A stretch of DNA of 64,000 bases, taken from contig JADHMQ010000005.1 in NCBI GenBank assembly GCA_016779935.1, positions 1 to 64,000 on the forward strand, given 5' to 3'. The notes below the pieces were generated by a model, which saw only the letters and a list, made by a program, of their open reading frames with translations, made no database searches and was not told the origin of the DNA. Source of the stretch: Flavobacteriales bacterium. Lineage in GTDB: Bacteria; Bacteroidota; Bacteroidia; Flavobacteriales; UBA7312. Below, piece after piece: positions 1-64,000 of the stretch. The first letter of the stretch is position 1, and each line of letters starts with the position of its first letter. The translations under genes and the position numbers were made by a program.

Positions 1-1545
1 ATATAAGAGAGGTTGTATCTCCTGTATTCCAACTGAAAGAATAAGTTCCATTAGTATTCAAGAAACCACCCGAAGCAACAACAGAAGCATCTCCAGACGG
101 AATGTTCAAACAATAAGCAGAAACTATTTCACTTGTATCTAGTACTAGCTCTTCAGGATGATTTATAAAGGCATATGCTAATTGATTACAGCCATTTAAA
201 TCAGTAACGCTTAACTGATAAGGCTGATTGGAATAAGGCAAACCGTTTATAACGTTATTATTTATACCTAACGAATTACCATTAATAGTCCAGTCATATG
301 TATAAGTCGGTGTTCCTCCAAATACATCAGCTGTAATCATACCATCGGCTGAGCCATAACAAAGTGCATCGGTTGGTTTTAATCTTGCTCGTAGTTTATG
401 TGGCTGATTAATTAAAATAGTATCTATAACAAAACACCCAATGCTATCCTCTACTTTAACCCAGTAATTTCCATAATTAGAAGTTATAGATGTTGATGAA
501 CTTCCATTAGACCAAGTGAAAGAAAGATTACCAGTTCCTCCACTAGCACTAACAGAAGCTGTTCCATCTCCAGAACCAAAACAAGATGTTGGAGTAGAAC
601 TTAATATAGTTGTTATTTGAGGGTTACCAGTTATTGTAACAGTATCACTAACTACACAATTTTTAATATCAGTAACATGTACGACATAAGTACCTGAAGT
701 TAACTGAGCTGCTGTTTCAGTAACATGACCACTGCTCCAATTATAGGAGTATGGTGCGCTACCACCTGAAACAGTAACAGAGGCTGAACCTGAAGGGTTG
801 CCAAAACAACTGATTGATGAAGTGGTTGTTTGAAGATTTAAAGGGGCATCTGACTGGTTAATATCTACTGAAACGTGAGTAATACAATTATTGAAGTCTG
901 AAATTTCTAAATCGTAAGTGCCAGCGGTAAGATTGTTTAACACCGATGACGTATCATTACCATAATTAGTCCAATCATAGCTATATGGAGGTGTTGCTCC
1001 ACCATTAACTATAACTTCAATTGAACCATCACTAGCTCCAAAACATGAAATATCATTTTTTATAATTTCATAGGATAAGGCGTTTGGCTGTTCAACAGAA
1101 ACTTCATCTGTTCCTTGACAGCCATTATCATCTTCAACAACAAGGTAATATCCTCCTGCTGGAACGTTGGCAAATGTATCAGTACTAATTACCTGATTCG
1201 TATTTGAATTAAACCATTTGTAAGTGTAGCCAGTTGTAATATTTCCACCACTAATAGATTGTATTCCAATTTCTCCCAAATTATCACCTGAACAAGGAAC
1301 ATCAGAGGACACTGTAATAACTTGAATATTTGGTGCTGCTGAGGGAATGACGGCCGTATCAGTAATTATACAACCTAATCCATCTTTTACTTTAACTACA
1401 TAGGAACCATAATCTAAATTATCATAAATAAACTCAGACGAATAACTTTGACCACCATCAATTGAATATAATATGGGTGATACCGCAGTGTTTTCAGGCA
1501 CTAAAGTTATAGATCCATCACTAAATCCTTGGCATGAAACTGCAT
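1..1545 (-). repeat. Seven tandem SprB-like protein repeats (coding repeat, last one cut by edge)
   Basis: Within the partial adhesin gene, units of about 70-75 codons begin with a Cys-centred motif: VSCQGFSDGSI, VPCSGDNLGEI, ISCFGASDGSI, ISCFGNPSGSA, TSCFGSGDGTA, ALCYGSADGMI and AYCLNIPSGDA. Most continue with a GG.APYSYNW-like strand and end in GTYVVHVTDIKNC-like text. This is the SprB repeat pattern known from flavobacterial gliding adhesins. The repeats are diverged at DNA level, so they are old rather than recent duplications. Confidence 0.8.
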
Positions 1546-3112
1546 TGATACCAATTTGAATATCAAAATCATTTGTAGCGTTTGTAGGAATAAGCAGTGT
1601 GTTTGAACAGCCGATTGAATCCGTACCAACAACGGTGTAAACGATAGATGATTCTGTTGTGGTAAACACCGTGCTGCCAGTATCTGAACTTAAAAACAAA
1701 TTTGGTGTCCACTGGTAGGTATCGGCACCACTTACATTAATTTCAACTGGTATACCTCCACAAACCAAAATATCTTGGGGCTGAAACGACAAATCTGGAA
1801 TTGGTTGTTCAATTACCGTGATTTGATGGTTATCGGTACAACCGTTCGAATCCGTAAGTAATAAACTGAAATTGCCCTCAGTTGAAACAGTAAGAGTGGA
1901 ATCCGTGCTTAAACCACCCCAGTTGTAGAAAAATGGTGCTGTACCACTATTAATGACTGGATCTAAAGTTAAACTAGAGTTTTCACAGTAATAAGAAGTA
2001 TCAGGCAAAATAATCTCTGGAATAGGTTGAGAAAATACTCTGATTGAATCAGATTGTGTAGTACAACCAAAAGCATCTGTTGCCTCAACCCAATAATAAC
2101 CTGGTGTAGCTGAAATGGTTTGTGTAGTGTCACCCGTATTCCATAAGAAGGTGTATTCACCTTCAACCTCAGCGGTTAATTCTACTGGAGCTCCACAATC
2201 CGTAAATATTTTTATTGAATCTATCTCTAAACTGTTAGACACCTTCAATGGGGGTGAACTAAAACTTCCTGCCTCAAGTAGTACGAAAGAAGATAACCCC
2301 GAATCTGTTCCATCAGCAATTGCCAGTTTAATGTGGTACAGTTCTCCACAAACTACGTTAGCTTCAGCAGTAAAAACAACAGTAAAACCATCCGCATTGT
2401 TTGGGTTTACTGTATTATTCCCATTATTTTGATTGTTTATGAAAAAAGTGGAGTTGTAATCGGCGTTTACTGAAGAAATTGTAATTGGCAAATCAACACC
2501 TAAACTATTTGGCTCAACGCTCTGAAAAGTAGCAATATTGATACTACCATCTGGGAAAGCTGCTGGACTTGCATACGGACCAACTATTCCTGGTCCTGAT
2601 ATAAAAAAGCCAAACACATCATTAAACTGTGTATTCTCATATGCAAAATACTCCTGTGAAGCAAAAACGTATTTGAATGATAAATAAGAAGAAACAGGCA
2701 CAAAATCAAATTCTAAGATTGCTACGTCATTAACACTAGTTACGTTAAAGTTTTGTTCTATAAGACCAGGCACTGAATTTGCTAAATCTAATAAATCAGG
2801 GTCATCAATGTTATTCACAATAAAACCACCTATGCCTCCAGGCTCAATCTCAGAAATATTACCTGTAGCAAGTACTATCCCACTATCAATTCCGATGTTA
2901 CTATTTACACCATTAAAAAAACCAATTTGGTTTGGATCTCCCTGAAAAGTATGATTAGTTGCAGAAACTCCCTCACCCAGTAATATACTATCAACGAGAA
3001 ATGTTGGAGAATCATAAGGAGCCATCGAATTGGTTGTAATCTGTCCTAAAGAGGGTTTTGCAAATACAAAAGTTATAATTAAAGTGATTATTAAGTATAA
3101 TTTTCTAGTCAT
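1..3112 (-). CDS. Giant secreted SprB-repeat adhesin-like protein with choice-of-anchor L domain (3' part missing)
   Basis: The frame is open from ATG at 3112 to the left edge, about 1037 codons, so the C-terminus is outside the window. Residues 1-24 form a signal peptide (MTRKLYLIITLI..., cleavage near LGQ). Residues about 40-250 match the choice-of-anchor L type domain seen in Bacteroidota: GIDSGIVLATGNI, then FKYVFASQEY, DVFGFFISGPG and FPDGSINIATFQS. Residues about 270-520 are Ig/PKD-like beta modules (YTFLWNTGDT, GYYWVEATDAFGC). From about residue 523 there are seven SprB-like repeats. Known family members are cell-surface adhesins exported by the type IX secretion system and usually end in a type B sorting domain; that end cannot be seen here. 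The ligand is unknown. It is a single gene, separated by 100 bases from the ABC transporter gene downstream of its start. Confidence 0.85.
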   Translation of the reverse strand, partial: MTRKLYLIITLIITFVFAKPSLGQITTNSMAPYDSPTFLVDSILLGEGVSATNHTFQGDPNQIGFFNGVNSNIGIDSGIVLATGNISEIEPGGIGGFIVNNIDDPDLLDLANSVPGLIEQNFNVTSVNDVAILEFDFVPVSSYLSFKYVFASQEYFAYENTQFNDVFGFFISGPGIVGPYASPAAFPDGSINIATFQSVEPNSLGVDLPITISSVNADYNSTFFINNQNNGNNTVNPNNADGFTVVFTAEANVVCGELYHIKLAIADGTDSGLSSFVLLEAGSFSSPPLKVSNSLEIDSIKIFTDCGAPVELTAEVEGEYTFLWNTGDTTQTISATPGYYWVEATDAFGCTTQSDSIRVFSQPIPEIILPDTSYYCENSSLTLDPVINSGTAPFFYNWGGLSTDSTLTVSTEGNFSLLLTDSNGCTDNHQITVIEQPIPDLSFQPQDILVCGGIPVEINVSGADTYQWTPNLFLSSDTGSTVFTTTESSIVYTVVGTDSIGCSNTLLIPTNATNDFDIQIGINAVSCQGFSDGSITLVPENTAVSPILYSIDGGQSYSSEFIYDNLDYGSYVVKVKDGLGCIITDTAVIPSAAPNIQVITVSSDVPCSGDNLGEIGIQSISGGNITTGYTYKWFNSNTNQVISTDTFANVPAGGYYLVVEDDNGCQGTDEVSVEQPNALSYEIIKNDISCFGASDGSIEVIVNGGATPPYSYDWTNYGNDTSSVLNNLTAGTYDLEISDFNNCITHVSVDINQSDAPLNLQTTTSSISCFGNPSGSASVTVSGGSAPYSYNWSSGHVTETAAQLTSGTYVVHVTDIKNCVVSDTVTITGNPQITTILSSTPTSCFGSGDGTASVSASGGTGNLSFTWSNGSSSTSITSNYGNYWVKVEDSIGCFVIDTILINQPHKLRARLKPTDALCYGSADGMITADVFGGTPTYTYDWTINGNSLGINNNVINGLPYSNQPYQLSVTDLNGCNQLAYAFINHPEELVLDTSEIVSAYCLNIPSGDASVVASGGFLNTNGTYSFSWNTGDTTSLI

Positions 3113-3212
3113 GTGTGAGTTTTTTTAAACTGACACGCAATTTAAGAAAACTATTCTAATATTACTATATGATTATCTTCTAGCAAGTGATGTCCATTAC
3201 ATATCCAAACTA

Positions 3213-4958
3213 TTATTTGAATTGTAAATCAAAAAGTGTTCTGTATTTTTTATCAAGTAAAATCAACTCAGAATGCGTTCCTTCTTCAGCTACTTCACCA
3301 TCATCCAATAACAATATTTTAGTTGCGTTTTGAATTGTAGCTAGCCTATGAGCAATAACTATTGAGGTTCTTCCTTTTGTCAGTTTTTCAGTAGAACGTT
3401 GTATTAAAAATTCGCTTTCAGAATCAATACTTGATGTTGCTTCATCTAAAACTAATATTTTTGGCTGAATAACATATGCTCTTAAAAAAGAAATTAACTG
3501 TCTTTGACCTAACGACAGCATATTACCCCTCTCTCTAACATCATAATCATATCCATTTGGAAGTGATTGAATAAATTCTTCAATTTCAATATCGCGTGCA
3601 TATTTTTGTACATCTTCAAATGCAATTTCCCTTCCTAAAGTAATATTATTTAAAACTGAATTTGAAAACAAAAAAACATCCTGCAAAACCACTGCAATAT
3701 TTTTACGAAGAGAATCTAAACTGTATTCCAAATAGTTTTTGCCATCAATGAATATTTCTCCTTTATTTATATTGTAATTTCGTGTTAGGAGGTTTATGAT
3801 TGTAGATTTTCCTGAGCCAGTTGCCCCAATAATTGCTAGTGTATCTCCGGCTTTAACTTTAAATGAAACTCCTTTTAAAACCCAGTCTTCGTCATTGTAT
3901 GCAAACCAAACATTTTTAAACTCAATCTCTCCAGCGCAATCTTTTAGCTCTAAAGCACCATCATCAGAAATGGATTCAGAATTATCGATAATTTTAAAAA
4001 CACGTTCAGCAGCAACCATTCCCATTTGAAGCACATTAAAACGATCGGCTAACTGCCTAATTGGTCGGAACAACATGTGAATATAAAGTATGAAAGCAAT
4101 GAGTTCTCCCAAAGTTACTTCATCAGACATTACAGACTCTATACCTCCCCACCAAATTAGTAAACCAACAGAAAAGGCTGATAATATTTCAACTACTGGA
4201 AAAAATATAGAATAATACCAAATAGAACGAATATGTGCATCTCTGTGTGCTTCGTTAATTTTCTTAAACCTACTAAACTCTTCTTTTTCTCTGTTGAAAA
4301 GTTGAACTATATACATACCAACAATATGCTCTTGAACAAAGGTATTTAAAGCTGAAACCTGCTTTCTAACATCCTGAAATGCTGATTTAATAGATCGTTT
4401 AAACCAATATGTGGCAATGAGTAAAAGTGGAATTGATGCTAGACTGAATAACGTAAGTCTCCAGTCTGTAACAAACATCACAACGATAACAATAATAAGC
4501 TTTAAAACATCCGCAATTATGACTAATAATCCTTGAGAAAAAATTTCAGAAATCGTTTCAATATCTGAGACAACTCTTGTAACCAATGAACCTATTGGAT
4601 TTTTATCGAAAAACTGTTGTCTGAAATTGATTATCTTTTTATAAGTCTGTAGCCTCAAATCCTTTATAACGCTTTGGCCTAAAAAGTTTGCCCAATAAGT
4701 ATAAAAATATTGAAATACACTTTCTGCAATTAAAAGCAAAACAAGTAGTAAAGTAATGAGCATCAACTTATGCTCATCAGGGCTCAAAATAAAATTATCA
4801 AAAGCATATTGAATAAGTATAGGTCTTGCAGGAGATAAAAAGGCAATCAAAATCGCAAATAATGAAGTGCCTAAAAACAGCGATTTATAAGGTTTCACAT
4901 AGCCCATCACTCGTTTAAGTAATGTAATATCAAATGTTTTACCCTCAACTTTACTCAT
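3213..4958 (-). CDS. ABC transporter, fused transmembrane and ATP-binding domains (MsbA/multidrug exporter type)
   Basis: A half-transporter of 581 residues expected to act as a homodimer in the inner membrane, exporting lipids or hydrophobic compounds; substrate unknown. The N-terminal half (about 20-310) is an ABC type 1 membrane domain with six hydrophobic segments. The C-terminal ATPase has Walker A GATGSGKST (about 378), the signature LSLGQ (about 481), Walker B ILVLDEA (about 501) and the switch His in IVIAHR. I place the start at 4958 (MSKVEGKTF) because this ATG overlaps the truA stop as ATGAGTAA, an arrangement repeated elsewhere in the window; an upstream start at 4985 would add nine residues and overlap truA more deeply. 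It is co-transcribed with truA. MsbA itself is possible but cannot be told from other exporters of this class. Confidence 0.9.
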   Translation of the reverse strand: MSKVEGKTFDITLLKRVMGYVKPYKSLFLGTSLFAILIAFLSPARPILIQYAFDNFILSPDEHKLMLITLLLVLLLIAESVFQYFYTYWANFLGQSVIKDLRLQTYKKIINFRQQFFDKNPIGSLVTRVVSDIETISEIFSQGLLVIIADVLKLIIVIVVMFVTDWRLTLFSLASIPLLLIATYWFKRSIKSAFQDVRKQVSALNTFVQEHIVGMYIVQLFNREKEEFSRFKKINEAHRDAHIRSIWYYSIFFPVVEILSAFSVGLLIWWGGIESVMSDEVTLGELIAFILYIHMLFRPIRQLADRFNVLQMGMVAAERVFKIIDNSESISDDGALELKDCAGEIEFKNVWFAYNDEDWVLKGVSFKVKAGDTLAIIGATGSGKSTIINLLTRNYNINKGEIFIDGKNYLEYSLDSLRKNIAVVLQDVFLFSNSVLNNITLGREIAFEDVQKYARDIEIEEFIQSLPNGYDYDVRERGNMLSLGQRQLISFLRAYVIQPKILVLDEATSSIDSESEFLIQRSTEKLTKGRTSIVIAHRLATIQNATKILLLDDGEVAEEGTHSELILLDKKYRTLFDLQFK

Positions 4959-5703
4959 TACAAATAGTTTTAGGGTAGTTAACATTCACCAGGTACAATC
5001 CGTATGCAGGTACAGAAACACCCGCATTAGCTCTATCCTTACTTTCAATTATTTGAATAAAATCTTCAATAGAAATCTTTTTTTCTCCCACTGCAATAAG
5101 TGTCCCAACAATAGCCCTCACCATATTTCTTAAAAATCTATCCGCCTCAATAGTGAATACTAAACTGTCATCAACTTTTTTCCATAATGCTGATGTAACC
5201 GAACAATTATTTGTTTTAGTCTGTGTGTGTAATTTAGAAAAGGAGGTAAAGTCAGAATAATTGAGCAATAATTTGCAGGCTTCATTCATCATGTTAATAT
5301 CCAATAATCCGTGAAAGTACCAAGACTTATTCAATAGAAAAGGATTTTTATTCGTATGAATCAAATACTCATACTTTCTTGAAATAGCATCAAATCGTGA
5401 GTGAGCAGAATCTTCAACTTTAAAAACTCTTACAATACTTATATCATTCTTCAAAAATGAATTTAACTTATAAGCGAGGTCTATTTCATTAAAAGATATT
5501 AAGCTGTCGAAATGAGCAAACATTTGTTTGGCGTGTACACCAGTATCGGTCCTACCCGCTCCAACTACATTTATTTCCTCACCTAAAACAGTACTTAAAG
5601 CCAGGTTAATTTGTTCTTGAACTGTAGATGAATTAGGCTGAACTTGCCAACCATGATAGGCTGTGCCATCGTACATTAACTCTATGAAATATCTTTGCTT
5701 CAT
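4951..5703 (-). CDS. truA: tRNA pseudouridine(38-40) synthase TruA
   Basis: Isomerises uridines 38, 39 and 40 in the tRNA anticodon arm to pseudouridine in the cytoplasm. The protein is 250 residues, the usual family length. It begins with a TruA-typical RYFIELMYDGTAYHGWQ strand, and the catalytic Asp lies at residue 53 in GAGRTDTGVHA. The RFLRNMVRAIVGTL helix near residue 185 is also characteristic. The gene is first of a two-gene minus-strand unit; its last 8 bases overlap the ABC transporter start. The 225 bases between it and moxR, which diverges, are AT-rich and otherwise empty apart from the putative moxR promoter. Confidence 0.95.
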   Translation of the reverse strand: MKQRYFIELMYDGTAYHGWQVQPNSSTVQEQINLALSTVLGEEINVVGAGRTDTGVHAKQMFAHFDSLISFNEIDLAYKLNSFLKNDISIVRVFKVEDSAHSRFDAISRKYEYLIHTNKNPFLLNKSWYFHGLLDINMMNEACKLLLNYSDFTSFSKLHTQTKTNNCSVTSALWKKVDDSLVFTIEADRFLRNMVRAIVGTLIAVGEKKISIEDFIQIIESKDRANAGVSVPAYGLYLVNVNYPKTICNE

Positions 5704-5857
5704 TAAACTTCGCGAAGATATTCAATTGAAAAGAAATACTTAATACATTTGGTTAATTAAATAATAGCAAATTAAAAAAGCCTATTCAATTCAGTAATCT
5801 AAAATATTCATATTGTAATATTTTTTTTGAAATCTGTGATTTTTTATACAATAGGAT

Positions 5858-5865
5858 TAAATTTG
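5858..5865 (+). promoter_or_regulatory. Putative -7 box (TAAATTTG) for the moxR-bat operon
   Basis: TAAATTTG fits the Bacteroidota -7 consensus TAnnTTTG and lies 63 bases before the moxR ATG. No TTG at the usual 17-23 base spacing was found, so the assignment rests on the -7 box and on position at the head of a long operon. Confidence 0.4.
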
Positions 5866-5928
5866 TGTCGTTATGAATTTTCGAAAAAATGATGTACAAC
5901 ATAAAATTGCATTTTAACTTTTAAAACT

Positions 5929-6930
5929 ATGGATTCAACTTCTAATGTAGATATCAAAGAATTAAATGAGAAAATCAATAAAAACAGTGCTTTTATTGAT
6001 ATGCTCATGATGGAAATGAACAAAGTTATCGTTGGACAGAAACACATGACCGAAAGACTATTAATTGGTCTTCTTTCAAATGGACATATTCTACTTGAGG
6101 GTGTTCCTGGACTAGCAAAAACATTAGCCATTAATACACTTGCAAACACCTTAGACGCTAATTTTAGCAGAATTCAGTTTACGCCAGACTTATTGCCTGC
6201 CGATGTTTTAGGAACTCAAATTTATAGTCCTAAAAACGAAACGTTTTCAATAAAAAAAGGACCTATTTTCGCCAACTTTGTTCTTGCAGATGAAATAAAT
6301 AGAGCACCTGCAAAAGTTCAATCAGCATTACTTGAAGCTATGCAAGAACGCCAAATAACTATTGGAGAGGAAAGCTTCAAACTGGATGAACCTTTCTTAG
6401 TTTTAGCTACTCAAAACCCAGTTGAACAAGAAGGTACATATCCACTTCCAGAAGCACAAGTAGACAGATTTATGTTAAAGGTAGTTATAGACTACCCTAA
6501 AAAAGAAGAAGAAAAACTTATCGTTAGACATAATCTAGCGAAATCGTTCCCAACCGCAAATCAAATTCTTAAGACTAAAGACATCCTTGCTGCACGTGAA
6601 CTCGTTAAAGAAGTTTATATGGATGAAAAAATCGAGCAATACATTGTTGACATAGTATTTGCAACAAGATACCCAGAACAATATGGCCTCAAGAAATTTG
6701 AAAACCTAATTAGCTTCGGCGCATCTCCTAGAGCAAGTATTAGTTTAGCTCTCGCCTCTAAAGCATATGCATTTATTCAGCGAAGAGGTTACGTCATACC
6801 TGAAGATATACGCTCAATCTGTCATGATGTGCTACGCCACAGAATTGGCTTATCATATGAAGCTGAAGCTGAAAATATTTCTTCTGAAGACATTATAACA
6901 GAAATACTAAACACTGTTGAAATTCCATAA
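5929..6930 (+). CDS. moxR: MoxR-type AAA+ ATPase
   Basis: A cytoplasmic AAA+ ATPase of 333 residues, expected to act as a hexameric chaperone that activates or assembles the von Willebrand A proteins encoded just downstream. Walker A is GVPGLAKT at residues 58-65, Walker B is VLADEINRA at 118-126, followed by the sensor region ATQNPVEQEGTYPLPEAQ, which is diagnostic of the MoxR family. The C-terminal lid contains GASPRASISL. It heads a nine-gene operon; its stop overlaps the next ATG by one base (TAATG). Family members are linked to stress tolerance and metal insertion in partner proteins; the specific client here is inferred from context only. Confidence 0.93.
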   Translation: MDSTSNVDIKELNEKINKNSAFIDMLMMEMNKVIVGQKHMTERLLIGLLSNGHILLEGVPGLAKTLAINTLANTLDANFSRIQFTPDLLPADVLGTQIYSPKNETFSIKKGPIFANFVLADEINRAPAKVQSALLEAMQERQITIGEESFKLDEPFLVLATQNPVEQEGTYPLPEAQVDRFMLKVVIDYPKKEEEKLIVRHNLAKSFPTANQILKTKDILAARELVKEVYMDEKIEQYIVDIVFATRYPEQYGLKKFENLISFGASPRASISLALASKAYAFIQRRGYVIPEDIRSICHDVLRHRIGLSYEAEAENISSEDIITEILNTVEIP

Positions 6931-7799
6931 TGGAAACAAGTGACTTATTAAAAAAAGTTCGTAAAATAGAATTGAAGACTAGAGGTCTTTCCAATCACAT
7001 TTTTGCTGGAGAATACCATACTGCTTTTAAAGGCAAAGGGATGGCATTCAGTGAAGTAAGAGAATATCAACCTGGTGATGATATTCGAACAATCGATTGG
7101 AATGTTACTGCTAGATTCAACACTCCTTTTATTAAAGTTTTTGAAGAAGAAAGAGAGTTAACCGTAATGTTAATGATTGATGTCAGTGGCTCAAAAAACT
7201 TCGGCACTCAAAAACAAATGAAACAAGAACTCGTTACCGAGTTATCAGCCGTATTGGCATTTTCTGCCATTCAAAATAACGATAAAATTGGAGTCATCTT
7301 TTTTAGTGATAAAGTCGAAAAGTTCATTCCCCCTAAAAAAGGAAAATCGCACATCCTTAGAATAATAAGAGAGTTGATTGCTTTTGAACCTGAAAACAAA
7401 GGAACTGACATTGGAGAAGCTCTTCGCTTTTTCAATAATGTGATAAAAAAACGTGCGGTTTGCTTTGTAATTTCTGACTTTATGGGTGATAACTTTGAGG
7501 CACCATTGAAAATCGCTAATAAAAAACACGATGTAATTACCATCAGAATCAATGACAAAAGAGAAGAAGAACTTCCTGATATTGGACTAATCCAAATGAA
7601 AGATGCGGAGACTGGTGAAGTTAAATGGATTGATACTGGTAACAAGTTGATTCGTCAGAACTACAAGAAGAACTATTTACGAAATAAAGAAGAAGTCAAT
7701 CAATTATTTAAAAATAGCGGTGTTGATACTATACAGTTGAGAACAGATATGGACTATATCAAACCCTTAATTCAGTTTTTCAAAAGACGAGTAAAATGA
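6930..7799 (+). CDS. DUF58 domain protein (von Willebrand A-like) of the Bat operon
   Basis: 289 residues. The DUF58 core is clear: GKGMAFSEVREYQPGDDIR (residues 35-53) followed by TIDWNVTARF, then a vWA-type MIDAS-like motif DVSGS at residues 84-88. No signal peptide or membrane segment is evident, so the protein is probably cytoplasmic or peripheral. DUF58 proteins are almost always encoded beside MoxR ATPases, as here, and are thought to be their partners or clients. It is translationally coupled on both sides (1-base overlap with moxR, 4-base overlap with the next gene). No enzymatic function is known. Confidence 0.9.
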   Translation: METSDLLKKVRKIELKTRGLSNHIFAGEYHTAFKGKGMAFSEVREYQPGDDIRTIDWNVTARFNTPFIKVFEEERELTVMLMIDVSGSKNFGTQKQMKQELVTELSAVLAFSAIQNNDKIGVIFFSDKVEKFIPPKKGKSHILRIIRELIAFEPENKGTDIGEALRFFNNVIKKRAVCFVISDFMGDNFEAPLKIANKKHDVITIRINDKREEELPDIGLIQMKDAETGEVKWIDTGNKLIRQNYKKNYLRNKEEVNQLFKNSGVDTIQLRTDMDYIKPLIQFFKRRVK

Positions 7800-8665
7800 A
7801 ACAGTTAATTTTCTTACTTCTTGCTCCGTTTTATCTATTTGGTCAGATGAGTGTAAAAATTGACACTGATACCATACTGATTGGTGACCAAATAAAATTA
7901 AGTGTAGAATCTAATTCTATTGAAGGAGAACTCTTTCCAAACTTTAACGATTCTATAGGCCCCTTAGAGATATTATCAAAATCTAACATCGATAGTATTT
8001 CATCTGATTCTGGTTTACTCATACGTCAATATTACACCCTTACAGCTTGGGACAGCGGAGTTTATTTTATCCCTTCTATTAAGTATGGCAATTCAGTTAA
8101 CGACTCAATCCCTATTTATGTTAATACCATAGAATTAGGTCAAGACGATGAATTAAAAGATATAAAGGCTCCTATTCAAACACCCATAACTTTCGATGAG
8201 GCTAGTCCATATATTTTAGGCTTTTTAATTATTTTGGGGATAATACTTTTAATAAGGTATTGGCTCAAAAACCGAACCAAAAAAGAATTAACTCCAGTAA
8301 TAAAAGAAGAAATAATTCCTCCTCACCTAATAGCTTTAAATAAACTTGAAATACTTAATGCTAAAAAACTTTGGCAAAATGGAAAAGTAAAAGAATACTA
8401 TACAACTATTTCTGAAGTAATTAGAACATATATTGAAGATGGAATTGGCACTCCTGCTATGGAGATACCAACTAAAGAAATTATAACTCAATTAAATCAA
8501 CAAAGAATAGAAACCAGTAAACTAGAGGAACTGCTAATGCGTTCAGATTTAGCAAAATTTGCCAAAAGCCAACCTCTAGAAATAGAAAACGAAGAGAGTT
8601 ATAAAATTGCTATTGATTTTATTAATATCACTACTAAATCGGTAAATGAAAATGATGTGGAGTAA
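7796..8665 (+). CDS. Bat operon membrane protein of unknown function (signal peptide, one membrane helix)
   Basis: 289 residues that I recognise only by position. An N-terminal signal peptide (MKQLIFLLLAPFYLFGQ) is followed by a beta-rich periplasmic segment, a single membrane helix at about residues 138-156 (ILGFLIILGIILLIRYW) and a cytoplasmic helical tail of about 130 residues ending in EEL..RSDLAKFAKSQP. The tail (ALNKLEILNAKKLWQNGKVKEYYTTISEVIRTYIE) resembles the C-terminal part of BatD and of DUF4381-like proteins, which sit in the same place in related operons. It overlaps the DUF58 gene by 4 bases and batA by up to 20 bases. It probably forms part of the Bat membrane complex. Confidence 0.75.
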   Translation: MKQLIFLLLAPFYLFGQMSVKIDTDTILIGDQIKLSVESNSIEGELFPNFNDSIGPLEILSKSNIDSISSDSGLLIRQYYTLTAWDSGVYFIPSIKYGNSVNDSIPIYVNTIELGQDDELKDIKAPIQTPITFDEASPYILGFLIILGIILLIRYWLKNRTKKELTPVIKEEIIPPHLIALNKLEILNAKKLWQNGKVKEYYTTISEVIRTYIEDGIGTPAMEIPTKEIITQLNQQRIETSKLEELLMRSDLAKFAKSQPLEIENEESYKIAIDFINITTKSVNENDVE

Positions 8666-9647
8666 CTGGACATATTATAATCCTGACTTCTTGTACCTAT
8701 TGTGCTTAGTGCCACTATTATGGGTATGGTATTATTTCAATCAAAAAAAGCAATCGGCACAGCTACAAGTTTCTACATTAGAAGGAATTCAAACGAAAAG
8801 TTGGAAAGAAAAAGGAAGGCATGTTCTTTTCTTTTTAAGAACACTTGCTATTTCTCTTCTTATAGTCGCATTTGCCAGACCTCAATCTACACTATCGTGG
8901 GAAGATATGACTACCGAAGGTATCGACATCATTATTTCTATGGATATTTCGGGAAGTATGTTAGCTCAAGACTTAAAACCAGATAGACTAGAAGCATCCA
9001 AAAAAGTGGCGATGGACTTCATTTCTGGTCGTCCCAATGATAGAATTGGACTAGTCATTTTCGCCGGAGAAAGCTTTACTCAGTGTCCACTAACTACGGA
9101 TCATCAAGTTTTACAAAATTTATTTGGGAATGTGAAAAGTGGAATGGTTGATGATGGAACAGCTATTGGCATGGGATTAGCTACTGCTGTAAATAGATTG
9201 AAAGAAAGCGAGGCTATCAGTAAAGTTATAATACTTCTAACAGATGGCGTAAATAATCAAGGAACAGTAGCACCACTAACTGCCGCAAAAATCGCCCAAA
9301 AATTCGGCATTAGAGTATATACAATTGGAGTAGGAACTCAAGGCTTCGCCCCCTACCCTTTTAAAACACCTTTTGGGACTACCGTTTACCAAGATGTTGA
9401 AGTACAAATTGATGAAGAAACTTTACAAGACATCGCTTCAGTAACTAATGGAAAATATTTTAGAGCAACATCTAACAAAGCTTTAGAAAAAATTTACAAG
9501 GAGATTGATAAGTTAGAACGATCAAAAATTGAAGTAAAGGAATATCACAAAAAGAAAGAAGAGTTTTTTATCATTACCCTGATTGCATTTGGTCTATTAA
9601 TCCTTGAGTTTTTGTTAAAACTCAGCATTTTTAAAAGCATTACCTGA
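8646..9647 (+). CDS. batA: BatA, membrane-anchored von Willebrand A protein
   Basis: 333 residues. Two N-terminal membrane segments (about 15-30 and 60-77) precede a vWA domain with a complete MIDAS motif DISGS at 100-104, a Thr in TDHQ and Asp in LTDGVN. One further membrane helix lies near the C-terminus (about 308-325). The vWA domain is expected to face the periplasm and bind a divalent metal and a protein partner. Close start codons exist at 8646, 8652 and 8655; all overlap the preceding gene. The batA stop overlaps the batB start as TGATG. Name follows the Bacteroides aerotolerance operon; aerotolerance itself is not shown by sequence. Confidence 0.9.
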   Translation: MKMMWSNWTYYNPDFLYLLCLVPLLWVWYYFNQKKQSAQLQVSTLEGIQTKSWKEKGRHVLFFLRTLAISLLIVAFARPQSTLSWEDMTTEGIDIIISMDISGSMLAQDLKPDRLEASKKVAMDFISGRPNDRIGLVIFAGESFTQCPLTTDHQVLQNLFGNVKSGMVDDGTAIGMGLATAVNRLKESEAISKVIILLTDGVNNQGTVAPLTAAKIAQKFGIRVYTIGVGTQGFAPYPFKTPFGTTVYQDVEVQIDEETLQDIASVTNGKYFRATSNKALEKIYKEIDKLERSKIEVKEYHKKKEEFFIITLIAFGLLILEFLLKLSIFKSIT

Positions 9648-10690
9648 TGTTGAGATACGAAAATAGCGAATGGTTACTCTTACTAATTGTTGTCCCAATA
9701 ATTATCGTCCTTTTTATATTGGCAATACGTTGGAGAAAAAAAGCCATAAAAGAATTTGGAGAAAGTCACATGGTTTTTAAATTAATGCCAATGGCATCTT
9801 TCCGAAAAATAAGAATTAAGTTTTTTCTGTTTTGTTTATCCATCATTTCCATAATCATTGGATTGGCTAATCCACAAATTGGTTCAAAAATGGAAGAGGT
9901 CAAAAGAGAAGGTGTCGATTTAATGATTGCCATTGACCTCTCTAACAGTATGCTGGCCGAAGATCTTCAGCCAAACCGATTAATGCGTGCAAAACAGTCC
10001 ATCTCCAGATTAATCGACAGATTAGACGGCGATAGAATTGGATTGGTAGTCTTCGCTGGTGATGCCTATGTACAGTTGCCAATCACTACGGATTATTCTG
10101 CTGCCAAGCTATTCTTATCAACTATTAATACCAATATAGTACCAACACAAGGTACTGCAATTGGAAAAGCCATAGAACTATCCATTAATAGTTTTGATGT
10201 AAGCAACGACCAAAACAAAGCTATTATCATTATTACTGACGGAGAAAATCACGAAGACGACGCTATTCAAAAAGCCAAAGAAGCCGAAGAAATGGGCATA
10301 TTCGTACACACCATAGGCATGGGGTCTGCTGAAGGTAGCCCTATTCCAATAAAAAATAGATATGGCAGTATAACGTCATACCAAAAAGATAAAAGCGGAA
10401 ATACCGTTATTACTAAGCTAAATGAAGAGATGCTAAAAGAAATAGCTGCCAAGGGTGGTGGCTCATACATCAGAGCAAACTCTACACAAAGCAGCCTAGA
10501 TGCTCTTTTCAAAGAGATTAATAAAATGGAAAAGAAAGAGATTGGCTCAAAAGTTTTTACAGACTATAAAGATAGATTCCAATGGTTTTTAGGTATTGCA
10601 TTATTGCTATTAATTATAGAATCTTTACTCAGAAATACCAAAAAAAAATGGAGTAATAAAATCAATTTATTTGAAGAAAATGAAAAGTAA
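9647..10690 (+). CDS. batB: BatB, membrane-anchored von Willebrand A protein
   Basis: 347 residues, a paralogue of the preceding BatA with the same layout: two N-terminal membrane segments (about 8-27 and 58-74), a vWA domain with MIDAS motif DLSNS at 97-101 and IITDGENHED, and a C-terminal membrane helix (about 315-330). The Ser-for-Gly change inside the motif (DLSNS rather than DISGS) keeps the metal-binding Asp and Ser residues. It overlaps batC by 11 bases and batA by one, so the three are probably translated as a coupled set. A BatA-BatB heterodimer is plausible from the paralogy but is inference. Confidence 0.9.
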   Translation: MLRYENSEWLLLLIVVPIIIVLFILAIRWRKKAIKEFGESHMVFKLMPMASFRKIRIKFFLFCLSIISIIIGLANPQIGSKMEEVKREGVDLMIAIDLSNSMLAEDLQPNRLMRAKQSISRLIDRLDGDRIGLVVFAGDAYVQLPITTDYSAAKLFLSTINTNIVPTQGTAIGKAIELSINSFDVSNDQNKAIIIITDGENHEDDAIQKAKEAEEMGIFVHTIGMGSAEGSPIPIKNRYGSITSYQKDKSGNTVITKLNEEMLKEIAAKGGGSYIRANSTQSSLDALFKEINKMEKKEIGSKVFTDYKDRFQWFLGIALLLLIIESLLRNTKKKWSNKINLFEENEK

Positions 10691-11411
10691 TCTTCTACTA
10701 TTAATACTGTTGTTTTTTACAATCGACGTATTGGCACAACACCCCAATAGTTTGGTTCGTAAGGGTAATGCTTCATATACTGATTCACTCTATTCAGAGG
10801 CTGAACAAAAGTATAGAGAAGCGCTAATAAAAGATCAAAACTCGTATGCTGCATCCTTCAATTTAGCTGATGCTATCTACAAGCAAGAAAAATTTTCAGA
10901 ATCCACTTCTCTTTTCAAAGCCTTATCTGAAAAAACTCAGAATAAAATTGAAAAATCAGAAAGCCTTCACAATCTAGGGAATTCCTTAATGAAAGAACAA
11001 AAAATCAATGAGGCTATCGATGCTTATAAAAATGCTTTGAGAAATAATCCTAAAGACATGGATACAAAACATAATTTAGCCTATGCACAGCGGATTAAAA
11101 ATCAACAGCAAAAACAAGAAGAAGAGAAGGAAGAGGAACAAGATAAAGACGAGGAAAAAGAGGAAGAGAAAGAAGAAGAGGAGAAACAAGAGGATGAAAA
11201 GGAAGAAGAAAAAAATGAACAAGAGCAAAATGAAAACTCTGAAGAAGAAAGCAAAGAAGAACCTACAAAGCCTCAGGACCCTAACGAAATGACTGAAGAT
11301 GAAGCGGAACAAATCCTAGATGCCTTACAACAACAGGAAAAGGAACTTCAAGAGGATTTACAAAAGAAAAAAAATAAAGGTGTAAAGCTTAAAATTCTAA
11401 AAGATTGGTAG
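10680..11411 (+). CDS. batC: BatC, TPR protein with a long Glu/Lys-rich charged tail
   Basis: 243 residues from the ATG at 10680; an upstream TTG at 10671 would add three residues but the ATG overlaps the batB stop in the usual way. A signal peptide (MKSNLLLLILLFFTIDVLAQ) is followed by TPR repeats at about 25-140 (ALRNNPKDMDTKHNLAYAQ). Residues about 141-200 are almost pure Glu, Lys, Asp and Gln, encoded by GAA/GAG/AAA-rich DNA at 11100-11260, and then a PTKPQDPNEMTEDEAEQIL segment common to BatC proteins. It is presumably periplasmic and acts as a scaffold. The charged stretch is a known feature of BatC but is long here. One base separates it from batD. Confidence 0.85.
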   Translation: MKSNLLLLILLFFTIDVLAQHPNSLVRKGNASYTDSLYSEAEQKYREALIKDQNSYAASFNLADAIYKQEKFSESTSLFKALSEKTQNKIEKSESLHNLGNSLMKEQKINEAIDAYKNALRNNPKDMDTKHNLAYAQRIKNQQQKQEEEKEEEQDKDEEKEEEKEEEEKQEDEKEEEKNEQEQNENSEEESKEEPTKPQDPNEMTEDEAEQILDALQQQEKELQEDLQKKKNKGVKLKILKDW

Positions 11412-11412
11412 C

Positions 11413-13182
11413 ATGAAAAAGAATTGGATAGCCATTATTATCATACTTTCACCTCTAATTGCCATTGGTCAAGAACTAAAACTTAGCGTCAGTAAAAATC
11501 CCGTGGCGGTTGGTGAAGAATTTAGAATAGAATTTTCTATCGAAGGTTCAGCTTCTGAGTTTAAAGGTCCAAGCCTAAATGGTTTACGTAAACTTAGTGG
11601 TCCTAACCAATCTAGTAGCAGTAGTATGCAAATCATAAACGGAAAGGTTAGTAGCTCAAAAACTACTTCTTTCACCTATTATGTAACGGCTCTAAATGAG
11701 GGTACTTTAACCATTGGCGAAGCCAGTGTTAAATCTGAAGGGAAAATTATTCGTTCGCAAGCTGGTCAAATGCAAATCACCAAAGCAAACCCAAAAAGTA
11801 AACAAGCAAACAGTTACAATATTTCCGAAAACGTTTATCTGAAAGCTACTACTAATAGAACAGAAATTTTTCAGGGGGAACAAATTGTTGTTAGTTATAA
11901 ATTATACTCAAAAATTAATCTTGCTGACATTAACTTAACCCTTGTACCAGAATTAAATGATTTTTGGAAAGAAGAAATAGAGACTAATTCTGGAGCAAAA
12001 CTAGAGGTCATAGACGGTGTAAAACATAACGTTTGGGAAATAAGCCGATTTATTCTAACCCCTCAAAAGAGTGGTAAACTAAAAATTGACCCAATGAGTA
12101 TAAACGTAACAGTTCAAATTAAAAACAAAAGAAGTCGAGATCCTTTTGGTGACCCATTTGGATTTTTCAGTTCATATCAAAACATTGAAGAAGAAATTTC
12201 TTCTAAAAATATAAACGTAACTGTCAAAGATTTACCAGAAGGTGCCCCAGAAAATTTCAGTGGTGCAGTTGGTAAATTTGAATTAAAATCGTCTGTTGAT
12301 AAATCAAGTATCGAAGCAAATCAAGCATTAAACTATAAACTTACTCTTTCAGGCAATGGGAATATTCATCTTATAGACGAGGTGGAAGTAAAATTTCCGC
12401 CAAATTTTGAGACATATGACCCTCAAAAAAATGACAAAACATTTAGCTCAAAAAATGGAATTGCCGGAAAAGTTGAATTCGAACACCTACTTATCCCTAG
12501 GTACAAAGGAGAATATGAAATTAAAGGTGTTGACTTCTGTTATTTTAACCCAAAAACAAAAACATACAAAACAATAACCACTAAGCCGATAGTTATAAAT
12601 GTTCTAAAAGGCTCAGGAAATGACAACTCATACATTAGCTCAGATGAACTAAAATCAAATGCTAGCTCTCAATTAAAACCCATAATTTCTACAACTGAAC
12701 TAAAGAAAGATGAAGAAAGACCCTTCAATAAATGGTTTTTCGTTATTCTATTAGTGTTACCAATTTTAGCACTTGGAGGATATTTCATAAGGCTGTTAAT
12801 TCAAGCAAAAAACGATGCTAATCCAGTTTTAAGAAAATTCAGGAAATCACTTAAAATCGCTCAAAAAAGACTGAAAAACGCTCAAAAACACCTTGAAAAT
12901 AATAAAAAAGAACTGTTTTTTGAAGAAATAGAGAAATCATTATGGATGTATTTTTCCAATAAATTCAATGTTAACCCTGCCGATTTATCCAAAGAAACGA
13001 TAAATTACTTTTTCACTAAAAATAATATCCCTAAAAAAGTATCAACAAACTTTACTTCTATAATTGAAAAGTGTGAGTTTTGTCGTTTTGCACCCTCATC
13101 CCTTGAAGCTGAAGATATGGAAAAAGTATTTGAATTGGCTACAAATGTAATAGTCGAAGTTGAACAAGATTTAAAGAAATGA
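11413..13182 (+). CDS. batD: BatD, periplasmic beta-rich protein with C-terminal membrane anchor
   Basis: 589 residues, the normal BatD size. A signal peptide (cleavage near IAIGQ) is followed by repeated beta domains, including RFILTPQKSGKLKIDPMSI and a segment RDPFGDPFGFF typical of BatD. One membrane helix lies at about 440-463 (WFFVILLVLPILALGGYFI), then a cytoplasmic helical tail rich in Lys and Glu that includes WMYFSNKFNVNPADLSKETI. The protein is inferred to hold the vWA proteins in a complex in the inner membrane; no catalytic site is apparent. It lies one base after batC and overlaps batE by four bases (ATGA). Confidence 0.9.
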   Translation: MKKNWIAIIIILSPLIAIGQELKLSVSKNPVAVGEEFRIEFSIEGSASEFKGPSLNGLRKLSGPNQSSSSSMQIINGKVSSSKTTSFTYYVTALNEGTLTIGEASVKSEGKIIRSQAGQMQITKANPKSKQANSYNISENVYLKATTNRTEIFQGEQIVVSYKLYSKINLADINLTLVPELNDFWKEEIETNSGAKLEVIDGVKHNVWEISRFILTPQKSGKLKIDPMSINVTVQIKNKRSRDPFGDPFGFFSSYQNIEEEISSKNINVTVKDLPEGAPENFSGAVGKFELKSSVDKSSIEANQALNYKLTLSGNGNIHLIDEVEVKFPPNFETYDPQKNDKTFSSKNGIAGKVEFEHLLIPRYKGEYEIKGVDFCYFNPKTKTYKTITTKPIVINVLKGSGNDNSYISSDELKSNASSQLKPIISTTELKKDEERPFNKWFFVILLVLPILALGGYFIRLLIQAKNDANPVLRKFRKSLKIAQKRLKNAQKHLENNKKELFFEEIEKSLWMYFSNKFNVNPADLSKETINYFFTKNNIPKKVSTNFTSIIEKCEFCRFAPSSLEAEDMEKVFELATNVIVEVEQDLKK

Positions 13183-13928
13183 GACTTAAATTAATTGTCA
13201 TAATATTATTTGTATGTGCTATAGTTAAAGCAGACTCACAACTAGACAGCCTATTTATAAAAGGAAATGCACATTACTTTGAAGAACAATATTCAGAAGC
13301 TATCGATGCATACAATCAAATATTAGACTCCAACTATCATTCATTTGAACTTTACTACAACTTAGGGAATAGTTATTTCCAATTTGGAAAAATACCTAAG
13401 AGTATACTCTATTATGAAAAAGCGCTAACTCTAGAAAAAGGAAATAAATCATGTCAAAATAATTTAGAATTAGCTTTAACCCGAATAGAAAAGATTGATC
13501 CTATTACTAGATTATTTTATGTGAAGTGGTGGAATAACTTCTCGTCATTATTAAGTTTAAACTGGTGGTCAATTCTATTAATTTCTTCTATTTGGTCAAT
13601 CTGTATTTTTATTGTCCTTTTTACTAAAAATCGAAAAAAATGGATTTTTAATTCTATGATAAGCTCAATGGTTATTTGTCTAATTTTTGCATTTGCAATG
13701 ATTTCAGCCAATAATAAGAAAAATCAAATTTCTTCAATAGTAATGACAGATTCTAAACTTTACTCATCTTCTGATTTAAAATCTGACATTGGTTTAATTA
13801 AAGCCGGGAATAAAGCCATTATAAAAGAAATAGTCACAAACTCTGAGAATAGTGATATAGCTTTAATTCAATTGGCAGATGGTCAAATAGCATACATTAA
13901 TGCATCAGAAATTAGGTTTATCAAATGA
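13179..13928 (+). CDS. batE: BatE, TPR protein with two membrane helices and SH3-like C-terminus
   Basis: 249 residues. A signal peptide (MRLKLIVIILFVCAIVKA) and two or three TPR motifs (about 20-105; ELYYNLGNSYFQFGKIPKSI) are followed by two membrane helices at about 128-147 and 160-177, then a bacterial SH3-like domain (about 196-249; IGLIKAGNKAIIKEI, DGQIAYINASEIRFI). This order of domains is characteristic of BatE, the last Bat gene. It overlaps batD and the following phosphodiesterase by four bases each, so the phosphodiesterase is likely read on the same mRNA. Confidence 0.88.
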   Translation: MRLKLIVIILFVCAIVKADSQLDSLFIKGNAHYFEEQYSEAIDAYNQILDSNYHSFELYYNLGNSYFQFGKIPKSILYYEKALTLEKGNKSCQNNLELALTRIEKIDPITRLFYVKWWNNFSSLLSLNWWSILLISSIWSICIFIVLFTKNRKKWIFNSMISSMVICLIFAFAMISANNKKNQISSIVMTDSKLYSSSDLKSDIGLIKAGNKAIIKEIVTNSENSDIALIQLADGQIAYINASEIRFIK

Positions 13929-14416
13929 AGATAGGTCTTCTTTCCGATACACATTCTTACTTACACCCAAAGGTATTTGAGCATTTTAAAAATTGTGACG
14001 AGATTTGGCATGCAGGAGATATCGGCTCTGAAGAAGTAATTGATAAACTCAACGCTTTTAAGCCAACAAGAGCCGTTCATGGCAACATTGATAATCACAA
14101 AATCAGAAGTATTTGCCCCAAAGATTTACGTTTCAAATGCCAAGGAGTAGATGTATGGATGACTCACATCGGTGGATATCCCTATAAATATACACCTACT
14201 ATTAGAGAAGAACTTGACAAGGATTGTCCTAAATTATTCATCTGTGGACATTCGCATATTTTAAAGGTGATGTACGATAAAAACAGAGACTTACTCCATA
14301 TGAATCCAGGAGCAGCTGGAAAATATGGAATCCACAAATCTATAACTATGCTTCGTTTTGATATTATTAATGGGGATATTAAAAACTTAGAGTTGATTGA
14401 GCTTGATAAAAATTAA
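13925..14416 (+). CDS. Small metallophosphoesterase of the MJ0936/YfcE type
   Basis: 163 residues with all calcineurin-type motifs: DTH at residues 8-10, GDIG, GNID, THIG and GHSH. Family members hydrolyse phosphodiesters (for example cyclic nucleotides or artificial substrates) using two metal ions; the natural substrate here is unknown. It is cytoplasmic. It overlaps batE by four bases, which places it at the end of the Bat operon, but such genes also occur alone and a functional link is not established. Its stop codon and that of the convergent DUF4293 gene share the palindrome TTAA. Confidence 0.88.
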   Translation: MKIGLLSDTHSYLHPKVFEHFKNCDEIWHAGDIGSEEVIDKLNAFKPTRAVHGNIDNHKIRSICPKDLRFKCQGVDVWMTHIGGYPYKYTPTIREELDKDCPKLFICGHSHILKVMYDKNRDLLHMNPGAAGKYGIHKSITMLRFDIINGDIKNLELIELDKN

Positions 14417-14802
14417 CGCAATCTATCGGCAGACTCAACCAACTTTTCATCTTTTTTGATAAATCGATTAGCAATGAGGATTAATACATAAGGAATTATA
14501 AAAACAAACATTCCTTCTTGTGGCATACTTTCACCCTTAGTGAAGAATAGGATAAAAAATGTAGCTGACAAAAATAGTTTTGACACCTGATTAAGTAGCA
14601 ATTGTTTTTTCCTGTTTTTGAATTGAAAGATAGAATAAAGCAATAAAAATGAGGAGATTAATATCGTTACATGTGCATATATAGAATCATAAGTAAAACT
14701 GACATTATTATTAGCATCAACCGTAACTGCCAAAAAATAGGTTATTGCCAGCATAAATAATATTGCGAAGAATAGGTAAATTGACTGAACTCTCTGTATC
14801 AT
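14413..14802 (-). CDS. DUF4293 family membrane protein
   Basis: 129 residues with four predicted membrane helices (about 8-28, 42-60, 75-92 and 98-115) and the N-terminal motif MIQRVQSIYLFFA that typifies DUF4293, a family confined to Bacteroidota. Function unknown. In many relatives the gene lies beside rho, as it does here, where the two diverge from a 170-base spacer. Its 3' end overlaps the phosphodiesterase gene by four bases in convergent orientation, leaving no room for an intrinsic terminator for either gene. Confidence 0.88.
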   Translation of the reverse strand: MIQRVQSIYLFFAILFMLAITYFLAVTVDANNNVSFTYDSIYAHVTILISSFLLLYSIFQFKNRKKQLLLNQVSKLFLSATFFILFFTKGESMPQEGMFVFIIPYVLILIANRFIKKDEKLVESADRLR

Positions 14803-14854
14803 AACTGTAAAATATAATGGCGTAAAATTAAATCATTAAATTTAAACTCTAAAC

Positions 14855-14884
14855 TTGTTTTAATACAAATAATTAGTATTATTG
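14855..14884 (+). promoter_or_regulatory. Putative rho promoter (TTG - 19 bases - TATTATTG)
   Basis: TTG at 14855-14857 and TATTATTG at 14877-14884 are separated by 19 bases, the same spacing as in the tRNA-Lys promoter of this window. The -7 box differs from TAnnTTTG at one position. It would start the mRNA about 80 bases before the rho ATG. Confidence 0.4.
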
Positions 14885-14972
14885 CACTCAAGAATGCCAT
14901 CCTTGGCTGACTTTTTTAAATGAAACACCCACTTTTTTTTCTTAAAATACTTCAATAAAACATTAATATCAA

Positions 14973-16400
14973 ATGATTGATATACACACATTAAACAAAA
15001 AATTATTACCAGAACTTAAAGAAATTGCAAAAACACTAGGCGTTCCTAGATATCAGAAACTAAAAAAACAAGAGTTAGTTTATGAAATCTTAGATGTTCA
15101 GGCTACTCAATTGTCTCTTGAGAAAAAGACTGAGGAGGCTAAGAAGAAAGTCACTCCAAATAAGCCAAAACATAATAATACTCTTAAAGGTAATAATAAC
15201 AACAACAATCTTAACAGTAACAAAAAGAACAATATTCCGAATCAAAATAACAATAAGAATTGTCCACAAGACGATTTTGAGTTTGACGGAATTGTAACGG
15301 CTGAAGGTGTTTTAGAAATGATGCCCGATGGTTTTGGATTTCTTCGATCGTCAGACTATCATTACCTTAGTTCTCCAGATGATATTTATGTATCACACTC
15401 ACAAGTTAGACTCTTTGGACTAAAGACGGGCGATACAGTAATGGGAACTGTTAGACCTCCTAAAAAAGGCGAAAAGTACTTTCCGCTAATCAAGGTGAAT
15501 AAAATTAATGGTAGAGACCCAAACATCGTTAGAGACAGGGTACCGTTTGAATTTTTAACCCCTCTATTTCCTGATGAAAAATTCAAACTTACAGATAATG
15601 GCAAAAGTTCGCTATCTACAAGAATGATTGATTTATTCGCTCCGATAGGAAAAGGACAAAGAGGATTAATTGTTGCCCAACCTAAAACAGGTAAAACAGT
15701 TCTTCTTAAAGAAGTGGCAAATGCTATTGCTGCAAATCATCCTGAAGCATACTTGATGATACTTCTGATCGATGAACGACCTGAAGAGGTTACTGATATG
15801 GCAAGAAATGTAAATGCTGAAGTTATTGCTTCTACATTTGATGAGCCAGCTGACCGCCATGTTAGAATTGCTAATATCGTACTTGAAAAAGCAAAACGAC
15901 TGGTAGAGTGTGGACATGATGTAGTTATCCTCTTGGACTCCATTACAAGACTAGCTAGAGCATATAACACTGTTCAACCAGCTTCAGGTAAAATCCTTAC
16001 TGGTGGTGTAGATGCAAATGCTCTTCAGAAACCAAAACGATTCTTTGGTGCTGCTAGAAAAATTGAAAATGGCGGCTCTCTGACTATTCTTGCAACTGCT
16101 CTAACTGAAACAGGAAGTAAGATGGACGAAGTTATCTTCGAAGAGTTTAAAGGTACAGGTAATATGGAGCTTCAGTTGGATAGAAAAATATCTAATAGAC
16201 GAATTTACCCTGCTATCGATGTTACTTCGTCAAGTACACGTAGAGAAGATTTATTACTAGGAAAAGAATTGACGCAAAAAATATGGGTGCTAAGAAATCA
16301 CCTTGCAGATATGACTCCAGTAGAATCAATCGAGTTTATGAGAGATAGGCTACTTAGAACTGAAACTAATGAAGAGTTCATTGTAACTATGAACAGCTAA
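14973..16400 (+). CDS. rho: Transcription termination factor Rho
   Basis: An ATP-driven hexameric RNA translocase that ends transcription; 475 residues. An N-terminal Rho-N helical domain ([18 protein letters not shown], residues 7-24) is followed by a low-complexity Asn/Lys-rich insertion at about 55-98, an OB-fold RNA-binding domain with GFGFLR (121-125), and a RecA-type motor with Walker A AQPKTGKT at 235-242, DERPEEV and the Q-loop/R-loop region. The start ATG gives the [12 protein letters not shown]-terminus usual in this phylum. The Asn-rich insertion is discussed under findings. Given overlapping convergent genes in this window, Rho-dependent termination is probably important here. Confidence 0.97.
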
Positions 16401-16406
16401 CGCTGA

Positions 16407-17210
16407 TTAGCGTATAAGTTTTAACGTAATTTTCTTACCCACTTGCAATTCGGATAAAATAGCGTGTTTGTAGTCTTTGTCTATCAACTCTATTCTTGTA
16501 GTGTTATTGACTATTTCTCCTTCGTTTTCGGCGATAATTTGAACGGTATTTTCACCTTCTAAAAGCTTGTATGAAATTGATTTCTTTTTGTTCTGCATGG
16601 GATAATTTGACAATATTTTTTCGCCGTTAATAATTACTGTCATTCTATCGTTATCTTCAATGGCTGAATCCCACATCTGCATTTTAAATTTAGAACTCTC
16701 CCAATCAATGGCATGAACATCACCCGATTTTAATACAGTCAATTGATTATCTTTTCGTTTTGTAATAACTTCTTGGACTTTTTGTACGCGATTTAGTTGC
16801 TTTTCCAGTTTGGCTTTTTCAGAGAATAAAATAGTACCACTGGCACAAACTTCGCCATTCAAATAGTACCCTTTGAAATCCCCTTGGAATGCTTTCTTAT
16901 TTTTGCGTTGAGCGCTAAATTCAACAAAGCAAAAACGACTTATTGGTTCTTCTGAAAGAGTAGAAATAACCTGAAATTCTTTGACCTCGATTTGCTTCTT
17001 TGTAAAGGTTCCACTAATTTCACTCATAGTTTCAAAATTAGTTCCAATTCCAGTGATAGAATAACCGTTTATTTGTCCTTCGTCCTCATCAAATATCATT
17101 CGGTAACTAATTGGCCTAGCGTTTTCCAAAAACAAAAACCCCATATAATCGTACTCACTTTGAGCCACTAGTTGAGTGACCATCAATAACATTATAATTA
17201 CTACTTTCAT
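16407..17210 (-). CDS. Secreted protein of unknown function
   Basis: 267 residues, not recognised as a named family. A signal peptide (MKVVIIMLLMVTQLVAQ) is followed by a beta-strand-rich region with ISGTFTKKQIEVKEF, a FKGYYLNGEVCASGTILF strand, a charged helical linker (KAKLEKQLNRVQKVQEVI) and a C-terminal beta domain beginning DRMTVIINGEKIL and ending TLKLIR. The last domain looks like a carbohydrate-binding or Ig-like fold but this is a guess from pattern. Probably periplasmic or outer-membrane associated. It stands alone and is convergent with rho, whose stop lies six bases away. Confidence 0.7.
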   Translation of the reverse strand: MKVVIIMLLMVTQLVAQSEYDYMGFLFLENARPISYRMIFDEDEGQINGYSITGIGTNFETMSEISGTFTKKQIEVKEFQVISTLSEEPISRFCFVEFSAQRKNKKAFQGDFKGYYLNGEVCASGTILFSEKAKLEKQLNRVQKVQEVITKRKDNQLTVLKSGDVHAIDWESSKFKMQMWDSAIEDNDRMTVIINGEKILSNYPMQNKKKSISYKLLEGENTVQIIAENEGEIVNNTTRIELIDKDYKHAILSELQVGKKITLKLIR

Positions 17211-17260
17211 AGCTTCAAAATAACTACTTTTTTATGCAAATGAGTCTATTTTTAAATAAT

Positions 17261-17268
17261 TATCTTTG
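17261..17268 (+). promoter_or_regulatory. Putative -7 box (TATCTTTG) five bases before the DUF2752 start
   Basis: TATCTTTG matches TAnnTTTG and lies 5 bases upstream of the GTG start. If it is a promoter, transcription would begin at or beside the start codon. Confidence 0.4.
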
Positions 17269-17273
17269 ATTTT

Positions 17274-17561
17274 GTGAAAAGAACCGTCCATAAAATATAC
17301 TTTGTAATCCTCTTGCTCATTCCGTTAATTTTGATTGTTCTTCCAGCCGATTTTTTTGACAAAGGACAATCTATCTGTTTATCTGTATTTTTTTTTAATA
17401 AAAACTGCTACGCTTGTGGCATGACCCGAGCTATACAACATCTAATTCATTTTGATTTTCATATTGCATACGAATACAATAAGCTGTCATTTTTGGTGCT
17501 TCCTCTTCTAATAATTTCCTATTACAAAACAATAAAAAAGGTCTACAAAAAAATTAATTAA
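17274..17561 (+). CDS. DUF2752 small membrane protein
   Basis: 95 residues starting at GTG. Membrane segments at about 7-25 and 68-84 flank the family signature CYACGMTR (45-52) preceded by CLSVFFFNKN; this Cys-rich motif defines DUF2752. Function unknown; the motif suggests a metal or redox role but that is speculation. No ATG fits and the family N-terminus is matched from the GTG. The gene is followed after 50 bases by a TM2-domain protein with the same orientation, and the two may be co-transcribed. Confidence 0.8.
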   Translation: MKRTVHKIYFVILLLIPLILIVLPADFFDKGQSICLSVFFFNKNCYACGMTRAIQHLIHFDFHIAYEYNKLSFLVLPLLIISYYKTIKKVYKKIN

Positions 17562-17611
17562 TCATTTCTTTTCATATATTAGAAGCACTAACAAAGTTTA
17601 TTAAATTAATT

Positions 17612-17923
17612 ATGAAGAAATTTTTATTCATTGCATTGGCCGTATTAGCGGTTAGTGCGGTTTGCTTTGCATCATTTCCAGTTTCTGAGCAAATTACTAA
17701 CAGTGAGGTAATAATTTCCAGTGCTGAAGCAGCTACTCCTCTTGCAGCTGATATTGACTGGGCGTTGTTTATTATTTGTTGGTTTGTTGGGGCTCTTGGA
17801 ATTCACCGTTTTATTATAGGTGATGTTACTAATGGTATCCTTATGCTTTTAACTTTAGGTGGTTGCGGTATTTGGGTCATCATTGACTTAATCAAAATTG
17901 CCCAAGGTAAAATGCGTATGTAA
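17612..17923 (+). CDS. TM2 domain membrane protein with signal peptide
   Basis: 103 residues: a signal peptide (about 1-20), a short spacer (SFPVSEQITNSEVIISSAEA) and a TM2 domain at about 48-98 with two membrane helices and the signature GALGIHRFIIGD plus GGCGIWVIIDLIKI. TM2 proteins are small and widespread; no biochemical role is established. The leader closely resembles that of the gene that follows, which suggests the pair derived from a duplication or shares a processing route. A strong intrinsic terminator lies three bases after the stop codon. Confidence 0.85.
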   Translation: MKKFLFIALAVLAVSAVCFASFPVSEQITNSEVIISSAEAATPLAADIDWALFIICWFVGALGIHRFIIGDVTNGILMLLTLGGCGIWVIIDLIKIAQGKMRM

Positions 17924-17925
17924 TT

Positions 17926-17953
17926 AAAAAACCTCCAATTGGAGGTTTTTTTT
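17926..17953 (+). terminator. Intrinsic terminator after the TM2 gene
   Basis: The inverted repeat AACCTCC-AATT-GGAGGTT is followed by a run of nine T. It ends the transcript just upstream of the next small gene, whose own promoter box begins four bases later. Confidence 0.85.
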
Positions 17954-17956
17954 TAT

Positions 17957-17964
17957 TAAATTTG
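17957..17964 (+). promoter_or_regulatory. Putative -7 box (TAAATTTG) four bases before a start codon
   Basis: TAAATTTGAGACATG joins a perfect TAnnTTTG box to the start codon by only four bases, almost the same text as at trmD (TAAATTTGAGGCATG). It directly follows the terminator of the upstream gene, so a new promoter is needed here. Confidence 0.45.
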
Positions 17965-17968
17965 AGAC

Positions 17969-18268
17969 ATGAAAAAAGGTTTCTTCACATTGAGTTTTAC
18001 TCTACTCTGTTCTACACTTTTTGCAGCTTTTCCAATATCTAACGAAGTTGTTGCTGTTGCCGAACAAACAAACAGAAATTTTCACTTTGGTGGATTTTTA
18101 CTTGGATTGCTTTTAGGGGTTACTGGCGTTCTAATTTGTTATTTGATTGATAAAAAAGACATGATACGATCGGCATGGTATGGTTTTGGTGCCTATGTTG
18201 CCTTAATCATTAGTGTTCTTGTCATTTTTTTTATTGGCTATTCCAATAATGATAGTAATAGGCCTTAA
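17969..18268 (+). CDS. Small two-helix membrane protein, paralogous leader to the TM2 protein
   Basis: 99 residues. A signal peptide (MKKGFFTLSFTLLCSTLFA) is followed by AFPISNEVVAVAEQ, which parallels SFPVSEQITNSEV of the preceding TM2 protein. Two membrane helices lie at about 40-60 (FGGFLLGLLLGVTGVLICYLI) and 70-91. The body lacks the TM2 HRFYLG signature. The text GFLLGLLLGVTGVLICYLI is common in short Bacteroidota membrane proteins found near TM2 proteins. Function unknown; probably expressed from its own promoter because a terminator separates the two genes. Confidence 0.75.
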   Translation: MKKGFFTLSFTLLCSTLFAAFPISNEVVAVAEQTNRNFHFGGFLLGLLLGVTGVLICYLIDKKDMIRSAWYGFGAYVALIISVLVIFFIGYSNNDSNRP

Positions 18269-18270
18269 TT

Positions 18271-19620
18271 TTAATTACTTATCAACTTAGATAACTGATT
18301 AAGATCTAATCCTCCAAAATTGCCAGAACTCATCATTAGAAGGTTTTTGTTTTGCCAGTCTTTTGAAATTAGATAAGCTTCAAGTTCATCAGTACTCGTA
18401 AAAACCTTTAAATCTTTTCTATCAAACGCCTTATGCACTTCATTTATACTTATTTCTTCTAATTTCTTATGCTCTATAGCTTTTTTACTATAGAATACTA
18501 TGGCTTCATCAGGAGTGTCCATACACCCCTTATATTCCTTCAAAAAGGTTTTATTAAGACTGGAAAAGGTATGTAATTCCATACAAGCAATAAGTTTTCG
18601 TTTAGAAAACTGCATTTTCATAGCTGTTGACGTTGCTTTTAGTTTCGATGGTGAGTGTGCGAAATCCTTATACATAGCAGAACTATTATTTTTTCTTACC
18701 AACTCTAATCTTTTATAAGCACCTTTAAAACTTTGAATTGCCTCATAAAATTTTTCTTTACTTAGGCCCAGCTCTTGACATACTAATCGAGCTGCATTCA
18801 TGTTTTGCAAATTATGTTCCCCAAAGACCAATAATGGAATACGGTCATTACCGTCCACTAAGTAGCTTACTCCATTATCAATTTCATGAGGTGGGGTAAC
18901 ATAAGCCTTTAGTCTGCACTCTGATTTTTCATTTGCTAGTTTGTTCAAGACCTCATCAGTTTCACAATAAATCAGTACTTCTTTAACATCCTTTTTAAAT
19001 ATCCTGAATTGCTCAACGTAGTTTTCAAATGTTGGAAATACGTTGATGTGATCCCATGCAATACCACTTAAAACGGCAACATGGGGTTTGTACCAATGAA
19101 ATTTTGGCCTTCTATCAATAGGTGAAGACAAATATTCATCTCCCTCTAAAATTATAATAGGTGCTTCTCGAGTAAGCTTTACCATAGTATCAAAACCCTC
19201 AAGTTGAGCTCCGACCATGTAATCGCAATCTATCTTTGCATAATTAAGAACATGTAAAACCATTGCAGTTATGGACGTTTTACCATGACTTCCTCCAATT
19301 ACGACTCTCTTCTTGTCTTTACTTTGCTCATAAATGTATTCTGGATAAGAAAAAATTGGAATCCCTAATTCTTGAGCTTTTTTCAATTCAGGGTTATCAG
19401 TTCGAGCATGCATTCCAAGAATAATAGCGTCTAGGTCTTCATGGATTTTTTCAGGGAACCAACCCATTTCTTTTGGTAGTAGTCCATGAGCATTTAATCG
19501 ACCTTTTGAAGGTTCAAAAATGGCATCATCTGATCCGCTTACTTCAAAACCTTTATCATGAAGAGCCAAAGCCATATTGTGCATTGCACTCCCTCCAATT
19601 GCGATTAAATGTACTTTCAT
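18271..19620 (-). CDS. mpl: UDP-N-acetylmuramate--peptide ligase Mpl (peptidoglycan recycling)
   Basis: A Mur-ligase family enzyme of 449 residues that attaches recycled murein tripeptide to UDP-MurNAc in the cytoplasm. The N-terminus MKVHLIAIGGSAMHNMALAL and the lack of the MurC-specific region favour Mpl over MurC. The ATP loop is GSHGKTS at 110-116, followed by the Mur-ligase central motif ILEGDEYLSSP and HINVFPTFENY. The C-terminal domain carries YKDFAHSP, the position of the catalytic-domain His. It is monocistronic, convergent with the small membrane protein gene two bases away and divergent from the metallo-hydrolase. Confidence 0.88.
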   Translation of the reverse strand: MKVHLIAIGGSAMHNMALALHDKGFEVSGSDDAIFEPSKGRLNAHGLLPKEMGWFPEKIHEDLDAIILGMHARTDNPELKKAQELGIPIFSYPEYIYEQSKDKKRVVIGGSHGKTSITAMVLHVLNYAKIDCDYMVGAQLEGFDTMVKLTREAPIIILEGDEYLSSPIDRRPKFHWYKPHVAVLSGIAWDHINVFPTFENYVEQFRIFKKDVKEVLIYCETDEVLNKLANEKSECRLKAYVTPPHEIDNGVSYLVDGNDRIPLLVFGEHNLQNMNAARLVCQELGLSKEKFYEAIQSFKGAYKRLELVRKNNSSAMYKDFAHSPSKLKATSTAMKMQFSKRKLIACMELHTFSSLNKTFLKEYKGCMDTPDEAIVFYSKKAIEHKKLEEISINEVHKAFDRKDLKVFTSTDELEAYLISKDWQNKNLLMMSSGNFGGLDLNQLSKLISN

Positions 19621-19666
19621 TGATAAAAAATATTAGAAATGTAAATTATAGATAATTGACATTTTA

Positions 19667-19674
19667 TACATTTG
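19667..19674 (+). promoter_or_regulatory. Putative -7 box (TACATTTG) for the metallo-hydrolase gene
   Basis: Perfect match to TAnnTTTG, 20 bases before the ATG at 19695, in the short spacer between two divergent genes. Confidence 0.4.
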
Positions 19675-19694
19675 AAAAAATTAAACTTTTCAAC

Positions 19695-20534
19695 ATGAAA
19701 GTGTATACAATTGATACGGGTTATTTTAAATTAGATGGCGGCGCTATGTTCGGCGTTGTACCAAAGGTTCTTTGGAGCAAAACAAATCCTGCCGACGAAA
19801 ATAATCTATGTCCTTGGGCAATGCGTTCTCTTCTGATTGAAAATGGTAATCGATTGATTTTAATTGATAATGGGATTGGAGACAAACAAGATGACAAATT
19901 CTTAAGGCATTATTACCTTCATGGAGATGAAAATCTTGAGTCGTCTTTAAAAAATCATGGCTTTTCGCGTGACGACATTACTGATGTTTTTCTAACACAT
20001 TTGCATTTTGATCACTGTGGTGGAAGTGTGAAATGGAATAGAGATAAAAGTAGGTTTGAAATGAATTTCAAAAATGCAAACTACTGGAGTAACAAAGACC
20101 ATTGGCAATGGGCAACTCAGCCAAATAACAGAGAAAAAGCATCTTTCTTGAAAGAGAATATTATCCCAATTGAGGAAAGCGGACATCTGAAATTCGTTGA
20201 AAAAGAAGGTCAGTTATTTGATAGCTTTTCAACTCTTTTCGTCAATGGACATACTGAAGCTCAGATGATACCACACATTCAATACAAAGGAAAGACAGTT
20301 GTATTCGCTGCTGATTTATTACCTAGCACTGGACATATTCCTCTACCCTACGTTATGGGTTATGATACTAAACCATTGGTAACACTTAGTGAAAAGGAAA
20401 AATTCCTAAATGAAGCAGCGGACAACGAATACATAATTTTCTTACAGCATGATAACTATAACGAATGTTGTACCGTTCATAAAACAGAAAAAGGAGTACG
20501 CCTTAAAGACACTTTTAAATTAAGCGACATCTAA
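19695..20534 (+). CDS. Metallo-beta-lactamase-fold hydrolase
   Basis: 279 residues from ATG 19695; an in-frame TTG at 19656 would overlap the promoter box and add residues not expected in the family. The metal-binding motif is THLHFDHCGG (101-110), with further ligands likely in NGHTEAQM and in AADLLP, and a late His in FLQHDNYNECC. The layout (MKVYTIDTGYFKLDGGAMFG at the start) is that of the quorum-quenching-lactonase/AttM-like clade of small-molecule hydrolases common in Flavobacteria, which are often annotated only as MBL-fold. Substrate unknown. No signal peptide; cytoplasmic. Confidence 0.85.
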   Translation: MKVYTIDTGYFKLDGGAMFGVVPKVLWSKTNPADENNLCPWAMRSLLIENGNRLILIDNGIGDKQDDKFLRHYYLHGDENLESSLKNHGFSRDDITDVFLTHLHFDHCGGSVKWNRDKSRFEMNFKNANYWSNKDHWQWATQPNNREKASFLKENIIPIEESGHLKFVEKEGQLFDSFSTLFVNGHTEAQMIPHIQYKGKTVVFAADLLPSTGHIPLPYVMGYDTKPLVTLSEKEKFLNEAADNEYIIFLQHDNYNECCTVHKTEKGVRLKDTFKLSDI

Positions 20535-20572
20535 ATTATGCAACAAAAAAGTTAAGTTTTACGTTATATAGT

Positions 20573-21133
20573 ATGATGGATATAAGGCAACCAAAACGTG
20601 GACAATTTTTAATTTCAGAACCTAATATGCAGGATTTGAATTTTAAGAGATCTGTATTATTACTCACTGAACACAACAACAGCGAGAGTATTGCATTTAT
20701 CCTAAACCAACCCACTAAACTTTTAGTCAACGACTTAATAGACGATTTCCCTAGCTTTAATGCCAAGGTTCATATAGGAGGGCCTGTTGAAAAGAATACT
20801 TTACATTTCATTCACTCACTCGGCGATAAAATTGATCAATCCGTTGCCGTTTCCGAAAACCTTTATTGGAGCGGAAATTTCGAAACTCTAAAAACATTAA
20901 TTCGAAACGGTGAAGTGAAAGAATCAGAGGTTAAGTTTTTCATTGGCTACTCAGGATGGAGCTCAGGTCAATTGGAATATGAATTACAAGAAAATGCTTG
21001 GATTGTAATTAATAGCGATAGTTCTATTGCTCTGAATAACAACGATAAACGTTTGTGGAGAAAGTTCATCAAACAAATGGATAAGGATTTGGCTATTTGG
21101 CATAATATGCCTGACAACCCTGAACTAAATTAG
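20573..21133 (+). CDS. YqgE/AlgH family protein
   Basis: 186 residues covering the entire family. Characteristic segments are PKRGQFLISEPNMQDLNF at the N-terminus, SVLLLTEHN, AFILNQPT, VHIGGPV, and GYSGWSSGQLEYEL. Function unclear; AlgH in Pseudomonas was linked to alginate regulation but the family has no accepted biochemical role. A second ATG three bases downstream is an alternative start. The 3' end overlaps the convergent aminotransferase gene by nine bases. Confidence 0.92.
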   Translation: MMDIRQPKRGQFLISEPNMQDLNFKRSVLLLTEHNNSESIAFILNQPTKLLVNDLIDDFPSFNAKVHIGGPVEKNTLHFIHSLGDKIDQSVAVSENLYWSGNFETLKTLIRNGEVKESEVKFFIGYSGWSSGQLEYELQENAWIVINSDSSIALNNNDKRLWRKFIKQMDKDLAIWHNMPDNPELN

Positions 21134-21928
21134 TGTATTAATAAGAGCTATTACCTCTCTAGTCTTACCGTTTCTATAATCTGATTTAACAGCAAATTCA
21201 CTAACCCAACGAATTCCATTACAGTTAGTCAAAAGAATTTCATCAGCACATTCAATATCTTGAATTTCAAGCGATTTTTCAATTACATCAAAGTGCTCAA
21301 TAATCAAAGCACGCATACAACCCGCAAGTGGACCTTCTGATAATGGTGGTGTTACTAATTGACCACCCTTGACAATAAAAACATTTGAATTCGTTCCCTC
21401 TATTGGTCTATCTAAATTATTTAACAGCAGTAATTCATTAAAGTTACGTTCTCTCTTGCTAATGGAAGCCAAAACATACAGTAAAGCACTTGAACTTTTT
21501 ATATTAGAAATTTCTGATAATGACTTCTTGAACTTTTCATAAATACCTAATTTTAAACCCTCTGATAAAACAAAACAGTCTTGATTAGCAAAAGATGCTT
21601 CTATAATATAAGATGCTGAATTAGTAGAAGGAGTATATAAGCCCCCTTCATTTCTGTAAATGCTTATTCTAGCACTACTGCTTTTCTCAATCTTGTTTTC
21701 TTTTACAAGCTCTTCAACTGAATGAAATAGCTGATCTATTGATATTTCTAAATTTAACTCCAGTTTCTGTAATGAATGTTCAAGCCTTTTTTTATGATTA
21801 TCTCGATTAAAAATTACACCATTAAATACTCTGAGTCGTTCAAATAGACCATCGCCATATAAAAATGAGCGGTTGTTTAAACCTATCTCTATATCCTTAC
21901 AAAGTTTACCGTTATGGTTATATAACAT
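21125..21928 (-). CDS. PLP-dependent class IV aminotransferase (aminodeoxychorismate lyase / branched-chain type)
   Basis: 267 residues of the fold-type IV family. FLYGDGLFERLRVFNG matches the N-terminal motif, KSSSALLYVLASISK holds the likely Schiff-base Lys, and IEGTNSNVFIV with TPPLSEGPLAGCMR are the cofactor-binding signature. Family members convert aminodeoxychorismate to 4-aminobenzoate, or transaminate branched-chain or D-amino acids; PabC-like activity is the best guess because of size, but the sequence does not decide it. It stands alone, convergent with yqgE and divergent from rsmE. Confidence 0.82.
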   Translation of the reverse strand: MLYNHNGKLCKDIEIGLNNRSFLYGDGLFERLRVFNGVIFNRDNHKKRLEHSLQKLELNLEISIDQLFHSVEELVKENKIEKSSSARISIYRNEGGLYTPSTNSASYIIEASFANQDCFVLSEGLKLGIYEKFKKSLSEISNIKSSSALLYVLASISKRERNFNELLLLNNLDRPIEGTNSNVFIVKGGQLVTPPLSEGPLAGCMRALIIEHFDVIEKSLEIQDIECADEILLTNCNGIRWVSEFAVKSDYRNGKTREVIALINTLI

Positions 21929-21990
21929 CAGTTAATTTTAATCTTAAAAACAAAGAAAATAAAATTAAGCTACCAAAGAGTAGTTTTTTA

Positions 21991-21998
21991 TACTTTTG
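21991..21998 (+). promoter_or_regulatory. Putative -7 box (TACTTTTG) eight bases before rsmE
   Basis: Perfect TAnnTTTG match, followed by eight bases and the rsmE ATG, implying a very short or absent 5' leader. Confidence 0.4.
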
Positions 21999-22006
21999 AG
22001 AATAAT

Positions 22007-22708
22007 ATGCAACTCTTTTACACAGCTGATATAAATTCAAACGAATTCACTCTTTCCAAAGAAGAAAGTAAGCACTGTATAATGGTTTTGAGAAAAACTA
22101 TCGGTGATGAGATAAATTTAATCGACGGAAAAGGTGGTTTTTATACGGCAAGAATTACAGATGACAATATAAAGTCATGCAAACTCGAAATAGTAAAAAT
22201 TGAAAATGATTTTGGTAAAAGTAAAACGTACATTCATATAGCTATTGCTCCAACGAAGAGTAATGACAGATTTGAATGGTTTCTTGAAAAAGCCACAGAG
22301 ATTGGTATTAATGAAATCACACCTATCGTTTGTGATAACTCAGAACGTAAGGTTTTAAAACTTGAAAGAATGAATAAAATTCTTATCAGTGCAATGAAGC
22401 AATCAAAACGTGCTTACTTACCAAAACTTAATGATGTGATTTCTTATAAGGCTTTTGTTCAATCAACTTTTGATGAAGACTGCTATATTGCGCACTGTGT
22501 TGAAAGCGAAAAATCACAGCTGAAAGATGTCCTAATTAAAAATAAGAACTCACTAATATTGATTGGTCCTGAAGGAGATTTTTCTACAAATGAGATTCAA
22601 TTGGCTTTAGAAAACAACTTCAAAGCTGTGTCTTTAGGCTCAAGTCGTCTGAGAACCGAAACTGCAGGGATTGTGGCTTGTCATACAATTAACTTAATAA
22701 ATCAATGA
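22007..22708 (+). CDS. rsmE: 16S rRNA (uracil-1498-N3)-methyltransferase RsmE
   Basis: 233 residues of the SPOUT methyltransferase class, acting on 16S rRNA in the 30S subunit. An N-terminal PUA-like domain (to about 75) is followed by the catalytic domain with RFEWFLEKATEIGINEITPI, the SAM-binding knot LIGPEGDFSTNEI and LGSSRLRTETAGI. These are the two hallmarks of RsmE. The stop overlaps the next gene by four bases (ATGA), so the DUF4159 protein is probably co-expressed, as is usual in this phylum. Confidence 0.95.
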   Translation: MQLFYTADINSNEFTLSKEESKHCIMVLRKTIGDEINLIDGKGGFYTARITDDNIKSCKLEIVKIENDFGKSKTYIHIAIAPTKSNDRFEWFLEKATEIGINEITPIVCDNSERKVLKLERMNKILISAMKQSKRAYLPKLNDVISYKAFVQSTFDEDCYIAHCVESEKSQLKDVLIKNKNSLILIGPEGDFSTNEIQLALENNFKAVSLGSSRLRTETAGIVACHTINLINQ

Positions 22709-23358
22709 GAATAGTCCTTTACATTTTTAGCCTTACACTCCTATTTAGCTTTGTGTCTCCATCTTATAAAATAGCTGTTCTTAAATATAATGGTGGTGGT
22801 GACTGGTATTCTAACCCTACTGCTTTAACAAACCTAATTCAATTCTGCAACGATAGGCTTGGAACAAATATGGACAGTCAGTACGATATAGTAGAGGTCG
22901 GAAATCAAGCAATATTCAATTATCCATTTATTCATATGACTGGACATGGAAACGTAGTGTTCTCTACAGCAGATAGTGAAAACCTAAGAAATTACCTCAT
23001 AGGTGGTGGCTTTTTACATATTGATGATAATTATGGCATGGATAAGTTTGTAAGGCCAGAAATGAAGAAAGTTTTTCCTGAAAGTGAATTTGTAGAACTC
23101 CCAATCAACCACCCTATTTACAATCAAGAATTTAGCTTCAAAAATGGATTACCAAAAATTCATAAGCACGATGAAAAACCCTCTCAAGGATTCGGGCTAT
23201 TTTATGAAGGTAGAATGGTTTGTTTTTACTCCTATGAAAGTGACTTAGGTGATGGATGGGAAGATGCAGAGGTACACAATGACAGTCAAGAGACAAGGCT
23301 TAAAGCCTTGAAGATGGGTGCAAACATCATCGACTTTGTATTTTCTAATCAAAACTAA
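22705..23358 (+). CDS. DUF4159 domain protein
   Basis: 217 residues with an N-terminal signal peptide (MRIVLYIFSLTLLFSFVSPS). The family core is visible: LKYNGGGDWYSNPTALTNL, YPFIHMTGHGNV, GGGFLHIDDNYGMDKFVRPE, ELPINHPIYN and KIHKHDEKPSQGFGLFYEGR. DUF4159 resembles a glutamine-amidotransferase-like fold but lacks a demonstrated activity. Location is expected to be periplasmic. It is coupled to rsmE and is followed after 12 bases by a permease gene. Confidence 0.88.
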   Translation: MRIVLYIFSLTLLFSFVSPSYKIAVLKYNGGGDWYSNPTALTNLIQFCNDRLGTNMDSQYDIVEVGNQAIFNYPFIHMTGHGNVVFSTADSENLRNYLIGGGFLHIDDNYGMDKFVRPEMKKVFPESEFVELPINHPIYNQEFSFKNGLPKIHKHDEKPSQGFGLFYEGRMVCFYSYESDLGDGWEDAEVHNDSQETRLKALKMGANIIDFVFSNQN

Positions 23359-23370
23359 TACATTAGTATA

Positions 23371-24453
23371 ATGAACCAGAACATAAAAAATACACTTACA
23401 ATTATTGGTATTATTCTTGGATTAATATTAATCGTTTATCTCAATACAATAGTGGCATATATTTTGGTATCGGTTGTTTTGGCTCTTATTGGGCGGCCTG
23501 TGATGAAAGGACTTTCACTTTTAAAAATTAAGGGCAAATCACTACCAAGAACATTCAATAGTTTCGTTACCTTATTTCTGTTAGTCATATTTTTCTTTAG
23601 CATCTTTTCACTATTCACACCTCTTATCATTGAAGAAGCAAGAATCATATCATCCATTGACTTTGAGGCCGTTTCTTTAGAGTTGGAAGCCCCAATAAAT
23701 GATTTAGATATTTGGCTTAAAGAATATCATTTCTTAAGCGCTGAATCCTCTGTTGATAATGAAATCTTTAAATTAATTAGTTTGACAAAAGTCAAATCTA
23801 TTTTTAACTCGGCATTGGGTATTTTGGGTAATAGTCTAATCGCTTTATTCTCTATTTTATTCATTACCTTTTTCTTCTTAAAAGAGAAAGACCTATTTAA
23901 CAATTTCATTCTTACTGTAGTACCAACAAGTAAAAGCAATCAACTTTCCAATGCCCTTAAGAATGCAAAACGCTTATTAAGTCGTTATTTTATCGGTGTC
24001 ATTATTCAAATATTTACCATAACTATTATTGTTAGCCTAGGATTGAGTATCCTTGGTATTAAAAATGCCATTCTAATAGGCTTTTTAGCAGGCTTGATAA
24101 ATGTAATCCCATACATAGGTCCTATCATTGGTGCATTGATTGGTGTAATTATTGGTATATCTACAAATCTTGAACTAGACTTTTACACTCAAATGATACC
24201 ACTAATCATAAAAATCTGTGTGGTATTCGGAAGTATGCAGCTTATTGATAATTTTATTCTTCAGCCAATCATATTTTCTAATAGTGTAAAAGCACACCCT
24301 CTAGAAATTTTCCTAGTAGTTATTTCTGCAGGAACAATTTGGGGAATTACTGGTATGATTATTGCCATTCCTTTTTACACCTTTTTTAGAGTAATTGCTA
24401 AAGAATTTTTAAACGAGTTCAAAATTATTAAGGAACTGACTAAAAATATTTAA
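23371..24453 (+). CDS. AI-2E family transporter (PerM-like permease)
   Basis: 360 residues with about eight hydrophobic segments and the family signature GLINVIPYIGPIIGALIG near residue 245, plus DNFILQPIIFSNSVKAHP. Members have been linked to export of small molecules, sodium/proton exchange or lipid handling; the AI-2 name is historical and the substrate here is unknown. The gene lies in the rsmE-DUF4159 unit. Its TAA stop overlaps the upstream extension of the next reading frame. Confidence 0.88.
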   Translation: MNQNIKNTLTIIGIILGLILIVYLNTIVAYILVSVVLALIGRPVMKGLSLLKIKGKSLPRTFNSFVTLFLLVIFFFSIFSLFTPLIIEEARIISSIDFEAVSLELEAPINDLDIWLKEYHFLSAESSVDNEIFKLISLTKVKSIFNSALGILGNSLIALFSILFITFFFLKEKDLFNNFILTVVPTSKSNQLSNALKNAKRLLSRYFIGVIIQIFTITIIVSLGLSILGIKNAILIGFLAGLINVIPYIGPIIGALIGVIIGISTNLELDFYTQMIPLIIKICVVFGSMQLIDNFILQPIIFSNSVKAHPLEIFLVVISAGTIWGITGMIIAIPFYTFFRVIAKEFLNEFKIIKELTKNI

Positions 24454-24547
24454 ACTGTCCGATTTACTAGAGAAATATTCCTTTTTACGACAATCGTCTT
24501 GGATTGATTTTGTTTCCAAAAACTACACCAATTCCATTGATAAAATA

Positions 24548-25645
24548 GTGTTTTCTATTTCCAAGCAAAAAGATATAGATAAATCTGTATTTGCCAACCA
24601 ACTTCATGGAAAACGCATTGCTCTTTCAAAAATTCCGTCATGGCATAATCAAAAGAACATAGTTTATCCTTCTAAAATCAGTATGGAGCAATGTTCGTCA
24701 GAGTTCACGGCAAAGTATAAATCCACACTAGTAAAAGGCAAATCATTCATTGATTTAACTGGAGGCTTTGGTGTGGATTCTTTTTTTATTAGTAAATCTT
24801 TCGAAGGTGGCATTCATTGTGAAATGGATACTGAATTACAATATATAGTTCAACACAATTTCAAGCAACTATCAGCAGATATACATTCCATTAAAACTGA
24901 TGGAATTGACTACCTCAACACATCAAATGATAAGTTTGACCTCATATATATTGACCCCTCGAGAAGAAACTCTTCTAAACAAAAAGTTATTCAACTAAAA
25001 GATTACACTCCAAATATTCTTGAGCACCTCGACTTACTGCTTTCAAAAGGAAAAATGGTATTGTTAAAAACAGCTCCTTTACTTGATATTAAACAAGTAT
25101 TGAATCAAATCTCTGATATCAAAGAAGTTCATGTAGTAGCAGTAAATAATGAATGTAAAGAACTACTATTTCTATTAGAACAAGATAATGAAGGTTATAT
25201 CAAAATACAGTGTACTGATTTAACAAAACAGATATCTTTTGAATTCAACCTTGAAGATGAAAATGAAAAATGTTCTTACTCCACCCCTCTTAAATACATT
25301 TATGAGCCTAATGTGAGCATTTTAAAAGCAGGAGCCTTCAATTCTATAGCGAATCAATTTAATCTTAAAAAAATTCATAAGAATAGTCATTTATACACTT
25401 CAGATCTTATAATTAATGATTTTCCAGGTAGAATGTTCAAATTAAAACATATTTCAAGCCTCTCTAAAAAAGATATTTTACCACTTTTAAAAGATAAAAA
25501 AGCCAATATTACTAGACGAAATTTCCCTTTGACAGTAAATGATATTCGTAAAAAAATTGGAATTAAAGATGGTGGGAGTAATTATTTATTTGCCACCACT
25601 CTAATTGATGAAAAAAAGAAGGTTCTGATTTGTGAGAAAATCTAA
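24548..25645 (+). CDS. THUMP-like domain class I SAM-dependent methyltransferase (N-terminus uncertain)
   Basis: 365 residues from the first normal start codon, GTG at 24548. The SAM site is FIDLTGGFGVDS, the acceptor motif is YIDPSRRN, and the C-terminal THUMP-like domain holds ITRRNFPLTVNDIRKKIGIKDGG. Family members are uncharacterised, probably RNA methyltransferases, and frequent in Bacteroidota. The same frame is open without ATG, GTG or TTG back to 24440 and reads KLSDLLEKYSFLRQ, which looks like genuine protein of the kind found at the start of relatives. The true start may therefore be a rare codon near 24446-24455 overlapping the permease stop. Convergent with hutH; stops overlap in CTAA. 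Confidence 0.82.
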   Translation: MFSISKQKDIDKSVFANQLHGKRIALSKIPSWHNQKNIVYPSKISMEQCSSEFTAKYKSTLVKGKSFIDLTGGFGVDSFFISKSFEGGIHCEMDTELQYIVQHNFKQLSADIHSIKTDGIDYLNTSNDKFDLIYIDPSRRNSSKQKVIQLKDYTPNILEHLDLLLSKGKMVLLKTAPLLDIKQVLNQISDIKEVHVVAVNNECKELLFLLEQDNEGYIKIQCTDLTKQISFEFNLEDENEKCSYSTPLKYIYEPNVSILKAGAFNSIANQFNLKKIHKNSHLYTSDLIINDFPGRMFKLKHISSLSKKDILPLLKDKKANITRRNFPLTVNDIRKKIGIKDGGSNYLFATTLIDEKKKVLICEKI

Positions 25646-27135
25646 AAAAGAATATCCTCTTCAATACCCAAAGACTGAATAAAACCTAAGGACTTTTTCA
25701 TACGTTCATGCATAATGTCGTCATTTTCAACAATAGGTACATCTTCTCTAAATGTCGTCATTAAGTTTTCAATAAATGATGATGATTTTGATGTTCTAAA
25801 AGACAATGCTTGAGAAGCCGTCATCAACTCAATACTTAAAATTCTTTCAGTATTTTCTATAACTCTAAGTAGTTTAGTCGCTGAATTGGCTCCCATACTT
25901 ACATGGTCTTCTTGTCCATTTGAAGAGACTATACTATCTACAGAGGCTGGAGTACATAATTGTTTGTTTTGACTAGCAATACTTGCCGCAGTATATTGCG
26001 GAATCATGAAACCTGAATTAAGACCTGGATTCTTAACAAGGTATGGGGGCAAATCTCTCTGCCCAGAGATCAATAAATATGTTCTTCTTTCTGAAATAGC
26101 ACCTAATTCAGAGATTGCTATTGCCATATAGTCCATCGTCAATGCTAGAGGTTGTCCATGAAAATTACCAGCTGAAATGACTTCATCTTCATTTACAAAT
26201 ACATTAGGATTGTCGGTTACGGAATTCATCTCCGTAACTACCGTATTCTCAACATGTCGAAGAGCATCTTTGGTAGCACCATGAACTTGCGGAATACATC
26301 TGAACGAATAAGGGTCTTGTACGTTAGTCTTAGGCTGTTCTATCAACTCACTTTCTGACAGAAATTCAGAGACATTTTTGGCAGTATCTAATTGCCCTTT
26401 ATGAGGTCGTATATAGTGTACTAATGCATTAAATGGCTCTATACGTCCGTCAAAACTATCAAGTGATGTTGCACCTATTAAATCAGCTAGATATGAAATT
26501 TTATACGCTCTTAACAAACATTCTACTGCATAGGCATTCATGAACTGCGTACCATTAAGCAGTGCCAAACCTTCTTTAGACTTCAAAGAAACTGGCTTCC
26601 AATCCATTTTTTCTAAAACGACAGATGAGTCTTGCTTCTTACCCTCAAAGTATACTTCTCCCAAACCTAAGAGAGGTAAAGAAAGGTGAGCTAAAGGTGC
26701 TAAATCACCAGACGCTCCTAATGAGCCTTGCTGAAAAACAATAGGAAGAATATCGTTATTGTAAAAGTCTACCAAACGTTGAACCGTTTCCACTTGTACA
26801 CCAGAATGACCGTAAGACAATGATTTTATCTTAAGGAATAGCATTAACTTAACAATATTGCAAGGGACTTCTTCTCCGAAGCCGCAAGCATGTGATAATA
26901 CCAAATTGATTTGAAGTTGACTTAAGTCTTCCTGAGAGATTGGCTCATTGCACAATGATCCAAAACCCGTATTTACTCCGTAAATGGGTTGTTTGTCATT
27001 TGATTTGGAATCAAGATAATCTCTACATTTTTGAATTTTATCAATAACATCTTGTGAAAGCACCAATAATTCTTGATTATGAATTATTTGATGAATTTCT
27101 TTCAGAGATAAATGTCTGTTACTGATTTCGTGCAT
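25642..27135 (-). CDS. hutH: Histidine ammonia-lyase HutH
   Basis: Removes ammonia from L-histidine to give urocanate, the first step of histidine degradation, in the cytoplasm. 497 residues, the normal size. The self-forming MIO prosthetic group derives from ASG at residues 141-143 in GSLGASGDLAPLAH. YGVNTGFGSL (52-61) supplies the catalytic Tyr, and NFHGQPLALTMD and GQEDHVSMG are further active-site segments. The gene lies directly after aroK (six bases) in a minus-strand unit, 10 kb away from hutI and ftcD; urocanase is not found in the window. Tyrosine ammonia-lyase is closely related, but the length and context support HutH. Confidence 0.92.
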   Translation of the reverse strand: MHEISNRHLSLKEIHQIIHNQELLVLSQDVIDKIQKCRDYLDSKSNDKQPIYGVNTGFGSLCNEPISQEDLSQLQINLVLSHACGFGEEVPCNIVKLMLFLKIKSLSYGHSGVQVETVQRLVDFYNNDILPIVFQQGSLGASGDLAPLAHLSLPLLGLGEVYFEGKKQDSSVVLEKMDWKPVSLKSKEGLALLNGTQFMNAYAVECLLRAYKISYLADLIGATSLDSFDGRIEPFNALVHYIRPHKGQLDTAKNVSEFLSESELIEQPKTNVQDPYSFRCIPQVHGATKDALRHVENTVVTEMNSVTDNPNVFVNEDEVISAGNFHGQPLALTMDYMAIAISELGAISERRTYLLISGQRDLPPYLVKNPGLNSGFMIPQYTAASIASQNKQLCTPASVDSIVSSNGQEDHVSMGANSATKLLRVIENTERILSIELMTASQALSFRTSKSSSFIENLMTTFREDVPIVENDDIMHERMKKSLGFIQSLGIEEDILF

Positions 27136-27141
27136 CGCATT

Positions 27142-27645
27142 CTATTCTTCTAAGCAATATTCCTGTAGCTTTTTTGCATTTAGGTTATAGCCTGTAACTA
27201 CCTTTTGAGCCTTGTGATAAAAACCTTCTCGTTCTCTTAGTGTTTTGTACACATAATCTAGTAATTCTTCACCTTCAAGTCCTTCAATAAGAGGTCTTAA
27301 TACAGCTGACTTCTGCAATCTTGGGATTAACGCTTTTGGATGCATATTTATATACACTGTCATTCCATATTCGTTCATCTGCTCCATATTATCAAAATGA
27401 CATGGAGTACCACCACCAGTTGAAATAACAGTATCTTCTGTATCAATAACTCTGTGAAGATATAATCGCTCTAATTTTCTAAAATAATCTTCGCCATCCT
27501 CATCGAATATTTCTTTGATTGTTCGGCCTTCTTGCTCCTCAATATATTTATCAAGGTCAATAAAGTCGTGTTTTAAGTTATATGCAAGTTTTTGCCCTAA
27601 GGTACTTTTTCCGCTACCCATGTAGCCTACTAAGAAAATGGTCAT
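27142..27645 (-). CDS. aroK: Shikimate kinase AroK
   Basis: 167 residues. Phosphorylates shikimate in the chorismate pathway. The P-loop is GYMGSGKST at 7-15, shikimate-binding residues lie in DLDKYIEE and in STGGGTPC, and the lid Arg is in SAVLRPL. It sits between an SDR gene (28 bases upstream) and hutH (six bases downstream). Chorismate synthase is encoded 9 kb away. Confidence in family is high; whether the enzyme also serves another small substrate cannot be seen. Confidence 0.93.
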   Translation of the reverse strand: MTIFLVGYMGSGKSTLGQKLAYNLKHDFIDLDKYIEEQEGRTIKEIFDEDGEDYFRKLERLYLHRVIDTEDTVISTGGGTPCHFDNMEQMNEYGMTVYINMHPKALIPRLQKSAVLRPLIEGLEGEELLDYVYKTLREREGFYHKAQKVVTGYNLNAKKLQEYCLEE

Positions 27646-27673
27646 TATAGAATTATTTTAAGGTTTGTAAGGA

Positions 27674-28477
27674 TTAAAAAGGTGAATTAGGTTCTTTCTT
27701 TAAATGGTTAAATACTAATCGGTCCACTAAACTTGGTAAAAGTTTGTTCAAAAATACGGTAAGTTTTCCATTAATTGTCATGACTAACGAATTTTGTCTT
27801 TTAACTACAGACAAATATATTCTTTCTGCCACTTCGTCTGGCGACATCATTGATTTTTCATCTCTTGGACTTTCTGATTGAACTCCTCCATCTTTCGATA
27901 GAGCTGTATTTCTAATATTTGAAGCCGTAAATCCAGGGCAAGCGATTAGTACGTGTAAGTTTTTTTCAAGGTTTTCAATTCTTAATGATTCTAAAAAACC
28001 TTGCATTGCAAATTTTGAGGCTGAATAAGCAGTTCTTCCAGGAAGTCCTTTATATCCCGCAATAGAAGAAACCCCAACAACAGAACCTTTAGACTCAAGC
28101 AAAAAAGGCAAAGCGTATTTTGTACAAAAGACTGTTCCATAAAAGTTAACGTCCATTACTTTTTTGATAACTGACAAATCAACTTCTTCAAGAATTGCAC
28201 GCATTGAAATTCCAGCATTATTAACTAGTACATCTATTCCATTAAATGCATTTATGGTTTCATTGATTAATCGTTTACAGTCTTCTTCAACACTCACATC
28301 AGCCTGCACCACTAAAGAAGTAAATCCTTTGGCAGTCATCTTTATACTAATCTCTTCTAATTTCTGAGAGTTTCTCGCCGCTAAAACAACCTTACTGCCT
28401 TTCATAGCAAAGCGCCACGCACAAGATTCTCCAATCCCTGAAGATGCACCAGTAACAATGACCACTTTGTTTTTCAT
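27674..28477 (-). CDS. Short-chain dehydrogenase/reductase
   Basis: 267 residues, classical SDR. The nucleotide-binding motif is TGASSGIG at 9-16, NNAG at 86-89, the catalytic Ser in VSSIAG (136-141) and YSASK at 151-155. The acidic position after the second strand is replaced by AARN, which favours NADP(H). The C-terminal stretch LVMTINGKLTVFLNKLLP with a hydrophobic face suggests membrane association, as in SDRs acting on lipids. Substrate unknown. First gene of the probable SDR-aroK-hutH unit and divergent from the acetyltransferase-like gene. Confidence 0.85.
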   Translation of the reverse strand: MKNKVVIVTGASSGIGESCAWRFAMKGSKVVLAARNSQKLEEISIKMTAKGFTSLVVQADVSVEEDCKRLINETINAFNGIDVLVNNAGISMRAILEEVDLSVIKKVMDVNFYGTVFCTKYALPFLLESKGSVVGVSSIAGYKGLPGRTAYSASKFAMQGFLESLRIENLEKNLHVLIACPGFTASNIRNTALSKDGGVQSESPRDEKSMMSPDEVAERIYLSVVKRQNSLVMTINGKLTVFLNKLLPSLVDRLVFNHLKKEPNSPF

Positions 28478-28520
28478 TTATTTTCAGCTTAATTTGCTAT
28501 TACAAATAAACATTTTTTTA

Positions 28521-29687
28521 ATGACAATTATTCAAGTAAATACTTCGGATACTATAAAGCGTTTTCATCAGCTTCCATTTGAAATTTACAAAAACGATTC
28601 AAATTGGATTCCTCATCTAGAAAAAGATATTGAATCTGTTTTTTCAAAAAAAGAAAATAAATTTTTTAGACATGGTGAAGCTATACGCTGGTTATTGAAA
28701 GATGATAAGGGCAAAGATATTGGAAGAATAGCAGCATTTATTAATAAGAAAAAGGCTTTCAGTGAAAAGCAACCTACTGGTGGAGTTGGCTTTTTCGAAT
28801 GTATAAATGATACAAATGCCTCAAAATTATTGTTTAATACTGCAAAAACATGGCTCGAAGAACGAGGAATGGAAGCCATGGATGGCCCGATAAATTTTGG
28901 AGAAAGAGACCGCTTTTGGGGTCTATTAGTAGAAGGTTTTGAAAACCCTCCTATTTATGCAAATCCTTATCACCCGCCCTACTATCAGCAACTTTTTGAG
29001 GATTATGGTTTTTTAACGTATTTTGAGCAATTCATGTATTGCAGAGATATAATTGATGATATCCCAAAAAAATACAGAGACCGTTCTGAACGAATTTTAC
29101 AGGATAAAGGCTTCACATTTCGACATTTAGAAAAGAGTAAAATGTTCGATTACGCTGAAGACTTTAGAACGGTTTACAATAAAGCTTGGAAAACTCACAG
29201 TAATTTTAAAGGTATGCCAGCCTCTCAGGCTCGTTCCATAATGAGGAAAATGAAACCAATTATGGATGAAAATCTTATCTGGTTTGCCTATTACAAAAAC
29301 GAGCCTATCGCTTTTTTCATTGCCCTTCCTGAACTTAATCAGATATTTAAACACATTAATGGAAAACTTAATTGGTTAGGAAAACTCAAATTTCTTTATC
29401 ATAAATGGACAGGAACATGTGATACTGTATTTGGCTTAGCTTTTGGTGTTGCTCCAGAATTTCAAAAGAAAGGCCTAGAAGGTGCTCTAATTATGGCCGT
29501 TAAGAATCAATTTGACTCAGATAGCGTTCAATACAAAAAACTCATAATCACTTGGATTGGCGACTTTAATCCCAAGATGATAAAGATTGTTCAAAACCTT
29601 GGGACAAGCAAGTATATGGTTTTAAAAACCTATCGAAAATTGTTTAATGAAAATGCTGAGTTTGAACGTTGCAAAACCATTCAGTAA
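28521..29687 (+). CDS. GNAT-like acyltransferase family protein of unknown substrate
   Basis: 388 residues from ATG 28521; an upstream in-frame TTG at 28458 would overlap the divergent SDR gene. The N-terminus MTIIQVNTSDTIKRFHQLP with NDSNWIPHLEKDIESVF, and DGPINFGERDRFWGLLVEGF in the middle, belong to a conserved bacterial family usually labelled GNAT or hypothetical. The C-terminal half (EKSKMFDYAEDFRTVYNKAW, FGVAPEFQKKGLEGALI) has the acetyl-CoA-binding pattern of N-acetyltransferases (Q/R-x-x-G). No membrane segments. Function unknown. It is monocistronic and lies before the tRNA genes. Confidence 0.7.
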   Translation: MTIIQVNTSDTIKRFHQLPFEIYKNDSNWIPHLEKDIESVFSKKENKFFRHGEAIRWLLKDDKGKDIGRIAAFINKKKAFSEKQPTGGVGFFECINDTNASKLLFNTAKTWLEERGMEAMDGPINFGERDRFWGLLVEGFENPPIYANPYHPPYYQQLFEDYGFLTYFEQFMYCRDIIDDIPKKYRDRSERILQDKGFTFRHLEKSKMFDYAEDFRTVYNKAWKTHSNFKGMPASQARSIMRKMKPIMDENLIWFAYYKNEPIAFFIALPELNQIFKHINGKLNWLGKLKFLYHKWTGTCDTVFGLAFGVAPEFQKKGLEGALIMAVKNQFDSDSVQYKKLIITWIGDFNPKMIKIVQNLGTSKYMVLKTYRKLFNENAEFERCKTIQ

Positions 29688-29726
29688 TTAGGATAATTTT
29701 TTCGCTTAAATTTTTAATTTAAATTC

Positions 29727-29756
29727 TTGCAGTTTGAAATAATGCAATTATATTTG
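29727..29756 (+). promoter_or_regulatory. Promoter of the tRNA-Lys/tRNA-Leu unit (TTG - 19 bases - TATATTTG)
   Basis: TTG at 29727-29729 and TATATTTG at 29749-29756, spaced by 19 bases, match the Bacteroidota -33/-7 promoter in both elements. The expected start lies about 13 bases before the mature tRNA-Lys 5' end. This is the best promoter match in the window. Confidence 0.65.
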
Positions 29757-29774
29757 CATCCTTAATTTTAAGCC

Positions 29775-29847
29775 GACCTGGTAGCTCAGTTGGTAGAGCA
29801 TCTCCCTTTTAAGGAGAGGGTCCTGGGTTCGAGCCCCAGCCAGGTCA
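29775..29847 (+). tRNA. tRNA-Lys (anticodon TTT)
   Basis: 73 nucleotides folding into a standard cloverleaf: acceptor GACCTGG/CCAGGTC with discriminator A, D-arm GCTC...GAGC, anticodon loop CTTTTAA, and T-arm CTGGG-TTCGAGC-CCCAG. The loop bases give anticodon TTT (Lys). The 3' CCA is not encoded. Confidence 0.97.
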
Positions 29848-29849
29848 CT

Positions 29850-29875
29850 AAAAACCCGTTTTCACGGGTTTTTTA
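29850..29875 (+). terminator. Intrinsic terminator-like hairpin between two tRNA genes
   Basis: AAAACCCG-TTTTCA-CGGGTTTT followed by more T, between tRNA-Lys and tRNA-Leu. It may end the tRNA-Lys transcript or act partially, leaving tRNA-Leu to read-through; no separate promoter is seen in the six bases before tRNA-Leu. Confidence 0.7.
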
Positions 29876-29881
29876 GTTGAT

Positions 29882-29965
29882 GCCCAGGTGGTGAAATTGG
29901 TAGACACGCAGTCTTGAGGGGGCTGTGCTCTTACGGGCGTATGGGTTCAAGTCCCATTCTGGGCA
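29882..29965 (+). tRNA. tRNA-Leu (anticodon GAG)
   Basis: 84 nucleotides with the long variable arm of class II tRNAs. Acceptor GCCCAGG pairs with TCTGGGC and discriminator A follows. The anticodon stem CAGTC/GGCTG encloses loop TTGAGGG, giving GAG (Leu). The T-arm reads ATGGG-TTCAAGT-CCCAT. CCA is not encoded. Confidence 0.96.
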
Positions 29966-29973
29966 CATTTTTT

Positions 29974-30007
29974 AAACCTTCTTCTCTAGTAGAGTTGAAG
30001 GTTTTCT
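29974..30007 (+). terminator. Hairpin after tRNA-Leu
   Basis: AAACCTTC and GAAGGTTT form an eight-pair stem around a loop containing the smaller inverted repeat CTCTAGTAGAG, followed by TTTTC. Likely the terminator of the tRNA unit. Confidence 0.6.
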
Positions 30008-30033
30008 TAATTCTATGCAACATCTATTATAAC

Positions 30034-30067
30034 AAAAAAAGCCGAGTAAAATTGCTCGGCTTTTTTT
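30034..30067. terminator. Bidirectional intrinsic terminator
   Basis: AAAAAAAGCCGAG-TAAAATTG-CTCGGCTTTTTTT is symmetric with A and T runs on both sides, so it can end transcripts from the tRNA side (plus) and from the T9SS cargo gene (minus), whose stop is 18 bases away. Confidence 0.85.
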
Positions 30068-30085
30068 GTCTAAACTAATATACAT

Positions 30086-31795
30086 CTATTCAATCAATAG
30101 TCTTACGAAATTACTACCCTTCTCTCCTATCAAATGGAGCATATATACCCCTGATTTTAATTGGTTCTTATATAAATATTCGATTTGATTTTCAACTAAT
30201 TTATCATAAACAAGCCGACCAGTCAAGTCTATAAGTTGGGAACTAACAACATTAGAACTTAAGGATAATGTTGTGTACTCACTAAACGGATTAGGATATA
30301 TAGACACATTTAAATCATATTCATTAATGGTAGTAGTATCCGAGCCTGAGGTATCAGGTGTACAAGAAGCCTGACAATCAGACTCAGAATGAAATGTTCC
30401 ATTATTCAAGCCAACATCTTCACATCCTGTTGGATTACATTTCCAATTATATGTACACTTAACCCACGAATTAACATCAAAAGAATCCCTAACCATTTCG
30501 TAATTCCCAACTCCAGTAATAATTAAATTCATCGAATCTCCATTACTGTTAAAAGTATATGTTGAAGTGATAACTGTAGCAACTTGTAATTCATTATTAC
30601 CAATGTCTGTATAAATCAAAGAGCTATATGTATAGCAATCTGTTGAGTCAAATTGATATATGAATATTGAGTCATTAGTTATATGTACATATCTGAAAAT
30701 TGAATCTATAGTTTTCCACATATCTTTGTAAGAATAACTATTATTTCCTGAAGAACTATCACAGGCAGCTATACATTCAGCTAGGGTTGCATATGGCCCA
30801 GATGGAAACTCCGTACAACCATTTCCAGGAAAACATGCCCAAGCGGAAGTGCAGGGTGTATATTGACTTATATCAAATGAATTTAAGTAAAATACAGTTG
30901 TATCAATAGGAGACTCCATAGTCAAAACTGAATCATTAGAACTTAAATTGAGAGTTAATGGAATTGACTGTCCATTAAAATTTATTTGTATTGTATTGCC
31001 ACCTAAAACTGTATAATGGAATGCTACTTTAGTATAACACCCATTATTAAACTCATAATAAAAAACACTATCGGCTGTGATATCTAAAAATGTAGTATCA
31101 TTATTGGTCCAATTTCCAATATACTGAACAGTATCACACATTGAATATAATGAAATATCAAATGAATTCAGATGAAATGTAGTGGTATCAAGTGGCGATG
31201 AAAAAGTTACCGTAGAATCATTATTACTAAAGGTGTAATATACTGGAAAACTTTGTCCACCGGTGGTTGCAATTATCAAACCCTGAACGCTATCGACATA
31301 ACTAAAAGTCGAAATACTATAGCACCCATTGTTAAATTCATAAAAGAAAGCGCTATCTGAAGTAATATTGATAAATGTTGTATCTGTGTTAGTCCACTGT
31401 CCTATAATACTAGCAGGAGGAGGAGATGGTGCATTACACAAATTTAATGCTGATGTAACAACTACTGATGAATTCCATACAACCTGTTGTGAAGAATTCA
31501 TAAAATTATCAATGGTAATATCTGAGGAAGTTACTGTATAAGGCATGTTTACGGTATTACCAGACACAATTACACCTATTACACCTCCACCTAAATCAGA
31601 ACAAGAAAATGATGACACGAGATAACACGATATGGGAGAGCTATACGTGAAAATATACATAGAGTCAGAATCAAATTCTAAGTATTCTAAATTACCTGAA
31701 GCGTCTGTGCGTTCCCAAGCACCAATATAGGCAGATTGAGAAAAGACCATTGTCATACTTAGCAACAATGACGAGATAAGAAATAATTTTTTCAT
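30086..31795 (-). CDS. Secreted T9SS cargo protein with fourfold internal repeat and type A sorting domain
   Basis: 569 residues. A signal peptide (MKKLFLISSLLLSMTMVFSQ) leads into four related units of about 90-95 residues (start IGAWERTD, IGQWTNTD, IGNWTNND and KDMWKTID), each with an ITxDSxFxYEFNNGCY-like strand pattern, probably lipocalin-like beta barrels. Two short six-Cys-type inserts follow units three and four (WACFPGNGCTEFPSGPY... and WKCNPTGCEDVGLNNG...). The C-terminus, about residues 490-569, is a type A sorting domain: VSIYPNPFSEYTTLSL, LIDLTGRLVYD, LKSGVYMLHL. This signal directs export by the type IX system and surface attachment. Ligand unknown. It is monocistronic with a terminator after it. 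Confidence 0.87.
   Translation of the reverse strand: MKKLFLISSLLLSMTMVFSQSAYIGAWERTDASGNLEYLEFDSDSMYIFTYSSPISCYLVSSFSCSDLGGGVIGVIVSGNTVNMPYTVTSSDITIDNFMNSSQQVVWNSSVVVTSALNLCNAPSPPPASIIGQWTNTDTTFINITSDSAFFYEFNNGCYSISTFSYVDSVQGLIIATTGGQSFPVYYTFSNNDSTVTFSSPLDTTTFHLNSFDISLYSMCDTVQYIGNWTNNDTTFLDITADSVFYYEFNNGCYTKVAFHYTVLGGNTIQINFNGQSIPLTLNLSSNDSVLTMESPIDTTVFYLNSFDISQYTPCTSAWACFPGNGCTEFPSGPYATLAECIAACDSSSGNNSYSYKDMWKTIDSIFRYVHITNDSIFIYQFDSTDCYTYSSLIYTDIGNNELQVATVITSTYTFNSNGDSMNLIITGVGNYEMVRDSFDVNSWVKCTYNWKCNPTGCEDVGLNNGTFHSESDCQASCTPDTSGSDTTTINEYDLNVSIYPNPFSEYTTLSLSSNVVSSQLIDLTGRLVYDKLVENQIEYLYKNQLKSGVYMLHLIGEKGSNFVRLLIE
30430..31732 (-). repeat. Four degenerate ~95-codon repeats within the T9SS cargo gene
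   Basis: Units two and three are the closest: both contain FFYEFNNGCY/FYYEFNNGCY, SPLDTTTFHLNSFDISLY/SPIDTTVFYLNSFDISQY. Units one and four keep only the W, the DSM/DSI-Y strand and the final Cys. This indicates stepwise duplication inside the gene. Confidence 0.75.
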
Positions 31796-32069
31796 GATTT
31801 AAATGGCTTTAAAAAGTTAATGATAACTATCATACGAAAGTAAGCATAAATAATGATTTATCAAAAGTTAAATTATATGAAAAATTACATCTTCAAAGTA
31901 TTTTATAATACACTATATTTAGCAAAAAAGATAAGATATTAAAACTTTATATAAATTACATATAATATTGATTTTAATTTTTATATAAATTTGTTTTGAC
32001 ATTTTGTCAGTATAAAAAAATATTGATTTTTAAGTCTAAAGAATATCACCACCCTAACTGTATTTATTG
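31796..32069. other. AT-rich intergenic region with no recognised feature
   Basis: About 275 bases of strongly AT-rich sequence between the divergent T9SS cargo gene and trmD. I see no reading frame, tRNA or strong hairpin; it probably holds the promoter of the cargo gene. Confidence 0.6.
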
Positions 32070-32077
32070 TAAATTTG
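32070..32077 (+). promoter_or_regulatory. Putative -7 box (TAAATTTG) four bases before trmD
   Basis: TAAATTTGAGGCATG: a perfect TAnnTTTG box followed by four bases and the trmD start, implying a leaderless mRNA. No -33 TTG is evident at 17-23 bases. Confidence 0.45.
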
Positions 32078-32081
32078 AGGC

Positions 32082-32756
32082 ATGAGAATTGATATACTAA
32101 GTATACATACAGAGCTTTTAAAAAGCCCTTTTGAGCATTCGATTTTGCAAAGAGCAATTGACAAAAATATTGTTGAAATCAAACTTCATGACATACGCTC
32201 TTATTCAACAGACAAGCACAATAAAGTTGACGATTATCAATTTGGTGGTGGTGCCGGTATGGTAATGTGTATTCAACCTATTGCCGACTGCATTGACAAA
32301 TTAAAAAACAAAAGAGATTATGATGCTGTTATTTATATGACACCTGACGGGAACAGATTAAATCAAAAAATTGCAAATCACTTCTCTACTTTCAAAAACA
32401 TCATTATTCTATGCGGGCACTACAAAGGTGTAGACCAACGCATTAGGGATCACATAATTACTCACGAAATTTCAATTGGCGATTATGTGCTTACTGGCGG
32501 CGAACTTGCTGCTGCTGTATTATGCGACAGTATTATTAGACTTATTCCAGGCGTAATTTCTGATGAAACATCAGCCTTAACCGATTCTTTTCAAGATAAT
32601 CTGCTAGCCCCACCGGTTTATACTAGACCTGCTGAATACAATTCTTGGAAAGTCCCGGAAATCTTACTTTCAGGAAACTTTCCAAAAATTGAAGAATGGC
32701 GACATGAACAAGCGATGAAATCAACTAAAGATAGAAGACCCGACTTATTAGATTAG
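32082..32756 (+). CDS. trmD: tRNA (guanine-37-N1)-methyltransferase TrmD
   Basis: Methylates G37 of tRNAs with a G36, preventing frameshifting. 224 residues with the SPOUT trefoil-knot signatures: [24 protein letters not shown] and [15 protein letters not shown]. The start [12 protein letters not shown] is the usual TrmD N-terminus (MxIDI.T.xP), although the strand reads SIH rather than TLF. It is followed after 94 bases by rplS, an association kept in most bacteria; rimM and rpsP, often upstream, are absent. Confidence 0.96.
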
Positions 32757-32850
32757 ATTCAATTTTTTTACTAAAAAAAAGAGGTCTTTATTTAAAATTA
32801 TATCGTAATATTGCAAACCCATTTGGGAAAGCGAATAAATCATTACCGCA

Positions 32851-33198
32851 ATGGAACAGATAAAATACGTAGAAAATGAAACTTTAAAGGGTGATGACCT
32901 CCCTAATTTTAGTGCTGGTGATACTATTACCGTACACTACAAAATTAAAGAAGGTGAAAAAGAAAGAACACAGCTTTTTAAAGGTGTAGTTATTCAAAGA
33001 AAAGGTCACATGAACAACCAGACGTTTACGGTTCGTAAAATTTCTAATGGTATTGGTGTTGAGCGTATATTCCCTATATCGTCACCAGCTGTTGAGAAAA
33101 TTGAACTAAACAAAGAAGGTGCTGTCAGAAGAGCTAGAATATTCTATCTAAGAGGACTTACTGGTAAAAAAGCAAGAATTAAAGAAAAGAGAAAATAA
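32851..33198 (+). CDS. rplS: Large ribosomal subunit protein bL19
   Basis: 115 residues, the full family length. [33 protein letters not shown] and [17 protein letters not shown] (quoted in parts: [32 protein letters not shown]) are diagnostic. It sits at the 30S-50S interface. A possible -7-like box TAATATTG lies at 32806-32813 and a short CCCA-TT-TGGG inverted repeat follows it in the leader, but I do not claim a regulatory role. An intrinsic terminator follows the gene. Confidence 0.97.
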
Positions 33199-33220
33199 TA
33201 ATTATATTTCTTATCAATCC

Positions 33221-33249
33221 AAAACCTGCACATTCTGCAGGTTTTTTTT
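33221..33249. terminator. Intrinsic terminator after rplS, shared with the convergent OmpA-family gene
   Basis: AACCTGCA-CATTC-TGCAGGTT followed by eight T on the plus strand; the A-run before the stem is short on the other strand, so it is strongest for rplS. Confidence 0.85.
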
Positions 33250-35164
33250 ATTTCTTCACCACATAAAATTCTGTTCTTCTGTTGACGGCCCTATTCTCTT
33301 CTGAATCATTAGGTACTAGTGATTTACTTTCACCATACCCCTTGTATGTTAATCTTTCACCAGGAACACCACCATCTATTAAGTAGTCATGAACTTGTTT
33401 TGCTCTTTTGGCTGATAACTCCTGATTGGACAATTCGTCACCAATATTGTCCGTATGACCATGTATAGCCACCTCAATAGTAGAGTTGAAATCCATAAAA
33501 TCTATAAAACTGTTAAGGATAATTTTTGCTTGCTCATTTAACTCAAAAGCATCTGAATCAAAATAGATATTATTAATTCTAAAAGCCTTATCCTCTTCAA
33601 TGGCTTGCATATCAAAATTAAAATCTTGAGGTGTTGAGGAAATATTCTCCGAAGATATATACTGGGAATTAAAGGCATAATCTTTACTCTTTACCGTAAC
33701 TATTATATCTTCATCATTATCGACTGTAACTACTCCTACATACTCGCCAGATTCTTGATTAACTTCAATCTGTTGCACCTTATTCGTTTTAATAGACTTT
33801 ACCTCAACAATCGCATCAAACAACATCTCATCATGTTCTCCTTTCACTTCGCCTCTTAAAAACATGATTTTTTCTGGTCTAGCTTTCTTATACAAAGAAA
33901 ACTGGTATAAATCCCATCCTCCAACGCCTGATAATTTATTCGAAGAAAAATAAGCTGTTTTTCCATCAGTACTTACAAAAAAAGCAAGGTCGTCTTGTTC
34001 GGTATTTATTGGATAACCAATATTTATTGGATTAGACCATTTGCCAGCACTGTCCTTTTTACAGTAAAAAATATCTAATCCCCCCAAACCTAAATGAGTG
34101 TCAGACGAAAAGTATAAAGTCTCACTATCTGGATGCAGAAAGGGTGACTTCTCATTCCCTTCTGTATTAATGGGTAAAGAAACTATTTCGCCCCAATTCC
34201 CTTCATTATCTTTAGTAACACTGTATAAATCTGCTCCTCCTTTACCTTCAGGTCTTATACTACTAAAAATAAGTGTTTTGCCATCGGATGAAATGGTAGG
34301 CTGAGACTCCCAACAATAAGGCTTGTTAATTGGGAACTTTAACTTTTGAAGCTCTGTCCAATTCTCATACTTCATATAGGTGTAGTAAATATCACAATTA
34401 TTATAGCCTTTTTCATTAGAGCACACAGTAAGGTAAAGCTCTCTATTATCTATTGACAGTGATGGTCCCCCTTCATTCTTCCTCATATTAAAAGGGTATG
34501 GCATTTCAACGCCCTTTTGAAACTGTCCATTTTGAAGCTTTGAAAACGTAAATTCTTCAACCGTTTCCGGCCTCAGCATCCCTACTTTCTGCTTGGTATG
34601 TCGCCTTGTGAAATAAGAGGTTTCATTATCTGGAGACATAGCGCATAAATACTCATCACTAGACGTAGAAATACCATACACTGGCGTCGGACTAAAAGGC
34701 ACTGGGTTAGAATATATTTCATGATAAAATGCAGCTAACTTAATCTGTTTTCTAGCATCCGCTTTTTTCTCTTCGTCAACACCCATAAATTGCAAAAAAT
34801 TTTCATAATACTGAATTGATTTTTGAAATTGTTTATTATCAAAATTAATCTCTGCTAATGATGAATAAACCGATGGTGAATACATTGGGCAATACTTTAT
34901 TGCTAGCTCAAAATTCTCTCTAGCCTTTTCAAAATTTTCCTTGAGGAAATAAATTTTACCAAGTAAGTAATAAGCGTCTGCATAATCAGACTGGTCACTA
35001 ATTGCCTTTTTAAGATATTTCGTTGATTCAGAAAAACGACGGTCTTCAGCCAATCGCTTAGCTTTCTTGTAGTTTTTTTTAGGGTTAGGGTTTACTTCAA
35101 TACTGCAATTTTCTTGAGAAAAAAGCAGTGTTGAACAACACATTAACAATAGTAATAATCTCAT
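33248..35164 (-). CDS. TPR / beta-propeller / carboxypeptidase-regulatory-like / OmpA protein (PorE-like)
   Basis: 638 residues. A signal peptide (to about 16) is followed by TPR repeats (about 30-145), a PD40/WD40-like propeller (about 160-420; MSPDNETSYFTRR, PTISSDGKTLIFSS, HPDSETLYFSSD, VSTDGKTAYFSSN), a carboxypeptidase-regulatory-like beta domain (about 435-515) and an OmpA peptidoglycan-binding domain (about 530-638; IYFDSDAFELNEQAK, HGHTDNIGDELSNQELSAKRA, GYGES). This domain order matches PorE, a periplasmic T9SS component that binds peptidoglycan, but Flavobacteria carry several paralogues of this layout, so the role is uncertain. Its ATG overlaps the symporter stop (TAATG). Confidence 0.85.
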   Translation of the reverse strand: MRLLLLLMCCSTLLFSQENCSIEVNPNPKKNYKKAKRLAEDRRFSESTKYLKKAISDQSDYADAYYLLGKIYFLKENFEKARENFELAIKYCPMYSPSVYSSLAEINFDNKQFQKSIQYYENFLQFMGVDEEKKADARKQIKLAAFYHEIYSNPVPFSPTPVYGISTSSDEYLCAMSPDNETSYFTRRHTKQKVGMLRPETVEEFTFSKLQNGQFQKGVEMPYPFNMRKNEGGPSLSIDNRELYLTVCSNEKGYNNCDIYYTYMKYENWTELQKLKFPINKPYCWESQPTISSDGKTLIFSSIRPEGKGGADLYSVTKDNEGNWGEIVSLPINTEGNEKSPFLHPDSETLYFSSDTHLGLGGLDIFYCKKDSAGKWSNPINIGYPINTEQDDLAFFVSTDGKTAYFSSNKLSGVGGWDLYQFSLYKKARPEKIMFLRGEVKGEHDEMLFDAIVEVKSIKTNKVQQIEVNQESGEYVGVVTVDNDEDIIVTVKSKDYAFNSQYISSENISSTPQDFNFDMQAIEEDKAFRINNIYFDSDAFELNEQAKIILNSFIDFMDFNSTIEVAIHGHTDNIGDELSNQELSAKRAKQVHDYLIDGGVPGERLTYKGYGESKSLVPNDSEENRAVNRRTEFYVVKK

Positions 35165-36456
35165 TAGCTCATTAATTCTTTATCAGTAACTTTTTTAAGC
35201 TGACCTTCTGTCGCAGCAACAACTGTTGCTACGGTAGCATCTCCTGTAACATTTACTACAGTTCTCAACATATCTAATATCCTATCTACAGCAAAAATTA
35301 AAGCAATGCCTTCAGGGTCGATACCTATAGAACTAAGTACAATCACAAGCATTACCATACCAGCACCAGGTACAGCAGCTGAGCCAATTGACGCTAGGGT
35401 AGCTGTCAATACAATTGTCATTTGCTGTCCTAAATCCAAATCATAACCAAAGGCTTGCGCAATAAATACCGCTGCCACCGATTGATACAAAGATGTTCCA
35501 TCCATATTTATTGTTGCTCCCAATGGAAGAACAAAGGATGAAACTTCTTCAGAAACTCCTAGATGATCTTCACACCGTTCCATTGTCACTGGCAATGTGG
35601 CCGCACTTGAACTTGTAGAAAAAGCTAACATTTGTGCCGGAGCAATGCCTTTGAAAAAATCAAAATAATTAATCTGCGTAAAAAGACGTAAGACGAGAGG
35701 ATAAATTAACATAATCATTAATAATAAACCTATAACAACTGTAATGGAGTAGATACCTAAGGCTTTAAATAATTCGGCAGAACCACCAAAATCGACCACT
35801 AGACCAGCAATTAAGGCAAATACTCCATAAGGAGCTGCCAACATTATTAAGTCTACTATCTGAAGAATAATGTCATTAACTCCATCAAAAAATGATTTAA
35901 CCGTAGATGTTTTTTCTTTAGGCAACATCACCATAGCAATTCCGAACAGTAAAGCGAAAAATATCACTTGTAACATATTTCTATTATTACCTGCAGCCTG
36001 AATGAAATTATTAGGTACAATATCTACTAAGAACTGAAGAGGACCTTCAGCTTTCACACTTTCAGCTGATTGAATTTTTAAAGCAGCATTGGAAGCGTAT
36101 TGCTCTTTAAGTTCAATTCTTTTTTCTTCAGAAAAGGACTTTCCGGGCTGAACAACATTCACAAGAATTAAACCAAAAGTAACTGCAATCAAGGTTGTCA
36201 TTAAATAAATACCTATTGTTTTACCCCCTATTCTAGATAATTTGGACACATCACTCAAGCTACTTATCCCCTTAATCAATGATGCCAAAATTAAAGGGAC
36301 GGCAATTAGTTTTAGTAAATTAATAAAGATTGTTCCCCATGGTTTAATCCAAGAATCAGTAAAATCAACCCATTGAAATTTTACAGCCACCAAACCGTAA
36401 ACAACACCCAATACCATTCCGATAATTATCTTCCAATGTAGAGCCAGTTTTTTCAT
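35164..36456 (-). CDS. Dicarboxylate/amino acid:cation symporter (DAACS family)
   Basis: 430 residues with about eight membrane segments and re-entrant loops of the glutamate transporter fold. Diagnostic text: AFSTSSSAATLPVTM (first hairpin, Ser-rich), GATINMDGTSLYQSV (NMDG motif in TM7) and PGAGMVMLVIVLSSIGI. Couples uptake of glutamate, aspartate or C4-dicarboxylates to Na+ or H+; the substrate cannot be fixed. It lies three bases after aroC and is coupled to the OmpA-family gene, so the three may form one transcript, although no functional link is apparent. Confidence 0.92.
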   Translation of the reverse strand: MKKLALHWKIIIGMVLGVVYGLVAVKFQWVDFTDSWIKPWGTIFINLLKLIAVPLILASLIKGISSLSDVSKLSRIGGKTIGIYLMTTLIAVTFGLILVNVVQPGKSFSEEKRIELKEQYASNAALKIQSAESVKAEGPLQFLVDIVPNNFIQAAGNNRNMLQVIFFALLFGIAMVMLPKEKTSTVKSFFDGVNDIILQIVDLIMLAAPYGVFALIAGLVVDFGGSAELFKALGIYSITVVIGLLLMIMLIYPLVLRLFTQINYFDFFKGIAPAQMLAFSTSSSAATLPVTMERCEDHLGVSEEVSSFVLPLGATINMDGTSLYQSVAAVFIAQAFGYDLDLGQQMTIVLTATLASIGSAAVPGAGMVMLVIVLSSIGIDPEGIALIFAVDRILDMLRTVVNVTGDATVATVVAATEGQLKKVTDKELMS

Positions 36457-36459
36457 TAA

Positions 36460-37518
36460 TTATAATTTAGAAGTTTTGTTAAGCAAATAGAAATCTGCAA
36501 GAACCATAGCCGTCATTGCTTCAACTATTGGCACCGCTCTTGGCACAACACATGGGTCATGCCTTCCCTTTGCATCTAAAGTTATTTCTTTACCAGTATT
36601 ATTTATACTTTGTTGGCTTTGCATAATGGTTGACGCAGGTTTAAAAGCAACTCTAAAGTAAATGTCCATTCCATTACTTATTCCACCTTGAATACCTCCT
36701 GAGCGATTAGTTTTGGTAGTTCCATCTGTATTAAACAAGTCATTATGCTCACTACCTCTCATTTCTGAAGAGCAAAAACCACTCCCAAACTCTACTCCCT
36801 TAACTGCATTTATGGATAAGAGCGCATGACCAAGATTAGCATGAAGTTTATTGAAAATAGGTTCTCCAAGACCAATTCCAACGTTCTGAACAACACAACT
36901 TATAACGCCACCAACAGTATCTCCTTCAGACTTCATATTCTCAATTAGTTCTATCATTTTCTGAGCTGTTTCTTCATCAGGGCATCTAACATGATTATTT
37001 TCAATGTTAGAAAAATCAAGTTCACTGTAGTTTTTATCTATAAATACTGGACCAACTGAAGAAACGTAAGCATTTATTTTTACTTGAGAAAGTAAAAGCT
37101 TGGCTAATGCACCAGCAACTACCCAATTGGCAGTTTCTCTAGCCGAAGAACGCCCTCCTCCTCTGTAATCTCGTAAACCGTATTTACTAGAGTAGGTAAA
37201 ATCTGAATGAGAAGGCCTGTAAGAATCTTTTAGATGAGAATAATCTTTAGAATTTTGATTTGAATTGACGATACTAAAGCCAATTGACGTTCCAGTTGTT
37301 TTTCCTTCAAAAATACCAGAGTGAAAGTGGACAATATCACTTTCCTTTCGTTCAGTAGTAATGGCAGACTGACCTGGCTTTCTTCTATCTAGTTCTGACT
37401 GTATAAAATCAAAGTCTATAGATAAACCTGCAGGGCAACCGTCTAAAATCCCCCCAATGGAATCGCCATGCGATTCGCCAAAAGTTGTCAAACGAAATAA
37501 TCGTCCTATTGAATTCAT
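36460..37518 (-). CDS. aroC: Chorismate synthase AroC
   Basis: Converts EPSP to chorismate with reduced FMN, the last common aromatic step. 352 residues. The three family signatures are visible: [19 protein letters not shown] (13-31), [17 protein letters not shown] and [27 protein letters not shown] box six bases before the start suggests its own promoter, back-to-back with hutI. It begins the aroC-symporter-OmpA unit. Confidence 0.97.
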
Positions 37519-37524
37519 ATTCTA

Positions 37525-37532
37525 CAAATATA
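37525..37532 (-). promoter_or_regulatory. Putative -7 box (TATATTTG, minus strand) six bases before aroC
   Basis: On the minus strand TATATTTG-TAGAAT-ATG. Perfect TAnnTTTG match with a gap of six bases to the start codon. Confidence 0.4.
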
Positions 37533-37560
37533 AGCAAATTACAAGCAGGCATAAATGGTC

Positions 37561-37568
37561 TATTTTTG
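37561..37568 (+). promoter_or_regulatory. Putative -7 box (TATTTTTG) for hutI-ftcD
   Basis: TATTTTTG lies 24 bases before the hutI ATG and 28 bases from the divergent aroC box. Confidence 0.4.
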
Positions 37569-37592
37569 TATTTTCGCTTGATATTTAAACAC

Positions 37593-38840
37593 ATGATAAC
37601 AGTCATTAAAAATATAAAAGAGATTGTTCAGGTTGAACATTCGATTAGAAAATGGGTCGCAGGCAAAGATATGGCTCAATTAGAAACTATAAAAAATGGT
37701 TACATTGAAATTAAGGATGGCATCATCTCTAATTTTGGAAGCATGGAAGATTGGACTGGCATTGATGACTGGAATAATACTGAGATAATAGATGCTAATG
37801 ATGGTATGGTTTTTCCCTCCTATTGTGACAGTCATTCCCACTTAGTATTTGCAGCGAATAGAGAAAACGAATGGGAACAACGCCTAAAAGGTGCCACTTA
37901 TGAAGAAATTGCTGCCAAAGGTGGTGGTATTTTAAACTCTGCAAAAAAACTTCAAAACACCTCTGAAGAAGATCTATTAGAAAGCGCCCTAAAACGTGCC
38001 AATGAAATCATGAAAATGGGTACAGGTGCTATAGAAATTAAAAGTGGATATGGGCTTACTGTAGATGCTGAACTGAAAATGCTAAGAGTCATCAGAAAAT
38101 TAAATGAATTAAGTCCGCTAACAATAAAAGCTACTTTTTTAGGTGCACACGCTATCCCGCAAGAGTTTAAGGATAGAAAATCAGATTATCTTAATCTAAT
38201 CATAAATGAAATGCTTCCTCGTGTAGCTGAGGAAAATTTAGCAGAGTACATTGATATATTCTGTGAAGAGGGGTATTTTTCAGTTGAGGACACTGAACGC
38301 TTGCTCTCAGAAGCAAAAAAATGGGGTTTAATTCCTAAAACCCATGTAAATCAGTTCACTATTTTAGGTGGTGTAGAAGCTAGTGTTAAGCACGACGCTT
38401 TGTCTGTAGACCATTTAGAAATAATGAACGACAACGACTTTAATGCTTTAAAAGGCAGCAAATGCATGCCTACTCTCCTACCCTCTTGCTCATTCTTTTT
38501 AGGTATCCCTTATGGTCCAGCACGAAAAATAATGGATGAAGGAATGCCTGTTGCTCTAGCTACAGACTACAATCCAGGTTCTAGTCCTAGTGGAAACATG
38601 AATTTTGTAGCTTCTTTAGGCTGTATTCGGATGGGAATGACTCCAGAAGAAGTAATCAACGCTACAACTATTAATACTGCTTACGCTATGGGGCTTAGCA
38701 AAGAATTAGGAAGCATCGCCATTGGCAAAAAAGCAAATCTATTTATTACCAAACCAATAAGCTCATATGTTTTTATACCTTATTCTTTTGGGCATCAGCA
38801 TATTGATAAAATAATGATTAACGGACAACTACAATCCTAA
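37593..38840 (+). CDS. hutI: Imidazolonepropionase HutI
   Basis: Hydrolyses imidazolonepropionate to N-formimino-glutamate, the third step of histidine degradation. 415 residues from ATG 37593; an upstream in-frame start at 37485 would run through the aroC start region and is unlikely. An amidohydrolase with metal ligands in DSHSHLVFAANRENEW (HSH at 81-83), the conserved GGGILNSAKK, IKSGYGL, HAIPQEF, KTHVNQF, SVDHLE and ATDYNPGSSPS. It is followed after four bases by ftcD, the next enzyme of the pathway. Confidence 0.95.
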   Translation: MITVIKNIKEIVQVEHSIRKWVAGKDMAQLETIKNGYIEIKDGIISNFGSMEDWTGIDDWNNTEIIDANDGMVFPSYCDSHSHLVFAANRENEWEQRLKGATYEEIAAKGGGILNSAKKLQNTSEEDLLESALKRANEIMKMGTGAIEIKSGYGLTVDAELKMLRVIRKLNELSPLTIKATFLGAHAIPQEFKDRKSDYLNLIINEMLPRVAEENLAEYIDIFCEEGYFSVEDTERLLSEAKKWGLIPKTHVNQFTILGGVEASVKHDALSVDHLEIMNDNDFNALKGSKCMPTLLPSCSFFLGIPYGPARKIMDEGMPVALATDYNPGSSPSGNMNFVASLGCIRMGMTPEEVINATTINTAYAMGLSKELGSIAIGKKANLFITKPISSYVFIPYSFGHQHIDKIMINGQLQS

Positions 38841-38844
38841 CACA

Positions 38845-40536
38845 ATGAAAAGACAACTTATCGAATGTGTTCCTAATATTTCTGAAGGAAGAGACACAAA
38901 AAAAATAAATGAAATTGCTTCTATTGTTGAAACAATAGATGGTGTAAAACTACTGAATGTAGATCCTGGAAAAGCTACTAATAGAACTGTCATCACTTTT
39001 GTTGGTGAACCTCAACAAGTCATCGACGCTGCATTCTTACTCATACAAAAAGCTCAATCTTTAATTGACATGAGCAAGCACAGTGGAGAACATCCTAGGA
39101 TGGGGGCTACAGACGTTTGTCCACTTGTGCCAATAGCTAATATCTCTATGGAAGACACGGCCAAATGGGCACACACACTTGGCGAACGTGTTGGCAATGA
39201 GCTTAATATTCCTGTTTACTGCTATGAAAATGCAGCAAATGAAGAGAAAAGAAGAAATTTAGCAAACTGTCGCTCTGGAGAATACGAGGGCTTAAAACAA
39301 AAGCTTGTTGATACTAACTGGAAACCTGACTTTGGACCGGCTGAATTTAACGATTCAGTGGCTCGTTCTGGAGCAACTGCTATATCAGCCAGGGATTTTT
39401 TAGTCGCTTATAACATTAACCTTAATACCACTTCTACCAGAAGAGCAAACGCTATTGCTTTCGATATACGTGAAGCTGGACGGTTTTTAAGAGAAAATAA
39501 TAATCCAGGCGGAAAATTACTAAAAGACGAAAATGGTGAACCCATCAGACAGCCAGGTTTATTCAAACACGTCAAAGGTATTGGTTGGTTTATTGAAGAA
39601 TATGGAGTAGCACAAATCTCATACAACCTCACTAATATTAATGTATCACCTCTTCACATGGTTTTTGATAAAACTTGTGAACGCTCACAAGCTAGAGGTT
39701 TAAGAGTTACTGGCTCTGAATTAGTTGGTTTAGTACCGAAAAAGGTATTAATAGATGCCGGAGTGCATTTTCTAAAAAAACAACAACGTTCTATAGGTAT
39801 TTCTGAAAAAGAAATCATGAAGATTGCAGTAAAATCACTTGGTCTTGATGAATTATCTCCATTCATATTAGAAGAAAGAGTAATCGAATATATGCTAGAG
39901 GGCACCACTAAGCAATTGGTTGACATGAACTTAGTAGATTTTGCTAACGAAACATCAAGTGAAAGCCCTGCTCCTGGCGGTGGTTCTATCTCTGCCTATT
40001 GCGGCGCTATGGGTGCTGCACTAGGTACAATGGTAGCTAATTTATCAGCACACAAAAGAGGTTGGGATGATAGATGGGAAGAGTTTTCAGATTGGGCTGA
40101 AAAAGGAATTGCATACCAAAATGAGTTGCTAAGATTAGTAGACGAAGACACCAATGCATTCAATAAAATTATGGAAGCCTTTAGACTTCCAAAAGATAGT
40201 GTTGAAGAAAAAGCATTACGCCAAAAAGCCATCCAAGATGCTACAAAGTTTGCTATACTCACACCATTTAAAGTAATGGAAACAGCTTATGATTCTATGC
40301 AGGTTATGAAGGCTATGGCAGACATTGGAAACCCAAATTCTGTTACAGATGCTGCAGTTGGTGCTTTATGTGCTAGAACGGCTGTTAGAGGAGCATTTCT
40401 GAATGTAAAAATCAATTGTGGCGACTGTGAGGACAAGCTATTTGTAAACGACATTATTGAGAAAGGACAAGCTATTATTGATAAAGCAACAGCATTAGAA
40501 AACGACATAATGAAAATGACAGAGGGTAAAATCTAG
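38845..40536 (+). CDS. ftcD: Bifunctional glutamate formimidoyltransferase / formimidoyltetrahydrofolate cyclodeaminase
   Basis: 563 residues. The N-terminal transferase half (about 1-320; IECVPNISEGRD, HSGEHPRMGATDVCPLVPI, PGLFKHVKGIGW) moves the formimino group from formiminoglutamate to tetrahydrofolate. The C-terminal cyclodeaminase half (about 345-555; FANETSSESPAPGGGSISAYC written here in part as ESPAPGGGSISAY) releases ammonia to form methenyl-THF. The fused form is typical of animals and of Bacteroidota. It ends in CTAG, which also supplies the stop of the convergent comEC gene. Transcribed with hutI. Confidence 0.94.
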   Translation: MKRQLIECVPNISEGRDTKKINEIASIVETIDGVKLLNVDPGKATNRTVITFVGEPQQVIDAAFLLIQKAQSLIDMSKHSGEHPRMGATDVCPLVPIANISMEDTAKWAHTLGERVGNELNIPVYCYENAANEEKRRNLANCRSGEYEGLKQKLVDTNWKPDFGPAEFNDSVARSGATAISARDFLVAYNINLNTTSTRRANAIAFDIREAGRFLRENNNPGGKLLKDENGEPIRQPGLFKHVKGIGWFIEEYGVAQISYNLTNINVSPLHMVFDKTCERSQARGLRVTGSELVGLVPKKVLIDAGVHFLKKQQRSIGISEKEIMKIAVKSLGLDELSPFILEERVIEYMLEGTTKQLVDMNLVDFANETSSESPAPGGGSISAYCGAMGAALGTMVANLSAHKRGWDDRWEEFSDWAEKGIAYQNELLRLVDEDTNAFNKIMEAFRLPKDSVEEKALRQKAIQDATKFAILTPFKVMETAYDSMQVMKAMADIGNPNSVTDAAVGALCARTAVRGAFLNVKINCGDCEDKLFVNDIIEKGQAIIDKATALENDIMKMTEGKI

Positions 40537-42602
40537 TTCATCAAATTTACCACCAAAGCACCATCTGTTTTAAGATTGTGGTACCTCAATTGAAGCGCAT
40601 TACATTCATCTTCTATTTTACGTGCTACATAATATGGCAATCTAGAGTCAATGATAATAGTTTTTGGCTGATAAGCCTCTAAAATATTAGTAACAGGAAA
40701 GTCAACAGACAAGATACAGTAGTCTAATTTTATTGGATTATCTATAGACTTCAATTCAAAATTATGGTCAACTATTAGTAGTTTTTGGTTTGCTAGTTGA
40801 ATGTGCGACTGTTCTTTCCAAACATATTGACTTTGAATATTAGAGTCTAAATCTACAAGCTCTCTCTCATTTAGCTTAAGGAATGCCCAATGATTATGTA
40901 AATTAAATTTTTGACTTTTTTGATTGTTAATTAATTCACTATTTGCCAAGAAAAGAGCTTTGTCTTTTTCTACAAGACCAAACACAGTATGCTTATTGAC
41001 AGAGTAAAATACTAATTGCGACCTATTCTCTCGATTTTTTTGTCCATTCCAATGAGAAAATTGCATAAGAACAATACACAGTAGTGATAATATTAAATAT
41101 TTTGAACTTTTTAAATAAATAAATAACAAGCAAAAGCCAATTGCAACATAAAAAATTACAACCTCATAAGCCTGCAAAAATAAAAATGAAGATATTGTTT
41201 GGGGTAATTCTTGTATACCCTCTAAAATAACAAATAAAATATTCAGAAAATATTTTAGAATAAGTAAAACTGGCTCACTTACAAAGGCATAATCAAACAT
41301 CAATAGATAGAAAAGACCAAAATATATAATAAGTGGTATTAGAGGAATAACTAAAATATTTGCCAATAAAAAGTAATTAGGAAATTGATGAAAATAATAT
41401 ATCCCTAAAGGAAAAGTTGCAATTTGGGCTGCCAGAGAAACACAAATCAATTGCCAAAGTGCATCAATCCATTTTGATTTAAAAAGTAAAAGAGGGTAAA
41501 TTTTAGGATAAATAGACACAATTCCCAAAACAGCTAAATACGATAATTGAAAGCCTACTTCAAAAATCATGGAAGGTTCTATAATAAGCAACAAAAATGC
41601 CGAAGCCGCTAGAGTATTGTAAATATTTGTTCGCCTTTGCATGACATCTGCTATTGCAATAAAACTAAACATGGTTGCTGCTCGCATTACGGATGGACTT
41701 AAAGAAGTAATAAAAGCATAGGACCAAAGGCAAAACAACAGAATTAACACTTTTAGTAATTTTAAAATCTGTTTTTTATTCATAAACATCAATAACTTGT
41801 TTATCAAAAGAAAAATAATCCCCACATGAAGCCCTGAAACAGCTAAAACATGAATTACACCCGATTCACTAAATGTTTGCTTTAACTCTTGACTCATTTC
41901 TGATTTATCTCCCAAAAGTAAAGCTGTACATACCGACAATTGATTGCTATTCAATTCACTTTGAGATAATATAGCTACGAGTTTATTACGAATATTATTT
42001 ACACACTTAATAATCTTATTACCCCACGCACCATTTAGTAGATTAAAGTCAGTTGAAGAAATATAAACTTGATGAGTAACATTTCTGACATTAAGATGTT
42101 TTTTATAATTGAATTGCTGAGGATTTAAGGGCAACTGAATCTCATTAGGCTTTGATGATATTAATATCCTATCCCCATATTTCAAAGAGTCTATACTTTT
42201 TTCTAAGTAAATTAATAAAACACCTTTTGTAGGCTTATTATCAACTGAAATAACTTTTGATAAAACTTTAAAGCTATTTTCTTTTTCAATAGGCTCCTCA
42301 ATACACTCAACCAATAGTATACTATCATCATTTAAAAAATGAGCAAAGTAAGAATCTTCATTTTTATCCAAAGAATATTGCACTATACACAGTCCAAACA
42401 CAACTAATAAACATGAGGAGATAATTCCAAAAAGCCAACGTAAACTGAAACTTTTAACGAAAGAATGAACAATCATTAAAAGCACTAACAAAAAAGGAAT
42501 GAGAAGATAAGTCCACTGAGTGTACAGAGAGTATGAAAAAATAATCCCAAAAATAAAGGGTATTACAAGGCGGAATAAAGGAAGTGAATTCCAAAAATGC
42601 AT
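40533..42602 (-). CDS. ComEC/Rec2-type DNA uptake channel protein
   Basis: 689 residues of membrane protein. An N-terminal DUF4131-like region with two or three helices and an OB-like beta domain (about 95-190) is followed by the Competence domain (about 215-500) with LLLGDKSEMSQELKQTFSESG written in parts (LLLGDKSEMS, GVIHVLAVSGLHVGII) and SPSVMRAATMFSF. In competent bacteria ComEC passes single-stranded DNA across the inner membrane. The last ~180 residues correspond in position to the metallo-beta-lactamase domain but lack HxHxDH. Whether this species is naturally competent is unknown. Stop overlaps ftcD by four bases. Confidence 0.88.
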   Translation of the reverse strand: MHFWNSLPLFRLVIPFIFGIIFSYSLYTQWTYLLIPFLLVLLMIVHSFVKSFSLRWLFGIISSCLLVVFGLCIVQYSLDKNEDSYFAHFLNDDSILLVECIEEPIEKENSFKVLSKVISVDNKPTKGVLLIYLEKSIDSLKYGDRILISSKPNEIQLPLNPQQFNYKKHLNVRNVTHQVYISSTDFNLLNGAWGNKIIKCVNNIRNKLVAILSQSELNSNQLSVCTALLLGDKSEMSQELKQTFSESGVIHVLAVSGLHVGIIFLLINKLLMFMNKKQILKLLKVLILLFCLWSYAFITSLSPSVMRAATMFSFIAIADVMQRRTNIYNTLAASAFLLLIIEPSMIFEVGFQLSYLAVLGIVSIYPKIYPLLLFKSKWIDALWQLICVSLAAQIATFPLGIYYFHQFPNYFLLANILVIPLIPLIIYFGLFYLLMFDYAFVSEPVLLILKYFLNILFVILEGIQELPQTISSFLFLQAYEVVIFYVAIGFCLLFIYLKSSKYLILSLLCIVLMQFSHWNGQKNRENRSQLVFYSVNKHTVFGLVEKDKALFLANSELINNQKSQKFNLHNHWAFLKLNERELVDLDSNIQSQYVWKEQSHIQLANQKLLIVDHNFELKSIDNPIKLDYCILSVDFPVTNILEAYQPKTIIIDSRLPYYVARKIEDECNALQLRYHNLKTDGALVVNLMN

Positions 42603-42633
42603 GGCTTTTATTTAAAGCCACAAAATACTAAAA

Positions 42634-43716
42634 CTAAACTAGACTTATAGCTTTAGCTGAGCGTTTTGATGCCCCTTCGCTTCCAAGATTATCAATAATT
42701 TCGTTATAGTCATCAATGATTTTTAAAGTGTTCTTTTTATCTAAAAGAAATTGTAATTCTTTTACTAAATTTTCAGTATTAAAATCGTCTTGAATTAGTT
42801 CTTTAACGACCGCTTTGTTAGCTATTAAATTGACTAATGAAATAAATTTTACTTTCACCAAAAGCTTACCGAAGAAATAGGAAAAAGCAGATGTTTTATA
42901 GCATACTACTTGAGGTACTTTGAGTATAGCAGCCTCTAGTGTGGCTGTGCCAGACGTAACTATAGCAACCTTTGACTCCTTCAATAGAGCATGAGTTTGA
43001 TTGGAAAGAATTGGGATATAAGAATCACCCGTAATTTTTCTGTAAAACTCTACTGAGATAGAGGGGGCACCAGCAATAATAAATTGATAATTTTCAAAGG
43101 ACTCTACCACTTTCATCATGATTGGAAGTGAGGCGCCAATTTCTTGTTTTCTACTACCTGGTAAAAGTGCTATGATGGGTTTATCTGACTCCACACTCCT
43201 ACTGTCAACATCCTTGAAAGCATCTAAAAGAGGATGCCCTACAAAGGTGGAGTCAATATTGTGTTTAGCGAAAAACGCTTGTTCAAAAGGCAAAATGGGC
43301 AATAGCAAATCTACATCACGTTTTAGCTTTTTGACACGTGATTCTTTCCACGCCCATACCTGTGGCGTAATGTAGTAAACCACTTTAATTCCGTACTGTT
43401 TTGCAAAGCTAGCCATCCTCATATTAAAACCGGGGTAATCTACAAGGACTAATACATTAGTATTAAATTCAAGCAACTCTTTTTTAGCTTGTTTGAAATT
43501 TCTTCTAATAGCTGATAGATTTTTAATGACCTCCCAAAACCCCATAAAAGCCATTTCATTATAATGCTTAGTAAGCTCTAATCCTTGCTTTTGCATGCGT
43601 TCCCCACCAAAACCTTTAAAAGATGCTTTCTCATCAAGCTTTACAAGTTCTTTAATGAGGTTTGAAGCATGCAAATCTCCTGATGCCTCTCCAACTATGA
43701 AGTAATAGTTTGTCAA
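42634..43716 (-). CDS. lpxB: Lipid-A-disaccharide synthase LpxB
   Basis: Glycosyltransferase family 19, 360 residues; joins UDP-diacylglucosamine and lipid X to make the lipid A disaccharide at the inner membrane. Motifs: VGEASGDLHASNLI at the N-terminus, GFGGERMQKQGLEL, VDYPGFNMRMA, YYITPQVWAWKESRVK, LPGSRKQEI and VTSGTATLEAA. It overlaps the small membrane protein upstream by four bases in a surE-orf-lpxB unit common in Bacteroidota. Confidence 0.95.
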   Translation of the reverse strand: MTNYYFIVGEASGDLHASNLIKELVKLDEKASFKGFGGERMQKQGLELTKHYNEMAFMGFWEVIKNLSAIRRNFKQAKKELLEFNTNVLVLVDYPGFNMRMASFAKQYGIKVVYYITPQVWAWKESRVKKLKRDVDLLLPILPFEQAFFAKHNIDSTFVGHPLLDAFKDVDSRSVESDKPIIALLPGSRKQEIGASLPIMMKVVESFENYQFIIAGAPSISVEFYRKITGDSYIPILSNQTHALLKESKVAIVTSGTATLEAAILKVPQVVCYKTSAFSYFFGKLLVKVKFISLVNLIANKAVVKELIQDDFNTENLVKELQFLLDKKNTLKIIDDYNEIIDNLGSEGASKRSAKAISLV

Positions 43717-44000
43717 AACAATAATTTATTGATTAAAATGAATAGCGCTAAAACTATTGTAGTCATCAAAATTCCTTGAGCAGGCTTCTCTCGATTTGCC
43801 CTTATAAAAATTAAAAATGGAATGAGATTTAGAAAGGTACAAAGACTCAACACATGAATATGTATGTCCAAAGCCTTTAACTGATAATACAAGGCAAACA
43901 TATCGCCATCCATTTTAATATTTGAATATACAACGAATGCCAAAGTTGGTATAATCAACCCCAATACACTCCCTTTCCAAAATAAGGATTCTCTAATCAT
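43713..44000 (-). CDS. Small three-helix membrane protein between surE and lpxB
   Basis: 95 residues from the ATG at 44000, which overlaps the surE stop as ATGA; an ATG at 44009 would add three residues. Three membrane helices at about 8-25, 45-65 and 75-93. No named family recognised. The same small protein often occupies this position in related genomes from memory, which suggests a link with lipid A or envelope biogenesis, but this is context only. Confidence 0.7.
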   Translation of the reverse strand: MIRESLFWKGSVLGLIIPTLAFVVYSNIKMDGDMFALYYQLKALDIHIHVLSLCTFLNLIPFLIFIRANREKPAQGILMTTIVLALFILINKLLF

Positions 44001-44767
44001 AACTCCCATTTTTTTAAGAACGGTATGGTCTCATGTGCTGTAATGTCAAACTTTACCGGCACTACTGACACATACCCATTTGCTAACGCCCATTCATCCG
44101 TATCATTTCCTTTATCGAAGTTTTGAAAGGAACCCGTAAGCCAATAGTATGTCCTTCCCGTTGGGTCTTTTCTCTCATCAAAATCTTCTACCCAATTTGC
44201 ATCTGCTTGTCTACAAATTTTATACCCATTAATTTCATTGTAAGGTAGCTTTGGAATATTTACATTCAAACAACTACCCTTAGGCAGACCTTTCTTAAGC
44301 ACCTTATTCACAATAGATTTCACCACTTCTTTAGAAGCTGAAAAATCTGCATCATGCGAATAATCTAAAAGTGAAAAGCCTACTGACGGAATACCTTCTA
44401 AAGCCCCCTCAACAGCTGCCGACATTGTACCAGAGTATATTACATTAATAGATGAATTCGAACCGTGATTAATTCCAGAAACACACAAATCGGGCTTCCT
44501 ATCCAATATTGTACTTACAGCTAATTTAACACAATCAACAGGTGTGCCAGAACACGCATACTCAGTTTGTGGTCCATCATCAATATGAATTTGATCACAC
44601 CTCAAAGTAGAGTTTAGCGTTATTGCATGTCCCATTCCAGACTGCGGACCATCAGGAGCCACTACAACCACTTCACCTATTTCTCTCACCACCTCAATCA
44701 GTGCGCGTATTCCTGGAGCTGAAATACCATCATCATTTGAAACTAATATTAAGGGTTTATTCATCAT
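43997..44767 (-). CDS. surE: 5'/3'-nucleotidase SurE
   Basis: Metal-dependent phosphatase acting on nucleoside monophosphates, cytoplasmic. About 257 residues from ATG 44767 (MMNKPLILVSNDDG); an upstream start at 44794 is less likely because it would overlap the -7 box. The metal site SNDDGISAPG, PDGPQSGMGHAIT, GTPVDCVKLA, SGINHGSNSS and YSGTMSAAVEG are all typical. First gene of the surE-orf-lpxB unit, divergent from the DUF4442 gene. Confidence 0.94.
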   Translation of the reverse strand: MMNKPLILVSNDDGISAPGIRALIEVVREIGEVVVVAPDGPQSGMGHAITLNSTLRCDQIHIDDGPQTEYACSGTPVDCVKLAVSTILDRKPDLCVSGINHGSNSSINVIYSGTMSAAVEGALEGIPSVGFSLLDYSHDADFSASKEVVKSIVNKVLKKGLPKGSCLNVNIPKLPYNEINGYKICRQADANWVEDFDERKDPTGRTYYWLTGSFQNFDKGNDTDEWALANGYVSVVPVKFDITAHETIPFLKKWEL

Positions 44768-44782
44768 TTGCAGTTTATAACA

Positions 44783-44790
44783 CAAAATTA
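44783..44790 (-). promoter_or_regulatory. Putative -7 box (TAATTTTG, minus strand) for surE
   Basis: TAATTTTG on the minus strand, 15 bases before the surE start at 44767. Confidence 0.35.
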
Positions 44791-44812
44791 CCAAAAGAAT
44801 CTTAAGAACATC

Positions 44813-44820
44813 TATTTTTG
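44813..44820 (+). promoter_or_regulatory. Putative -7 box (TATTTTTG) seven bases before the DUF4442 gene
   Basis: TATTTTTG-CACTACT-ATG: perfect TAnnTTTG match with a seven-base gap to the start codon. Confidence 0.4.
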
Positions 44821-44827
44821 CACTACT

Positions 44828-45331
44828 ATGTCAAATGTAAGGATACCGAGAAGGAGATACAGTTCAAAAATGTTGAAAAGGGCAATGAATTTATTTCCGC
44901 CCCTATTAGTAAACAGAATAAAAATAGCCGAAGCCGATGAGGAATTTAAAAACCTAAGAGTTACTGTAAAATACTCATGGCTCAATAAAAATATTCAGAA
45001 ATCAATTTTTGGAGGGAGTATATTCAGCGCAATAGACCCATTTTATGCCGTCATGTATTGGCAAATATTCAACTCTAAAAATATACCGATGCTAATTTGG
45101 ATAAAAAAAGCTGAGATAGATTATATTAAAACAGCTACATCAAATTTACATATGGATTTTAAACTAAGCGAAAATGACATCGAAAATGCTATTACTGCAT
45201 TAAAAGAAAATGAAAAACATGAAGTATGGCATACTATTAAAGTGTTTAACATACACAATGAATTATGTGCCGAATCTAGAGTACTAGTATACATCCGCAA
45301 TAAATATGATCACCCTTTAAATAATTTATAA
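44828..45331 (+). CDS. DUF4442 hotdog-fold protein (thioesterase-like)
   Basis: 167 residues from ATG 44828; a start further upstream would run over the promoter box and the surE leader. NLFPPLLVNRIKIAEADEEF at the N-terminus and GGSIFSAIDPFYAVMYWQIF in the middle match DUF4442, a family with the hotdog fold of acyl-CoA thioesterases. A catalytic Asp lies at the expected place in AIDPFY. Substrate unknown; cytoplasmic. Monocistronic. Confidence 0.8.
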   Translation: MSNVRIPRRRYSSKMLKRAMNLFPPLLVNRIKIAEADEEFKNLRVTVKYSWLNKNIQKSIFGGSIFSAIDPFYAVMYWQIFNSKNIPMLIWIKKAEIDYIKTATSNLHMDFKLSENDIENAITALKENEKHEVWHTIKVFNIHNELCAESRVLVYIRNKYDHPLNNL

Positions 45332-45371
45332 TTTTTTTTCGATTTTAAGTAAACAGAAATAAAAGTTTATA

Positions 45372-45379
45372 TATCTTTG
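45372..45379 (+). promoter_or_regulatory. Putative -7 box (TATCTTTG) of the small RNA
   Basis: TATCTTTG lies 41 bases after the DUF4442 stop and starts a short terminated unit with no reading frame. No -33 TTG was found at the usual spacing. Confidence 0.5.
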
Positions 45380-45383
45380 TTGT

Positions 45384-45464
45384 TCCCATTAGGGAGAGGG
45401 AAGTAAGTTTTTTCATGGCTTTAAGGGGCTGCCCGAGTAGAAATACTCGGGTAGCTTTTTTTTT
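45384..45464 (+). ncRNA. Putative small non-coding RNA of about 80 nucleotides
   Basis: Between a -7 box and a very strong terminator lies a compact segment with no plausible gene. It begins near GTTCCCATTAGGGAGAGG, where TCCC-ATTA-GGGA can form a small hairpin, continues through an unpaired T-rich middle (AAGTTTTTTCATGG) and ends with a 12-pair GAAA-capped hairpin and T9. The GC content of the two ends is much higher than the surroundings, as is typical of structured RNA in AT-rich genomes. Size and context would suit a 6S-like or other abundant regulatory RNA of Flavobacteria, but I cannot assign a family. It could alternatively be a premature-terminated leader of the DUF2147 gene, whose start lies 55 bases further on. 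Confidence 0.55.
45428..45464 (+). terminator. Strong intrinsic terminator with GAAA tetraloop
   Basis: GCTGCCCGAGTA-GAAA-TACTCGGGTAGC forms 12 consecutive pairs (one G-T) capped by a GNRA tetraloop and is followed by nine T. It is the most stable hairpin noticed in the window. Confidence 0.9.
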
Positions 45465-45518
45465 ATACCCTTGATTCCTCAAATAAAAATCTTAACTTGC
45501 CTGAAAAACAAGTACATT

Positions 45519-45953
45519 ATGAAATCTATAACTTTATTATTTGGGCTATTATTTAGCCTATCAACTTTTGCTCAATCTGATGCTATTTTGGGTGAGTGGT
45601 ATACAGCTGATAAAGACGCTGTTGTAACTATATTTTCTGAAGGAGATTCTTTTTCAGGGAAAACCACATGGATGAAAGAGCCTAATGACAGTAAGGGCAA
45701 TCCAAAGTTAGATAAAGAAAATCCAGATGAGGATTTAAGAAGCAGAAAACGTATGGGGCTAAAAATTATGCAAGATTTTGTATATAAAGGAGATAATGTC
45801 TGGGAAGATGGGAAGATATACAAGCCTTCTAATGGCAAAACATACGGTGGAACTGCCACTCTAGTTAATAAGAATACTCTTGAGCTCGAAGGTTATTTAA
45901 TAAGTCTTCCATTCATTGGAAAAACTTCTACATGGACTAGAAAAACTGACTAA
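45519..45953 (+). CDS. DUF2147 family secreted protein
   Basis: 144 residues from ATG 45519; an in-frame TTG at 45471 gives an extension without signal-peptide character. A signal peptide (MKSITLLFGLLFSLSTFAQ) precedes the DUF2147 core: ILGEWYTADKDAVVTIF, DLRSRKRMGLKIMQDF and WEDGKIYKPSNGKTYGGTA. The family is a small periplasmic or surface beta-barrel protein with no known function. Monocistronic, just downstream of the putative small RNA. Confidence 0.87.
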   Translation: MKSITLLFGLLFSLSTFAQSDAILGEWYTADKDAVVTIFSEGDSFSGKTTWMKEPNDSKGNPKLDKENPDEDLRSRKRMGLKIMQDFVYKGDNVWEDGKIYKPSNGKTYGGTATLVNKNTLELEGYLISLPFIGKTSTWTRKTD

Positions 45954-45983
45954 TCACTTTTTATTTTTTTCTCTCTAATAGCT

Positions 45984-45991
45984 TATCTTTG
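45984..45991 (+). promoter_or_regulatory. Putative -7 box (TATCTTTG) for ribBA-tsaD
   Basis: Perfect TAnnTTTG match 17 bases before the ribBA start, in a 55-base spacer too short to hold an FMN riboswitch. Confidence 0.45.
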
Positions 45992-46008
45992 CACCAAAAT
46001 TACTCGTA

Positions 46009-47220
46009 ATGCTAAATACGATAGAAGAAGCTATTGAGGACATCAAAGCTGGAAAGGTAGTCATCGTTGTTGATGACGAAGATAGAGAGAACGAAGGTGA
46101 TTTTCTGGCAGCAGCCGATAAGGTAACCCCTGAAATGATAAATTTTATGGCCACGCATGGGCGTGGTCTTATTTGTGCCCCTATTGTAGAAGACCGCTGT
46201 GAGGAACTTGGTTTAGAGTTAATGGTGGGTAAAAATACTGCCGAATACGAAACTCCTTTTACAATATCTGTTGACCTTATCGGTCACGGTTGTACTACAG
46301 GTATTTCGGCTAGCGACCGATCCAAAACTATAAAAGCCCTTGTAGACCCTAATACACGTCCAAGCGAATTAGGTAAACCTGGACATATTTTCCCTCTTAA
46401 AGCCAGAAAGGGTGGTGTACTACGCCGAGCTGGACATACAGAAGCTGCAATTGATTTAGCACGATTGGCAGGTCTATACCCCGCTGGCGTTATTGTTGAA
46501 ATAATGAATGAAGATGGCTCAATGGCTAGACTTCCAGAGCTAAAATTGATAGCTAATAAACATCAATTAAAAATCATCACTATAAAAGACTTGATTGCCT
46601 ATAGAATCAAGAATGAAAGCCTTATCGAAAAGCTAATTGATGTAAATCTACCTACAGAAATTGGCGAATTTAAACTTCATGCTTTTCGTCAAGTTACTAA
46701 TAACCAAACCCATTTAGCATTAGTTAAAGGTGAATGGGAAGAAGATGAGTCCATATTGGTTAGAGTTCACTCCTCTTGTATTACTGGTGATATCTTTGGC
46801 TCATGCCGATGCGATTGCGGGCCACAGCTGGAAGCCGCAATGTCTATGGTTGAAAAACAAGGCAAAGGCGTTATTGTTTATATGAATCAAGAAGGTAGAG
46901 GAATTGGCCTATTGAATAAGCTAAAAGCCTACAAATTACAAGAGCAAGGAAGGGATACCGTTGAAGCTAATGAAGAATTAGGCTTCAAAGCAGATACTAG
47001 AGATTATGGTGTTGGCGCCCAAATTTTAAGAAGTTTAGACGTTCATAAAATAAAATTGATGAGCAACAACCCTAAAAAACGTTCTGGACTTATTGGATAT
47101 GGCCTTGAAATTGTTGAAAATATTGCCCTCGAGATTGAATCCAACGAACACAATGCCTTTTATCTTAAAACCAAAAGAGATAAGATGGGACACCGATTGC
47201 CTAATTTAAATGATGAGTAA
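46009..47220 (+). CDS. ribBA: Bifunctional riboflavin enzyme RibBA (DHBP synthase / GTP cyclohydrolase II)
   Basis: 403 residues supplying both precursors of riboflavin. The N-terminal DHBP synthase half has [10 protein letters not shown] (22-31) and GRGLICAPI (51-59), [17 protein letters not shown]. The C-terminal cyclohydrolase half has [20 protein letters not shown] with zinc ligands at Cys257, Cys268 and Cys270 matching the classical three-Cys site, and [16 protein letters not shown]. Both active sites appear intact. tsaD follows with an 8-base overlap (ATGAGTAA). Confidence 0.96.
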
Positions 47221-48238
47221 ACCAATTATCATATTAGGCATTGAATCGTCATGTGACGATACCAGTGCATCCATCATCAAAGATGGTAAAATCTTATCCA
47301 ACGTAATTGGAAATCAAAAAGTTCACGAAAAATATGGAGGCGTAGTCCCTGAGTTAGCTTCCAGAGCTCACCTGCAAAATATAATACCAGTAGTACATCA
47401 AGCTATTGAAGAGTCAGGTATTAATAAAAAAGACATTTCTGCAGTAGGGTTTACTCGAGGACCTGGACTTTTAGGGTCATTATTAGTAGGCGTATCCTTT
47501 GCTAAATCTTTCGCTTTAGCAAATAATATTCCACTAATAGACGTAAACCATATGCAAGGGCATATTTTAGCACACTTTATAAAGGATAAAGACGGTAACG
47601 GTAATCCCCCAAAATTTCCTTTTTTATGTCTAACCGTTTCTGGTGGACATACTCAAATAGTAAAAGTCAATGATACCCTTGATTTCGATTTAATAGGTGA
47701 AACCATAGACGATGCTGCTGGTGAAGCATTTGACAAATCGGCTAAACTTTTAGGTTTACCCTACCCTGGCGGACCACTAATTGATAAATATGCTAAGGAT
47801 GGAAGCCCTACCGCCTACACCTTTGGCATTCCAAAAGTAGATAAGCTAAACTTCAGTTTTAGTGGACTTAAGACAAGTATCTTGTATTTCATTAATAAGG
47901 AGACTAAAGAAAATCCAAATTTTATTAGCGAAAACAGGAATGACATCTGTGCCTCAATTCAACATAGCATCATTAATATCTTGATGAAAAAACTAGAGAA
48001 GGCTAGCAAAGAAACAGGTATCACTGAAATTGCAATTGCCGGCGGTGTATCGGCAAATTCTGGATTAAGGACTAGACTAAAAGAAATGGAAACTTCACAT
48101 AACTGGAAAACCTATATCCCTCCTTTTTCCTACTGCACTGATAATGCTGGAATGATTGCTATTACCGCTTATTTCAAATTTCTTGAAAGTGATTTCTGCG
48201 ACCAGTCAATAACTGCTAAGGCAAGAATGTCTGTTTAG
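47213..48238 (+). CDS. tsaD: tRNA N6-threonylcarbamoyltransferase TsaD
   Basis: Catalytic subunit of the complex that makes t6A37 in ANN-decoding tRNAs; essential in most bacteria. About 341 residues from ATG 47213 ([18 protein letters not shown]); an ATG three bases upstream is equally possible. Iron-binding residues are in HMQGHILAH, with [27 protein letters not shown], and [12 protein letters not shown]. Coupled to ribBA by an 8-base overlap. TsaB and TsaE are not in the window. The 159 bases after it (48239-48397) hold no recognised feature. Confidence 0.96.
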
Positions 48239-48397
48239 CAAGTTATACAACAAAAACTTTGAAACTAGCACGAAGATTTTGCTTTGTAAACTCACTCATT
48301 ATGTCGTGATAATAATTAGGCTATGTGGACCAAAGCGTTCTTATTTCGAACAATTTTTGAAAAGTTTAACTTAAAGAGATTATAAAGTTTGCAAAAT

Positions 48398-49360
48398 CTA
48401 TAAATCTAAAATCCAACCAAAGACTAAAGGTGCAACTATTGAAGCATCAGACTCAACTATGAATTTTGGAGTATTTGCCCCCAACTTACCCCAAGTAATT
48501 TTTTCATTGGGCACTGCTCCTGAATATGAACCATAACTTGTAGTAGAATCTGATATTTGACAGAAATAAGTCCATAAAGGCACATCATCCATTTCCAAAT
48601 CTTGATGCAACATAGGCACAACACAAATAGGAAAATCTCCAGCAATTCCTCCTCCTACTTGAAAGAACCCTATACCATTTTGAGAATTATTGATATACCA
48701 ATTGGCAAACCACTGCATATATTCAATACCCGACTTCATGGTAGAAGTGCTGAGATCGCCTTTAATACAATAAGAGGTGAAAATATTTCCAAGAGTACTG
48801 TCCTCCCATCCAGGAACGAGTATTGGAATTCCTTTTTCGGCAGCTGCCAAAACCCAACTATTTTCAGGGTTGATTTGATAGTACTTCTCCATACTGCCAG
48901 ATATCAGAAGGTCATACATAAACTCATGAGGAAACTTTCGAACACTGTCGCTATGAGCTTGCTGCCAAATTTCAAAAATATGTGTTTGTATTCTTCTAAA
49001 AGCCTCTTCTTCAGGAATACATGTGTCAGTTACCCTGTTTAGACCTTGATTAAGCAATTCTTCTTCTTGATGAGGGGTTAAATCTCTATAATTGGGAATT
49101 CTTTTATAAAAATCATGAGCGACCAAATTCATGATATCTTCTTCTAAATTTGCGCCAGTACAAGAGATGATATGCACTTTGTCTTGACGAATCATTTGAG
49201 CTAAGGAAATACCTATTTCGGCCGTACTCATAGCACCAGCAAGAGTAATCATCATTTTATTTCCATTAGCCAATGCCATTTCATATCCCTTTGAGGCATC
49301 AACTATTGATGCGGCATTAAAATGCTTAAAGTGCGTATTCATAAATTGCTTAATACTCAT
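48398..49360 (-). CDS. Deoxyhypusine-synthase-like protein (polyamine-linked)
   Basis: 320 residues of the deoxyhypusine synthase fold. The N-terminal ITLAGAMSTAEIGISLAQMI and ISCTGANLEEDI, the middle NSWVLAAAEKGIPILVPGWEDS and FFQVGGGIAGDFPI, and ITWGKLGANTPKF are visible. Lys292 in WGKL corresponds to the Lys that forms the imine with the aminobutyl group in eukaryotic DHS. The segment that carries the catalytic His pair in that enzyme (after GGGV) reads AGDFPI here. Bacteria lack eIF5A, so another amine acceptor such as putrescine (giving homospermidine) is likely. It ends a five-gene minus-strand unit with agmatinase one base upstream. Confidence 0.88.
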   Translation of the reverse strand: MSIKQFMNTHFKHFNAASIVDASKGYEMALANGNKMMITLAGAMSTAEIGISLAQMIRQDKVHIISCTGANLEEDIMNLVAHDFYKRIPNYRDLTPHQEEELLNQGLNRVTDTCIPEEEAFRRIQTHIFEIWQQAHSDSVRKFPHEFMYDLLISGSMEKYYQINPENSWVLAAAEKGIPILVPGWEDSTLGNIFTSYCIKGDLSTSTMKSGIEYMQWFANWYINNSQNGIGFFQVGGGIAGDFPICVVPMLHQDLEMDDVPLWTYFCQISDSTTSYGSYSGAVPNEKITWGKLGANTPKFIVESDASIVAPLVFGWILDL

Positions 49361-49361
49361 A

Positions 49362-50204
49362 TTATTTGTTTAAAATGAAACTTAATATTTTGTACAATAA
49401 TTTTGCTGCTGTAAAATTAGCATGATTATAATTTGGATTAGGACATAGCTCAACGATATCAAAACCAACGATAGTTTTGTTTTGGCTAATAGCTTTTACT
49501 GCTCCAATGAGTTGTTGCCAACTCATTCCTCCAGGTTCAGGGGTTCCAGTAGCTGGCATTATGCTAGGGTCCAAAGCATCAAGATCAATTGTAATATAGA
49601 CATTATCATGGAGTTTTTGACTAAACTGTTTCCAATTGTAATCTTCTGAAATCTGGTGAGAAAAGATCACTTTATCCATATTCATCCATTGTTTTTCAGA
49701 GATATCCATGCTTCTAATTCCTATTTGATGCAAATCCGTATTTTTGCTTGCCCAATGTAAAGCACAAGCGTGATTGTATTCAGATCCCTCGTATGTTTCT
49801 CTTAAATCAGCATGAGCATCGAATTGAACCACACTCAAATTAGAATATTTTTTTTTGAAAGCCTGTAATATTCCTATGGATACAGAATGTTCGCCTCCTA
49901 AAAAAGCTAATAACTTATCTTCTTTAAGTAGGTTTTGTGTAAATCGATAGATATTGTTGTTGGTTAATGTTGGATTACTTAAAATAGGTATTGGTTTTGA
50001 CAAAAATATACCATGTTTATAGGTTTCCTGCTGTGTTTCTATATCATACAACTCCAAATACAATGCTGCATCGAGCAAGGCTTGTGGTCCCTTATCGGCT
50101 CCTTTCATCCATGTACTCGTGACATCATATGGAACGGGTATTATAATTGCTCGAGCGCTGTTTAGCTGAGCATATTCTGACGGTATTCCTGCAAAAGTAT
50201 TCAT
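49362..50204 (-). CDS. speB: Agmatinase (ureohydrolase family)
   Basis: 280 residues. Splits agmatine to putrescine and urea with two Mn ions. All metal ligands are present: GGEHSVSIG (His106), DAHADLR (Asp129, His131, Asp133), DLDALDP (Asp207, Asp209). PATGTPEPGG is the family C-terminal signature. The neighbours, arginine decarboxylase one base upstream and a DHS-like enzyme one base downstream, support agmatine as the substrate over arginine or formiminoglutamate; formiminoglutamase cannot be excluded from sequence alone, but ftcD already serves that step. Confidence 0.88.
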   Translation of the reverse strand: MNTFAGIPSEYAQLNSARAIIIPVPYDVTSTWMKGADKGPQALLDAALYLELYDIETQQETYKHGIFLSKPIPILSNPTLTNNNIYRFTQNLLKEDKLLAFLGGEHSVSIGILQAFKKKYSNLSVVQFDAHADLRETYEGSEYNHACALHWASKNTDLHQIGIRSMDISEKQWMNMDKVIFSHQISEDYNWKQFSQKLHDNVYITIDLDALDPSIMPATGTPEPGGMSWQQLIGAVKAISQNKTIVGFDIVELCPNPNYNHANFTAAKLLYKILSFILNK

Positions 50205-50205
50205 T

Positions 50206-51585
50206 CTAATAACCTAATATTTTTAGCATATGATTGGCATTTTGTTCTTCGGCAAAAACCTTAATATTATGGTTTTTGTCAATAATTATATGTTTTGGCG
50301 AAGGTATTAAACAATGTTTTATCCCGCCATAACCAGAAATTGATTCTTGATAGGCACCCATATTAAAAAAACCAATCAATAGGGGTTTTAAATGGTCGTA
50401 CTTAGGTAAATAAATAGCATTGGTGTGCTGTTCTGAATTATAGTAATCGTCTCCATCACAAGTAATTCCTCCAAGTAAAACTCTTTCATATTCTTCATCC
50501 CAATTATTAATGGCTAACATTATATAACGTTTATTAATGGACCAAGTATCGGGTAAGGTCGTAATAAATGAAGAGTTTATTATATTCCATCGCTCTTTAT
50601 CATTTTGTTTTTTTTGTGCAAGCACTTGGTATAGTATAAATCCCGATTCTGCTACGGTATAAGAGCCAAATTCTGTATATAAATTAGGATAAGGTACATT
50701 TTTACTATCACAACTTTCTTGAATGGCTTTTACAATTTCATAAATCATGTAGTCATAGGAAAAATTGTCTAATAACGAATTTTTGACTGGAAATCCCCCT
50801 CCTAAATTTAAGCCTTTTAAAGATGGTTGAAGTTGATGCAACTGCAAATAACATTCCATACATTTATGCAGTTCATTCCAATAATGTAAAGTGTCTCTTA
50901 TACCAGCATTTATGAAAAAATGTAACAACTCAAGACTAAATTTTTGTGAATCATGAATGTTGTCCAAGTAGAATTGTTGTATTTTATCAATTCTAACCCC
51001 TAACCTCGACGTATAAAACTCAAATTTTGGATCTTCGTCAGTAGCTATTCTAATTCCAATTTTAAGAGTATTATTGAGTAGAGGTTCTATGAACTCTAGT
51101 TCGTGATAATCGTCAACAATTAAAGTAATGTTTTTAAATCCTTTATTGGCTAAATGAGCAATGGCTGATAGATAGGTTTCTGTCTTATATCCATTACAAA
51201 TAATCAAATGATCTACATCTATTTTGTTAGTATCATAAAGTTTATTTACAATATCAATGTCAAAAGTTGAAGAAGTTTCAATAAAACAATTTTCCTCTAA
51301 AATGGCGTCAATAACAAATGAAAAGTGAGAACTTTTAGTGCAATATCCATAATGATAATCAGCATTGTAATGAAGTGTCTCAAAAGCCTGTTTAAAACCC
51401 TTTTTTGCCTGTATAATACGTTCTTTAATAAGTGGTAAATAACTGACACGTAAAGGAGAGCCGTATTTTTTATGAAGATCAACTAAATTTATATCATTGA
51501 AATGAAGTTGATTATTTTTTACAGTAAAAGGTGACTGAGGAAAGTCGAAGTTTTGATAAATCCAATCTATATAGGTTGTCTTCAT
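50206..51585 (-). CDS. speA: Arginine decarboxylase, PLP fold-type III (SpeA-like, short form)
   Basis: 459 residues. Converts arginine to agmatine in the cytoplasm. The alanine-racemase-like barrel has the likely Schiff-base Lys84 in YGYCTKSSHF, IETSSTFDID, LIICNGYK, IGIRIATDE, the phosphate-binding GLNLGGGFPV and a C-terminal GGITCDGDDYY motif with the Cys-Asp pair used for substrate binding. It is much shorter than E. coli SpeA (about 650 residues) but matches the length common in Bacteroidota. Its start overlaps the upstream gene stop by one base (TAATG). Confidence 0.88.
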   Translation of the reverse strand: MKTTYIDWIYQNFDFPQSPFTVKNNQLHFNDINLVDLHKKYGSPLRVSYLPLIKERIIQAKKGFKQAFETLHYNADYHYGYCTKSSHFSFVIDAILEENCFIETSSTFDIDIVNKLYDTNKIDVDHLIICNGYKTETYLSAIAHLANKGFKNITLIVDDYHELEFIEPLLNNTLKIGIRIATDEDPKFEFYTSRLGVRIDKIQQFYLDNIHDSQKFSLELLHFFINAGIRDTLHYWNELHKCMECYLQLHQLQPSLKGLNLGGGFPVKNSLLDNFSYDYMIYEIVKAIQESCDSKNVPYPNLYTEFGSYTVAESGFILYQVLAQKKQNDKERWNIINSSFITTLPDTWSINKRYIMLAINNWDEEYERVLLGGITCDGDDYYNSEQHTNAIYLPKYDHLKPLLIGFFNMGAYQESISGYGGIKHCLIPSPKHIIIDKNHNIKVFAEEQNANHMLKILGY

Positions 51586-51833
51586 TACAATTCTGAAATA
51601 TCTAAATCGTCTATTGTTTCAAAGTTATCATCCTCATCAAAATTATTAACTTCTTCATTGGCTAAATCGAGTGGAATAAGGTACTGGATGTCAACCTTAT
51701 TAAGAAAAACAGCTTGTAACTTTTGCTCCTTAAAGCTGACTTCAATTTTTTGAGGATTTTCAGAAAGTTTTCTGAGAACTTCTTGTTTTAAACTACCATC
51801 CAGTTTAGAAAAAGGAATAATCTTTCTAATCAT
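51585..51833 (-). CDS. Small protein of unknown function in the polyamine operon, acidic C-terminus
   Basis: 82 residues from ATG 51833, which overlaps the upstream stop as ATGATTAG; an ATG at 51839 would add two residues. The N-terminal ~50 residues (IIPFSKLDGSLKQEVLRKL, KIEVSFKEQKLQAVFLNKV) look like a small mixed fold, then the chain becomes strongly acidic (NNFDEDDNFETIDDLDISEL). I do not recognise a family. No signal peptide or membrane helix. Its tight coupling to speA suggests a role in the same pathway, perhaps as a polyamine-sensing or inhibitory partner given its acidity, but this is conjecture. Confidence 0.6.
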   Translation of the reverse strand: MIRKIIPFSKLDGSLKQEVLRKLSENPQKIEVSFKEQKLQAVFLNKVDIQYLIPLDLANEEVNNFDEDDNFETIDDLDISEL

Positions 51834-52263
51834 TGTCATAAAATTTATTATACATATCTTTTGTAGCTATCAATACCTCTATTAATTGATCAAATTGTGA
51901 ACCAGAAATTTTATCCGATATTATAAGCATATTATTTGCATCAACATAATCGATGTGTGATTGAAAATCTGTATTAACCTTGTCAATACCTTTATTGAGA
52001 AAGTACTGATTAACGTCAAGTCCTAAAAAATCTGCTTTTAAAATTAGGTCAATGAGAGGGTCATTATCAACTTTAAATTTTCTAAAAATAAATACGCTAT
52101 CAATTTCCATAGCATCCGCATGCTTAGAAAAATCAGCATAATAACTAGGTTCAACATTATCTTCAAAAAATATTCGATAATCTAATCCAATAATTTCATA
52201 TGTTGGAAAGTATAGCGGAAGCTTACTAATTAAGGGGTCATTTTTAAAAAATAAAAACTTCAT
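51826..52263 (-). CDS. Protein of unknown function, first gene of the polyamine operon
   Basis: 145 residues, soluble, mixed alpha/beta, not recognised. Text such as MKFLFFKNDPLISKLPLYFP, FADFSKHADAMEID-like and FIFRKFKVDNDPLIDLILKA suggests a compact domain with a hydrophobic core. No signal peptide. It overlaps the 82-residue protein by eight bases and is the first gene of the operon, so it is expressed with the polyamine enzymes. Function unknown. Confidence 0.6.
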   Translation of the reverse strand: MKFLFFKNDPLISKLPLYFPTYEIIGLDYRIFFEDNVEPSYYADFSKHADAMEIDSVFIFRKFKVDNDPLIDLILKADFLGLDVNQYFLNKGIDKVNTDFQSHIDYVDANNMLIISDKISGSQFDQLIEVLIATKDMYNKFYDND

Positions 52264-52431
52264 ATATAAAACTAATTTAATTGTAATTATACTTACAAAT
52301 TAAAATTATTTAGAAGTAATTAATTTAATTTATATATATTTAAGTAAATATTAATGTAATTTGTTATATTTAAAAAATAAATCGCTTTTTAAAACTTTAT
52401 AATATTGATTTAAAGAAATTTTTTCTGCTGT
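52264..52431. other. Very AT-rich regulatory spacer between polyamine operon and Lrp-type regulator
   Basis: 168 bases that are nearly all A and T, with several ATTTAATT-like patches. The divergent arrangement with an Lrp/AsnC gene makes it the likely operator for that regulator. No clear TAnnTTTG box was found for either direction. Confidence 0.4.
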
Positions 52432-52887
52432 ATGGATGCCATTGACAAAAAAATATTGAAATATTTACAACAAAATTCTAATTTTTCGATAAAAGAAATC
52501 GCTAGTAATGTCGGATTAAGTATTACTCCGGTGTATGAACGAATAAAAAAAATGGAAAAAGATGGTATAATCAAAAACTATTCTGCAATTTTAGACCCAT
52601 TAAAATTGGGAGTTAAAATAATTATTATTGTTAACATTACAATTAAAGAACATAATCATACTAAAAGAAATGAATTTGTTAATAGTATTTTATCCTATGA
52701 TGAAATATGCGAACTATACCACACCTCTGGAGCTTATGATTTTATGGCAAAAATAAGAATGAGTTCAGTTGAAGAATACAAAGATTTTTTGATTACAAAA
52801 TTGTCATCTATTCCAAACATAAACGATATTGAAAGTCAAATCGTACTTGAGGAAATGAAATTTACAACAGAGATTATACTTGATTAA
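52432..52887 (+). CDS. Lrp/AsnC family transcriptional regulator
   Basis: 151 residues, the standard length. The N-terminal helix-turn-helix (MDAIDKKILKYLQQNSNFSI, IASNVGLSITPVYERIKKM, DGIIKNYSAILDP) is followed by a RAM/AsnC ligand-binding domain (about 65-145; GAYDFMAKIRMSSVEEY). Such proteins bind DNA as dimers or octamers and respond to amino acids. It diverges from the polyamine operon, so arginine or a related amino acid may be its effector; autoregulation is common in the family. This link is inferred from position only. Confidence 0.93.
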   Translation: MDAIDKKILKYLQQNSNFSIKEIASNVGLSITPVYERIKKMEKDGIIKNYSAILDPLKLGVKIIIIVNITIKEHNHTKRNEFVNSILSYDEICELYHTSGAYDFMAKIRMSSVEEYKDFLITKLSSIPNINDIESQIVLEEMKFTTEIILD

Positions 52888-52944
52888 TACATTATTATGA
52901 CTTAAACAAAACACTTTTTTTAAATTGTTAGGAATATGTTGGGG

Positions 52945-52984
52945 GAAAAAACAAAACCCCTCAATCTACTAGAGAATGAGGGGG
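52945..52984 (-). terminator. Intrinsic terminator of tRNA-Asp (minus strand)
   Basis: On the minus strand CCCCTCAT and ATTGAGGGG pair around CTCTAGTAGA-like loop bases and are followed by TTTTGTTTTTT. It begins 10 bases after the tRNA-Asp gene. Confidence 0.8.
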
Positions 52985-52993
52985 CGTTGTAAG

Positions 52994-53068
52994 TGGGCAA
53001 TACTGGATTCGAACCAGTGACCCCTACCCTGTCAAGGTAGTGCTCTAAACCAACTGAGCTAATTGCCC
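52994..53068 (-). tRNA. tRNA-Asp (anticodon GTC)
   Basis: 75 nucleotides. Acceptor GGGCAAT/ATTGCCC with discriminator A, D-arm GCTC...GAGC, anticodon arm CTACC-TTGACAG-GGTAG (anticodon GTC) and T-arm ACTGG-TTCGAAT-CCAGT. CCA not encoded. Confidence 0.96.
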
Positions 53069-53085
53069 AATAATATCTTCCAAAA

Positions 53086-53445
53086 TTAGTAATTATAAAA
53101 AATAAGAAAAATAAATTTTAATAGCAATCTATTAACAGGATGAAAATTAATTGAAGCAAAAACGTCTCCGTACATCTTAACAACATATCTGTTCAGTTCA
53201 AACACAATAACGACAACTACCACTGTAAATACTGAGGGATGACGACAAATAAAAGAATCTTGGAGATTAACATCTGGAATAATGTTCGTTAAATACGGCA
53301 CACAAAAGCCTAGTAAAGGAACTATTATCAACCTAACCCAATAGTCATTGTGTAAATCTAAAACACGATAATTCATAAAACAACAAACGAATTTAGCAGC
53401 TATCAAAAACACATAAATAATAGAAAAGAATTGGTCATCGAACAA
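53086..53445 (-). CDS. Possible small integral membrane protein of unknown function
   Basis: 119 residues starting MFDDQFFSIIYVFLIAAKF, with four hydrophobic segments (about 5-25, 35-55, 68-85 and 105-117). No family recognised. The open frame occupies the otherwise empty space between tRNA-Asp and hemH, codon use looks ordinary, and hydrophobic spacing fits a membrane protein. It may instead be chance coding in AT-rich DNA; the C-terminal text LLKFIFLIFYNY is of low complexity. Confidence 0.4.
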   Translation of the reverse strand: MFDDQFFSIIYVFLIAAKFVCCFMNYRVLDLHNDYWVRLIIVPLLGFCVPYLTNIIPDVNLQDSFICRHPSVFTVVVVVIVFELNRYVVKMYGDVFASINFHPVNRLLLKFIFLIFYNY

Positions 53446-53604
53446 AAACTTCTATTCATCCGGTTATAATAGCGTTTCATCAAAGAAATCGCTCGAATTA
53501 ATACAAAAAAAATAAGAAAACACTAATTTGAATAATTACAGATTATATCGAAATAAATTTATTAAAATTTGAATAAAATACAATGAAATGGAGCTCGAAT
53601 TTCT

Positions 53605-53612
53605 TAAATTTG
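53605..53612 (+). promoter_or_regulatory. Putative -7 box (TAAATTTG) of the heme operon
   Basis: Perfect TAnnTTTG match 16 bases before the hemH start, at the head of eight co-directional heme genes. Confidence 0.45.
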
Positions 53613-53628
53613 CACATATTATTAAACT

Positions 53629-54645
53629 ATGACAAAAAAGAAAGCTGTTCTTCTAGTAAACCTTGGAACTCCTGACAGCCCAAAAACTAGTGATGTAAGA
53701 AGTTACCTGTTTCAGTTTTTAAATGATAAAAGAGTAATAGACATCCCATGGCTTCTGAGAAAGATACTAGTAAATGGCATTATTGTTCCTTTTAGAGCGC
53801 CAAAATCTGCTAAAGTATACAAAGAACTATGGACTGAAAGAGGTTCTCCTATTGTTTATCACACGGATGATTTAACGAATAAACTCAAAGAAGAGCTAGG
53901 CGAAGAATATCATGTAGAATATGCCATGCGTTATAAAAACCCTTCACTCCGAAAAACATTGGAAAGTTGGGAGAATAAAAACTTTGAGCAAATTATTATA
54001 CTACCCCTATTTCCCCATTATGCCTCTGCAACCAATGGTTCTGTTATTGAAGAAGCCATGGATGTAATAAGAAAATGGTGGGTTATTCCTGAACTAAGTT
54101 TTGTTACCCAATTTTACGACCATGAATTTTATTTAAAAGGGTTTGAAGAACAAGGTAACAAGCACAACTTTAAAGAATACGATCACATCTTATTTAGCTT
54201 TCATGGTCTTCCCGAACGGCATGTTGATAAAGTGTATGACGAGGGCTTATGTCAAGATAACGATTGTGAACAAGGCGTTACTGAAGCCAATCAATTTTGT
54301 TACAAAGCTACCTGCTACGAAACAGCTATTCAATTAGCCAAACGATTCAAGCTTAAAAAAGAGGATTACAGTGTAGGCTTTCAGTCAAGACTAGGAAGAG
54401 GATGGATTGAACCTTTTTCAGACAAAATTATTGAAGACTTAGGAAAAAATGGTGCCAAGAAAATACTCGTTTTCTCACCTGCTTTTGTGGCAGACTGCCT
54501 AGAAACAACCATTGAAATTGGTGATGAATATCAAGAGTTATTTGAAGAATTCGGTGGAGAGAAAGTACAATTAGTAGAAAGTCTAAATTCTTCCGATAGT
54601 TTTGTACAAGGTTTGAAAGAAATGATAGTAAAACGAAGCATATAA
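53629..54645 (+). CDS. hemH: Ferrochelatase HemH
   Basis: Inserts ferrous iron into protoporphyrin IX at the inner membrane face; 338 residues. Motifs: LVNLGTPDSPKTSDVRSYL at the N-terminus, ILPLFPHYASATNGS, the active-site His in FSFHGLPERHVD, and YSVGFQSRLGRGWIEPF. A Cys-rich stretch CQDNDCEQG...CYKATCYETA (about 205-230) is present; in some ferrochelatases such Cys residues hold an iron-sulphur cluster, which is possible here. It is the first gene of the heme cluster; six bases separate it from hemA. Confidence 0.95.
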   Translation: MTKKKAVLLVNLGTPDSPKTSDVRSYLFQFLNDKRVIDIPWLLRKILVNGIIVPFRAPKSAKVYKELWTERGSPIVYHTDDLTNKLKEELGEEYHVEYAMRYKNPSLRKTLESWENKNFEQIIILPLFPHYASATNGSVIEEAMDVIRKWWVIPELSFVTQFYDHEFYLKGFEEQGNKHNFKEYDHILFSFHGLPERHVDKVYDEGLCQDNDCEQGVTEANQFCYKATCYETAIQLAKRFKLKKEDYSVGFQSRLGRGWIEPFSDKIIEDLGKNGAKKILVFSPAFVADCLETTIEIGDEYQELFEEFGGEKVQLVESLNSSDSFVQGLKEMIVKRSI

Positions 54646-54651
54646 AACAGA

Positions 54652-55872
54652 ATGGAAGGTTCATTTTACAGCGTTGGTATTAGTCATTGGAATTGTCCTT
54701 TAGAGATACGAGAACAATTCAGCATAGACAAACAACAGTCATTAGAATTCATCAACGATTTAAAGTCCCTAGGTGGCTCTGCATTTACAGTTTCTACCTG
54801 TAACCGAACTCAAGTATTTGCTCAGAACATCAACATTCACCAACTGAAAGAAAAATTCATTCACTATAGTGGTAATCATCAACAAAATTTTGAGCAATAT
54901 GGCTTTGTGCTAGAAAACGATGAAGCCATTCAAAATTTATTTGAAGTCAGTACCGGAATTGATTCGCAAATTTTAGGCGATTTACAAATTTTTTCTCAGG
55001 TCAAAGAAGGCGTTGAATTAGCTAAGAAAAATGCATGTATCAATAGCCAAATGGATAGGTTATTGCAATTTGTATTTCAAGCCAACAAAGAAGTACAATC
55101 GTTTACTACAATAAGTAAAGGCGCGGCATCAGTTGCTCATGCTACAGTCCTTAAAATCAGACAAAAAACAGAACATCTCAAAGACAAGAAGAAAATTCTC
55201 GTCTTTGGCACAGGCGAAATAGGACAACGGACACTAGAAAATTTAAATAGCCAGACTAAAGCCGAAATCACCATTATCAACAGAACTGCAGAAAAAGCTA
55301 AAGCAATAGCAGAGCTGCAGAAAGTGAGATTTGCCCCAATAGAATCTTTACAAGAAGAAATAAACAAATCCGATGTAGTAGTAGTCGCTACTAACGCAAA
55401 ACAGTACACCATCACAGAGGAAATTACACAAGGAATACATACTGAAAAGTTATTTATAGACCTATCAGTTCCAAGAAATATTGACCCTAATACTGCATCA
55501 AACAAAATAGAATTAGTCGATATAGATCAACTTAATGCTGAAGCCGATAAAACACTAAATAAAAGAAAGAAAGATATCCCTAAAGCTAAGACCATAATTA
55601 ACCTTCACAAAATAGAATTTGAAGATTGGTCAAAATTACACACCTTAGGACCTACCATAAAAAATTTAAAAAAATCCTTCGATAGCCTAAAAAATGAAGA
55701 AATTGACAAATACAAAGGTCAGTATCACAAAGAAGAATTAGAACGCATAAAACCCCTAATCGATAGCATAGTAAAAAAAATATCCAGTAAAAACATTGAA
55801 TATTTACGAAAAAGGTATCGCAATGACGAAGATATATTAGAAATTATGCGAGAAATGTATAAAATTGATTAA
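54652..55872 (+). CDS. hemA: Glutamyl-tRNA reductase HemA
   Basis: Reduces glutamyl-tRNA to glutamate-1-semialdehyde with NADPH, the first committed step of the C5 route; 406 residues. The catalytic Cys50 is in STCNRTQVF, followed by GIDSQILGDLQIFSQVKE. The NADPH-binding fold has VFGTGEIGQRTLENL, and the C-terminal dimerisation helix contains ERIKPLIDSIVKKI. The gene directly abuts hemC (no gap). This step is usually the controlled point of heme synthesis. Confidence 0.94.
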   Translation: MEGSFYSVGISHWNCPLEIREQFSIDKQQSLEFINDLKSLGGSAFTVSTCNRTQVFAQNINIHQLKEKFIHYSGNHQQNFEQYGFVLENDEAIQNLFEVSTGIDSQILGDLQIFSQVKEGVELAKKNACINSQMDRLLQFVFQANKEVQSFTTISKGAASVAHATVLKIRQKTEHLKDKKKILVFGTGEIGQRTLENLNSQTKAEITIINRTAEKAKAIAELQKVRFAPIESLQEEINKSDVVVVATNAKQYTITEEITQGIHTEKLFIDLSVPRNIDPNTASNKIELVDIDQLNAEADKTLNKRKKDIPKAKTIINLHKIEFEDWSKLHTLGPTIKNLKKSFDSLKNEEIDKYKGQYHKEELERIKPLIDSIVKKISSKNIEYLRKRYRNDEDILEIMREMYKID

Positions 55873-56787
55873 ATGCATATTAAGATAGGTAGTCGTAAAA
55901 GTAAATTAGCTCTTTGGCAAACTAATCATGTTGCCGAAAAATTATCTCAGCTTGGACATACATATGAACTTATCTTATCAGAATCAGAAGGAGATAAAAT
56001 CCTAGACACTCCCCTTCCTTTGATGGGTGGAAAAGGCGTCTTTACCAAAACACTCGACGATGCTATCCTCAACAAAAGCATTGATATAGCCGTACATTCA
56101 TTTAAAGATATTCCAACCGAACTTGAACAAAACCTATTTGTTGGAGCAATTCTTGAAAGAGAAAACCCTACGGACGCCCTAGTTTGCAGAAAAGGATTGG
56201 ATTTTTTAGACAATAAAAATGCCGTTATTGCCACTAGTAGTAACCGAAGAAAAGCACAATGGCTAAGTAAATATCCTCACCACAAAATGGTAGATATTAG
56301 AGGAAATGTCCCCACTCGTATTCAAAAACTAAAAGATAGTGATTGGGATGCCACCATTTTAGCCAGCGCAGGACTAATTCGACTAGGGCTTGAAAACGAA
56401 ATTAATCAAGAAATGCCTTGGATGGTATGCGCCCCAGCACAAGGTGCAGTAGCTGTAATCTGTCACACTCAAAACGAACAGATAAAAACAATTATTAACG
56501 AGCTTAATCATAAGCAAACAGCTTTGTGCACAAGTATTGAAAGGTCATTTTTAAATATTTTAAATGGAGGCTGCTCAGCACCTGTTGGAGCTTTCGTAAC
56601 AATATCAGATACCACCTTATCCTTCAAAGGAATTGTTGTGAGTACAGATGGTCAAGAAAAGATTGAAATAGACCTAAAAGATGACTTATCCAATGCTCAA
56701 TCCATAGCCCAAAAAGCTGCCGACATGGCTTTAGCAAAGGGAGCTCTCAAACTGATTGAATCAGCAGAAAATGAAAAATACAGTTAA
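55873..56787 (+). CDS. hemC: Porphobilinogen deaminase HemC
   Basis: Polymerises four porphobilinogens into hydroxymethylbilane using a covalently bound dipyrromethane; 304 residues. IGSRKSKLALWQTNHV at the N-terminus, GKGVFTKTLDDAIL, AVHSFKDIPTE, TSSNRRKAQWL and IRGNVPTRIQKL are conserved. The cofactor Cys is in LNGGCSAPVGAF. hemD overlaps its 3' end by 17 bases. Confidence 0.95.
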   Translation: MHIKIGSRKSKLALWQTNHVAEKLSQLGHTYELILSESEGDKILDTPLPLMGGKGVFTKTLDDAILNKSIDIAVHSFKDIPTELEQNLFVGAILERENPTDALVCRKGLDFLDNKNAVIATSSNRRKAQWLSKYPHHKMVDIRGNVPTRIQKLKDSDWDATILASAGLIRLGLENEINQEMPWMVCAPAQGAVAVICHTQNEQIKTIINELNHKQTALCTSIERSFLNILNGGCSAPVGAFVTISDTTLSFKGIVVSTDGQEKIEIDLKDDLSNAQSIAQKAADMALAKGALKLIESAENEKYS

Positions 56788-57430
56788 GCACCTTCTTTTT
56801 CTTAATGATTTATCTTCACAAAATCTAGAGCAATTAAATACAGATAAATCCCTAAAAGTAAGTTCTAATGCACTTATTCGTACCACAGCTATTCCATTCA
56901 ACATCAAAGAATTAGACTCTAATAAACCTTGGATATTTAGCAGCAGAACAGCTGTTGAAATACTGTTAGCAAACGAAATTTCATTCCCTAAAACAGTGTA
57001 TGCTATTGGACCAAAAACAGCGGAACTTATCCCTTCAGCAATAATCCCACAAATAGCAACTGCCTCAGAGCTAGCAAAAGTCGTTATTGAAAAGGGTGAA
57101 AAAGAAGTGATTTTTATCTGTGGCAATAGAAGACGAGATGAATTACCTCAACATTTGGAATCTCACAAGATAAAAGTCAAAGAAGTCGTAGTATATCAGA
57201 CCGAAAATCTCAATAAAACCTTAAATTTGCACGGTATTGATGGACTAGCTTTTATGAGTCCAAGTGCAGTTCATTCTTTGGCACAAAACGGTGGTTTCAA
57301 TAATTTACCCTGTTTCGCTATTGGATCAACGACTGCACATGCTTTAAAACAAGAAGGACAGCAATGCATAACTAGTAAAACTACTACGCCCAAAAGTCTA
57401 GTAGAAACTGCAAAAAACTATTTTAAATGA
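56771..57430 (+). CDS. hemD: Uroporphyrinogen-III synthase HemD
   Basis: Cyclises hydroxymethylbilane with inversion of ring D. 219 residues from ATG 56771; an upstream TTG at 56756 is less likely. The family is poorly conserved, but IFSSRTAVEILLANE, VYAIGPKTAELI, ICGNRRRDELPQHLE, and the C-terminal LAFMSPSAVHSLAQNG with FAIGSTTAHALKQEG are recognisable. Position between hemC and hemE supports the call. It overlaps hemE by four bases. Confidence 0.9.
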   Translation: MKNTVKHLLFLNDLSSQNLEQLNTDKSLKVSSNALIRTTAIPFNIKELDSNKPWIFSSRTAVEILLANEISFPKTVYAIGPKTAELIPSAIIPQIATASELAKVVIEKGEKEVIFICGNRRRDELPQHLESHKIKVKEVVVYQTENLNKTLNLHGIDGLAFMSPSAVHSLAQNGGFNNLPCFAIGSTTAHALKQEGQQCITSKTTTPKSLVETAKNYFK

Positions 57431-58467
57431 AACACGATTTTCCAGAATTACAGAACGACCTCCTACTTAGAGCATTGAATGGTGAAAAAGTAGAAAGACC
57501 CCCCGTTTGGATGATGCGTCAAGCCGGTCGATTTTTACCTGACTATCGTGTTTTAAGGGAAAAATATTCTTTTTTCGAACGCTGCGAAACTCCGGAGTTA
57601 GTGTCTGAAATTACCATAATGCCCATCGACCAAGTAGGAACAGATGCAGCTATATTATTTTCAGATATATTGGTCGTACCACAAGCCCTTGGCTACGAGG
57701 TGCAAATGATAGCTGGCAAAGGCCCATTTCTTCCACAAACGGTTAACAATCTCAAAGATGCTGAAGCCATTGAAGTCCCTGATGTTCACCAAAAATTAGG
57801 CTATGTTATGGATGCGGTGACACTCACACGAAAAGACCTCAATGGTAAAGTTCCACTTATCGGTTTCGCTGGCGCACCATTTACCATATTATGCTATATG
57901 GTGCAAGGTCAGGGCTCTAAAGATTTTTCTCAAGCCAAAGCCTTCTGCCATTCCGAGAAAGATGCTGCTCATCTTTTACTTCAAAAAATAACCGACACCA
58001 CCATCGCTTATCTCAACGCTCAGATTGAAGCAGGTGCACAAGCTGTACAAATCTTTGATTCATGGGCAGGTTTACTATCGCCCCAAGATTTTCAAGAGTT
58101 TGCTCTACCCTATATCAAACAAATCGTTGACAACATCAGTGGTGCACCTACCATAGTATTTGCTAAAGGAGTATGGTACGCCATCAAAGACTTAGTGGCA
58201 TTAGGATCAAATGCAATTGGTGTAGATTGGGCCTTGACCCCTCAAGAAGCGAGAAAACTAGCGGGTCCAAATATTACTTTACAAGGAAACTTCGACCCAG
58301 CTTGGCTCTTTGCCCCACACGATAAAATTGAACGACTAGCTAAAGAAATGGTTGACGGATTTGGCAAAGACAAATACATTGCAAACTTAGGTCATGGAAT
58401 TTTACCTACCGTGCCCGTTGAAAATGCTAAGGTATTCATCAATGCCATAAAAAATTATTCAGCCTAA
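57427..58467 (+). CDS. hemE: Uroporphyrinogen decarboxylase HemE
   Basis: Removes four carboxyl groups to make coproporphyrinogen III; 346 residues. The N-terminal signature RPPVWMMRQAGRFLPDYR is complete, followed by ILFSDILVVPQALG, GFAGAPFTILCYMVQG and the C-terminal NLGHGILPTVPVENAK. Cytoplasmic homodimer. Its stop overlaps hemF by one base (TAATG). Confidence 0.96.
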   Translation: MKHDFPELQNDLLLRALNGEKVERPPVWMMRQAGRFLPDYRVLREKYSFFERCETPELVSEITIMPIDQVGTDAAILFSDILVVPQALGYEVQMIAGKGPFLPQTVNNLKDAEAIEVPDVHQKLGYVMDAVTLTRKDLNGKVPLIGFAGAPFTILCYMVQGQGSKDFSQAKAFCHSEKDAAHLLLQKITDTTIAYLNAQIEAGAQAVQIFDSWAGLLSPQDFQEFALPYIKQIVDNISGAPTIVFAKGVWYAIKDLVALGSNAIGVDWALTPQEARKLAGPNITLQGNFDPAWLFAPHDKIERLAKEMVDGFGKDKYIANLGHGILPTVPVENAKVFINAIKNYSA

Positions 58468-59375
58468 TGTCTATCAAACAAACATTCGAAGCGCATATTT
58501 TTGATTTACAAAATCGGATTTGTAAGGGCTTAGAACAATCGGATGGTAAGGCAAAATTTGTAGAAGATCAATGGGATAGAAAAGGTGGAGGTGGTGGTAA
58601 AACGCGTATCCTAAACAATGGTAAGGTCATTGAAAAAGGGGGCGTTAATGTCTCTGTAGTTCACGGAGATTTGCCAGATTTATTCAAAGAAAAATTTAAA
58701 GTTGATGAAGCTAGTTTTTATGCCTGTGGCTTATCCTTAGTCATTCATCCCTTGAGTCCCAAAGTACCTACCGTTCACGCAAATTGGCGGTATTTTGAGA
58801 TGTACGACAAAAACGGAGATATCAAAACAGCCTGGTTTGGCGGTGGCACAGACCTTACGCCCTATTACCTAGATGAAGAAGACGCAAAACACTTCCATCA
58901 AATTAATAAAAGTGTATGCGATAAACATAATCCTAGCTATTACTCCAACTTTAAAAAAGAGTGCGACACCTATTTTTATAATTCCCACCGTGGAGAATGC
59001 CGAGGAATAGGTGGTATTTTCTTTGACTATCAGAAAGCCGATGAAAATAGAAGTATGAAAGAAATCATGAATTTCAGTATAGACTCGAGTAACGCCTTTC
59101 TTGAAGCCTATCTACCAATAGTAGAAAAACATAAGAACGAAAACTTTACGGAAGAAGAAAAAGTATGGCAAGAAATTCGTCGAGGACGGTATGTAGAGTT
59201 CAATTTACTACACGATAGAGGCACCCATTTTGGCATTAAAACCAAAGGAAGAACGGAATCTATACTCATGAGTTTACCCTCTACTGTTAGGTGGGAATAC
59301 AACCATAAGCCAGATAAGGGTAGTGAAGAAGAAAAACTAATTGAAGTATTAAAAAACCCAAAAAATTGGGTCTAA
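58467..59375 (+). CDS. hemF: Oxygen-dependent coproporphyrinogen III oxidase HemF
   Basis: 302 residues, normal length. Decarboxylates two propionates using O2. Characteristic text: WDRKGGGGGKTRIL, GVNVSVVHGDLP, PTVHANWRYFEM, WFGGGTDLTPYYLDEEDAKHF and EFNLLHDRGTHFGIKT. Presence of the oxygen-dependent form, with no hemN seen in the window, fits an aerobic organism. Ten bases separate it from hemB. Confidence 0.96.
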   Translation: MSIKQTFEAHIFDLQNRICKGLEQSDGKAKFVEDQWDRKGGGGGKTRILNNGKVIEKGGVNVSVVHGDLPDLFKEKFKVDEASFYACGLSLVIHPLSPKVPTVHANWRYFEMYDKNGDIKTAWFGGGTDLTPYYLDEEDAKHFHQINKSVCDKHNPSYYSNFKKECDTYFYNSHRGECRGIGGIFFDYQKADENRSMKEIMNFSIDSSNAFLEAYLPIVEKHKNENFTEEEKVWQEIRRGRYVEFNLLHDRGTHFGIKTKGRTESILMSLPSTVRWEYNHKPDKGSEEEKLIEVLKNPKNWV

Positions 59376-59385
59376 TCTAAGTACT

Positions 59386-60366
59386 ATGTTTCCAGAAAAT
59401 AGAAATAGACGATTACGAAAAAACAATGCCATAAGAGATATGGTACAAGAAAATAGACTTCATCCTAGCGATTTTATTGTTCCAATTTTCTTTATGGAAG
59501 GCGAAAACAAAAAAGAAGAAATCACTTCTATGCCAGGCTATTATCGTTACTCTTTAGACTTGCTCATACAAGAGGTTCAAAGTTGTTTTGATTTAGGTAT
59601 TCGGTCTGCACTACTCTTTGCCAAAGTGGAAGACCAACTCAAAGATAATGAGGGAAAAGAAGCCGTTAATCCTAAAGGTTTGATGCAAAGAGCTATTCGA
59701 TTATTAAAATCAGAGATTCCAGAAATGTACTTGATGAGTGATGTGGCCCTGGACCCCTACTCCATTCATGGACACGACGGCATTGTAGATGGTCAAGAAA
59801 TACTCAACGACGAAACCGTTGATGTTTTAGCAGAAATGGCACTATCACATGCCGAAGCGGGTGTTGATATGGTTGCTCCATCAGATATGATGGATGGTCG
59901 CATAGGCGCTATTAGGGAACGCTTAGAAGATGAAGGTTTTCCACATGTAGGTATTATGTCATACAGTGTAAAGTATGCCTCTTCTTTTTACGGCCCTTTT
60001 AGAGATGCTCTAGATTCTAAGCCAGGTTTTGGAGATAAAAAAAGCTATCAAATGAACCCAGCAAATTCATCTGAGGCCATAAGCGAAGTGGATAACGATA
60101 TAGATGAAGGTGCAGATATCATAATGGTAAAACCCGGAACACCCTACTTGGACATGGTCAAACAAGTCAGTTCTCAATTTGATATTCCAGTGAGTGTATA
60201 TCAAGTATCAGGCGAATATGCAATGATAAAAGCAGCTAGCGAAAAAGGGTGGCTCAACCACGATAGTGTCATGATGGAAAGCCTCATTGGTTTCAAACGA
60301 GCTGGTGCAACACTCATAGCTACATATTTTGCTAAAGAAGCTTCAAAACTACTGAACAATGAATAA
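59386..60366 (+). CDS. hemB: Porphobilinogen synthase HemB (magnesium-type, Asp-rich metal site)
   Basis: Condenses two aminolevulinates to porphobilinogen; 326 residues. The active-site lysines lie in MSYSVKYASSFYGPFRDA and IIMVKPGTPYLDM. The metal-site segment reads SDVALDPYSIHGHDG, with Asp/His in place of the Cys triad of zinc enzymes, which is the pattern of Mg-dependent enzymes such as those of Pseudomonas. It overlaps hemL by eight bases (ATGAATAA). Confidence 0.96.
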   Translation: MFPENRNRRLRKNNAIRDMVQENRLHPSDFIVPIFFMEGENKKEEITSMPGYYRYSLDLLIQEVQSCFDLGIRSALLFAKVEDQLKDNEGKEAVNPKGLMQRAIRLLKSEIPEMYLMSDVALDPYSIHGHDGIVDGQEILNDETVDVLAEMALSHAEAGVDMVAPSDMMDGRIGAIRERLEDEGFPHVGIMSYSVKYASSFYGPFRDALDSKPGFGDKKSYQMNPANSSEAISEVDNDIDEGADIIMVKPGTPYLDMVKQVSSQFDIPVSVYQVSGEYAMIKAASEKGWLNHDSVMMESLIGFKRAGATLIATYFAKEASKLLNNE

Positions 60367-61642
60367 CAGCGAATTACTTTTTGAAAGGGCTCAATTATTT
60401 ATCCCTGGCGGGGTAAACTCACCAGTAAGAGCCTTTCGCTCAGTTGGAGGAACGCCTTTATTTTTTAAATCTGCTAAAGGTTCTATTCTTACAGATGTTG
60501 ATGATAAAGAATACATTGATTTTATTGGCTCTTGGGGACCTATGATATTAGGACATTGTCACGAGCCCATTGTAAAAACTCTTCAAGAAGCAACAAACAA
60601 CACCACCTCATTTGGCGCACCAACTGAATTGGAAGCAGATATTGCCGAGCTCATTTGTGAGATGGTTCCTGCTGTGGAGAAAGTACGAATGACCAATTCA
60701 GGCACAGAGGCCTGCATGAGTGCTATTAGAGTAGCTAGAGGATACACCAATAGAGAGAAATTTATCAAATTTGAAGGCAACTATCATGGTCATGCTGATG
60801 CCTTTCTGATCAAAGCAGGAAGTGGTGCCATTACACTTGGAGTACCAAATAGTCCTGGCGTAACCAAAGGTACAGCTCAAGACACTTTACTAGCACCCTA
60901 TAACGACCTGGATGCTGTTAAAAGAATTATTGACGAAAATCCTGATCAAATTGCGGCTATCATACTTGAACCCGTAGCGGGAAATATGGGTTGTATTCCT
61001 CCTAAAAAAGGGTTTTTAGAGGGTTTAAGAAACTTATGCGACAAACACCATATTGTTCTTATTTTCGATGAAGTCATGACTGGTTTCAGATTAGCTAAAG
61101 GTGGCGCAAGTGAACATTATGGTATTGTTCCAGATATGGTCACTTTAGGTAAAATTATTGGTGGCGGTTTGCCCGTAGGAGCATTTGGAGGAAAAAAAGA
61201 AATTATGGATATGGTAGCACCAGTTGGACCTATCTATCAAGCCGGAACACTTAGTGGTAATCCTATTGCAATGAGCTGTGGTTATACCCTACTCAAAGAG
61301 CTAAATGAAAATCCCTCTATTTATTCCCAACTGGAGGAAAACACGGCTTATTTTGAACATGAATTAAGAAGAGTATTTGACGCATACAAGCTTCAATATG
61401 CTATTAACAGAGTTGGCTCAATGATTAGTTTTCATTTTGATGTTGAAGCAGTCAATAACTTTGACGATGCCTGTAATGCCAATTCCGACTTGTTTAAAGA
61501 GCTCTTTCATGGTGTCCTTAAAAGAGGTGTTTATTTTGCCCCTTCAGCCTTTGAAAGTTTATTTTTATCAACCACTCACACCAAAGCTTTGCTAGATAAA
61601 ACCATAGCAGCTATTGAGCAAAGCTTGGAAGAGATACTTTAA
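60359..61642 (+). CDS. hemL: Glutamate-1-semialdehyde 2,1-aminomutase HemL
   Basis: PLP enzyme forming 5-aminolevulinate; 427 residues. FIPGGVNSPVRAFRSVGG at the N-terminus, TNSGTEACMSAIRVARGYT, EGNYHGHADAFLIKAGSG, and the cofactor Lys in TLGKIIGGGLPVGAFGG are diagnostic of GSA aminomutase rather than general class III aminotransferases. It is the last heme gene; gatB follows after 23 bases. Confidence 0.97.
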   Translation: MNNSELLFERAQLFIPGGVNSPVRAFRSVGGTPLFFKSAKGSILTDVDDKEYIDFIGSWGPMILGHCHEPIVKTLQEATNNTTSFGAPTELEADIAELICEMVPAVEKVRMTNSGTEACMSAIRVARGYTNREKFIKFEGNYHGHADAFLIKAGSGAITLGVPNSPGVTKGTAQDTLLAPYNDLDAVKRIIDENPDQIAAIILEPVAGNMGCIPPKKGFLEGLRNLCDKHHIVLIFDEVMTGFRLAKGGASEHYGIVPDMVTLGKIIGGGLPVGAFGGKKEIMDMVAPVGPIYQAGTLSGNPIAMSCGYTLLKELNENPSIYSQLEENTAYFEHELRRVFDAYKLQYAINRVGSMISFHFDVEAVNNFDDACNANSDLFKELFHGVLKRGVYFAPSAFESLFLSTTHTKALLDKTIAAIEQSLEEIL

Positions 61643-61665
61643 TTATATTTACACAAAATTATTCA

Positions 61666-63117
61666 ATGAGTAGCCTTAGAGATAAATACGAACTAGTGGT
61701 AGGTTTAGAAGTTCATGCTCAACTTTCTACCAATACGAAAGCCTATTGCAACGATTCAACAGAATACGGCGCTGCTCCTAATACCCAAACAAGTCCCATT
61801 ACGCTTGGACACCCTGGAACTTTGCCAAAAAGTAATAAAAAAGTAATTGAATATGCCGTTAAAATGGGAATAGCTTGTGGCTCTACTATACGAGAACGCA
61901 ATGAATACTCTCGTAAAAATTATTTTTACCCCGATTTACCAAAAGGCTATCAAATCACACAAGACACTACACCAATATGTAATGGTGGTACCATATATGT
62001 AAAAGATGCTGAAGGTCAAAAGAAAGCCATCAATATCACCCGAATACATATGGAGGAAGATGCAGGTAAAAGTATTCACGATTTGGATCCCTTCAACTCA
62101 TTGGTCGATTTGAACAGAGCGGGTGTCGCTCTTATTGAAATTGTATCCGAACCCGATATTAGAAGTTCTGACGAAGCTTATCAATACTTAGCTGAAGTTA
62201 GAAAACTAGTCCGTTATCTAGATATTTGCGATGGAAACTTAGAAGAAGGTAGTTTGAGATGCGATGCTAATATTTCAGTAATGCTAAAAGGGAGTAAAAC
62301 CTTTGGTAACAGAACTGAAGTCAAGAACATGAACTCTTTGAGAAATGTAAAAAGAGCCATAGAACATGAGATGGACAGGCAGATAGACATTTTAGAAAAC
62401 GGAGGTATAATAGAACAGCAAACCCGTAGTTTTAATGCCAACACAGGCACAACATCTCTAATGAGAAGCAAAGAAGATGCCAACGATTATAGGTATTTCC
62501 CAGAACCTGATTTGCAGCCCGTAATAGTTAAACAAGACTATATTGAAAAAGTCAAAGCAACCTTACCCCCTTTACCAAAGGAATTGTTTATAAAGTTTAC
62601 CAATGACTATGGTCTTTCTGAATACGATACCAATGTCATCATTGAAGAAAAAGAAATTGCACTATACTTCAATGAATTGTGCCAGTACACAAAAAACTAT
62701 AAGGCAGCGGCTAATTTCATAATCGGTAGCGTAAAATCATACCTCAATGAAAATGCAATTGAGATGACTAATTTCAGTATTACTCCAAGTCGCCTAGCCC
62801 AATTGATACAACTCATTGATGATGGCAAAGTAAGTAACTCAGTAGCTACCCAAAAACTTTTTGGTGCTATGATAGATAATAACTCAAATCCAGAAGATAT
62901 TGCTAAAAACAATAATTGGATTCAAGAGAGTGATTCGGGTGCTTTACAAGCTTTCGTGCAAGAAGCAATAGGTAAATACCCCGAAAAAGTACAAGAGTAT
63001 AAAGCTGGCAAAAAAGGACTTATTGGTTTGTTTATGGGAGAAGTTATGAAACTATCTAGAGGTAAAGCAGACCCTAAAGTTGCTAATAAACTAGTTAGAG
63101 AAGCATTAGAAAAATGA
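61666..63117 (+). CDS. gatB: Asp-tRNA(Asn)/Glu-tRNA(Gln) amidotransferase subunit B
   Basis: 483 residues. Subunit that binds misacylated tRNA and activates the side chain for amidation. GLEVHAQLSTNTKAYC, YSRKNYFYPDLPKGYQI, ITRIHMEEDAGKSIHD, LRCDANISV, KNMNSLRNVKRAIEHEM and a C-terminal GatB/Yqey domain (about 330-483; IGLFMGEVMKLSRGKADPK) are all present. gatA and gatC are not in the window. The stop overlaps the next gene start (ATGATGA). Confidence 0.96.
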   Translation: MSSLRDKYELVVGLEVHAQLSTNTKAYCNDSTEYGAAPNTQTSPITLGHPGTLPKSNKKVIEYAVKMGIACGSTIRERNEYSRKNYFYPDLPKGYQITQDTTPICNGGTIYVKDAEGQKKAINITRIHMEEDAGKSIHDLDPFNSLVDLNRAGVALIEIVSEPDIRSSDEAYQYLAEVRKLVRYLDICDGNLEEGSLRCDANISVMLKGSKTFGNRTEVKNMNSLRNVKRAIEHEMDRQIDILENGGIIEQQTRSFNANTGTTSLMRSKEDANDYRYFPEPDLQPVIVKQDYIEKVKATLPPLPKELFIKFTNDYGLSEYDTNVIIEEKEIALYFNELCQYTKNYKAAANFIIGSVKSYLNENAIEMTNFSITPSRLAQLIQLIDDGKVSNSVATQKLFGAMIDNNSNPEDIAKNNNWIQESDSGALQAFVQEAIGKYPEKVQEYKAGKKGLIGLFMGEVMKLSRGKADPKVANKLVREALEK

Positions 63118-64000
63118 TGAGATATCTTGTTTTCAGTATACTAACAATTACTCTTGTAGCGTGTTCGTCTAACAAGAGCACTATTAACGGCATACTAACA
63201 AATGCTGAAAATGACAACTGGATTTACTTGGAGAAAATCACACCTACTGATGTTATCAAAATAGACTCTTGTAAAATTGAAAACAATACCTTCTCATTTA
63301 ATTACTCAACAGATTCTATAGATTTTTATAGAATATCATTAAATGAAGATAATTACGCTTTAATTGCTTTTGACAAAGGCGACACTATTGAGTTTAAAGC
63401 TGAAGCATCTGCTTTAGTTGATTATGAAGCCAGTGGCTCAGAAGAAGTAGAAGGTAATTCTAAGCTATTATCAATAATACGTTCATTAAAACTAAAAACT
63501 GACTCGCTTTCATCCGTATTTCAAAAATCTATTGGAAGTGAAGAAGAACAAATAGTTATGGAACGTATTAGATTACAATACGACCAAATACTTTCAAACC
63601 ATAAAGAAAACATAAAGAGTTTTATAGACAATCACCCTGGCTTATTTATAAATCTTATTGCAGGTCAACAACTTGGAAGTATCGCAGACAATATTGAGTA
63701 CTACAAGAAAATTTACACAAATCTGGAGACAAAATATCCAAACAATGTTTGGGTAAATAACATCAAAGAAAATGTTCTTTTACTAGAAAAAACAGCGGTT
63801 GGTGCTATTGCTCCAGACTTTACTATAAATGATGTAAACGGCAAAGCCTTTAGCTTATCTTCTCTAAGAGGCTCAGTAGTAATGCTAGATTTTTGGGCCT
63901 CATGGTGTGCGCCATGCCGAAAAGAAAATCCGCTTATCGTAGAGTTATATAAAGAATACAAACCAAAAGGATTAGAAATAATTGGCATATCTTTAGATGA
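63114..64000 (+). CDS. TlpA-like thiol-disulfide oxidoreductase lipoprotein (3' end missing)
   Basis: Open from ATG 63114 (or 63117) to the right edge, about 295 codons. A lipoprotein signal ends in LVAC with the lipid-carrying Cys at residue 17. Residues about 22-125 form a DUF4369-like N-terminal domain (GILTNAENDNWIYLEKI, FDKGDTIEFKAEA), followed by a helical linker and an AhpC/TSA-TlpA thioredoxin domain with VMLDFWASWCAPCRKENP, giving a WCAPC redox site. Such proteins reduce or oxidise periplasmic disulfides, often for cytochrome maturation, which would fit the nearby heme genes, though this is inference. The overlap with gatB suggests co-transcription. Confidence 0.88.
   Translation, partial: MMRYLVFSILTITLVACSSNKSTINGILTNAENDNWIYLEKITPTDVIKIDSCKIENNTFSFNYSTDSIDFYRISLNEDNYALIAFDKGDTIEFKAEASALVDYEASGSEEVEGNSKLLSIIRSLKLKTDSLSSVFQKSIGSEEEQIVMERIRLQYDQILSNHKENIKSFIDNHPGLFINLIAGQQLGSIADNIEYYKKIYTNLETKYPNNVWVNNIKENVLLLEKTAVGAIAPDFTINDVNGKAFSLSSLRGSVVMLDFWASWCAPCRKENPLIVELYKEYKPKGLEIIGISLD

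Follow-up and report, generated by a model that had tools for sequence, protein, structure and literature searches.

Between the genes for a DUF4442 protein and a DUF2147 protein lies a unit (45362-45464, plus strand) that is very probably a genuine gene for a small regulatory RNA, not described before, in a family of uncultured marine bacteria. The reading that we favor, with a probability of roughly 0.6, is that it encodes an independently transcribed, trans-acting small RNA of ~80 nt that masks start codons in the manner of GibS and lowers translation. The unit belongs to a window of 64,000 nt, the whole stretch of DNA analyzed, in which the following features are relevant.

44828-45331, plus strand: upstream neighbor, gene of a DUF4442 protein (Pfam PF14539)
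45362-45381, plus strand: conserved promoter-like zone, with an exact −7 box TATCTTTG at 45372-45379 and no clear −33 element
45383-45464, plus strand: small RNA gene with a predicted ~80-nt transcript, its 5' end inferred from the box and its 3' end from the T run; fold z −5.1; six syntenic copies
45383-45428, plus strand: invariant core, 46/46 nt shared without change by six genomes from three genera; most of it precedes the terminator
45384-45395, plus strand: 5' hairpin TCCC-ATTA-GGGA (predicted fold), invariant in six genomes
45400-45425, plus strand: proposed seed GAAGTAAGTTTTTTCATGGCTTTAAG, reverse complement CTTAAAGCC-ATG-AAA-AAA-CTT-ACTTC; excess pairing with start regions relative to shuffles and intergenic windows
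45423-45464, plus strand: intrinsic terminator, with a 17-pair stem including G-U, a GAAA loop and T9
45519-45953, plus strand: downstream neighbor, gene of a DUF2147 protein with a signal peptide (Pfam PF09917)
42570-42612, minus strand: predicted target (prediction only), start region of comEC (CDS 40533-42602; Pfam Competence)

Anatomy and conservation of the gene

The G+C content of the unit is 0.43, that of the window 0.34 and that of the flanking intergenic DNA 0.23, and no plus-strand open reading frame of at least 60 amino acids was found within it. As RNA, the segment 45382-45464 folds at −34.7 kcal/mol versus −20.0 ± 2.9 kcal/mol in shuffles (z −5.1; 0/200), an energy that comes mostly from the terminator. 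The terminator stem occupies 45423-45460 and the T9 run 45456-45464; a scan of 20 kb turned up 10 terminator-like sites, no more than chance would give, and this one is the strongest of them. The predicted fold contains only two stable hairpins, which are separate and leave about 30 nt open and weakly structured between them, and the ends of the RNA do not pair with each other. The box is an exact match to the pattern TAnnTTTG. The window contains 112 8-mers of this type, with about 97 expected by chance, so the box carries weight only because its position is conserved. The anatomy described in the initial annotation, namely a perfect −7 box, a GC-enriched segment without a reading frame, the TCCC-ATTA-GGGA hairpin, a GAAA-capped terminator with nine T and a strong RNA-like structure, was thus recovered in full, with 17 pairs counted in the stem, including G-U, instead of 12.

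BLAST showed that the gene is present as a single copy in its own genome, and copies 93 to 99% identical were found in five other genomes of the same taxonomic family, which makes six genomes from three genera. The gene context DUF4442/RNA/DUF2147 is common to all six. The sequence of the core that is identical in all of them is GAAGUAAGUUUUUUCAUGGCUUUAAG. Between genera, the intergenic 50 nt on either side are 37 to 59% identical, and the last 300 nt of the DUF4442 gene are 56 to 67% identical. This conservation, together with the conserved box, the synteny and the lack of an Rfam match, supports the earlier proposal of an unannotated small RNA, and the unit is very probably under strong sequence-level selection as an RNA gene. 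The search for covariation that had been suggested met too few changes, with one varying pair in the terminator stem (A-U, G-U or G-C among the copies); the 5' hairpin, being invariant in all six genomes, provides no covariation evidence. The initial annotation had recorded neither the extreme conservation nor two further features of the unit, the core being antisense to gene starts and a minus-strand ATG frame.

The core as antisense of start regions

The invariant core is antisense to a start region of the form CUUAAAGCC-AUG-AAA-AAA-CUU-ACUUC. This idea came from three weak matches of the core in its own genome (BLAST; C9, C2 and C4), which were rejected as extra copies: C9 lies inside a gene, and C2 and C4 are the starts, on the opposite strand, of genes opening with MKK.

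About 95% of the own genome, read in stretches, gave 1.59 Mb with 1457 predicted genes, and the core was paired with 1364 start regions (−30 to +30), whose start sites came from a simple prediction script. A positional weight matrix built from start regions proved too blurred, given that 542 of 2979 intergenic ATGs scored as well as the antisense site, and pairing energy was therefore used instead. Duplexes of −20 kcal/mol or stronger were obtained with 30 start regions, compared with a mean of 4.6 (maximum 18) for 100 dinucleotide-shuffled cores and with 8 gene-interior windows. When 240 GC-matched intergenic windows served as the query, the mean was 2.4 start regions and none reached 30. At −18 kcal/mol the contrast with gene interiors is gone (65 start regions versus 58), but that with the shuffles (mean of 15) stays.

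In most of the strongest duplexes, CAU lies in register on AUG. Outside start regions, 72 kb of intergenic DNA contain a single occurrence of CATGAAAAAAC. Shuffling of the GGCUUUAAG flank with UUUUUUCAU kept led to loss of the strong pairs (0/40); shuffling of the 5' flank of the core did not, and this 5' part shows no excess pairing. The conserved core region is complementary to several mRNAs beyond chance, with much of the conserved pairing owed to AUG-AAA-AAA.

Predicted targets

By a simple ad hoc rule, a signal-peptide-like N-terminus is found in 57% of the genes pairing at −18 kcal/mol or stronger and in 21% of the rest, an enrichment that follows from the MKK opening and is therefore not independent evidence. 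Pairing was also compared across 662 orthologue pairs between the own genome and genome G008. It reaches −16 or stronger in both genomes for 18 of them versus 3.9 for shuffles (0/220). Flank shuffles retaining UUUUUUCAU do equally well, so that the bulk of the conserved-pairing signal is conserved AUG-AAA-AAA, which is kept in start regions for coding reasons.

Three single genes stand out as the best conserved target candidates: a DUF2851 gene, dprA and comEC. The predicted duplexes reach −26.6 in the own genome, −24.4 in G008 and −22.8 in G006 for the DUF2851 gene, and −21.9 in the own genome, −20.7 in G007, −20.6 in G006 and −18.4 in G008 for dprA. For comEC, which ranks 3rd of 1364, the values are −24.7 in the own genome and −24.8 in G008. 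Its start, at 42602 on the minus strand, lies 2.8 kb from the small RNA, and its start region is nearly identical in G008, where the protein is 48% identical. The flavobacterium Riemerella requires both comEC and dprA for transformation (PMC8459023). This competence grouping was spotted after the fact, and the competence reading is weakened by recA, ssb, ruvB and radC, which are not strong predicted targets in pairing with the core.

The comEC leader contains a hairpin of its own, TGTGGCTTT-AAATA-AAAGCCATG (42600-42622, minus strand), which encloses the start codon. Its 5' arm resembles the small RNA seed CATGGCTTT, and the arms TGTGGC/GCCATG are kept in G008. This hairpin could explain the conservation of that leader. 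In genome G000, GCC directly before ATG is over-represented (13 genes versus about 4 to 5 expected), the genes concerned including comEC, dprA, recG, a PolB-type exonuclease and a Crp-like regulator.

Proposed mode of action

Transcription of the small RNA would start just after the −7 box and give an RNA with a short 5' hairpin, a weakly structured core whose sequence selection keeps identical, and a strong terminator at the 3' end. The UUUUUUCAUGGCUUUAAG portion of the core, aided by the upstream GAAGUAAG, would pair antiparallel with mRNA start regions, so that CAU would face AUG and U6 the lysine codons AAA AAA. This would cover the start codon together with the A-rich leader that takes the place of a Shine-Dalgarno sequence in these bacteria, and 30S loading would be blocked, so that repression is the expected sign of regulation. 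Shine-Dalgarno sequences are naturally absent from the mRNAs of Bacteroidota, where initiation depends on how the mRNA is structured and on the bases near the start codon (PMC6847099). Because of this dependence, covering the leader, the AUG and the first codons would be a natural block to initiation. The likely targets would comprise a wide range of genes with signal peptides (MKK...) plus a small number of strong matches, such as comEC, dprA and the DUF2851 gene. That the RNA is a generic anti-start-codon, complementary to an idealized leader-AUG-AAA-AAA start of its lineage, by which a whole class of exported proteins is lowered together with the DNA-uptake genes comEC and dprA in a global post-transcriptional switch, is a version of this model that we regard as doubtful.

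Start-codon masking is favored by the 46/46 identity of the core while the flanks diverge, by the synteny, by the excess pairing and by the strong predicted pairing that comEC, dprA and DUF2851 retain in relatives. Against it stand the contrast with gene interiors that is gone at −18, the orthologue signal driven by UUUUUUCAU, the G004 copy without UUUUUUCAU and the lack of a copy in G009. A serious, though considerably less probable, alternative is that the small RNA is real and trans-acting and its core binds something else, either a protein or one or two mRNAs off the start codon, in which case the likeness to starts would arise incidentally from the U-richness of the core and the AT-richness of the genome. 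The invariance of the core does extend past the U6CAU block and takes in the 5' part without excess pairing, the conserved targets owe much to AUG-AAA-AAA, and the copy in G004 retains GAAGTAAG...TTTT without TTTTTTCAT. However, no GC-matched intergenic window or dinucleotide-shuffled core equals the start-region matching at −20 kcal/mol, and the GGCUUUAAG flank adds strong pairs, both of which count against this alternative.

It is improbable that no free RNA is made and that the unit is the 3' end of the DUF4442 mRNA, consisting of a terminator and a conserved 3' untranslated region (UTR), or a small RNA derived from that 3' UTR. Situated about 90 nt past the stop of DUF4442 and in the same orientation, the terminator may also serve the DUF4442 mRNA. 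Nevertheless, the position of the box is conserved with the core, the 20 nt before the core being 95 to 100% identical in four relatives and 70% in G002, whereas the DNA further upstream is 37 to 51% identical between genera, and a 46-nt invariant core is not needed by a terminator alone. The initial annotation had named this origin, along with conservation limited to the terminator stem, as grounds for abandoning the small RNA; the alignment across genomes places the conservation well beyond the stem.

The unit could also encode a minus-strand micro-protein (MKKLTSLSLMG...), for which we see very little chance. An ATG frame is present in 6/6 genomes with its first 11 codons identical, yet its length ranges from 21 to 32 codons, its C-termini are unrelated, its conserved part has no synonymous change, and the T run of the terminator and the box serve the other strand. 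The frame exists because the core is antisense to gene starts. Given its changing length and C-terminus, the absence of synonymous change and the lack of a plus-strand open reading frame of at least 60 amino acids, protein-coding constraint cannot explain the conservation.

Relation to known RNAs

The only Rfam 15 matches above the gathering cutoffs in the window are three tRNAs, and none is at the small RNA. The cmscan run proposed in the initial annotation, over 45320-45560, did not list 6S-Flavo (RF01685) at E values up to 10. That no 6S-Flavo match was obtained across the own genome carries no weight, as the controls gave no matches either. A 6S-like RNA binding RNA polymerase has a negligible probability: the unit does specify a conserved, moderately sized intergenic RNA with strong structure, and 6S-Flavo too is an intergenic structured RNA of Flavobacteria, but 6S is a long bulged rod, whereas the RNA here is only about 80 nt, runs from a short hairpin through an open core to a terminator, and has neither a long helix with a central bubble nor ends that pair with each other. 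Of the two identities suggested earlier, 6S-like RNA or new family, the latter is the one that stands.

The closest precedent in mode of action is GibS of Bacteroides thetaiotaomicron, an intergenic trans-acting RNA of Bacteroidota for which experiments showed that a conserved single-stranded seed pairs over the start codons of mRNAs that lack a Shine-Dalgarno sequence, with repression as the result (PMC7366714). Compared by description, GibS belongs to another bacterial order and another gene context, so the likeness is in mode of action only; the seed here is located between hairpin and terminator, carries U6CAU and fits a whole class of starts. Rfp18 of Flavobacterium is a conserved small RNA of Flavobacteriales whose predicted partners are mRNAs for secreted proteins; it is needed for protease expression, and its deletion lowers two protease mRNAs (PMC9723704). 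Its predicted pairing region is a third stem-loop (PMC9723704); the RNA here has only two stable hairpins.

The unit has a promoter-like zone, a terminator and conserved sequence, as an independent intergenic gene would, with transcription predicted. We file it as a new family of a known kind, the trans-acting base-pairing RNAs, distinct from 6S. Enterobacterial small RNAs of the RybB and MicA type, which depend on Hfq, likewise use one seed for many exported-protein mRNAs near the start codon; no homology is claimed, and the RybB score at the unit (12.6 bits versus a gathering cutoff of 40) is at chance level.

Few trans-acting small RNAs have been characterized in Bacteroidota, where the classic idea of Shine-Dalgarno masking is not applicable. 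The small RNA would be a clear case in marine Flavobacteriales of a seed that is identical across genera and is predicted to target the start codon, along with the poly-lysine beginning, of genes with signal peptides. Confirmation would make it a new RNA family and would suggest that one RNA can address a whole class of start regions.

Extent of the family

A covariance model (R1) and BLAST were run over 395 genomes of the order, and no further convincing members were found among them. Matches of R1 in G188, G218 and G019 (33 to 37 bits) were rejected as homologues, as they correspond to terminators in the 3' UTR of a gene whose product has a T9SS-like C-terminus. Genome G004 carries a diverged copy at the syntenic place (L174 = L044, about 2028-2130; 16 bits), in which GAAGTAAGTAAGTAAGTTTT and GAAGTAAG...TTTT are kept, TTTTTTCAT and UUUUUUCAU are missing and the terminator is weaker; it looks like a relaxed or retargeted version of the small RNA. 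In G009 both neighbor genes are present with no recognizable copy between them. G005 has many ambiguous bases at the expected site, lacks DUF4442 and shows an apparent terminator remnant. The small RNA is not universal even within its own family.

Two other units came to light. At 1501-1564 of L140 (G051, a genome from another family) lies a small promoter-hairpin-terminator unit, TTGTTCCCTTAAGGGGGAGGGAACTAATT...; it resembles the 5' half of the small RNA, sharing TTGTTCCCTTAAGGGGGAGGGAACTAA, without the seed and without synteny. In three genomes of genus g14 (L135, L137 and L138), a secreted multidomain gene is followed by a conserved 3' UTR, GAAGTAAGTTAATTCTTAATATTAAGAAG, and a terminator.
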